Position numbers and translations under genes: made by a program
Part shown: in pieces, positions 1 through 32,381 of the stretch
How the letters are laid out: every line of letters begins with the position of its first letter
How positions within the stretch are numbered: position 1 is the stretch's first letter
Notes under the pieces: model-generated
Seen by the model: the letters and a program-made list of their open reading frames with translations, nothing else
Told to the model about the DNA's origin: nothing
The model's database searches: none
Source of the DNA: Chitinophaga pinensis
GTDB taxonomy: Bacteria; Bacteroidota; Bacteroidia; B-17B0; Aurantibacillaceae
Assembly (NCBI GenBank): GCA_945887955.1
Contig: CAMCZO010000029.1
Coordinates: forward strand, 1 to 32,381
Direction of reading: 5' to 3'
DNA length: 32,381 bases

Positions 1-96
1 TTATTATTATTATTTAACTAATGTTCTTATAAATAAAGTTTTTATTCATCGCAATAAGTTTTTAAATTTATAACAATTATTTTTTTATTTAGATAT

Positions 97-1128
97 ATGA
101 TTATTAAACGCTTAGCTTTTTTTTGTTGTAGTATTTTTATTTTAAGTTATTTTAAAGCTCAAACCGAAAAAGATGGTTTAGTTAATTGGTTAAGCATTAA
201 AGAAGCTCAAAAAAAGAATAAAGAAGTTCAAAAACCATTTATTATTGATATATATACCGATTGGTGCGGCTGGTGCAAACACATGATGAAAACAACTTAT
301 TCTAATGCAGGAATAGCAAATTATATTAATTCTAATTTTTATCCCGTAAAGTTTGATGCTGAAACAAAAGATACCATTGAATATAACGGCAAGATTTATA
401 AACCTACTTCTAAAGAACCAAAAACACCTCATGAATTGGCAATCAAATTTTTGGGAACTAGTTTAAGTTACCCTTCTACTATGTTTGTGACTAATAATTT
501 TGAGTATAATTTATTAAGTCAAGGATTTATTGAAGATAAAAAAATTGAACCTTTATTAATTTTTATGGTCGAGAATGCTTGGCGAAATTCAGTTTATGAT
601 GAATTTAGTAAACATTTTAACCGAACTTTTATTGATACTAATTATATTAAAACTCCAGTAAAAATATACTCAGTTTCTGAACTTGAAAAGCTTCAAAAGA
701 AAAAACCAAAAAAAGTATTAGTAAATATTAATGCAGATTTTTGTAATACAGGCAGGGTAATGACACAAACTACTTTTGTGGACACCTTAATTGCTTCTTA
801 TATTAATAAATATTTTTATTTAGTAAATATTAACGCGGCTTCAAATGATACGATTATTTTTAAAAACGAAAAATATTTTAAAGTGCTTACAAATAATTTT
901 CCATTGCACAGTTTAGCATTAAAATTTTCTAATAATAAACTTAGTTTACCTACTTTGTGTTTACTAGATGAAAACTTAAATACGATCGATGCGTTAAACT
1001 TTTATCAATCGCCTGAAAGAATTAAACCCATATTAGCTTATATTGGAAGCAACAGCTATAAAACAAAAACGTTTAATGATTTTATGCAAGAATACACAAA
1101 ACCGAAAAATAATTCAACTAAAAAATGA
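97..1128 (+). CDS. Secreted tandem thioredoxin-fold protein
   Basis: A 343-residue protein with an N-terminal signal peptide (about residues 1-21, ending FKAQ), so it is probably periplasmic or extracytoplasmic. It holds two thioredoxin-like halves. The first (about 28-160) has a classical WCGWC active site with Cys57 and Cys60 and a candidate cis-proline at 125. The second (about 188-320) repeats the same layout (NADFC, then a SLPT cis-Pro at 285), but the active site reads FCNTG: Cys216 is kept and the resolving cysteine is replaced by Gly219. I infer a thiol-disulfide role for domain 1 and a monothiol or structural role for domain 2. The stop codon overlaps the start of the next gene in an ATGA, which implies translational coupling. 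The specific substrate is unknown. The first 96 bases upstream are AT-rich with no clear TAnnTTTG element. Confidence 0.82.
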   Translation: MIIKRLAFFCCSIFILSYFKAQTEKDGLVNWLSIKEAQKKNKEVQKPFIIDIYTDWCGWCKHMMKTTYSNAGIANYINSNFYPVKFDAETKDTIEYNGKIYKPTSKEPKTPHELAIKFLGTSLSYPSTMFVTNNFEYNLLSQGFIEDKKIEPLLIFMVENAWRNSVYDEFSKHFNRTFIDTNYIKTPVKIYSVSELEKLQKKKPKKVLVNINADFCNTGRVMTQTTFVDTLIASYINKYFYLVNINAASNDTIIFKNEKYFKVLTNNFPLHSLALKFSNNKLSLPTLCLLDENLNTIDALNFYQSPERIKPILAYIGSNSYKTKTFNDFMQEYTKPKNNSTKK

Positions 1129-2093
1129 GTCCTTCAAACATTCATCATTTAAATTCAGCACTTATGGTAATCTCTTGCCTTGTTGCTTTTTTTATACCCT
1201 TCGAATTATTTTTATTTTCATATGCTATTTTAGGCCCCTTGCATTATTTAACCGAAATTGGTTGGCTACATAAAAAAAATTATTTCACTAAAGGAAAAAA
1301 TGATTTTATATTTTTGATTATAGGCTGTGTTTTAATTGTTTATTGGAATTATTTTCCAATTAAAAACTATACCAGAACAGCTGATGTTTTATTGTTTTGT
1401 TTGTTTTTAAGCATTGTGTTTGTTTTTATTAAAGATTGGCTTTATCGTTGGATTTTAATACTGTTATCTGTAATTATAATTGGTGTATTAAATAATTCGC
1501 CCCAATATTTCACTTGGTTTGGAATTTTTTTACCAACTATTATTCATGTATTTATTTTTACCTGGGTCTTTATGCTTTATGGCGTAATTAAAGAAAAATC
1601 TATTCCTGGCTTAATTTCAATAGCTGTTTTAATTTTATGTACAGTTTTGTTGTTTATTATTCAGCCAACAAACCTAATTTATAAGGTTAGTGAGTTTACC
1701 ATGAAAAGTTATGGTGGCTTTAGTGAATTAAATTTTAGATTAATTAATTTTTTAAATTTATCTAAATTAACTGAAGTTAAACAAATATTTACTACTCAAG
1801 TTGGTTTTGTAATAATGCGATTTATCGCCTTTGCCTATACCTATCATTATTTAAATTGGTTTTCAAAAACATCGGTTATTAAGTGGCATTTGGTTCCTAA
1901 AAAAACTTTATTTTTAACATTAATTATTTGGCTTCTTTCAATTTCGATCTATTTTTACGACTACACTGTAGGCCTGCAAGTTCTTTTGTTTTTAAGTTTT
2001 TTACATGTGTTTTTAGAGTTTCCTTTAAATGTAATGTCTTTTACAGGAATAGGAAAAGAACTGTCGGCCTTTAACATCAAAAAAACAAAATAA
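1125..2093 (+). CDS. Polytopic membrane protein with conserved-looking histidines
   Basis: A 322-residue integral membrane protein with about nine or ten hydrophobic helices. The start ATG overlaps the previous stop (ATGA at 1125-1128), so the pair is an operon. Histidines lie within or beside predicted helices: GPLHYL (His40), WLH (His49), TIIHVF (His141), YTYHYL (His241), KWH (His255) and FLHVFLEFP (His294). This spacing is reminiscent of the Brp/Blh carotene-cleaving dioxygenase superfamily, which binds iron through membrane histidines. That resemblance is my inference and is not strong: the canonical Blh motifs are not plainly present. The safe call is a conserved-type membrane protein of unknown function paired with a secreted thioredoxin-like protein. 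Confidence 0.75.
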   Translation: MSPSNIHHLNSALMVISCLVAFFIPFELFLFSYAILGPLHYLTEIGWLHKKNYFTKGKNDFIFLIIGCVLIVYWNYFPIKNYTRTADVLLFCLFLSIVFVFIKDWLYRWILILLSVIIIGVLNNSPQYFTWFGIFLPTIIHVFIFTWVFMLYGVIKEKSIPGLISIAVLILCTVLLFIIQPTNLIYKVSEFTMKSYGGFSELNFRLINFLNLSKLTEVKQIFTTQVGFVIMRFIAFAYTYHYLNWFSKTSVIKWHLVPKKTLFLTLIIWLLSISIYFYDYTVGLQVLLFLSFLHVFLEFPLNVMSFTGIGKELSAFNIKKTK

Positions 2094-2191
2094 ATTAGTT
2101 AAAAATAGATTATCATTTAGTTCATTTAATTCAGAAATATTTTTGAAATTAATATTTAATGCAAAAAAAATATTTAAGTAATTTGTGTGCC

Positions 2192-2833
2192 CTACTCTTT
2201 TAAAAACGGATTATGACTTCGCTCGAAACCAATTGTAGTCATAGACCCATGTCCACTATAAACTTTCACATGATCAGGCAACAACATTAATTTTTGTTTA
2301 ATAGAATGTATTAAAACATCATGCTCCCCTCCAGGCAAATCACTTCTGCCTATACTCCCTTGAAATAAAACATCGCCACTAATAAGAATTAAGTTACTTG
2401 GATTATAAAACGAAATGCTACCCGGAGAATGTCCTGGTGTAAAGATGCACTTAAATTCATATTGGCCTAAACAAATAATGTCGCCTTCTTTAATAAATTT
2501 GTTAGGCATTGGCGAAGGGCTACAAGAAAATCCATACAACTCAGCTGTTTCGGGCATTCGCTCTAAAAAAAACATTTCGTCGGCATGCACCTCGGGAAGT
2601 AAGCCATAATTATCAAATATAAAACTATTGCCCAACACATGATCTATGTGCGCATGAGTTAATAATAAGCGTTGTAATTTTAGTTTTTTATCCGAAATAA
2701 AACTTTTTAAAATTGTGTTTTCTTTTTCGTTTGAGTTACCTGGATCAATGATAAAAGCTAAGCCATCATCATCATAAATTAAATAGGTGTTTTGTTGAAA
2801 CTCATTAAAGCAAAATGATTTTAAATGTAACAT
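2192..2833 (-). CDS. Metallo-beta-lactamase-fold hydrolase (glyoxalase II-like)
   Basis: A 213-residue cytoplasmic protein with the metal-binding signature of the MBL superfamily: THAHIDH (His60, His62, Asp64, His65), PGHSPGS (third histidine), SGD (bridging Asp near 153) and YSGHG (last histidine). The length matches single-domain hydroxyacylglutathione hydrolase-like enzymes, which usually carry two zinc or iron ions; it lacks the C-terminal glutathione-binding domain of true GloB. A hydrolytic thioesterase-type role is therefore likely and the substrate is open. The start lies 2 nt after the stop of the amidohydrolase at 2836-3990, so the two are almost certainly co-transcribed. Confidence 0.88.
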   Translation of the reverse strand: MLHLKSFCFNEFQQNTYLIYDDDGLAFIIDPGNSNEKENTILKSFISDKKLKLQRLLLTHAHIDHVLGNSFIFDNYGLLPEVHADEMFFLERMPETAELYGFSCSPSPMPNKFIKEGDIICLGQYEFKCIFTPGHSPGSISFYNPSNLILISGDVLFQGSIGRSDLPGGEHDVLIHSIKQKLMLLPDHVKVYSGHGSMTTIGFERSHNPFLKE

Positions 2834-2835
2834 GG

Positions 2836-3990
2836 TTAAGCTATTTTTTTTATAAAGTTGAGTTGTGTGTCGCTGTGTTGAATTAGATTTAAACCAGTAT
2901 TTTTTCCTATAATTAATTTCCCGAATTTATCCTCGATGCCTAATGCCTTGGCACCATTATAGGTTAAGGCCTTCAAAATTGATTCAATAGAAATTGATGG
3001 CGATTTAGCCAAAAGAATAGATGCCTCGAAACACATATCTAATTTTTGATTGCTGGCTAAACTATCGGTTCCTATGCACCAATTTTGATTGTGATTTAAA
3101 AACAAGTCGCAATTTGGTAATGTGTTTTCTATAAATAAATTGGCGCCTGGACAAAAACACCAATTTATAAATTTATATTTACTGGCAATTATATCTTCCT
3201 CTTTACAAAATGTATTATGAACTAAAAGCGATTTTTTATTTGGAATAACATCTAAATACGACAATAAACTTGATGTTTTTGGAGGGGTAAACCAATTGAT
3301 ATCAATATTTAAATAGGCAAATAAATCATTAATACCGCTTGGCCTGCCGGCAAAAAACTTTGTTTCTTCTTCGCTTTCTTGATTATGAATACTAAAAGCT
3401 AAATTATTTGAACTATTATAATTGGCAATTTTATTAATTAATAGTTTAGAAGAACTAAAAGGGGCATGTGCTGCAAGGCTTCCTATTAAATTATAATTCT
3501 CTAATTGCTTAAGAAGGGATAATCCTTTTTCAAAAATAGTTTCACTATGCAATGGATTTAATCCAATTAATTCGATAAAAGTATGGTAATATATTTTGCT
3601 ATTGGCTTTTGTTTTAAACGTAGTATCGATGTTACTAATGTCTCCAACAGCCACAATTCCACTTTCCCACATTTTAAAATCTGCTTCAATGGCCGCATCT
3701 TCTTGCTCTTTTTTATTAAAATTATTGCGCTTAGCGATCACTTGTTTTAAAAATTCAATTAAGCCTGTCTTAGACTCTATCTGAGAAAACAAATGGCTTA
3801 ATTCTAAATGACAATGTGCATTCACAAAACCAGGGGCAATAATACCATCATAATGCTCAATTTCAGAACTTTGTATTTCTGTTTTTTTTACAATATCTTT
3901 CAATAGTCCAAAATCATCAATTACTAGTGCCATCTCTTGCGACAAAAAATTTATCCCAGTAAATATGCTATTAGCACTTATGATTCGCAT
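2836..3990 (-). CDS. Amidohydrolase-superfamily deaminase/hydrolase
   Basis: A 384-residue TIM-barrel metal-dependent hydrolase. The N-terminal beta segment is followed by GFVNAHCHLELSH, the HxH metal site (His59 and His61 in this numbering). Further motifs are AHAPFSSS, HNQESEEE (histidine plus glutamate pair) and CIGTDSLASN with the metal-binding aspartate, the order seen in the MtaD/TrzN/guanine-deaminase-like branch. The reaction is probably deamination of a purine or nucleoside-like compound, but the substrate cannot be read from sequence. I chose the ATG at 3988-3990 over an in-frame start 90 nt upstream because homologues of this family begin just before the first beta strand, the longer form would overlap rlmN, and a TAACTTTG promoter element lies immediately before this ATG. 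Confidence 0.83.
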   Translation of the reverse strand: MRIISANSIFTGINFLSQEMALVIDDFGLLKDIVKKTEIQSSEIEHYDGIIAPGFVNAHCHLELSHLFSQIESKTGLIEFLKQVIAKRNNFNKKEQEDAAIEADFKMWESGIVAVGDISNIDTTFKTKANSKIYYHTFIELIGLNPLHSETIFEKGLSLLKQLENYNLIGSLAAHAPFSSSKLLINKIANYNSSNNLAFSIHNQESEEETKFFAGRPSGINDLFAYLNIDINWFTPPKTSSLLSYLDVIPNKKSLLVHNTFCKEEDIIASKYKFINWCFCPGANLFIENTLPNCDLFLNHNQNWCIGTDSLASNQKLDMCFEASILLAKSPSISIESILKALTYNGAKALGIEDKFGKLIIGKNTGLNLIQHSDTQLNFIKKIA

Positions 3991-3993
3991 AGC

Positions 3994-4001
3994 CAAAGTT
4001 A
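3994..4001 (-). promoter_or_regulatory. Bacteroidota -7 element for the amidohydrolase operon
   Basis: On the minus strand the sequence reads TAACTTTG, a full match to the Bacteroidota primary sigma -7 consensus TAnnTTTG, and the ATG follows after only 3 nt. No good -33 TTTG is seen at the usual distance. If it is used, the transcript would be leaderless or almost so. Confidence 0.55.
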
Positions 4002-4021
4002 GTAATTTATCAATGAAATGG

Positions 4022-4029
4022 TATCTTTG
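4022..4029 (+). promoter_or_regulatory. Bacteroidota -7 element for rlmN
   Basis: TATCTTTG matches TAnnTTTG exactly and ends 12 nt before the rlmN ATG, giving an expected leader of under 10 nt. The -33 region is poor. It is back-to-back with the promoter of the divergent amidohydrolase in a 51-bp intergenic region. Confidence 0.6.
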
Positions 4030-4041
4030 TAATCGGTTAAA

Positions 4042-5100
4042 ATGATAAAAAAAGACATACGTGCTCTTAGTCAGGATCAATTAATTGATTTGTTTACTAC
4101 TATTGAAGAACCGGTATTTAGAGCTAAACAAGTTTATGATTGGCTTTGGTCAAAAGGAGTAATTGATTTTAACCAAATGTCGAATCTTTCAAAAAAAGTA
4201 CGCGAATATTTAGAAAACAATTTTGTAATTAATGCGGTTCAAATTCATGAGCTACAAATTAGTTCTGACAAAACTATAAAATGCGCTATGCGCTTGCACG
4301 ATAATTATGTAGTTGAAAGTGTTTTAATACCTCATCGATTAAGAATGACGGCCTGCATTTCTTCGCAGGTAGGCTGTAGCTTATCCTGTACTTTTTGTGC
4401 AACAGGCAAATTAAAACGCATGCGAAATTTAAATGCTGATGAGATATTTGATCAAGTCGTATTAATAAAAAATACTGCCGCCGAAAAATATAAGGCCCCC
4501 TTAACCAATATTGTATATATGGGAATGGGCGAACCTTTACTTAATTATAAAGAAGTGCTTAGTTCGGTTGATAAAATAACAAGTCCAACTGGCTTGGGAA
4601 TGGCAGCTAAACGCATAACCGTATCTACAGCTGGGGTTGCAAAAATGATTAGTAAGCTTGGCGATGATGAAGTTAGATTTAATTTAGCACTTTCGTTACA
4701 TGCTGCCAATGACGAAAAACGCAATCACATTATGCCTATTAACGAAACTAATAGTTTAGATAATTTAGCTCAGGCCCTTCAACATTTTACAGAAAAAACA
4801 GGCTCAAGGCCAACCTTTGAATACATTGCGTTTAAAGACTTTAATGATTCGATAAAAGATGCTCAAGAATTAGTAAATTATTGTAAAAAAGTAAAAAGTA
4901 AAGTAAATATTATTGAGTATAATTCGATTGATGGAAGTGATTTTATTCAAACTAGTAAAGAACGATTGTTAGCATTTACTCAGCACTTAGAAAAAAATGG
5001 CGTAATTTGTAATGTAAGACATAGCAGGGGCAAAGATATTGATGCAGCCTGTGGACAATTAGCAAATAAAAACAAATTAATTTCTCCAGAATTAAAATAA
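4042..5100 (+). CDS. rlmN: 23S rRNA/tRNA adenine-C2 methyltransferase RlmN
   Basis: A 352-residue radical-SAM enzyme that methylates C2 of A2503 in 23S rRNA and A37 in some tRNAs. The radical-SAM cluster motif is present as GCSLSCTFCATG (Cys112, Cys116, Cys119), with NIVYMGMGEPLLN downstream and the C-terminal NVRHSRGKDIDAACGQL segment, which contains the cysteine (Cys337) that forms the methyl-carrying intermediate in this family. The N-terminal accessory domain (FRAKQVYDWLW) is also typical. Length is normal for the family. It heads a plus-strand operon with the prenyl synthase (18-nt gap) and a lipoprotein. Confidence 0.97.
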   Translation: MIKKDIRALSQDQLIDLFTTIEEPVFRAKQVYDWLWSKGVIDFNQMSNLSKKVREYLENNFVINAVQIHELQISSDKTIKCAMRLHDNYVVESVLIPHRLRMTACISSQVGCSLSCTFCATGKLKRMRNLNADEIFDQVVLIKNTAAEKYKAPLTNIVYMGMGEPLLNYKEVLSSVDKITSPTGLGMAAKRITVSTAGVAKMISKLGDDEVRFNLALSLHAANDEKRNHIMPINETNSLDNLAQALQHFTEKTGSRPTFEYIAFKDFNDSIKDAQELVNYCKKVKSKVNIIEYNSIDGSDFIQTSKERLLAFTQHLEKNGVICNVRHSRGKDIDAACGQLANKNKLISPELK

Positions 5101-5118
5101 ATTTAAATTTAATCTCTT

Positions 5119-6096
5119 GTGTCAAAAATAGTTGACGAAATAAAAAAGCCCATTGCAATTCAAATGGTAGCCTTCGAAAATAAGTTTAAGGATGCTATGC
5201 AAAGTTCAGTGCCATTATTAGATAAAATAACCAATTACATTTTAAAGCGAAAGGGTAAACAAATTCGACCTATGCTTGTGTTTTTATCTGCTCAAATAAA
5301 TGGAGAGATTAACGAAACCACGCACAGAGCAGCGGCTTTGATTGAGTTATTGCATACGGCTACTTTAGTTCATGATGATGTGGTAGATGATAGTAATGAG
5401 CGGCGAGGCTTTTTTAGCATAAATGCTTTATGGAAAAATAAAATAGCAGTTTTAATAGGTGACTTTTTATTATCAAAGGGCCTTTTATTGTCTTTAGATA
5501 ATAATGACTTTCATTTACTTAAAATTGTAAGCACTGCAGTTAGAGACATGAGTGAGGGAGAATTGCTTCAAATTGAAAAGGCGAGACGTTTAGATATTTC
5601 TGAAGAAATTTATTTTGAAATTATTACAAAAAAAACAGCCGCACTTATTGCCGCCTGCTGTGCTGCAGGTTGCGCTTCGGTTACAACAAACGAAAACGTA
5701 ATTGCCTTAGCTAAAGAATTTGGAACGCTTACTGGAATTGCTTTTCAAATCAAAGACGATTTATTTGATTTTGCTGATGATACATCAATTGGAAAACCAA
5801 CTGGAATAGATATTAAAGAAAAGAAAATGACTTTACCTTTAATTTATGCTTTAAATAATTGTACTTGGATCGAAAAACGTAAAATCATCAACATCATTAA
5901 AAATCATAGCCAAGAAAGTGAAAAGGTTAAACAGGTAATTGATTTTGTGATAGAAAAAGGCGGCATCATTTACGCCAATAAAATTATGAATGATTATAAA
6001 AATAAAGCATTAATTGCATTAAATAAGTTTCCTGATAACGAAGCACGAAAAAGTTTAGAGCGTTTACTTGTATATGTTATCGAAAGAAAAAAATAA
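5119..6096 (+). CDS. Long-chain trans-polyprenyl diphosphate synthase
   Basis: A 325-residue all-helical prenyltransferase with both aspartate-rich motifs: DDVVD (residues 86-90, first aspartate-rich motif) and DDLFD (213-217), plus the GKQIRP substrate-binding segment (47-51). It condenses isopentenyl diphosphate onto an allylic primer; in Bacteroidota this type usually makes the menaquinone side chain (IspB-like). Chain length cannot be decided from what I see. The start is a GTG at 5119, 18 nt after the rlmN stop; it fits the normal N-terminus of the family (the IKKPI segment at about 8) and there is no suitable in-frame ATG near it. The stop is followed after 5 nt by the next gene, so the three form an operon. 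Confidence 0.93.
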   Translation: MSKIVDEIKKPIAIQMVAFENKFKDAMQSSVPLLDKITNYILKRKGKQIRPMLVFLSAQINGEINETTHRAAALIELLHTATLVHDDVVDDSNERRGFFSINALWKNKIAVLIGDFLLSKGLLLSLDNNDFHLLKIVSTAVRDMSEGELLQIEKARRLDISEEIYFEIITKKTAALIAACCAAGCASVTTNENVIALAKEFGTLTGIAFQIKDDLFDFADDTSIGKPTGIDIKEKKMTLPLIYALNNCTWIEKRKIINIIKNHSQESEKVKQVIDFVIEKGGIIYANKIMNDYKNKALIALNKFPDNEARKSLERLLVYVIERKK

Positions 6097-6101
6097 ATGA
6101 T

Positions 6102-6596
6102 ATGAAAAAAATATATATTCTAAGCCTGAGTTGTTTTTTTATTTTTTTATTTAGTTGTACTCGCGATGATAAATATACTGAGTCTGAAAAACAAATAATA
6201 GACTCAATATCAAAAGTAAAACAAAAATTTAAAGCTGATTCTTTAAAAAGAACAAATCCATTGTTAATTGTAGCTCCTGACACCAATTATACTGGAGATT
6301 ATGTAGATAAATATTCAAACGGAATTACAAAGTTTAAAGGATATTTTCGTTTTGGAAAAAGACATGGTCAATGGCTATCTTTTTATCCTAATGGATTAAT
6401 GTGGAGCGAAATGTTTTATGATAAAGGCTTAAGAGATGGAAAAAATACAACTTATTTTGAAAATGGAAAAATTAGATATATCGGTTTTTACAAAAATAAT
6501 TTACAAGATAGTATTTGGACTTATTATGATACCATAGGAAAAATAGCGACCACAATTTTATATCAAAAAGACAGAATCGTAAAAAAAATAAATTAA
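6102..6596 (+). CDS. Lipoprotein with MORN-like (YwqK-type) repeats
   Basis: A 164-residue protein with a lipoprotein signal (LFSC, Cys19). Residues about 70-155 hold three or more variants of the short repeat G-x-(W/Y)-x-x-(Y/F)-x-x-x-G-(K/L), for example GQWLSFYPNG, GKNTTYFENG and DSIWTYYD. This is the MORN-2/YwqK-type beta-hairpin repeat common in Bacteroidota. Databases often label such proteins as a toxin-antitoxin YwqK antitoxin, but nothing here suggests a toxin partner. The role is unknown; it is likely anchored in a membrane and co-transcribed with the prenyl synthase. Its stop is 4 nt from the stop of the convergent gene at 6601. Confidence 0.8.
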   Translation: MKKIYILSLSCFFIFLFSCTRDDKYTESEKQIIDSISKVKQKFKADSLKRTNPLLIVAPDTNYTGDYVDKYSNGITKFKGYFRFGKRHGQWLSFYPNGLMWSEMFYDKGLRDGKNTTYFENGKIRYIGFYKNNLQDSIWTYYDTIGKIATTILYQKDRIVKKIN

Positions 6597-6600
6597 ATTA

Positions 6601-6939
6601 TTACTTTTTCCAAACCGTTTTTATAAATTTTGCTGCATTAAATTCTTCGCCGTTTATTCTGGTATTACCAGCAATGCCACCTAATTGCCCTTTAATATTG
6701 CATTTGGAATCGAAAACTGTTGCTGCCAAATCTGCACCACAAGAGCCATCTATAAAAACATATACAAATTCAGATTGAAATTGATACTCGTCAACCTGAG
6801 GGTCTGAACAAAAAGCGTCTTTTTCGAAGGCACTTATTTTAGTCCTAATACAATTCGGTGTCCCTTCTTCGATTTCTAATTTTTTGCAAGCAGAAAAAAG
6901 TGTTACCGCAAATAAAAGATATAAAATTAAATTTTTCAT
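6601..6939 (-). CDS. Small hypothetical lipoprotein
   Basis: A 112-residue protein with a lipobox (LFSAC, Cys18) after a hydrophobic signal sequence. The mature part contains several cysteines (in NCIRTKI, FCSDP, GSCGAD and SKCNIKG) and ends with FIKTVWKK. It resembles small Bacteroidota lipoproteins of unknown function in which a short loop-rich domain is predicted; I do not recognise a characterised family. A weak TAnnTTAG element (minus strand, 6949-6956) precedes the start. It is the first gene of the accessory stretch between the rlmN operon and gatC. Confidence 0.75.
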   Translation of the reverse strand: MKNLILYLLFAVTLFSACKKLEIEEGTPNCIRTKISAFEKDAFCSDPQVDEYQFQSEFVYVFIDGSCGADLAATVFDSKCNIKGQLGGIAGNTRINGEEFNAAKFIKTVWKK

Positions 6940-7009
6940 ATTTGAATTCTAAGATACAATTTATTGGAAGGAATTAAAATAAAATTTTTTAAGTAAATTT
7001 TAATTTTGA

Positions 7010-7018
7010 GTTATAGGC
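7010..7018 (+). repeat. Left cassette boundary: 9-bp box GTTATAGGC
   Basis: GTTATAGGC is the exact reverse complement of GCCTATAAC at 7736-7744, which straddles the toxin stop codon. In an integron cassette the left end carries the TTRRRY-like part of the R' box contributed by the cassette after recombination at G/TT. I therefore place the left cassette boundary between 7010 and 7011. No hairpin or older attC is visible immediately upstream. Confidence 0.55.
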
Positions 7019-7025
7019 AAGTCAA

Positions 7026-7057
7026 TTTGGAGTTTCTAGATTAAATACGTATCTTTG
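7026..7057 (+). promoter_or_regulatory. Bacteroidota promoter of the toxin-antitoxin cassette
   Basis: TTTG (7026-7029), a 20-bp spacer, and TATCTTTG (7050-7057) together match the -33/-7 consensus TTTG-N17-23-TAnnTTTG. The transcription start would fall near 7061, about 15 nt before the ATG at 7076, which also decides the antitoxin start. The promoter lies inside the proposed cassette, so the module would be expressed wherever it lands. Confidence 0.75.
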
Positions 7058-7075
7058 TTAAAAATACACGTAATT

Positions 7076-7318
7076 ATGACAACTAAATTAACCTTGACAG
7101 TAGAAAAGTCAATTATAGAAAGAGCGAAATCATACGCAAAAAACACAGGTAGAAGTTTATCCGAACTCATTGAAAATTATTTGGAAACAATAACTCAAGA
7201 AAGCGGAGAAGAAAGACTTTCTCCAAAACTGAACAAAATAGTAGGCTCTGTTAAACTTCCAAAGAACTTTGACCAAGAAAAAGAATTGCGTACTTATTTT
7301 GAATCAAAACATTTATGA
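7076..7318 (+). CDS. Antitoxin, ribbon-helix-helix-like (DUF6364 type)
   Basis: An 80-residue protein starting MTTKLTLTV, followed by a helix (about 11-24) and the segment GRSLSELIENYLETIT. The strand-helix-helix order is that of ribbon-helix-helix DNA-binding antitoxins; Bacteroidota proteins of this look are usually named DUF6364 and paired with PIN toxins. It should bind and neutralise the downstream toxin and autoregulate the operon. I chose the ATG at 7076 rather than a TTG at 7055, because 7055 lies inside the -7 promoter element. The stop overlaps the toxin start (ATGA, 7315-7318). Confidence 0.85.
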   Translation: MTTKLTLTVEKSIIERAKSYAKNTGRSLSELIENYLETITQESGEERLSPKLNKIVGSVKLPKNFDQEKELRTYFESKHL

Positions 7319-7743
7319 AAAAGGTATTTCTAGACACTAATATAATTGTTGATTTAATTGCTGACAGAAAGCCATTTAGCAAGTATTCAATTGAAATATT
7401 TAAGAAAGCTGAAGAAAAGAAAATTAAATTATTTACATCTTCTCATTCTATTGCAACAACTCATTATTTATTAAAAAAATATCTCGAAGAAAAAATACTT
7501 CGTGATGTTTTATACAATTTACTAGATTATGTGACTGTTATAGCTGTCGACACAGACGTATTAAAGAAAGGGCTTCGTTCAAAACATAAGGATTTTGAAG
7601 ATTCAATCCAAATTTTATGTGCATCAACAATAGAAAAAATTGACTGCATTGTAACACGCAACACCAAAGACTTTCGGGACAGTGAAATACTTGTTTTAAC
7701 ACCGGATGAATTGTGTCTTAGATGGAAGTTGGACAGCCTATAA
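7315..7743 (+). CDS. PIN-domain toxin (VapC-like RNase)
   Basis: A 142-residue PIN domain. Acidic residues expected at the Mg2+ site are present: Asp7 in FLDTNI, Asp96 in DFEDSIQ, and Asp119 in TRNTKDF, the standard closing motif of the VapC-like family. Such toxins cut RNA (often tRNA or rRNA) when their antitoxin is lost. It overlaps the antitoxin by 4 nt. Its stop codon (7741-7743) lies inside the 9-bp box GCCTATAAC that forms the left part of the attC-like site, an economical arrangement typical of integron cassettes. The length is normal and the active site looks intact. Confidence 0.9.
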   Translation: MKKVFLDTNIIVDLIADRKPFSKYSIEIFKKAEEKKIKLFTSSHSIATTHYLLKKYLEEKILRDVLYNLLDYVTVIAVDTDVLKKGLRSKHKDFEDSIQILCASTIEKIDCIVTRNTKDFRDSEILVLTPDELCLRWKLDSL

Positions 7744-7862
7744 CAGCGGCTAAAATAAATTGGCTGCTTCTAATGAAAATTTATTTTACATTTAAAATGT
7801 AGTTTTCAAAAGAAAGTTTGTGCTTCAAAAGCGCCAAATCCTTTAGCCGCAAACCGTTACAA
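7736..7862 (+). repeat. attC-like recombination site of an integron-type cassette
   Basis: The left R box GCCTATAAC (7736-7744) is followed by GCGGCTAAA (7746-7754), which pairs perfectly with TTTAGCCGC (7842-7850). Inside these, AATTGGC (7758-7764) pairs with GCCAAAT (7833-7839) with one mismatch, and GCTT-type bases continue the stem with single unpaired bases. The site ends with AAACC-GTTACAA (7856-7862), whose GTTACA matches the R box complement at 5 of 6 positions. When the cassette is circularised, G7856 joins TTATAGGC from 7011-7018 and the R arm becomes a perfect 9-bp match. The spacers between R and L arms are 1 nt and 5 nt, so an unpaired central spacer exists. Total length is about 125 nt, within the attC range. 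This is an inference from structure; no search was possible. Confidence 0.6.
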
Positions 7863-7907
7863 ATAAGGTACAAAAGGTTTAATTATAATAGAATAATAAT
7901 AGTTGTA

Positions 7908-7944
7908 ATTTTAGATGCTATCTAAAATATTTCTTTTTTTATTA
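7908..7944 (+). terminator. Intrinsic terminator-like hairpin
   Basis: ATTTTAGAT (7908-7916), a 3-nt loop GCT, and ATCTAAAAT (7920-7928) form a 9-bp stem followed by a T-rich run (7931-7940). It would stop plus-strand transcription coming from the toxin-antitoxin module before it meets the convergent gene at 7979. It lies outside the proposed cassette. Confidence 0.5.
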
Positions 7945-7978
7945 TCAAATTCTAATTGAGTTATTGTTATTCAAATTA

Positions 7979-8989
7979 TCAATCCTTAATACAACGCACA
8001 GACAAGCCATCCTCCTTGGTGTAATCGGCCCTTAATGCATTGCCATTTATGAAGTCCAATCTGCGGCTCCAAGCGTAATAAGAATTGGACTCTGATGAAC
8101 TCCACCAGGAACCGAATGCGCCAATGTCGCTAAAATCTCCATTATAAATACGCTTACCGCCCGGAAGTCCTGTAAAGCCACTTGAGTTGGTGGCCCCAGT
8201 ATTTGGGCTCGCCCAATGCGAAGTGCCAGCTTCCTTCATTTTACCGCCTGCTGTTGGCTCTCCGCCTAAATATGTGGTTAGGGTTGTCCACTCTGAATCT
8301 GAAGGTATGTGGAAGCCTATTGGGGCTAAGCCGCGAGGGTCGTTTACTGCATACCAATTATACAGCTTGCCATAGATGATGCCATTGGAAGTATTGTTTG
8401 CGTAATAACACCAGGCGCCAGTATTTAGGTTTGCCCAAGCGGTTTTATCTTGTACCTCGGGTATTGGATCTCCATTTCGGTAGGTTGCTATATCAAGGTT
8501 TTTGCTTGACCAGGTTTGGTTGCCAATTGTAATTAACATAATACACGATCTTTGAATACTATCTGGAGGGGGTGTGCCCGTGCATCCTGATTGACCTGAG
8601 GTATAGGTTCTTGTTTGAATATTGTTTGAACATACGCTCCAAGATGAATAAACAAAAACGCATGGAGTAATACATTGTCTTTGAATACTATCTGCAGGAG
8701 GTGTACCCGTGCATCCTGATGGGCTTGAGGTATAGGTTCTTGTTTGAATATTGTTTGAACATAAGCTCCAAGATGAATAAACAAAAACGCATGATGTAAT
8801 ACATTGTCTTTGAAGACTATCTGCAGGGGGCGTGCCCGTGCATCCTGATGGGCTTGAGGTATACGTTCTTGTTTGTATATTGTTTGAACATGAGGTCCAT
8901 CCGGAATAAACAAAAGTACATTCTTTTTTACATCCCATTAATACTATTAACAGAGCTAATAGCGTTGTGATTAAATTTAGTTTTTTCAT
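7979..8989 (-). CDS. Lipoprotein with three TSP1-like repeats and a FISUMP domain
   Basis: A 336-residue protein with a lipobox (LMGC, Cys20). Residues 24-66, 67-109 and 110-151 are three near-identical repeats beginning with C-x-F-V-Y-S-x-W, then CSNNIQTRTYTS, SGCTGTPP and a closing Cys. The W/C/TRT spacing recalls degenerate thrombospondin type 1 modules. Residues about 152-336 form a Fibrobacter succinogenes major paralogous (FISUMP) domain: IGNQTWSSKNLDI near its start, LYNWYAV, GFHIPSDSEWTTL, GKMKEAGTSHW, SGFTGLPGGKR, WWSSSES and the C-terminal LSVRCIKD. Such proteins are surface or envelope proteins of unknown role. The gene looks clearly more GC-rich than its neighbours, a possible sign of transfer or recent spread. 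It lies 32 nt after the gene at 9022-9528 and may share its transcript. Confidence 0.88.
   Translation of the reverse strand: MKKLNLITTLLALLIVLMGCKKECTFVYSGWTSCSNNIQTRTYTSSPSGCTGTPPADSLQRQCITSCVFVYSSWSLCSNNIQTRTYTSSPSGCTGTPPADSIQRQCITPCVFVYSSWSVCSNNIQTRTYTSGQSGCTGTPPPDSIQRSCIMLITIGNQTWSSKNLDIATYRNGDPIPEVQDKTAWANLNTGAWCYYANNTSNGIIYGKLYNWYAVNDPRGLAPIGFHIPSDSEWTTLTTYLGGEPTAGGKMKEAGTSHWASPNTGATNSSGFTGLPGGKRIYNGDFSDIGAFGSWWSSSESNSYYAWSRRLDFINGNALRADYTKEDGLSVRCIKD
8540..8920 (-). repeat. Three tandem 129-bp coding repeats
   Basis: Units are about 8792-8920, 8663-8791 and 8540-8662, in gene order. They encode the 43-residue repeats. Units 1 and 2 share long identical stretches, and unit 3 differs mainly at GQSG and PPPD. 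Near identity at DNA level points to recent duplication, so copy number may vary between strains. Confidence 0.85.
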
Positions 8990-9021
8990 AAGTTTTGTTT
9001 TTTATAATTTAATTTTTAATG

Positions 9022-9528
9022 TTACTTAATTTTCATTAATGTTATTTTTAAAGGTCCAGACCATTTACAGCCATCGCCCATATTGGTGCACACAGTACCG
9101 TCTAATAATAAAGTTCCGGAAGTTAAAAGTTCTATTTTTCCTTTAAATTCATAATTGGCACCAAGTGTTTTCATTAATTCAGTTGTATATATTGCAAAAA
9201 CAGTACCATTTTCATAATGCCAAATGTTTTGGTTTGGTTGTCCCATACCAGTTTGACTATACATAAATGTACCTGTTCCAGTTATACCTTTTTCATCGCC
9301 ATATTCATCAACTATTCCCAAATATCCATTTGCTGTATAATCAAAAAAATACCAAATCTCAGTAAAATCTTTTGGGCAATTAACGCCATTTTTACTCATA
9401 ACTTTCCATTTTCCAATAAACTTTTGAGCTTCTTGAGCATTTTGTTTTTGATCTTGGGGATTATAAGATTGAGAATTGGCTGACACAGAAATTAAAAACA
9501 TTGTGCCTATCAAAATTATTTTTTTCAT
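9022..9528 (-). CDS. Secreted protein of unknown function, lipocalin-like pattern
   Basis: A 168-residue protein with a signal peptide (about 1-19, ending SANSQ). The mature part has a FIGKWKVMSKNG segment followed by alternating strand-like stretches and ends with GPLKITLMKIK. A G-x-W near the first strand and overall beta content recall lipocalin-like domains common in Bacteroidota, but this is only a pattern impression. Cysteines are at VNCPKD, VCTN and GCKW. It is upstream of the FISUMP lipoprotein on the same strand. No clear TAnnTTTG was found in the 186-nt AT-rich gap before it; that gap holds a short palindrome, AGATATTATATCT, near 9564. Confidence 0.65.
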   Translation of the reverse strand: MKKIILIGTMFLISVSANSQSYNPQDQKQNAQEAQKFIGKWKVMSKNGVNCPKDFTEIWYFFDYTANGYLGIVDEYGDEKGITGTGTFMYSQTGMGQPNQNIWHYENGTVFAIYTTELMKTLGANYEFKGKIELLTSGTLLLDGTVCTNMGDGCKWSGPLKITLMKIK

Positions 9529-9714
9529 AGATGTTATTTTTTTTTAATTTAACTTCGTTGATAGATATTATATCTAATATACTATAATTAATCTATTTTA
9601 ACTAGTTATAAACTTTTAAGATAATTTTAAAGAATATCAAGCATAAAATAATTCCTGTTTTATTCCTCTACATTCAATCGTGCATTTATTTTCTTGAGGT
9701 ACAAACAAGTATTG

Positions 9715-10011
9715 TTAATGCTGAATTACTTTAGGAGCCCTAAAATAATCGCTATCTTTTTTTGGTGCATTTTTTAATGCTTCTTTTTGAGTAATCGTAT
9801 TTTCTGCTTCGTCTTTTCTTAATACATTACGTTCGTTTGTCATATATATTAATGGCTCAACATTATCTGTATCTAATTCGTTAAGCTTGCCTATAAAAGA
9901 AAGCATGCGATTAATATCATTTAAAATTTCTGATTTTGCCTCCTCGCCAAATTCTAACCGAGCTAAATGAGCAATTTCGTTAACCGTTGTAATGTCTATT
10001 TTATTTTCCAT
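9715..10011 (-). CDS. gatC: Asp-tRNA(Asn)/Glu-tRNA(Gln) amidotransferase subunit C
   Basis: A 98-residue GatC: EIAHLARLEF near the N-terminus, then a helix, the NVEPLIYM segment, LRKDEAENT, and the C-terminal YFRAPKVIQH, all in the family order. GatC wraps around GatA and holds the GatCAB complex that converts mis-charged Glu-tRNA(Gln) or Asp-tRNA(Asn). gatA and gatB are not in the window, as is common in Bacteroidota, where the genes are scattered. The start overlaps the end of the acyltransferase by 11 nt, so the two are co-translated. Confidence 0.95.
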   Translation of the reverse strand: MENKIDITTVNEIAHLARLEFGEEAKSEILNDINRMLSFIGKLNELDTDNVEPLIYMTNERNVLRKDEAENTITQKEALKNAPKKDSDYFRAPKVIQH

Positions 10012-10747
10012 TAAATTTATCTAATTCTAATTTTATAAAGGTATACACTTTCTCTTTAAGTTCGTTAACATTTTTTTCTGTCATCCCTTTTGTAATAATT
10101 GGATCGCCAACTATAATTTCTGGAAAACCAGGCCGGCCATTACTTTTTAAAAAACCAAAATCTTCAAAAAACCACCAATTATTAAGGTTAACGCTTGGGA
10201 TAATAGGCACTTGTTTTTCAATAGCCAATTTAAATGCTCCATTTTTAAATGAACCTAGCTTCCCCTTATCATGTATCGTTCCTTCGGGATATATAATAAT
10301 ACTTAGTCCCTCGTCTATTTTTTTTCCGGCATCAGAAAATGCTTTATGCGACCCAGTTATGCTTTTGCGATTTACAGGAATATCTAAATAAACAAAAAAG
10401 TATTTAAATAATGGGATTTTTAGCAATTCTGCTTTAGCTATAAACGCCGCCGCATGATCAATATAAAAGGGGATAAAAAGAATATCTAAATAAGAGGTGT
10501 GATTCGAAACAATAATACAAGGAGAAGGTAGTTTATATTTTTTAGACTCATATCTTATTTTTGGATATAAAAATGCTCCAAAGCAAATGAGTCTTGACCA
10601 AAGCCGTTTTAGTTTAAATACCAGCGAAAATTGTTTTGTAATTAGGGTTAAGTAAAAAAAAGGAAAAAGGATAAAAAATGGCAAAACAAAACAAATAACC
10701 AGCCAAATTTTCCATAAAAGAGAAGGTATTGATTTTAAAAAATTCAT
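10001..10747 (-). CDS. plsC: 1-acyl-glycerol-3-phosphate acyltransferase (PlsC family)
   Basis: A 248-residue membrane-associated acyltransferase. An N-terminal hydrophobic segment (about 10-38) precedes the catalytic NHTSYLD motif (His83, Asp88, the HX4D box) and the substrate-binding YPEGT motif (153-157). PlsC enzymes acylate lysophosphatidic acid at sn-2; paralogues may act on other lysolipids, so the exact substrate is an inference. It overlaps gatC by 11 nt. Upstream, an 11-bp perfect inverted repeat at 10773-10806 separates it from the outer-membrane gene. Confidence 0.88.
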   Translation of the reverse strand: MNFLKSIPSLLWKIWLVICFVLPFFILFPFFYLTLITKQFSLVFKLKRLWSRLICFGAFLYPKIRYESKKYKLPSPCIIVSNHTSYLDILFIPFYIDHAAAFIAKAELLKIPLFKYFFVYLDIPVNRKSITGSHKAFSDAGKKIDEGLSIIIYPEGTIHDKGKLGSFKNGAFKLAIEKQVPIIPSVNLNNWWFFEDFGFLKSNGRPGFPEIIVGDPIITKGMTEKNVNELKEKVYTFIKLELDKFNGK

Positions 10748-10772
10748 GGAATATAATTCAACTTGGATACAA

Positions 10773-10806
10773 TTGTAATCAAGATATTTAATTTACTTGA
10801 TTACAA
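10773..10806. repeat. Perfect 11-bp inverted repeat, terminator or operator
   Basis: TTGTAATCAAG (10773-10783) and CTTGATTACAA (10796-10806) are exact reverse complements around a 12-nt AT loop. It lies between the stop of the upstream outer-membrane gene (10840) and the plsC start (10747), both on the minus strand. There is no T-run on either side, so a classical terminator is not clear; a transcription-end hairpin or a regulator site are both possible. Confidence 0.45.
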
Positions 10807-10839
10807 AATATAAATATAACAAAAAGAATTATAAAAATA

Positions 10840-12555
10840 TTAAAACGGGATAAAGCTTAATCCAATCATCATATTAAATCGTTGACTCGGAAGACTTTCC
10901 CACTTATAGTAACGTTGGTTTGCAATGTTATTAAATCTAGCGAAAAAACTTAGGGTTTTTGTGTAACGATATTCAGCCTCTATGTTTCCATCAAAATATC
11001 CATTAAGTTGTATATCTTTATTTTGGCTTTTTGCCCATTGTGAACCAACAAAAAATAAATCGGCTTTTACTATAATTTTATTTCTTAAGTTATATGCTCC
11101 TGTAAATGTTAAGAAGAAACTTGGTTTGTGGTAAGCATAGTCTAAATTTTTAGGTGTATATAAATTGTAATCTCCTTTGGCTATTAATTTTAATTTTTCG
11201 TTTAACTGATAGTTTATTTGTCCGCTAATGTTTAGTAAGGATGCAGTATCGTAAACTACATTAAATCGGTTATACATTTTGTTTATATCATTATAATTAA
11301 CAACAAAAAAGTGTAAATTATCGAATTGCGAATAAGTGACTCTGGCATCGTAAGATGAATTACTACTGAGATTACCCTTTAATCCTAAAAATAAATTGTA
11401 TTTATTATTTGTATTTGCGTATTTTAAAGTAGAGTCAATAAAAGGGTTTTCGGTAGATAATTGTTTAAAGCTATTTTTAATTAATTCTCCGTTTACTCCT
11501 GCATATGGAATAATTATATTTTCGTAAATATCGTAGTTAAAATTAATTTGCGGATAAAAATAAAAACGCGTCTTGTTGTTAAAATTATTTATGGTTCCAG
11601 CTAAACCAACATTGGCATTCCAGTTACTTCCTTTTGCTTCAAAAGATGGATTAATACTTATAATTAAATCATTGATTGTATCATTACTTTGTTTATGATT
11701 ATAATAGTCGGTTAGTATATTTACATTTAATTTTTCTTTATTAATAAATAACGATGTAAGCCCATTTAACTTAATATTATTTTCACTTTCTTGATTTTGA
11801 TTTTTTAAATTATAATAGCTAAGTAAAATCGTGTGGTTTATATGAATGCTATCAGAATAATGACTTTGTAATTTTAATTTTGGTTCTATTAATTGATAGC
11901 GCTGTTTTGTATTCGCATCAAAGTCTTTTGATTTTGAGTCGTTAGAGTCTATATCAAATCCATAATAATGAATCACTCGTCTATCATAATTTATTTCTCC
12001 GCTTAAGGTATGCTTTTTATAAAATTGCTTGCCGAATAATTCAATTTTATTATTACTATAATCACTATTCCCTACTCCTTCTAATTGAGCCGTGCTTGAT
12101 AAATGTTTAACATGCGCGCCATAGTTATTCTCGCGAGACCGATTATTTGCAATCCAAAATTCGCCATAAGGCATAGTATAAAATGGCCCATACCCGAGCT
12201 TTAATAAAGAATTATATAATTTTGGTAAGGGCTCATTCGCAAGCTTGGCTTCTTCAATTGTTTGAACCTCGTATTTAGGAAATAAGGGCACACTTGTAAT
12301 TCCATATTTTATATTTGAAATTCGATTTACACTGTCTTTAATTTCGGGTAAATCAGTAAATTTAATTGCATCTTTTATTGTTGGAACAAAACTACTGGTT
12401 GCGACAAAGTTTAAATCACTTAATCCATTTTGCGCTAATTGAATGCCTCCAAAAAAGACAAATAAAATTAGTGTTACTAGATATTTTAAGTTTTTATTAT
12501 GTGTCAAAAGTTTAGTATTATTAATTTTTTTTTGAAATAAATTAGTTGCATTCAT
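10840..12555 (-). CDS. Outer-membrane beta-barrel protein (plugless TonB-receptor-like)
   Basis: A 571-residue protein. A hydrophobic segment at about 24-42 acts as a signal sequence, after an unusually long N-terminal leader; a later true start is possible but I see no better ATG. The rest is rich in alternating amphipathic strands, with aromatic girdles and long Asn/Asp/Ser turns. It ends ARFNNIANQRYYKWES and GLSFIPF, the way TonB-dependent barrels end (closing aromatic strand). No carboxypeptidase-like or plug domain is seen. It follows the large TPR protein after 6 nt, so the two are an operon and may work together at the outer membrane. Confidence 0.75.
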   Translation of the reverse strand: MNATNLFQKKINNTKLLTHNKNLKYLVTLILFVFFGGIQLAQNGLSDLNFVATSSFVPTIKDAIKFTDLPEIKDSVNRISNIKYGITSVPLFPKYEVQTIEEAKLANEPLPKLYNSLLKLGYGPFYTMPYGEFWIANNRSRENNYGAHVKHLSSTAQLEGVGNSDYSNNKIELFGKQFYKKHTLSGEINYDRRVIHYYGFDIDSNDSKSKDFDANTKQRYQLIEPKLKLQSHYSDSIHINHTILLSYYNLKNQNQESENNIKLNGLTSLFINKEKLNVNILTDYYNHKQSNDTINDLIISINPSFEAKGSNWNANVGLAGTINNFNNKTRFYFYPQINFNYDIYENIIIPYAGVNGELIKNSFKQLSTENPFIDSTLKYANTNNKYNLFLGLKGNLSSNSSYDARVTYSQFDNLHFFVVNYNDINKMYNRFNVVYDTASLLNISGQINYQLNEKLKLIAKGDYNLYTPKNLDYAYHKPSFFLTFTGAYNLRNKIIVKADLFFVGSQWAKSQNKDIQLNGYFDGNIEAEYRYTKTLSFFARFNNIANQRYYKWESLPSQRFNMMIGLSFIPF

Positions 12556-12561
12556 TTAATA

Positions 12562-15500
12562 TTATTTTGGTTGTTGAATAGGCGCTGTTAATTCTGGGTC
12601 TTTTAATTCTTCTGCCTCTAAATCTAAATCGTTAAATATGTCATTATCTCTTTTTGTTTGGCTGAACTCTAATTTCATTTGAGTGTTTTCTGAAGCAGGA
12701 ACTGCTTTATTTATAATTTCGCGTTCAGCTTGGCGTGTTTTTAAAGCGGCTAACTTTAGTTTGGCTTCATCTATATATTCTTGTTTTGATTTACTCTCAA
12801 TTATTGTTTGTAAAATAACTTCAGCATCTACCTCATCGTTTTTAGCCAAATAAGTATCTGCGAACAAGGCCATTGCTTTTGTGTTCCAATCATCATTACT
12901 GTATTGGTAGCTTATTAATTTAGTAAGCGTTATTTCTACTTCCTTATAATCCTGTTTTATAAAATAAATTTTACCCAAATAATAATATGCTTCAGCGCCA
13001 ATAATATTTTTAGATGTTTTGGTGATATTCTTGAATTCTATAATCGCATCATCAAATCTTGCAGTTTCGAACAGTGATTTTGCTTTGATATATTTTGCTT
13101 CGTCGGTTTGTTGTGGAGTTAATTTCTCGGTTGCCAATACTTTATTGCACTCGTTTAGTGCAACTTCAAATTGATTTAAATTAAAAGAACATCTCATGGC
13201 GCCAAACTTTCCTGCGCTTATATTTGATGGGGTTTCTGCTAATTCTTGGAGCTGCATAAACATTGGTAATGCTTTATCATATTTCTTGTCTTTATAATAT
13301 AAATAAGAAACTTTAGATAAAGCTACCTCAGAATAAATACTTCGTGGTTTTGAAATAATATATTCATAATTGGTAATTGCATTATCAAATTGACTTTGAC
13401 TATATAAGCATTCTGCAAAGCTGTATCGGGCTTCTGAAATATATTTTCCATTAGGGAATTTTTTTATATACGTTTCCCACTTCGGCATTGCTAAGTCACA
13501 GTTTTTTTGAGTGTAATAGGCATCAAATGCCGAAACATAGGTTGCCTTTTCAATTTGATTTTCAGATAAAGGACTTCCAACTGAATTGAAGTAATTTTCC
13601 ATATCTTCTAATTCACCTTTTGATTCAAATATTTTTTTAATAGCTTCTAATACATCTTTGGCCTCATCGCTTTTTCCATCTAGCTTAATAAACTTATCAT
13701 AATATTCAAAAGCTTTATCATCTTCTTTTCGACCATAATAAATATTACCTAGCTGTGCATAACAATTGTTTAAAAAAGAAGAACTGGTATAATTTTTTAT
13801 AATTTTATTATAATATAAAATCGCATTATCTTCATCTTTTAAATTCCTATAATATGTGTCTGCTATTTGGTTTAAAGCCGATGCCAAATAATTTGATGTT
13901 GTAAATTCAGACTCTATAGTTTTTAGTTCTATAATTTTTTCTTGATAATTTTTATTTAATCCGTCGCATAGTGCTTTTTGATAAAGAGCGTAATCAACAT
14001 CTAATTTTTTATATTTAATTGCAATTTTATAAAATTCTGCGGCTTGTATAAAATCTCTATTCATAAAATAACTATCTGCAGCACGAATAATAGCATCTAT
14101 ACTTTTGTAATCAAATGCAGCTTTAAAATATTCGCTATAGGCATCAAAATCTTTGATTATGTAGTGAAAATCAGAATCGGCATTCTCATCTCCTTTTTTA
14201 TTTTTGTGTTTATAAAGTAAAAATTTTCTAAAAGATATATTTGAATTTACATAATCATCTTTTTCTTTTCTTTGAAAATAAGCATAACCCAATGCATAAT
14301 TGCTTAAATTAAATTCAGGCAATTGAATAGCGCCTTCCATTAATTGAAACTTTTTCCAAAATTCTATGGCTGTTGAATAATCTCTTCTGATATATGAAAT
14401 TTCTCCTAACCAATATTGACCTAAACAGTTTAGTTTTAAATCAGAATTTTGAGCTAATGATTTTTTAAATTCTTTTTCAGCATTTTCCAAATCATTATTA
14501 TTAAACAAGGCAACAGCTTTAAAATAAATTAATTTTTGATAAGTTATTTTTAAAATTGGATCTACTTTTCCAGTTTTTTCTATACTTTTTATGGCTAAAT
14601 CGAAATTTTTTGTAGAAGAATAAACGTTAGTTAAAAAACTATAGCACTCTTCTTTTCTTACTGATTCAGGATATTCTTTTAAATATTTGGTAAAACTTTT
14701 TTCGGCTTCTGCATATGGATTAAAGTCTAGTTCGTAACTCAATTTAGCATACGAAAATAATGCGTCTTCGGTTATTGATTTATTAAAATCGAGTTGATAA
14801 GCATTATAAAATGCATTTTTTGCTTTTAGTCGATCATTTAATTTTATATAACAATCTGCTGAATGATAAGCTGAATTTTGCGCTAAAGAATCCTTTGCAT
14901 TGGTTATTTTTTCAAAATATGGTATCGCCCTCAAAAAATCCTTAGTCATATAATAACAATAGCCCAAGGCATAATTCCCCTTTAAACTTGTGCCTGCCTT
15001 TAAATCATTTTTTTTAAAATAACTTAAAGCATTCGCATAATCTTTTAAATTAAAATAACTTTCGCCAATCATACGATTGATTTCTGTTTCTTTTTGAATG
15101 TTTGCGCTATCAGCTAATAATTTTGGTGCTTCTTTTACAACTTCTTCAAATTTATTTTCGATAAAATAAATTTGAGTAATGTAGTATGGCACAACGCTGC
15201 CAAACGTTTTATCGCCTACCAAACGAGTAAATCCCTGTAAAGCAATTTCATATTTTTTTTCTTTGTATGAGAGATGAGAGAAATAATAATTTGCTGGAAA
15301 TGTATATTTATTATCGATGTCTTTAATTTCATAAAATTCAGCTTTTGCTTTGGCGTCATCTTTTAGTTGTAAATATGAATAGCCTCGTTTAAAATAAAGT
15401 TCAGCTAACTGATCTTTATCTAATTTATAAATATCAACTTTACCAAAAAATTCGAGCGTTTCTTTATATTTCTTTTTTCTAAAGTTTGATTTTGCTAAAT

Positions 15501-15825
15501 AAAAATAAGCTAAATTAATTTTTAGGCTTGAACTGTTTTTTTCGATAAATTGCTTCATCATCCATTCACTATCTTTATTAAAAAGCTCTATGCCACACGC
15601 TGCAGAATAAAAAATAGCATTGCTTTTCAAAATAGAGTTAGGGTTTTCATTGGCATATTCAACAAATTTCTTTTGTGCAGAACCATATAATTTTTTATCT
15701 AAAAGCTCTAATGCTGCATTATAAAGTGCGTCTTTATCTGAATAGGCTTGGGTTTGTTGGGCTTTAATAATTAGATTAAGAACAATTAAAAAAGCTAAAG
15801 CACTTATTTTTATACTAAATTTCAT
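12562..15825 (-). CDS. Large secreted tetratricopeptide-repeat protein
   Basis: A 1087-residue protein with a signal peptide (about 1-22, ending IKAQ). Nearly all the rest is TPR or Sel1-like helical hairpins, recognisable by repeated A-x-x-x-Y/F and Y-x-x-A-x-x-x-F patterns, for example YNAALELLDKKLYGSAQKKF, YFKRGYSYLQLKDDAKAKAE, YWLGEISYIRRDYSTAIEFW and YYLGKIYFIKQDYKEVEITL. The C-terminus is acidic and low in order. TPR scaffolds of this size are common periplasmic partners of outer-membrane machines in Bacteroidota. It is co-transcribed with the barrel protein, suggesting a shared complex; this is an inference. The start fits the signal peptide. The promoter was not clear; TTACATTTAT appears twice upstream on the minus strand. 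Confidence 0.88.
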   Translation of the reverse strand: MKFSIKISALAFLIVLNLIIKAQQTQAYSDKDALYNAALELLDKKLYGSAQKKFVEYANENPNSILKSNAIFYSAACGIELFNKDSEWMMKQFIEKNSSSLKINLAYFYLAKSNFRKKKYKETLEFFGKVDIYKLDKDQLAELYFKRGYSYLQLKDDAKAKAEFYEIKDIDNKYTFPANYYFSHLSYKEKKYEIALQGFTRLVGDKTFGSVVPYYITQIYFIENKFEEVVKEAPKLLADSANIQKETEINRMIGESYFNLKDYANALSYFKKNDLKAGTSLKGNYALGYCYYMTKDFLRAIPYFEKITNAKDSLAQNSAYHSADCYIKLNDRLKAKNAFYNAYQLDFNKSITEDALFSYAKLSYELDFNPYAEAEKSFTKYLKEYPESVRKEECYSFLTNVYSSTKNFDLAIKSIEKTGKVDPILKITYQKLIYFKAVALFNNNDLENAEKEFKKSLAQNSDLKLNCLGQYWLGEISYIRRDYSTAIEFWKKFQLMEGAIQLPEFNLSNYALGYAYFQRKEKDDYVNSNISFRKFLLYKHKNKKGDENADSDFHYIIKDFDAYSEYFKAAFDYKSIDAIIRAADSYFMNRDFIQAAEFYKIAIKYKKLDVDYALYQKALCDGLNKNYQEKIIELKTIESEFTTSNYLASALNQIADTYYRNLKDEDNAILYYNKIIKNYTSSSFLNNCYAQLGNIYYGRKEDDKAFEYYDKFIKLDGKSDEAKDVLEAIKKIFESKGELEDMENYFNSVGSPLSENQIEKATYVSAFDAYYTQKNCDLAMPKWETYIKKFPNGKYISEARYSFAECLYSQSQFDNAITNYEYIISKPRSIYSEVALSKVSYLYYKDKKYDKALPMFMQLQELAETPSNISAGKFGAMRCSFNLNQFEVALNECNKVLATEKLTPQQTDEAKYIKAKSLFETARFDDAIIEFKNITKTSKNIIGAEAYYYLGKIYFIKQDYKEVEITLTKLISYQYSNDDWNTKAMALFADTYLAKNDEVDAEVILQTIIESKSKQEYIDEAKLKLAALKTRQAEREIINKAVPASENTQMKLEFSQTKRDNDIFNDLDLEAEELKDPELTAPIQQPK

Positions 15826-15982
15826 TAATTAAATTTGGATATAATTTTACTTCAATAAATGTAATTTCTTTATTCTTTACTTCATTACTAATGCAATTCA
15901 GTTATTAACCCGCTAATGTTGATATTGGATAAATGTAATTGCCTTATAAAGTTTCAAATTATTTAACTTAGGTTTTTATTTT

Positions 15983-16651
15983 ATGAGTGAAATAATTCAA
16001 TTTAATAAAGTGGCTATTTTTCAGGACGAAAGAACTGTTGTTGGTGATTTAACTATAACTATAAATAAAGGTGAGTTTATTTATTTATTAGGAAAAACCG
16101 GCAGTGGTAAAAGTAGTTTTCTTAAAACTATTTATGGTGATTTATCAGTAAATGTTGGCGAAGCAAAAGTATTTGATTACGATTTAAAAAATTTAAAACA
16201 AAAAGACATTCCATATTTAAGACGAAAATTAGGTATAGTATTTCAAGATTTTCAATTATTAGGTGATAGGACAGTTTTTGAAAATTTACGCTTTGTGATG
16301 AAAGCTACCGGTTGGAAAGAAGATCCTAAAATTAAAGAAAGAATTTATGCGGTTGCAAAACAAGTTAATTTAGAAGGCAAAGAAAATAAAATGCCTCACG
16401 AACTTTCGGGTGGAGAGCAGCAAAGGGTAAGTATTGCCAGAGCATTGGTAAACAATCCTGAATTAATTTTAGCCGATGAGCCAACAGGTAATTTAGATCC
16501 TGATTCATCCGAAGAAATTTTAATGATATTAAAAGGGCTTAGTCAAAATGGTTGCGCAGTATTATTTGCAACTCACGACATGTTGGTGTATAATAAGTTT
16601 AAAGCACGAACTTTGCTTTTTGAAAATGGAAAAGTTTTAGAAAAAAATTAA
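15983..16651 (+). CDS. ftsE: Cell-division ABC ATPase FtsE-like
   Basis: A 222-residue ABC ATPase: Walker A GKTGSGKS (37-44), Q-loop VFQDFQLL, signature LSGGEQQ (141-147), Walker B LILADEPTGNLD (161-172) and the H-loop ATHDM. The length and the RRKLGIVFQDFQLL segment are characteristic of FtsE, which drives peptidoglycan-hydrolase activation with FtsX at the divisome. ftsX is not adjacent here, which is usual in Bacteroidota. A paralogous lipoprotein-release or export ATPase (LolD/MacB type) is the alternative. The gene is divergent from the TPR operon. Its stop codon shares two bases with the stop of the convergent peptidase gene (TTAA at 16648-16651). Confidence 0.82.
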   Translation: MSEIIQFNKVAIFQDERTVVGDLTITINKGEFIYLLGKTGSGKSSFLKTIYGDLSVNVGEAKVFDYDLKNLKQKDIPYLRRKLGIVFQDFQLLGDRTVFENLRFVMKATGWKEDPKIKERIYAVAKQVNLEGKENKMPHELSGGEQQRVSIARALVNNPELILADEPTGNLDPDSSEEILMILKGLSQNGCAVLFATHDMLVYNKFKARTLLFENGKVLEKN

Positions 16652-18339
16652 ATATTTTGGTATTCTTGTTTCACAAAAGCCATTAATTCTTTTATATAAT
16701 CTGGGCTAAAATCAAATTTAATTCCTGCAGTTTCGTAAATTTGAGGTATCGATTTAGTATATCCCAATGCTAATGCTGCCTTATATTGTTCAACAGCTAT
16801 TTTTGCATTCGTTTTATAGTTTCTCCAAACGGCAATGGCTCCAAGTTGAGCAAAACCATATTCAATATAATAAAAAGGAACTTCATATAAGTGCAATTGC
16901 ACTTGCCATCGGCGTTTTAAATTGTTTTCTAATCCATTATAATTAATTATCTGGCTACCAAAATCATTCATAATAGTTTGCCAAGACTGATAGCGATCTT
17001 CTATGGAATGATTTGGGTTAAGATAAATCCAATGTTGAAATTTATCAATAGCAGCAATCCATGGCAAAGTATCCATGACACTCTCTAATTGCTGTCGTTT
17101 AGCTCGTTTTAATTCTTCTTCAGTATCAAAAAATACGTCCCAATGTTCCATGCTAATTAACTCCATACTCATACTAGCTAATTCTGCAACTTCGCTTGGT
17201 GGCGATTTAAAATCAACTAATTCTAAATTAAAATTTAAAAAAGAATGGATTGCATGACCGCCCTCATGAACCATTGTCACTAAATCGCGGTGCAATCCAA
17301 CAGAATTCATAAAAATAAAAGGAACATCTGTCTCATATAATGGATATTGATAGCCACCGGGCGCTTTTCCTAATCTACTTTCTAAATCTAGGCGATTTAG
17401 TTTTTGCATAGTATCGATACATTCTCCAAAAAAAGGATCTATTTTATTAAAACATTTTATAGTTTTATCAATTAATTCTTGAGCGCCATTAAAAGGTTTT
17501 AATGGGCTTAATCCTTCCTCATCAACTGATGTGTCCCAAGGCCGATAATCTTCTAAATTTAATTTTTCTTTGCGCTGCCTGTCATTTTCATTAATTAATG
17601 GGACCGCATATAGTTTTACTGCTTCATGAAAATTTAAACAATCTTGAACTGAGTAATCAAAACGTGCTAAAAATTGATGTTTATAATCACGGTAATTTTT
17701 AAAACCTGCATTTAACGACACTTGATGACGAAGAGCTATTAATTGAGTAAATAAATTGTTTAAAGCGTCTTCGTCTTTGGCGCGTCTATTTTGAACTAAA
17801 TGATATACTTCTTCGCGAACATTTCTATTTAGATCTTTTAAAAAAACACCCGCTTTTTGTAATGTTATTTTTTCTCCTTTGTATTCAATACTTTGAGCGC
17901 CATTTATTTCTCCAAATTGCTGTTCAAGCTCTTGAAGTTTAGTATTTAAAGGGATATTTTCTTCGCGAAATAAATCGATGCTGTTTTTTATTCCTCTTAA
18001 ATAAATACCGTAGCCTGTTTTTGTTAGTTGATTTATAAAAGGAGAATTAATTATTTTTTTATTTAAATCGTTGGCAACCGGCGAGATATTAGGTTCTATA
18101 TTTTGAACAAAATCATTAAAGTGATCTCTTAGCTCTGTATTTGTTGTGTCGCATGTCATTTTAATATAGCGCCAAGCCATGTTTTCGCTAACCACTGCTC
18201 CAAGTTCATTATAGTCTAGTAACCATTTTTCGAGCTCGTTTTGCGAGTTAATTTCTCGCTGTTTTAATTCTTCAAAGTAAGGGGAAAGTAATTCCCAAGA
18301 AGTAATGCTGAAGTCTGATTTTAAAATTTGACGTTTCAT
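16648..18339 (-). CDS. M3-family oligoendopeptidase (PepF-like)
   Basis: A 563-residue zinc metallopeptidase of the thimet-oligopeptidase (M3) clan. The active site is VHEGGHAIHSF (HExGH at 358-362), followed by SPPSEVAELASMSMELI, which supplies the third zinc ligand glutamate. The N-terminal helical half and C-terminal LYEVPFYYIEYGFAQLG (substrate-binding tyrosines) are family features. It is a cytoplasmic enzyme with no signal peptide, likely degrading short peptides. It is a single gene without clear operon partners. The 190-nt gap to the next gene downstream of its start (18340-18529) is AT-rich with no feature I can support. Confidence 0.93.
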   Translation of the reverse strand: MKRQILKSDFSITSWELLSPYFEELKQREINSQNELEKWLLDYNELGAVVSENMAWRYIKMTCDTTNTELRDHFNDFVQNIEPNISPVANDLNKKIINSPFINQLTKTGYGIYLRGIKNSIDLFREENIPLNTKLQELEQQFGEINGAQSIEYKGEKITLQKAGVFLKDLNRNVREEVYHLVQNRRAKDEDALNNLFTQLIALRHQVSLNAGFKNYRDYKHQFLARFDYSVQDCLNFHEAVKLYAVPLINENDRQRKEKLNLEDYRPWDTSVDEEGLSPLKPFNGAQELIDKTIKCFNKIDPFFGECIDTMQKLNRLDLESRLGKAPGGYQYPLYETDVPFIFMNSVGLHRDLVTMVHEGGHAIHSFLNFNLELVDFKSPPSEVAELASMSMELISMEHWDVFFDTEEELKRAKRQQLESVMDTLPWIAAIDKFQHWIYLNPNHSIEDRYQSWQTIMNDFGSQIINYNGLENNLKRRWQVQLHLYEVPFYYIEYGFAQLGAIAVWRNYKTNAKIAVEQYKAALALGYTKSIPQIYETAGIKFDFSPDYIKELMAFVKQEYQNI

Positions 18340-18529
18340 GGCTATTTTTTATAATTAAAAGAATAATTCCATTAATTAATTTTTATAGCAGTGAAATTAA
18401 TCAAAATAGTCTAATTTATTTTTTTGAGATTAATCTGGATAGATTTTTAAAATAAAATAGTAAGCCCAATTATTAAAATTGATAAAAAAATAAAAAAATT
18501 TAAATGCCTTATTTAATTAATTGAACTAA

Positions 18530-19933
18530 TTATAGAATGGCTCTAAATAATAAAAACAAACTTCCAGAAAGAATAATAGTAACAGGAAGTGTTAAAATCC
18601 AAGTTAGTGCAATTGTTTTAATGGTTCCTTTTTGTAAATTTTTTAGACCTTTTTTTGCAACCATTGATCCAGCAATACCAGAAGACAGCATGTGGGTAGT
18701 TGAAACTGGAACGCCATAAGCAGAGGCCACACCAATTCCCATTGAAGCGACTAATTCGGCACTAGCGCCTTGAGCATAGCTCATGTGTTGTTTACCAATT
18801 TTTTCGCCAATTGTTTTTACTATTCTCTTCCATCCTACCATGGTGCCTAAACCTAAACATACCGAAATAATAATGATAACCCAAGATGGGGCATATTCAA
18901 CAAGTTTTTTACTGTCTTTAATTTCTTTAATTATTATTGTTTTATCTTTTGAACTAATTGCAAAATTTTGACTTTTTAATAGTTTCTCGGCTCCTTTGGT
19001 AATTTTTACCACATCTTTTCTTAATTCAAAGCGATTTTTTATAGCAATATCTGATGAAAACATTGCGGTACCTATGTTTTGATTAAAATGCGCCGAATAT
19101 TTTTTGATTTGATGATATTGTTTTTTTTCGTCTGACCCAAATTTAGAAGTATCACTTTTTAAAACGATTGAGTTAATTGAATTTATATACGCTTTCTCAG
19201 ATTGCAAGTTTATCGAATTATCTAAAGCAAATTGACCTGGTAAAACCGCAATTAAAATCATCATTAATAATCCAACCCCTTTTTGTCCATCATTTTGCCC
19301 ATGAAAAAAACTTACTAAGCCACAGGTTGTCCATAATAATAATCTAATCCAAATAGGAGGAACTTTACCAGGTATAGGTTCTTTGTAAATCGTTTCGTTT
19401 TTTATTAATCTCTTAAATAAAAACATCATCAAAATCGATACCGAAAAACCTGCTAAAGGAGAAATTAATAAAGCTAATCCAGTGTCTTTTGCTTTATCCC
19501 AATTTACAGCATTTAAACCGTAATTTCCTGGTAAAAAATAAAAAGCTAAACCAATGCCCAAAATAGAACCAATTATTGTATGCGAGCTAGAAGAGGGAAT
19601 ACCAAAATACCAAGTTCCAAAATTCCAAATAATAGCACTAAGTAATAAAGCCAAAATCATTGCAATTCCGTGATAAGGATTTGTGTCTACTAAGGCGTCC
19701 ATTGGTAATAAATTTACTATGCCCATGGCAACTGTTATACCTCCTAACATAACGCCAGTAAAGTTTAATAAACCACTATAAACCACTGCTACCGTTGGCT
19801 TCATAGAATTAGTGTAGATAACTGTTGCTACTGCATTTGCAGTATCATGAAACCCATTAATGAATTCAAAAAAACAAGCGCATAAAAGACATAAAATTAA
19901 TAATACGGTAAGCGTTGTATCTAATCCAAACAT
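18530..19933 (-). CDS. Inorganic phosphate transporter, PiT family
   Basis: A 467-residue polytopic symporter. Both inverted PiT signatures are present: GFHDTANAVAT (27-37) in the first half and FFHGQNDGQKGVG in the second, along with the re-entrant GIPSSSSHT and GVPVSTTHMLSSG segments. A hydrophilic insertion (about 235-345) separates the two repeats, longer than in E. coli PitA but seen in Bacteroidota. It imports phosphate with H+ or Na+. The adjacent truncated porin gene (20004-20477, same strand, upstream) suggests the ancestral unit was an outer-membrane porin plus inner-membrane Pi transporter. No DUF47 accessory gene is seen. A good promoter lies just upstream. Confidence 0.95.
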   Translation of the reverse strand: MFGLDTTLTVLLILCLLCACFFEFINGFHDTANAVATVIYTNSMKPTVAVVYSGLLNFTGVMLGGITVAMGIVNLLPMDALVDTNPYHGIAMILALLLSAIIWNFGTWYFGIPSSSSHTIIGSILGIGLAFYFLPGNYGLNAVNWDKAKDTGLALLISPLAGFSVSILMMFLFKRLIKNETIYKEPIPGKVPPIWIRLLLWTTCGLVSFFHGQNDGQKGVGLLMMILIAVLPGQFALDNSINLQSEKAYINSINSIVLKSDTSKFGSDEKKQYHQIKKYSAHFNQNIGTAMFSSDIAIKNRFELRKDVVKITKGAEKLLKSQNFAISSKDKTIIIKEIKDSKKLVEYAPSWVIIIISVCLGLGTMVGWKRIVKTIGEKIGKQHMSYAQGASAELVASMGIGVASAYGVPVSTTHMLSSGIAGSMVAKKGLKNLQKGTIKTIALTWILTLPVTIILSGSLFLLFRAIL

Positions 19934-19957
19934 ATTTTTTGTTTTAATTTAGCTAAT

Positions 19958-19985
19958 CAAAAGTATTTTTTTAAAATATAAGCAA
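19958..19985 (-). promoter_or_regulatory. Bacteroidota promoter for the phosphate transporter
   Basis: On the minus strand TTG (19985-19983), a 17-bp spacer and TACTTTTG (19965-19958) match the TTG/TAnnTTTG pattern. The expected leader is about 20 nt. It lies between the truncated porin and the transporter, so the transporter does not depend on read-through from the broken gene. Confidence 0.6.
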
Positions 19986-20003
19986 TGTTAAGTTAATATT
20001 AAG

Positions 20004-20477
20004 TTAAAAATTAAGTTGTGCCTGTAAGCGGTTCTCAAAACCATAAGGCACTTTACTCTGTCCAATTCTGAAACGGAATTCATGTTTTTTATCAAGAGAA
20101 ACATCGAAATAAGCATCTCTTAGTTGTCCGAAATGCAAACTAGTTGAAGATGCAGAAGATGCAAAATCGGGCTGTATATAAAAATAAACATTATCGCTTA
20201 GTTGTCCAAAGAAAATTATACGCATACGTCTTATAAAAAAGCCCTGTTTGTTTCCTATCGATTTATCGCCCTGTTCGCTAACCAAATCAGAATTGCTTTC
20301 AAAAAGGCGATTATTTCTTACTTGAGTATACCCTCTGATGGTTATTTTATCAGACCAATGTGCTTTTTTTTCTTCGACTTTTGGAAACTCGGAAACTATA
20401 GTTTTTGGAATACTATCTTGTGATTGTAAATTTAATATCAAGAAAAGTAGAACTAAAAGTAGAGTGATTTTATTCAT
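20004..20477 (-). pseudogene. Truncated phosphate-selective porin (OprO/P-like), N-terminal third
   Basis: A 157-residue product with a signal peptide (about 1-19, ending LQSQ). It reads ITIRGYTQVRNNR, then FFIRRMRIIFFGQLSDNVYFYIQ, then DAYFDVSLDKKHEFRFRIGQSKVPYGFEN, the diagnostic start of Bacteroidota phosphate-selective porins. Full-length members have about 380-420 residues, with another dozen barrel strands. Here the frame stops directly after FENRLQAQLNF, and only 70 AT-rich bases with no coding similarity separate it from the phosphate transporter, so the remaining two thirds are deleted rather than frame-shifted. A barrel this short should not fold. I call a pseudogene; a functional short form is unlikely. 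Confidence 0.75.
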
Positions 20478-20669
20478 ATGTAAATTAATTATTAATTATT
20501 TACAAATAAAATCAATCTAATTAATTAAATTATTGCCTTAATGTTAATTAATTGTTAATCGTTAAGTAAAAGTTAATAAATTTTTACTTCGTATAAATAA
20601 TTTTAAATAGATAAAATAATGTGATTTTTTATTGAAGCGGGATAAAAGCTATTAATTAAAAGCAAAAAA

Positions 20670-21674
20670 TTAATTATCCCCTAAAACTTTTAACAACTCA
20701 TCTAATTTTGGTGTTAAAATAATTTCAGTTCTTCGATTTTTCTTTCGTGCTTCGGCTGTTTTAGAGTTATCTAATGGCGCAAATTCTCCGCGCCCAGCAG
20801 AGGTAATTCGTTGCGCATCAATTTTTGCATTGTCAAGCATTATTTTTGTAACTGAGGTGGCTCTCATCACGCTCAAATCCCAATTATCTTTAATTTCGCC
20901 AGCACCTTTCATAGGCACATCATCTGTATGGCCTTCCACTACAACATTAATATCTGAGTTTTGCTCCAACACTTTTGCTACATTTTTTAAAGCTTCAATT
21001 CCTTTATTTTCTACATTAATTTTTCCGCTCGCAAATAATAAACTTTCATCTAAACTTACATAGACTTTACCATTTTTTTGAGTAATAGTTAGTCCTTTAT
21101 TTTCAAAATTAAACAAAGCATCGCTTAATTTTTTTCTTAGATCGGCAACGGCTTTATCTTTATTTTTTAATATTTCCTCTAACTCATTCACTCTAATCTC
21201 TCGTTTTTTTAATTCTTCGCCTAATGTTTCTACCTCTTTTTGTTGAGAATTTAAACGTGTTTCAAAATTCCGCAAAACATCTTGTCGCTTTAACAACTCT
21301 TCTTGAGTAATTTGTAAATCGTTGCTTAGTTTAGCATTGTCTTTTTCTCCGCTACTTATTAATTTATTTAAACGTGTCATTAATTTTTCATTTAACGCGT
21401 TTACTTTTTCAAACTTTAAATTTAAACTTCTTAAACTAGACCCAATAATTGTGGTGTCTTTTTGTAAAATCGATAGTGATTTTTGTTCTTTTGAGTTTTG
21501 TTCTTTAAGCTCTGCAAACTTTGCCTCAACTTCTTGGGCCCCTTTTTTAATAGACGACAGCTCGCTTTCGCAACTTTTCAGCTTTAACTTAGACTCATCT
21601 AATAACTTAGCGGGCACGCATGAACTTATAGCGGCAATTACTAAAATGTAAAGAATAGATTTATATTTTATCAT
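20670..21674 (-). CDS. OmpA-family lipoprotein with long coiled coil
   Basis: A 334-residue protein with a lipobox-like ISSC (Cys19). Residues about 28-185 are a charged heptad-rich coiled coil. Residues about 205-325 form an OmpA/MotB-type peptidoglycan-binding domain: LLFASGKINV, VVVEGHTDDVPM, WDLSVMRATSVTKIM, RITSAGRGEFAPLD and KNRRTEIIL, including the NRR arginine and TD/L residues that hold diaminopimelate. It probably tethers the outer membrane to the cell wall across the periplasm. It is transcribed on the minus strand, downstream of the T9SS protease with a gap of 125 nt, and no promoter was recognised with confidence. Confidence 0.9.
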   Translation of the reverse strand: MIKYKSILYILVIAAISSCVPAKLLDESKLKLKSCESELSSIKKGAQEVEAKFAELKEQNSKEQKSLSILQKDTTIIGSSLRSLNLKFEKVNALNEKLMTRLNKLISSGEKDNAKLSNDLQITQEELLKRQDVLRNFETRLNSQQKEVETLGEELKKREIRVNELEEILKNKDKAVADLRKKLSDALFNFENKGLTITQKNGKVYVSLDESLLFASGKINVENKGIEALKNVAKVLEQNSDINVVVEGHTDDVPMKGAGEIKDNWDLSVMRATSVTKIMLDNAKIDAQRITSAGRGEFAPLDNSKTAEARKKNRRTEIILTPKLDELLKVLGDN

Positions 21675-21799
21675 ACTATAAAATTATAACATTGAATAGT
21701 AGATATAAAGCAGAAAAAAAATGTTTATTAACAAGGAAATTAACTTAAAAAAAGTCAATTTTGATTATGCGCAATAAACCAATTAATTAAACTGGTGAT

Positions 21800-24112
21800 T
21801 TAGTCTTTTATAATTCTGTAAACTCCTTGTTTATTATCGTTAGATATATTTAAAAAATAAACCCCTTTGTTTAATGAAGCTAAGTTTAAGTGATCTTTAA
21901 TTTCTGTTTTATTAAAATAATTTGTTTGAAAAATAATTTCACCAAGTAAGTTACTAAGCTTTAAATTGGTAATTCTATCTGCATTTAAATTTCCAACAGC
22001 AAAATTAAAATCATTTTTAAATGGATTAGGCCATACACTTAAGCCTATCGGATTATTGCGAGATAAATTATAAACCCCCACATCTCCATTGCCGGGATTA
22101 TCGGTAGAAATAGTAAAATTATTATTACCAATATCATAAAATACATTGCCAATACTCTCAATTTTAATGCGGCAAGTATTATTTGTAGCAGCTAAAGTAG
22201 GTACTAATATGAGTTCTGCGCCATCGTTTGGTGTTGAATTTACTAAAACACCATAAGTATTTCCGCTATTATACGAAATTAATATTCTAACCGAATCGCA
22301 GGCAATTGGGGATTGATCTGTTCCTCCTAAATCCCACGTAATGGTTTGAAGAGTATTTACATTCCACACTATATTTGAAATATCTGGATAAGTTACAAGA
22401 AAAGGTCCTAGATTGTCAATAGTAATGTTGCTAATGCCATAACAAACGCCGCCGCCACCCATTTTGTTGTCTCGAGCAGTTAATCTAAACTGCAATGTTT
22501 GTGGCGTGGTAGGCAGATATTCTCCTTGAGTTGAGGTATAATTACCTAAAGCCACCACGCTTACTTTTGGAAAATAACGAATAGGGCTAGCTATTGGAGC
22601 ATATGAACGAAAATATGGTCTAGTTCCTGAATTCCAGCTACTGGTGGTCACGCCAGGATCCGTCTCTTCCCATGAATAAGTAAGGGGATCTATATCTGGA
22701 TCAATTGCAGTTCCTTTTAAAACAAAAGGGGTAGAAATAGGAATGGTATAGTCGCCCGTACCTGAAACTAAAGGTGGATTATTGCCAGTAGTAGAAGTTA
22801 TGGCACATGAATTTCCTGAGCCATGCGTAAAATTAACTATCTCATCAAAACTTATGGCATGAAAATATGGAATGCTATTGTTCCCTAAATTATCACTTCC
22901 ACCACAAATGCCTGCATATGCCATAATGGTTATGCCGCTTCCTGGCTCAACAGAAGTAGCAGCATTTCTATTTCCACTACACGAACCGGTTCCTGCATTA
23001 AATGTATGGTTTCCGCCAAATTGATGTCCGATTTCGTGAGCAACATAATCAATGTCGTATGGATCTCCTACCGGACTGGGGCTCCCAGTTATTCCCATGG
23101 CTTTATAATTATTATTACAAACTCCAAAAACAGCTAAGCCGCCGCCGCCTGTGCTAAATGTGTGACCAATATCATAATTAGCAGCCCCTATATTGGCATT
23201 TATTACTAATTGACTTTTATTAAGTAGTGAATTCGGATTGTTATTATCATTTGTTGTAAATGAATTAGATGCGGCACTAGGATAAATTACTAAAGTTGTG
23301 GTGGGCACCAAAATTAATCTAACCGAAATTTCTTTTTCGTAAACACCATCTACTCGATTAACGCTGGTAACTATTTTTGAAAGTGTTTGGGCTATAGTTG
23401 GGGCAGCTAATCCTGTTGCCGCATTTGCATATTGTTTTGTACAAGCGATGGCTAATCGATAAGAACGTAACTCTTCGCCTACACAAATTGCAGGAGTGGC
23501 CACATTTGATTTGGAACTTGTTTTAGTGGACTCTGGTTTGGGTGCTTTTTTTTGATAGTTGCCTTCTAATACTAATTCAGCCTCAGGTAATATTTGAGAA
23601 GGGTCTTTTTTAAAATCAGCTGTATAATAAACAATATAATCTTCTGTGTTTCCTATACAATAAGGATCAATAAAGAAATCACCATTAATTGATAAAACCA
23701 TTCCATGAAATCCAAATTCAGTTAAATCTAATTTACCATTCGCATACGGGTCGTCTATCCCTTTTATGCTGTATGTTTTAATATTAGGAAATGCTTCTGA
23801 TAATTCTGGCATCATAATCGGACTTTCGACTACTTTAAATTTTTGAATAGTTCCGTTTGGCAATGGCAAACTAATAATACAATTGCTTAAATTAATAGTG
23901 GTGTTTTTTTCATTAGGTGATTGAATTAATTTTAATTTTAATTCATTACTTTTTAACTGAAAAGTGGTGTATTTTTTTGGGATTATTTGTCTTTTACCAC
24001 TTATTTGAATCTCAGATTCTTTATAGAATTTCCAGAAATTATCTACAACATTTTGTGCATTTAATATAAAATTAAATGAAAAAGAAACAAGAACTAAAGT
24101 AATTTTTTTCAT
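21800..24112 (-). CDS. T9SS-secreted reprolysin-like metalloprotease
   Basis: A 770-residue secreted protein starting at the MKKITLVLV signal sequence. A start 66 nt further upstream would overlap nadK and delay the signal peptide, so I reject it. A propeptide-like region (to about 200) precedes the metzincin catalytic domain with VAHEIGHQFGGNHTF (zinc histidines at about 359, 363 and 369) and the Met-turn TIMAYAGIC (about 397). A beta-rich region (about 440-660) follows with Ig/fibronectin-like strands (PLVSGTGDYTIP and NIVWNVNTLQTITWDLGG). The C-terminus (about 685-770) is a type A T9SS sorting domain: LSVWPNPFKNDF, then LKLSNLLGEIIF, and LNKGVYFLNI near the end. Export through the Sec pathway and then T9SS is therefore expected, with attachment to or release from the cell surface. 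Confidence 0.92.
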   Translation of the reverse strand: MKKITLVLVSFSFNFILNAQNVVDNFWKFYKESEIQISGKRQIIPKKYTTFQLKSNELKLKLIQSPNEKNTTINLSNCIISLPLPNGTIQKFKVVESPIMMPELSEAFPNIKTYSIKGIDDPYANGKLDLTEFGFHGMVLSINGDFFIDPYCIGNTEDYIVYYTADFKKDPSQILPEAELVLEGNYQKKAPKPESTKTSSKSNVATPAICVGEELRSYRLAIACTKQYANAATGLAAPTIAQTLSKIVTSVNRVDGVYEKEISVRLILVPTTTLVIYPSAASNSFTTNDNNNPNSLLNKSQLVINANIGAANYDIGHTFSTGGGGLAVFGVCNNNYKAMGITGSPSPVGDPYDIDYVAHEIGHQFGGNHTFNAGTGSCSGNRNAATSVEPGSGITIMAYAGICGGSDNLGNNSIPYFHAISFDEIVNFTHGSGNSCAITSTTGNNPPLVSGTGDYTIPISTPFVLKGTAIDPDIDPLTYSWEETDPGVTTSSWNSGTRPYFRSYAPIASPIRYFPKVSVVALGNYTSTQGEYLPTTPQTLQFRLTARDNKMGGGGVCYGISNITIDNLGPFLVTYPDISNIVWNVNTLQTITWDLGGTDQSPIACDSVRILISYNSGNTYGVLVNSTPNDGAELILVPTLAATNNTCRIKIESIGNVFYDIGNNNFTISTDNPGNGDVGVYNLSRNNPIGLSVWPNPFKNDFNFAVGNLNADRITNLKLSNLLGEIIFQTNYFNKTEIKDHLNLASLNKGVYFLNISNDNKQGVYRIIKD

Positions 24113-24161
24113 GCTAAATTTAAAGTTAAAAATAATTTTTAATGTAATAAAATTTGTTTTT

Positions 24162-25040
24162 TTATTGTCTTTTGTCAATTCCCCACATCATTTTATTTCG
24201 AAGCGTAGTAAAAAAATGTTGTCCTTCTAATGCAATTAAATTTAGTCTGAAATCAGCCTTTTTAATTGTTATTTCGGAACCCGTTGGAACTTGTGCGTTT
24301 CGCGAATCAAGCGAAATGTTAAAATTATCACTTCGGCCACTTACCTTAAAACTAATTTGTTTATTATTTGAAATTACAATGGGCCTCACTGTTAAGTTAT
24401 GCGGGGCAATAGGTGTGATAATAAAATTGTCTGAATCAGGTATCATAATTGGTCCACCACAACTCAAAGAATATGCTGTAGATCCAGTTGGAGTAGCTAC
24501 AATCAATCCATCAGCAAAATAAGAATTTAAAAATACACCATCTATATAAGTATCTATATTAATCATGGCGCTACTATCTTTTTTATGAATAGTAAATTCG
24601 TTTAAGGCATAATTAACTTCACCAAAACAATTATTGCAGCCCGAAATCTCTATTAATTCTCGTTTATCGAGCGTAAATTTTTCTTTTAATAAAAGTTGGA
24701 TCGATTTTTTTAAATCGTTGGTGTTAACCGAAGCTAAAAATCCTAATCTGCCTGTATTTACTCCTAACAAAGGAACCCCTGATTTTTTTACCAAGTCAAT
24801 AGTTTCTAATAAAGTGCCATCTCCTCCCAAAGAAATAACATAGGATGCTTTTGCGATTAATTCTTCTGAATTTGAAAAAGTTTCTAAACTTAAGTTAAAT
24901 TGATAGGTTTTTTTTATGAATTGGTAATAGGGTTCGAAAATAATTAAATCGACACCTTCGTCTTTCAATAATCGATATATATCTTCAATATAATTAGAAT
25001 GATCGTGGTTTGAAGAGCGTGAATATATGGCTATAGTCAT
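24162..25040 (-). CDS. nadK: NAD kinase
   Basis: A 292-residue ATP-NAD kinase making NADP+. It has the GGDGT motif (72-76, catalytic Asp74), the NEFTIHK segment that binds NAD, PTGSTAYSLSCGGP (the second conserved NadK box), and LTVRPIVI, all in order. The length is typical. It follows selD on the same strand after 21 nt, and this short gap contains a good TATCTTTG element ending 4 nt before the ATG, so it can be transcribed independently of the selenium genes. Confidence 0.96.
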   Translation of the reverse strand: MTIAIYSRSSNHDHSNYIEDIYRLLKDEGVDLIIFEPYYQFIKKTYQFNLSLETFSNSEELIAKASYVISLGGDGTLLETIDLVKKSGVPLLGVNTGRLGFLASVNTNDLKKSIQLLLKEKFTLDKRELIEISGCNNCFGEVNYALNEFTIHKKDSSAMINIDTYIDGVFLNSYFADGLIVATPTGSTAYSLSCGGPIMIPDSDNFIITPIAPHNLTVRPIVISNNKQISFKVSGRSDNFNISLDSRNAQVPTGSEITIKKADFRLNLIALEGQHFFTTLRNKMMWGIDKRQ

Positions 25041-25044
25041 TAAA

Positions 25045-25072
25045 CAAAGATAAGAAATATTTTATTCCTCAA
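25045..25072 (-). promoter_or_regulatory. Bacteroidota promoter for nadK, near-leaderless
   Basis: On the minus strand TTG (25072-25070), a 17-bp spacer and TATCTTTG (25052-25045) match the consensus; the -33 part lies in the 3' end of selD. The -7 element ends 4 nt before the nadK ATG (25040), so the mRNA should start at or next to the start codon. Confidence 0.6.
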
Positions 25073-26126
25073 TTCGGATGATTTTTTCTTCGATTTTTAC
25101 CATTTTACCAATTGGATGTATAAAATTTTGTAAATTATTTTCAATTAGCAAATCTTGAATCTCTTTTAAGCATGGTGGCTTAGCCGAAAACAAAATGCCA
25201 CCATTTGTTTGAGGGTCGGGTAAAATTGTAAAAGCCTCAGCTACATCAACATTTTTTGAAAAACAAATACTGTTGCTATATGCATTCCAATTGCGATAAG
25301 TGGCATCAGGAACACAACTTTTAGAAATATAATAAGGCAGTGAGACAATTTTTGGTATACTTTTATAATTTAGTTCGGCAGTTAAATTGCTTCCTTCTGC
25401 CATCTCTATTAAATGTCCGATCAATCCAAATCCTGTCACATCTGTCATGGCGCTCACGCCATTTATTTTTGCTAATTTTTCGCCAATAAAATTAAGTTGA
25501 GTTAGTTGCTTAATTAACAAAATTTCATCTTCAGGCCTTAGCACTTGTTTTTTTTGGGCTGTAGACAAAACGCCAACTCCAATAGGTTTAGTGATAAAGA
25601 TAAGATCGTTTAAATTTGCGCTATTGTTTTTTTTAATTTGGCTAATGTCTATTAATCCATTTACAGAAAGCCCAAACATTGGCTCCAGAGTGTCGATACT
25701 GTGCCCACCAGCTAATGGAATGCCTGCTTCTAAACATACTGCCCTTGCTCCTTCGAGCACTTGATTGGCTATTTCGGTTGATAATTTATTTATTGGCCAT
25801 CCTAAAATTGCTAGTGCCAAAGTGGGCTTGCCTCCCATGGCATAAACATCGCTAATTGCATTGGCGGCGGCAATACGGCCAAAGTCATAGGCATCATCAA
25901 CTATCGGCATAAAAAAATCAGTGGTTGCTATTAATGCTCTTCCATTTCCTAAATCGTATACTGCTGCATCATCATTGCTGCCGTTTCCAACTATTAGTTT
26001 CTCGTTAATAGGTGTTTTTATATGACTATGAATAATCTCCTTTAATGCCGAGGGGTCTATTTTACTGCCACATCCTGAGCCGTGAGCATATTGCGTGAGG
26101 GCAATTTTTGTGTTATTTTCTAACAT
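25062..26126 (-). CDS. selD: Selenide, water dikinase (selenophosphate synthase)
   Basis: A 354-residue SelD that makes selenophosphate from selenide and ATP. The N-terminal catalytic loop reads TQYAHGSGCGSKI: Cys19 and Lys22 correspond to E. coli Cys17 and Lys20, while the second cysteine of E. coli (Cys19) is serine here, which is known to be dispensable. GNGSNDDAAVYDL (metal/ATP aspartates), TTDFFMPIVDD, GGHSIDT, and TDVTGFGLIGHL follow. The active-site residue is cysteine, with no in-frame TGA. The gene overlaps mnmH by 14 nt, so it is translationally coupled to the enzyme that uses its product. Confidence 0.96.
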   Translation of the reverse strand: MLENNTKIALTQYAHGSGCGSKIDPSALKEIIHSHIKTPINEKLIVGNGSNDDAAVYDLGNGRALIATTDFFMPIVDDAYDFGRIAAANAISDVYAMGGKPTLALAILGWPINKLSTEIANQVLEGARAVCLEAGIPLAGGHSIDTLEPMFGLSVNGLIDISQIKKNNSANLNDLIFITKPIGVGVLSTAQKKQVLRPEDEILLIKQLTQLNFIGEKLAKINGVSAMTDVTGFGLIGHLIEMAEGSNLTAELNYKSIPKIVSLPYYISKSCVPDATYRNWNAYSNSICFSKNVDVAEAFTILPDPQTNGGILFSAKPPCLKEIQDLLIENNLQNFIHPIGKMVKIEEKIIRIEE

Positions 26127-27168
26127 AGTTAATTAAATCTTTTGCGTTTAATTGTGCTTGGGTTGTCTTGTAAAATAGTTGTGTTATTCCGTTTTCAATA
26201 TTGTCGCGCTTAGCTCTACCTTTTATATACTGTTTGTCATAATATTTTAACAATTCACTAAAACAACTTTTTACATCATCTTCTAATAAAAAATTAATTG
26301 CTTGTTTAGTTTCAAGGCCGCCTAATTTTTTTTTGATCCGAATAATGGCATTAATTAGTTTTTCTTTTTCAAATTTTCCATAACCCTCAATGATATGATT
26401 TAGCCTTAATTCGAAAGGGACTGTTATAAATAATATAGGAGAGCTACGCATAAGTTTAAAGAATGAGGTTGGGATGTTAACTTGCCCAATTCGCTGACTC
26501 TCGTCTTCAAGCCATATCGATTTTTTTGGGTAGTTTAAGTTTAATTTAAATAACTCTAAAGCCAATATGTTTTCGAAATATTCTTGAGACGGCTGGGGAA
26601 CTAAATCTAGGTTTCCAAATGCTGATCCTTTATGTTCAGCTAATTTTTCTAAATCAATAACTGGCTCATTTAGTTTTTTTAATTCATGTATTATGCCTGT
26701 TTTATTGCTACCAGTGTAGCCACTAATGATATTTAATTGATATTCATTTTCAAATTGTTGCAGAGCCCATATTCGATATGATTTATAGCCACCAATTATT
26801 AAATTAACTTTATAGCCATATAAATCAAAAAGCCAAGCCATCGCAGAACTTCGCATTCCTCCTCTCCAACAGTAAATGGTTATTTCTTTCGTCTCGATTG
26901 TATTTTGGAGTAAAATACTGTCGACGTTTTCTAAAAGCTGAACGGTTTTTTTTCCAAAAATTTCTAGTCCAATTTTTATTGCTTTTTCTCTGCTTTCTTG
27001 CTTATATAGTGTGCCAACAATTTTTCGTTCATCGTCTGAAAATATGGGTAATGATTTTGCTCCGGGAATATGAGCGTGATTATATTCTGAAGGGCTTCTT
27101 ACATCAAATAGACATGTTTTGTCGAGTTTTAAAACAAAATCTTTTATATTTATTTTTTCAATGGGCAT
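26113..27168 (-). CDS. mnmH: tRNA 2-selenouridine synthase
   Basis: A 351-residue SelU/YbbB protein. The N-terminal rhodanese domain (about 1-135) includes FDVRSPSEYNHAHIPGA, the RKIVGTLYK segment and YCWRGGMRSSAM with catalytic Cys100. The C-terminal P-loop domain binds geranyl diphosphate and tRNA in this family: its Walker A reads SGYTGSNKTG (150-157), where the canonical second glycine of GxxxxGKT is Asn155. The rest (EHKGSAFGNL, WLEDESQRIGQV) is intact. The enzyme replaces sulfur by selenium in 2-thiouridine at the tRNA wobble position. No selA, selB or selC lies in the window, so selenium use here is directed to tRNA. Upstream, CATATTTG is a one-mismatch -7 element on the minus strand. 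Confidence 0.94.
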   Translation of the reverse strand: MPIEKINIKDFVLKLDKTCLFDVRSPSEYNHAHIPGAKSLPIFSDDERKIVGTLYKQESREKAIKIGLEIFGKKTVQLLENVDSILLQNTIETKEITIYCWRGGMRSSAMAWLFDLYGYKVNLIIGGYKSYRIWALQQFENEYQLNIISGYTGSNKTGIIHELKKLNEPVIDLEKLAEHKGSAFGNLDLVPQPSQEYFENILALELFKLNLNYPKKSIWLEDESQRIGQVNIPTSFFKLMRSSPILFITVPFELRLNHIIEGYGKFEKEKLINAIIRIKKKLGGLETKQAINFLLEDDVKSCFSELLKYYDKQYIKGRAKRDNIENGITQLFYKTTQAQLNAKDLINYVRK

Positions 27169-27201
27169 AAAGTATGCAAATATGCAAATTATTACACAAT
27201 T

Positions 27202-27241
27202 GAATTATGAAGATAAATTTAGTTCTAATACATCATAATTC
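27202..27241. repeat. Inverted repeat between mnmH and the two-component operon
   Basis: GAATTATGA (27202-27210) and TCATAATTC (27233-27241) are exact reverse complements 22 nt apart in the 133-bp divergent intergenic region. It could be a dimeric regulator site, but the AT-rich sequence makes a chance origin quite possible. Confidence 0.3.
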
Positions 27242-27289
27242 TAAATACACATTATTAAACAAATAAATACTTATAATTTAAATAATAAT

Positions 27290-27297
27290 TACTTTTG
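27290..27297 (+). promoter_or_regulatory. Bacteroidota -7 element for the sensor-kinase operon
   Basis: TACTTTTG matches TAnnTTTG and ends 4 nt before the ATG at 27302. No convincing -33 element is seen. The predicted message would be leaderless or nearly so. Confidence 0.5.
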
Positions 27298-27301
27298 TGG
27301 A

Positions 27302-28303
27302 ATGGTTTTTAAATATAAAAGTATTTACACAGAAATTATTGCCTGGGTAGGTTTTTTAGCGTTTCAGTTTATATTATTCTTTTCTTTAGAGCCATTTATT
27401 GTTGATTCTAAAATTAATCCAATTTACCTAGTTTATTTATTAACGAACAGCTTATTAATTTTATTTTTTTATTTGCATCACTACTTATTCTTGCCAAAAT
27501 ATTTTTTTACAAAAAAACATACTATTTACTTTTTTTTTGTCTTTATTTATTTATTTGGGATGATTATACTCTTGTCTTCTAATAAATCTTTTAACCCATT
27601 TTTTAAGCTTAATTTTAGAAACCCCATACTTGCATTTAACCTAGCTGTTGTTATTCGATTTGCAATTATTTATTTATTTTCATTTTTATTAGCAACAAAT
27701 GAACATAAAAAAAAACTAGAAAAAATAAAGTTAAATTTAGAATTACATTCTCTCAAAATACAGATTAATCCTCATTTTCTATTTAACACTTTAAATAACA
27801 TTTATTCATTAGTCATTACAAAGTCTGATTTAGCTGCCGAGTCTATTACCAGATTATCAGCTATTATGAGGTATATGATTAAAGATACAAATCAAGATTT
27901 CGTATTAATTGAAAATGAAATTAGTTATATTAAAGCATACATTGAATTGGAAAAATTGAGGTTAACTAATCTTGTTACCTTAACTGTTTTGGTTACTGGT
28001 AATTTTTCGAATAAAAAAATTGCACCTATGCTCTTTTTGCCTTTTATAGAAAATGTATTTAAACATGGTGTAAGTAATAGCGACCCATCAAATATTATTA
28101 TTAAAATTGATGTAGAAGGAAATGATTTAATCTTTGAAGTTTTTAATACAAAAGTTCAAACTATCCCTAAATTAGAAAGTGGTTTTGGTATAGAAAATAT
28201 TCAATTGCGATTAAATTTATTATATCCTGAAAAACATCTTTTGATTATTAATAACGATAAACAAAAATATCAAATCATACTAAAATTAAAACTAAATGAT
28301 TAA
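27302..28303 (+). CDS. LytS/YehU-type sensor histidine kinase
   Basis: A 333-residue membrane kinase with four predicted transmembrane helices (about 12-30, 42-63, 76-92 and 110-131), no large sensor domain, and then the His_kinase domain: LKIQINPHFLFNTLNNIYSLV with phosphoacceptor His158, the LEKLRL segment, FIENVFKHGV (N box), and GFGIENIQLRL (G box). This is the compact LytS-like architecture of Bacteroidota. It overlaps the response regulator by 8 nt, so the two are coupled and surely a cognate pair. The start ATG is fixed by the -7 element only 4 nt upstream and the lack of another near Met. Confidence 0.93.
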   Translation: MVFKYKSIYTEIIAWVGFLAFQFILFFSLEPFIVDSKINPIYLVYLLTNSLLILFFYLHHYLFLPKYFFTKKHTIYFFFVFIYLFGMIILLSSNKSFNPFFKLNFRNPILAFNLAVVIRFAIIYLFSFLLATNEHKKKLEKIKLNLELHSLKIQINPHFLFNTLNNIYSLVITKSDLAAESITRLSAIMRYMIKDTNQDFVLIENEISYIKAYIELEKLRLTNLVTLTVLVTGNFSNKKIAPMLFLPFIENVFKHGVSNSDPSNIIIKIDVEGNDLIFEVFNTKVQTIPKLESGFGIENIQLRLNLLYPEKHLLIINNDKQKYQIILKLKLND

Positions 28304-28997
28304 TTGCATTATTCTTGACGATGAGCCATTGGCTATTAATATTATAAAAGAATTTATTAATAAAACTCCTTATTTAAACCTTTTAAAAACATTTACAAAT
28401 TCATTAGAGGCCTCAGAATATTTAAAAACTACTTCAGTAGATTTAGTTTTTTTAGATATTGAAATGCCTCAAATAAGTGGAATAGATTTTTGTAAAAAAT
28501 ACTGTGAAAATAGCATGGTTATATTTACAACTGCCTTTAGCAATTATGCGCTATTAGGTTACGAATTAAATGTTATTGATTATTTATTAAAACCAATAGA
28601 ACTTAATAGATTTTTGATTGCTTGTGAGAAAGCTAGTCAGCAGTTTAATTTTATTAACTTAATAAAAAATAATGAAGAGCCAAATTTAATAATTAAATCC
28701 AACTATAAATTAATTAAAATAAAAATAAAAGATATTATTTACGTTGAAGCTTTCGACGATTATGTAAAGATTCATTTAAATACAAGATTGACAATAACTA
28801 CAAAATTAACAATGAGCACTATATTAAATCGTATAAAAAATTATGGCTTTATACGAGTGCATCGTTCTTTTATTGTATCTAAAGATATGATCAACTCTTT
28901 AAATAAAAATTACATCAAGATAGACGAAAGAGATATTCCTGTTGGCAAAACTTTTAAAAGAATTTTTTTTAATGAAATTTCTAATGATGAAAAGTAA
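28296..28997 (+). CDS. LytTR-family response regulator
   Basis: A 233-residue regulator. The receiver domain (about 1-115) has acidic Asp8/Asp9, phosphoacceptor Asp54 (LVFLDIEMP), a conserved Thr in FTTAF, and Lys99 in YLLKPIE. The LytTR DNA-binding domain (about 127-228) contains IIYVEAFDDYVKIHL, the TTKLTMSTIL stretch and FIRVHRSFIVS. LytTR proteins bind imperfect direct repeats, often in their own or neighbouring promoters. Its 3' end overlaps the start region of the outer-membrane gene at 28984, which may be its main target. Confidence 0.94.
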   Translation: MINCIILDDEPLAINIIKEFINKTPYLNLLKTFTNSLEASEYLKTTSVDLVFLDIEMPQISGIDFCKKYCENSMVIFTTAFSNYALLGYELNVIDYLLKPIELNRFLIACEKASQQFNFINLIKNNEEPNLIIKSNYKLIKIKIKDIIYVEAFDDYVKIHLNTRLTITTKLTMSTILNRIKNYGFIRVHRSFIVSKDMINSLNKNYIKIDERDIPVGKTFKRIFFNEISNDEK

Positions 28998-29928
28998 AAA
29001 AATAACAGTTAACTTAAATATTCATGTAAAATATTTATTTACTATAGTTTTTATTGCATTCTATTTAATTGCATCAGCCCAGATAGATGACAAAAATGAA
29101 GAAGAAGTAAATCAAGTTAAAAAAAATAAAATCCAAACAGGATTTTATATCGGCTCTTATTTTGCGAATAATTATTCTGCAAGTACTTATAATGGTTATG
29201 GCTATGATCTTAATGGAGATCAAAATACTTTCTTAAACAGCGTCATGTATCAAAAAATTAAAAATATTTATGGAGGAGGTTTTGGTCAATATGATCAAAT
29301 AGCGAATGCCTTGAGTGTTGATCAAGGACAATGGGAATTTAACGAAAGTGATATGCCAAGAAATATGAGCTATATCCCTTCTATATTAGTAGGATTAAAT
29401 TTTAAAATACCATTAGTAAATAATAGTGCTTTTACTTTTAATCTGAATAGCGCTAAATTAGTTGTAGAAGGTAATTTTAATATAACTCTATTAAAAGTTT
29501 CTGGAACAAATCCAGCCTTAAATTCAAACATTAAAACTTTTCCTATTAAAGGTAGCGAGCAGAGAACATTATTTCAATTAGGATATCAGAAAATATTTGG
29601 AGACCATCAAAAAATGAATTTCTTTTTAGAAATTGGATTTAATGGCACCTTAACAAAATATAATTCCAGCACAATTTATATTAACGACCTGCAAATTGAT
29701 TTAACCTACACCAATAATATAAATAATATTCCTGTAATAAATTCAACTAAAAATCTAATTGGATTTGGAATAGGCGCATATGGCGGACTCGGCCTTAATA
29801 TTAATTTAAATTCTCAATTTACTGCCCAGTTCTTATATTCGCCCTCCCAAGAAAAAGTTAATATTGGTAATAATCCAACATTAAAGATTCAAAATGGCGT
29901 TGGCTTTAGATTATATTATAATTTTTAA
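28984..29928 (+). CDS. Outer-membrane protein coupled to the two-component system
   Basis: A 314-residue protein starting MMKSKK, followed by a hydrophobic signal segment (about 13-31, ending IASAQ) and a beta-rich barrel: QTGFYIGSYFANNYS, MSYIPSILVGLNFKIPLV, YQKIFG, LNINLNSQFTAQFLYSP and the C-terminal GVGFRLYYNF with the final aromatic residue typical of outer-membrane barrels. Function unknown. The ATG at 28984 (or 28987) lies inside the regulator gene, whose stop is at 28995-28997; longer in-frame starts (28942, 28972) would put a charged stretch before the signal sequence and are less likely. The overlap implies one operon with the kinase and regulator. Confidence 0.78.
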   Translation: MMKSKKITVNLNIHVKYLFTIVFIAFYLIASAQIDDKNEEEVNQVKKNKIQTGFYIGSYFANNYSASTYNGYGYDLNGDQNTFLNSVMYQKIKNIYGGGFGQYDQIANALSVDQGQWEFNESDMPRNMSYIPSILVGLNFKIPLVNNSAFTFNLNSAKLVVEGNFNITLLKVSGTNPALNSNIKTFPIKGSEQRTLFQLGYQKIFGDHQKMNFFLEIGFNGTLTKYNSSTIYINDLQIDLTYTNNINNIPVINSTKNLIGFGIGAYGGLGLNINLNSQFTAQFLYSPSQEKVNIGNNPTLKIQNGVGFRLYYNF

Positions 29929-30056
29929 TTTATTAAAAATAATTAAGATATTTTAAAAATTAAATGCTCTTTTTTAATTTTAAATATTACTTTCAATTTA
30001 AAGAGTTAAATAATTCTATTTGAAATGATTTTTAACCTAATAACTAAATAGCTTTC

Positions 30057-30094
30057 TTGATGATTTTAAGTTAATCTTAAGGATTTATCATCAA
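30057..30094. repeat. Interrupted hairpin in the intergenic region
   Basis: TTGATGAT (30057-30064) pairs with ATCATCAA (30087-30094), and an inner stem TTAAG/CTTAA closes a 5-nt loop, leaving an asymmetric bulge. It lies in the 242-nt AT-rich gap between 29928 and 30171 and could be a transcript-end structure. No T-run follows. Confidence 0.3.
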
Positions 30095-30141
30095 ATAAAA
30101 TTCAACTCATAATTTTATTTAAAAAAATATAATTAATATAT

Positions 30142-30149
30142 TAACTTTG
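30142..30149 (+). promoter_or_regulatory. Bacteroidota -7 element for the PorT-like gene
   Basis: TAACTTTG matches TAnnTTTG and lies 21 nt before the ATG at 30171, giving a leader of about 18 nt. The -33 position is only T-rich. Confidence 0.55.
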
Positions 30150-30170
30150 TAAAAAAATATACTTTAACTT

Positions 30171-30806
30171 ATGAAAAAAATATTGCTTCTCTCGTTTTTA
30201 ATCAGTTTTACTGCTCAAATATCTAAAGCTCAATCTATTTTTGGCTGGAATTTTAGTTTGGATTATAACTCCCTAACTACTAAATTCAATCCAGATTCAA
30301 TTAAAAGTGTTGCTCAAAAATTTGCAATAGATAAATCAGGCGGCTTTAGCCTAGGAATCCCTTTAAATATTAAACTAGCTAATTTAGTTATATTAAGACC
30401 TCAATTAGTTTTTAATGTAACTTTGGGTCAATTAGATTACACATTGCCTAATGGACAATCTATATCTACTAAATTCCCTTCTTTAAATGTTGAAGTCCCT
30501 TTTCAAGCAGTTATTTCTAATTTTAGTAAATTTCATGGTTTAGCACTTATATTGGGTTTAAAAGGTGGTTATAAATTAGCTGATTTGAGTAAAAATCAAG
30601 CTGAATTATTTAGTAAAAGCTATGGGTCATTCGATACTGGCCTTGGATATCGTATTAAAATTGGTAAAAAAACAAGAATGATTGAAATGAGGTATTCATT
30701 AGGTTTAAATATGTTTAATCAAAAAATAACTGATGCTAATTCACTTGCTAATTCATTCGAATCAATAAGAAGAAATCGTATATCTTTTATTATAAATACA
30801 TTTTAA
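30171..30806 (+). CDS. PorT-like outer-membrane beta-barrel protein
   Basis: A 211-residue protein with a signal peptide (about 1-20, ending SKAQ) and the layout of the small eight-stranded barrels of the PorT/OMP_b-brl_2 type: GWNFSLDYNSL, GFSLGIPLNIKLANLVILRPQL, FPSLNVEVPFQAVIS, GLALILGLKGGYKL, RTEMRY-like strand MIEMRYSLGLNM, and the terminal RRNRISFIINTF. PorT proteins take part in type IX secretion, and a T9SS substrate is encoded in the same window, but this family has many paralogues, so the specific PorT role is an inference. It is a single gene with its own -7 element. Confidence 0.65.
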   Translation: MKKILLLSFLISFTAQISKAQSIFGWNFSLDYNSLTTKFNPDSIKSVAQKFAIDKSGGFSLGIPLNIKLANLVILRPQLVFNVTLGQLDYTLPNGQSISTKFPSLNVEVPFQAVISNFSKFHGLALILGLKGGYKLADLSKNQAELFSKSYGSFDTGLGYRIKIGKKTRMIEMRYSLGLNMFNQKITDANSLANSFESIRRNRISFIINTF

Positions 30807-30941
30807 AAATTTCTCATCATTGTATTTTTGAAGAATTTTCTTCTGAAATACTTCATAAGTCTTTAAAAATTATTGGTATTTATCTACTTCAAACTAAATA
30901 CCACTAAATTTTTCCAATCGTTTGATATTTGTGCGACCTAA

Positions 30942-31073
30942 CCTGGTGTTTTAGTTTTAAAAAGTTTATCTCCACCAAAAGTTGGAAAAGCAGATAAAAA
31001 AGAGCCAAAAAAGTATGAAACCACTATTAAATTTAAAGAAATAATTTTTACTTATGCAACGATTCGGCTTTGA
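30942..31073 (+). other. Intergenic stretch with a short Lys-rich open frame
   Basis: The 300-nt gap between 30807 and 31109 has no clear gene. One frame from 30942 to the stop at 31071-31073 stays open for 43 codons and encodes a Lys-rich stretch (KVGKADKKEPKKYETT) with no start codon. It could be the tail of a decayed gene; I see no family match. Confidence 0.15.
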
Positions 31074-31099
31074 AATTGTAAACTAATAATGGACTAAAA

Positions 31100-31144
31100 G
31101 AAATAAAAAAAACCGCAAACTTATTTATAATGAGTTTGCGGTTT
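31100..31144 (-). terminator. Intrinsic terminator of tRNA-Leu
   Basis: AAACCGCAAACT (31110-31121) and AGTTTGCGGTTT (31133-31144) form a perfect 12-bp stem with an 11-nt loop, starting 7 nt beyond the tRNA 3' end. On the minus strand the stem is followed by a T-run (complement of the A-rich 31103-31110), the classical rho-independent form. Confidence 0.85.
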
Positions 31145-31151
31145 GATTTTG

Positions 31152-31233
31152 TGCGGATGAAGGGACTCGAACCCCCACGCCGTGAAGCGCCAGATCCTAA
31201 GTCTGGTGCGGCTGCCAATTACGCCACATCCGC
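31152..31233 (-). tRNA. tRNA-Leu (anticodon TAG)
   Basis: On the minus strand the acceptor arm GCGGATG (31233-31227) pairs with CATCCGC near the 3' end, with discriminator A. The anticodon arm is CCAGA-CTTAGGA-TCTGG, giving anticodon TAG, which reads CUN leucine codons. The T arm contains GGTTCGAGTCC. The long variable arm and 82-nt length agree with a class II leucine tRNA. CCA is not encoded. Confidence 0.95.
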
Positions 31234-31245
31234 AATTTTGTTAAT

Positions 31246-31276
31246 CAAAGGTACAATTAATTTACTAGTTTTCAAA
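31246..31276 (-). promoter_or_regulatory. Bacteroidota promoter of tRNA-Leu
   Basis: On the minus strand TTTG (31276-31273), a 19-bp spacer and TACCTTTG (31253-31246) give an exact match to the -33/-7 consensus. The -7 element ends 12 nt before the mature tRNA 5' end. Confidence 0.75.
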
Positions 31277-31307
31277 TAATACTCTTTTTATAATAATTAA
31301 AAATTAT

Positions 31308-32381
31308 TTAGCGCTGATTTATAATATTTCTAGCAGGTGCAATACTTGTAACAGGTGCGATACCTAATAATTGAGGAGTACACATTGGTAATACTTTTTT
31401 TACTTCGGCATAATTTGGATTAATTTGTAAAGCTCTTTCCCAAGCATTTTTAGCCAATGCATATCGTTGAGTATTAAAATAGGCGCCACCTAAATTATAC
31501 CATGCTTCAGGATCACCAGGAGATAAAATAGCCCATTTATTATATGCTATTGCGGCCGAATCCATTCTGCCACGATTAAAAGCCATCGCCCCTCTTTGTT
31601 TTAAATCGTTTGCAAAAACTTGGTAGTAATTTCTTAAATATGGATTATTTGGATATAAACGTTCTGCATTTTTCCAATAATACAAGGCTTCAAAATCTTT
31701 CCGCAATTTAAAAAATGCCAATCCCAAATTTAAATAACCATTCACGTATCTAGGATGCAAATCAACAGCATGAGTCAAAAATCCAATGCCTTTGTATAAG
31801 GCGGTTTCGCGTTTATTTTTATAACCTGTTGGGCTAAAAGGACCGCCTTTTTTTACTTCTTCATCAGTTATATGTAAAGTTCCATTATAATCATTGTAAC
31901 GAGTAGAGTCTTGGCCTACTACTTGAACCCCAGTAACCTCTTTAGTATCTGCTAAATCAACCCAACGAGCACCTGCATTACCTAATACTAAAACTGAATT
32001 TGGCATTGTGTTTACATCTTTTAAAAATAATGTAACGTCGTTTTTCCAATCCCAATTTCGCTCCCAAGTTTTGCAGCCAAATAAAAATGTAATGACTAAA
32101 ACAATTGCCATTAAAGACACTTTTTTTAAATTAAAATTAAATAAAGATAGTTTATCAAAACCTTTTAATATTAAATAGGCTGCACTAATACAAAATCCTA
32201 TAGAGGAGTGAAAAATTAAACGTTCGCCCATTGTGGCTCCAATATCCATCAATACGTTACCAATCATTAATGCAAATACAATATAGGTTAATAGTGCAAA
32301 TCCTAAAATATGTTTTTTAAGTGTATAATGGATGGCCGCAATTACTAAACCAATGTGGAGTATGATAGAGATAATGAAATC
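31308..32381 (-). CDS. TMTC-like membrane protein with C-terminal TPRs (5' end outside window)
   Basis: The frame is open from the window edge through residues DFIISIILHIGLVIAA and a Met at 32267, which is therefore internal rather than the start. The visible part begins with at least three transmembrane helices, including the IGATMGERLIFHSSIGFC loop, which resembles the ERLxYxPSIG motif of TMTC-type glycosyltransferase-like proteins, then CKTWERNWDWKNDVTLF, which also fits that family. After a periplasmic stretch come TPR units: YVNGYLNLGLAFFKLRKDF, AIAYNKWAILSPGDPEAWYN and YALAKNAWERALQINPNYAE. It probably is a polytopic protein O-mannosyltransferase-like enzyme or relative; the catalytic N-terminus is not in the window. 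It has its stop 74 nt upstream of the tRNA gene on the same strand. Confidence 0.85.
   Translation of the reverse strand, partial: DFIISIILHIGLVIAAIHYTLKKHILGFALLTYIVFALMIGNVLMDIGATMGERLIFHSSIGFCISAAYLILKGFDKLSLFNFNLKKVSLMAIVLVITFLFGCKTWERNWDWKNDVTLFLKDVNTMPNSVLVLGNAGARWVDLADTKEVTGVQVVGQDSTRYNDYNGTLHITDEEVKKGGPFSPTGYKNKRETALYKGIGFLTHAVDLHPRYVNGYLNLGLAFFKLRKDFEALYYWKNAERLYPNNPYLRNYYQVFANDLKQRGAMAFNRGRMDSAAIAYNKWAILSPGDPEAWYNLGGAYFNTQRYALAKNAWERALQINPNYAEVKKVLPMCTPQLLGIAPVTSIAPARNIINQR

Follow-up and report, generated by a model that had tools for sequence, protein, structure and literature searches.

The window, a 32,381-nt stretch of contig CAMCZO010000029.1 (Chitinophaga pinensis, assembly GCA_945887955.1), carries an amidohydrolase-family gene, nadK and a LytS-type histidine kinase gene, each with a -7 promoter box immediately before its start codon (Table 1). 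The original prediction placed exact TAnnTTTG elements directly before the ATG of these three genes, and the coordinates were verified, with gaps between box and start codon of 3, 4 and 4 nt, respectively. Its two contrast genes with leaders also proved to be correctly located, with one box at 7050-7057, 18 nt before the ATG at 7076, and the other at 30142-30149, 21 nt before the ATG at 30171. A further comparison is provided by the rlmN box, a leadered control that shares one intergenic region with the amidohydrolase box. The start codon is ATG at all three candidates. The three starts were also picked by a gene caller that is blind to promoters, and those of the amidohydrolase gene and nadK match the N-terminal alignment of their orthologues. 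None of the three boxes has a G at the free positions of TAnnTTTG, which fits the revised consensus TAHHTTTG (PMC6847099). A response-regulator gene, labelled by sequence reading, lies downstream of the LytS-type kinase. On the other side of nadK, the gene at 21800-24178 has a called TTG start at 24178 that overlaps the nadK end; by eye, a better start looks to be an ATG 22 codons downstream, which is followed by a signal-peptide-like stretch.

Table 1. Promoter boxes and associated genes in the window.
Feature	Position	Strand	Remarks
-7 box TAACTTTG	3994..4001 (box read 4001-3994)	-	3 nt before amidohydrolase ATG
Amidohydrolase-family gene	2836..3990	-	ATG 3990-3988; PF01979, E 6.2e-21; start conserved in orthologues
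-7 box TATCTTTG	25045..25052	-	4 nt before nadK ATG; inside the 21-nt selD-nadK space
nadK (NAD kinase)	24162..25040	-	ATG at 25040; PF20143 and PF01513
selD-like gene	25062..26126	-	Just upstream of nadK; name by sequence reading, no domain scan
-7 box TACTTTTG	27290..27297	+	4 nt before kinase ATG at 27302
LytS-type histidine kinase	27302..28303	+	PF06580, E 4e-24
rlmN -7 box TATCTTTG	4022..4029	+	12 nt before rlmN ATG; orthologues mostly 8-13 nt
rlmN-like gene	4042..5100	+	Divergent from amidohydrolase gene; name by sequence reading, no domain scan

Many promoters of F. johnsoniae have 4 or 5 nt between the -7 box and the transcription start site, and the other sigma-ABfr element, TTG/TTTG near -33, is reported to be much less evident in this species (PMC6847099); in F. 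psychrophilum the boxes are reported at -12 to -5 (PMC9723704). If the published spacing of 4-5 nt applies to the boxes in the window, which lie 3, 4 and 4 nt before the start codon, an mRNA from a gap-4 promoter should have the start codon at its very 5' end. The gap of 3 nt at the amidohydrolase gene is one base shorter than this spacing (its orthologues have 3 or 4 nt), so that here transcription would have to begin one base nearer the box.

The word TAnnTTTG occurs 63 times in the window, with no enrichment over shuffles (65.83 +/- 8.45); many matches must therefore be noise, and only their position can carry information. We counted distances from box to start codon for 655 genes called, blind to promoters, in 798 kb of the source genome together with the window (~830 kb), leaving out source-genome genes preceded by under 150 nt of sequence in the stretch analysed, as well as for genes called in 400 kb each of the genus relatives G001 and G006 (328 and 309 genes). 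Background was set by 29 control motifs that permute the six fixed letters of TAnnTTTG. In the source genome, 18 genes have the real motif at a gap of 3-5 nt vs 1.62 with permuted motifs, an 11-fold excess, while at 0-2 nt the counts are 0 vs 1.55. An excess is also seen at 6-10 nt (14 vs 3.07, 4.6-fold), 11-20 nt (37 vs 6.10), 21-30 nt (27 vs 7.83) and 51-100 nt (48 vs 32.00). The relatives gave 8 vs 0.72 (G001) and 4 vs 0.41 (G006) at 3-5 nt, and 2 vs 0.62 and 0 vs 0.59 at 0-2 nt, the two G001 genes having gaps of 1-2 nt. Pooled over the three genomes, the counts for successive gaps are 0, 1 and 1 at 0-2 nt, 6, 12 and 12 at 3-5 nt, and 5, 7, 3, 5, 4 and 6 at 6-11 nt, that is, 30 at 3-5 nt vs 30 at 6-11 nt (one-sided p 0.0056). 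Fifteen of the 18 source-genome cases fall outside the window; within it, 3 of 29 called genes have a gap of 3-5 nt vs ~0.07 expected from 1.62 per 655 genes, a comparison made post hoc.

The distance count anticipated by the original prediction thus yields, in the sampled genome, a local peak at 3-5 nt with almost nothing below 3 nt, atop a continuum of leadered promoters. The leaderless reading withstands this count, but the class is not cleanly separate, as background is also clearly exceeded at 6-11 nt.

Orthologues were taken from searches of the genus, with upstream regions drawn from loci or fetched stretches, and all counts include the source genome. All 37 genus genomes searched were used for the amidohydrolase gene and all 36 with a match (of 37) for nadK; for the other genes, we used the best 30 loci of the genomes with a match (hemC 36, nadD 35, truB 37, uvrC 36, ffh 35, pdxJ 35). 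Variant boxes were defined as TA..TT[TC][GA]. A box at 3-5 nt, exact or variant, is found before the amidohydrolase gene in 35 of 37 genomes (16 exact), hemC in 23 of the best 30 of 36 (17 exact), uvrC in 25 of the best 30 of 36 (13 exact), nadD in 20 of the best 30 of 35 (5 exact) and nadK in 17 of 36 (14 exact). The leadered controls have no box at this gap even with variants included (ffh 0/30, best 30 of 35; pdxJ 0/30, best 30 of 35; rlmN 0/36 usable). The gap is retained at five of the six genes tested. The sixth, truB, which has a gap of 4 nt in the source genome, was rejected as a conserved case; the gap occurs in 1 of the best 30 of 37, with or without variants, and is absent even in the close relative G004.

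This retention coincides with diverged upstream sequence, the average upstream identity among exact rows being 33-52% (ungapped). When rows at least 55% identical upstream are treated as one group, exact cases occur in 7 of 12 groups for the amidohydrolase gene, 14 of 25 for hemC, 11 of 28 for uvrC, 6 of 23 for nadK and 2 of 14 for nadD. For the amidohydrolase gene, the box columns carry a mean information of 1.04 bits, the gap columns 0.16 and the upstream columns 0.45; the corresponding values are 1.05, 0.25 and 0.27 bits for uvrC and 0.38, 0.47 and 0.28 bits for nadK, whose genomes are in mixed states and where no box stands out. At the level of the genus, the 3-5 nt gap is retained for the amidohydrolase gene, hemC and uvrC; it is also retained for nadK and nadD, where exact boxes are less frequent. 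The original prediction spoke of a possible regulatory distinction; the conserved members found are functionally unrelated genes. The two sides of the amidohydrolase-rlmN region, with variants counted, each keep their own distance; the nearest amidohydrolase box lies at 3-4 nt in 35 of 37 genomes, and among the 36 genomes usable for rlmN, 32 have the nearest box at 8-13 nt. At the ffh control, exact boxes lie at 15-25 nt in 22 of the best 30 of 35, roughly keeping their distance too, and rough constancy is therefore not unique to the candidates.

The state of nadK changes within the genus. Among its 36 genomes, the nearest exact box is at 4-5 nt in 14, at 9 nt in 2 and at 21-68 nt in 7, with none in 13. 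In many gap-4 orthologues the end of selD appears, by eye, to be kept just upstream of nadK, so that these boxes may be internal operon promoters. One group of nadK orthologues (L003-L008) has a box that reads TATCTTCG, which by eye lies 4 nt from the ATG in L008 and about 20 to 46 nt from it in others; these distances look as if a leader had been inserted.

At the kinase, a gap of 4 nt is retained in the close relative G004 (record L031), with a different gap sequence. In three other likely orthologues the gap of 3-5 nt is not kept, one having a box at 7 nt and two having no box. Among 71 kinase homologues that could be placed, taken from named records with starts from the gene caller, those with a gap of 4 nt besides L031 are six Aquimarina records, one Bacteroidia-labelled MAG and one Flavobacteriaceae-labelled record; one homologue (L048) has a gap of 5 nt, and in 27 records, which are closely alike and come almost entirely from Flavobacterium, the box lies at 18-20 nt. 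In seven of the gap-4 records (L093, L096-L101; Aquimarina and one MAG) the kinase lies at about 1550-2950. Two sensor kinases are among the named examples of B. thetaiotaomicron mRNAs with leaders shorter than 10 nt (PMC7366714).

Other genes of the set were also followed outside the genus. For hemC, 59 genomes of other families had a match, and of the 28 that were read one has an exact and one a variant box at 3-5 nt. For nadK, one exact box at a gap of 4 nt was found among 17 genomes read of 21 with a match, while exact boxes at 3-5 nt were found in 0 of 6 for the amidohydrolase gene. Two Mucilaginibacter records (L038:786-1385 and L043:1323-1922) have a GTG-start gene with TATCTTTG at a gap of 4 nt. 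The arrangement thus recurs outside the genus, with carrier genes that seem to change between families. We treat the pooled flanks of named Bacteroidota as examples only, since repeated orthologues dominate them.

Genes with a close box also differ in their start codons. In the three genomes pooled, the candidate first codon is ATG or GTG in 28 of 30 genes, the other two being TTG calls. GTG is the start in 6 of these 30 genes vs 1 of 173 with a box at 10-50 nt (two-sided p 4e-5) and 58 of 1089 with neither box (p 0.0055), an excess that rests on six genes, all starts being computed. Among orthologues, GTG is the start of hemC in 26 of the best 30 of 36, of uvrC in 19 of the best 30 of 36 and of the amidohydrolase gene in 17 of 37, while ATG is the start of nadD in 29 of the best 30 of 35 and of nadK in 36 of 36. 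GTG is therefore frequent among the candidates, yet not required.

An A at -3, which in F. johnsoniae is a Kozak-like base associated with efficient initiation (PMC6847099), is present in 5 of the 30 genes with a gap of 3-5 nt vs 87 of the 173 with a box at 10-50 nt (p 6e-4), and in 510 of the 1089 with neither. Promoter composition explains part of this drop, as the bases right after the box are 31-39% A in leadered promoters. As a general mark, loss of A at -3 was only partly borne out. In ortholog rows with a gap of 3-5 nt, A is found at -3 in 11% for the amidohydrolase gene, 22% for hemC and 35% for nadK, while nadD (60%) and uvrC (68%) retain it. We also considered a pyrimidine at -1 as an initiator sign, which is seen in 81% of the pooled ortholog sets; it was not used because it lacks genome-wide significance (20/30 vs 106/173) and because the ffh control, too, often has C at -1. 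The folding energy of the first 40 nt shows no clear difference (-2.41 vs -2.06, p 0.09).

Based on these results, we consider it probable that the boxes are primary-sigma promoters of the sigma-ABfr type, which place the -7 box very near the start codon and give leaderless mRNAs at a small gene set kept in the genus. The first transcribed base would be the opening base of the ATG or GTG, or lie about one base from it at most, and the ribosome would recognise the start codon at the 5' end of the mRNA. The arrangement would be retained, presumably by selection, at genes that include the amidohydrolase gene, hemC, uvrC, nadD and nadK (behind selD), with gaps of 3-5 nt forming one end of the normal promoter-to-start spread and a local peak there. 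It is unlikely that the boxes are real while the functional mRNA is leadered, either as a selD-nadK transcript or from other promoters further upstream. Such a reading suits nadK, which starts 21 nt after selD and whose gap-4 orthologues in many cases appear, by eye, to keep the selD end; however, in the source genome the amidohydrolase gene and nadD are transcribed divergently from the genes upstream of them, hemC and uvrC are 79 nt and 91 nt away from their upstream neighbours, and under this reading nothing would require a box to keep its spacing from the start codon.

An AT-rich genome contains many TAnnTTTG words, some of which will lie beside start codons by chance, and both the lack of enrichment in the window and truB, which shows that a box at a gap of 4 nt can be species-specific, are in keeping with this. 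As an account of the gene set, chance is nonetheless very unlikely, given the 11-fold excess at gaps of 3-5 nt over permuted motifs and the fact that five genes repeatedly show this gap within the genus while their flanks have diverged. We regard it as extremely improbable that the start codons are misplaced, with true starts downstream and ordinary leadered promoters. The many GTG starts could point this way, as GTG is sometimes a sign of misannotation, but orthologue similarity begins within the first few residues, and an in-frame stop 1 codon (hemC) or 3 codons (uvrC) upstream of the source-genome starts excludes an upstream start. Equally hard to credit is a TAnnTTTG near the start that acts as a translation signal on the mRNA and not as a promoter. 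The box does lie within the initiation region in a phylum that does not rely on Shine-Dalgarno pairing (PMC6847099), but its excess extends over every gap bin between 3 and 50 nt, which is what promoters should show, and it is nearly absent at 0-2 nt and peaks where the published spacing from box to start site would place it.

For the three genes of the window, which the original prediction put forward together as leaderless, the leaderless reading holds to different degrees. A leaderless mRNA is likely for the amidohydrolase gene, where the argument from gap conservation is strong, and fairly likely for nadK, where it is moderate and where the gene, 21 nt behind selD, may be read from upstream; the kinase, for which gap conservation offers weak evidence, is a weakly supported candidate.

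A leaderless minority in Bacteroidota is already known. Leaderless mRNAs make up 5.5% in F. psychrophilum (PMC9723704), 87% of predicted transcripts in F. johnsoniae have leaders longer than 10 nt, leaving 13% at 10 nt or less (PMC6847099), and about 3.7% of leaders in B. thetaiotaomicron are shorter than 10 nt (PMC7366714). These systems share with ours the phylum, the -7 box and a leaderless or short-leader minority. They differ in that RNA was measured there, in single species, while we worked from sequence alone; the accessible text of these three papers describes neither a gap retained genus-wide at named genes nor a link to GTG. A 2011 survey followed the same logic with TA-led genes, reading a gene as leaderless when a promoter box stood about 10-12 nt ahead of its start codon, but it found such genes in 1 of the 37 Bacteroidetes/Chlorobi genomes, and many Bacteroidetes genomes were said to use neither SD-led nor leaderless genes (PMC3160421). 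For the phylum, a base-bias study of 2017 suggested that initiation may go by leaderless mRNA, by ribosomal protein S1 or by both (PMC5397173); leaderless mRNA is also mentioned for some Flavobacteriia in a paper of 2024 (PMC10783764). In mycobacteria, leaderless status is likewise often common to several species and ATG or GTG is accepted at the 5' end; however, leaderless genes are far more frequent there, have another promoter type and were demonstrated by RNA and ribosome profiling (PMC4633059). Our literature search, which most subscription journals lay outside, found no paper in which named genes keep a leaderless placement throughout a Bacteroidota genus, and none that links GTG to leaderless genes in Bacteroidota. 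These two features, conserved placement and the GTG link, are what the present analysis adds.

Bacteroidota make little use of Shine-Dalgarno pairing (PMC6847099), and how start codons are chosen in this phylum is an open question on which the gene set bears. We speculate, as a tentative proposal that may well not hold, that Bacteroidota which hardly use this pairing keep a second, 5'-end-dependent initiation route for a conserved set of genes, in which GTG is readily accepted, while it is hardly ever accepted where an ordinary leader with a promoter of its own precedes it. If true, an mRNA with a leader would have to offer AUG in a favourable context to be initiated, while at a leaderless 5' end any RTG would be read. 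A conserved leaderless set that is predictable from sequence and biased toward GTG, residing beside leadered genes of the same genome, would allow direct comparison of the two initiation routes. It would also aid annotation, as an RTG with a -7 box four bases ahead of it would give the transcript start and the protein start together.

Two minor observations concern individual genes. The hemC locus L206:2744-4330 and its orthologues (L283-L312) encode a hemC-hemD fusion, with a GTG start in 26 of the best 30 of 36 and a box at 4-5 nt in most. In the window, the product of a lipoprotein-like gene at 7979-8989 has, by eye, three near-identical repeats of ~42 residues in its first half.
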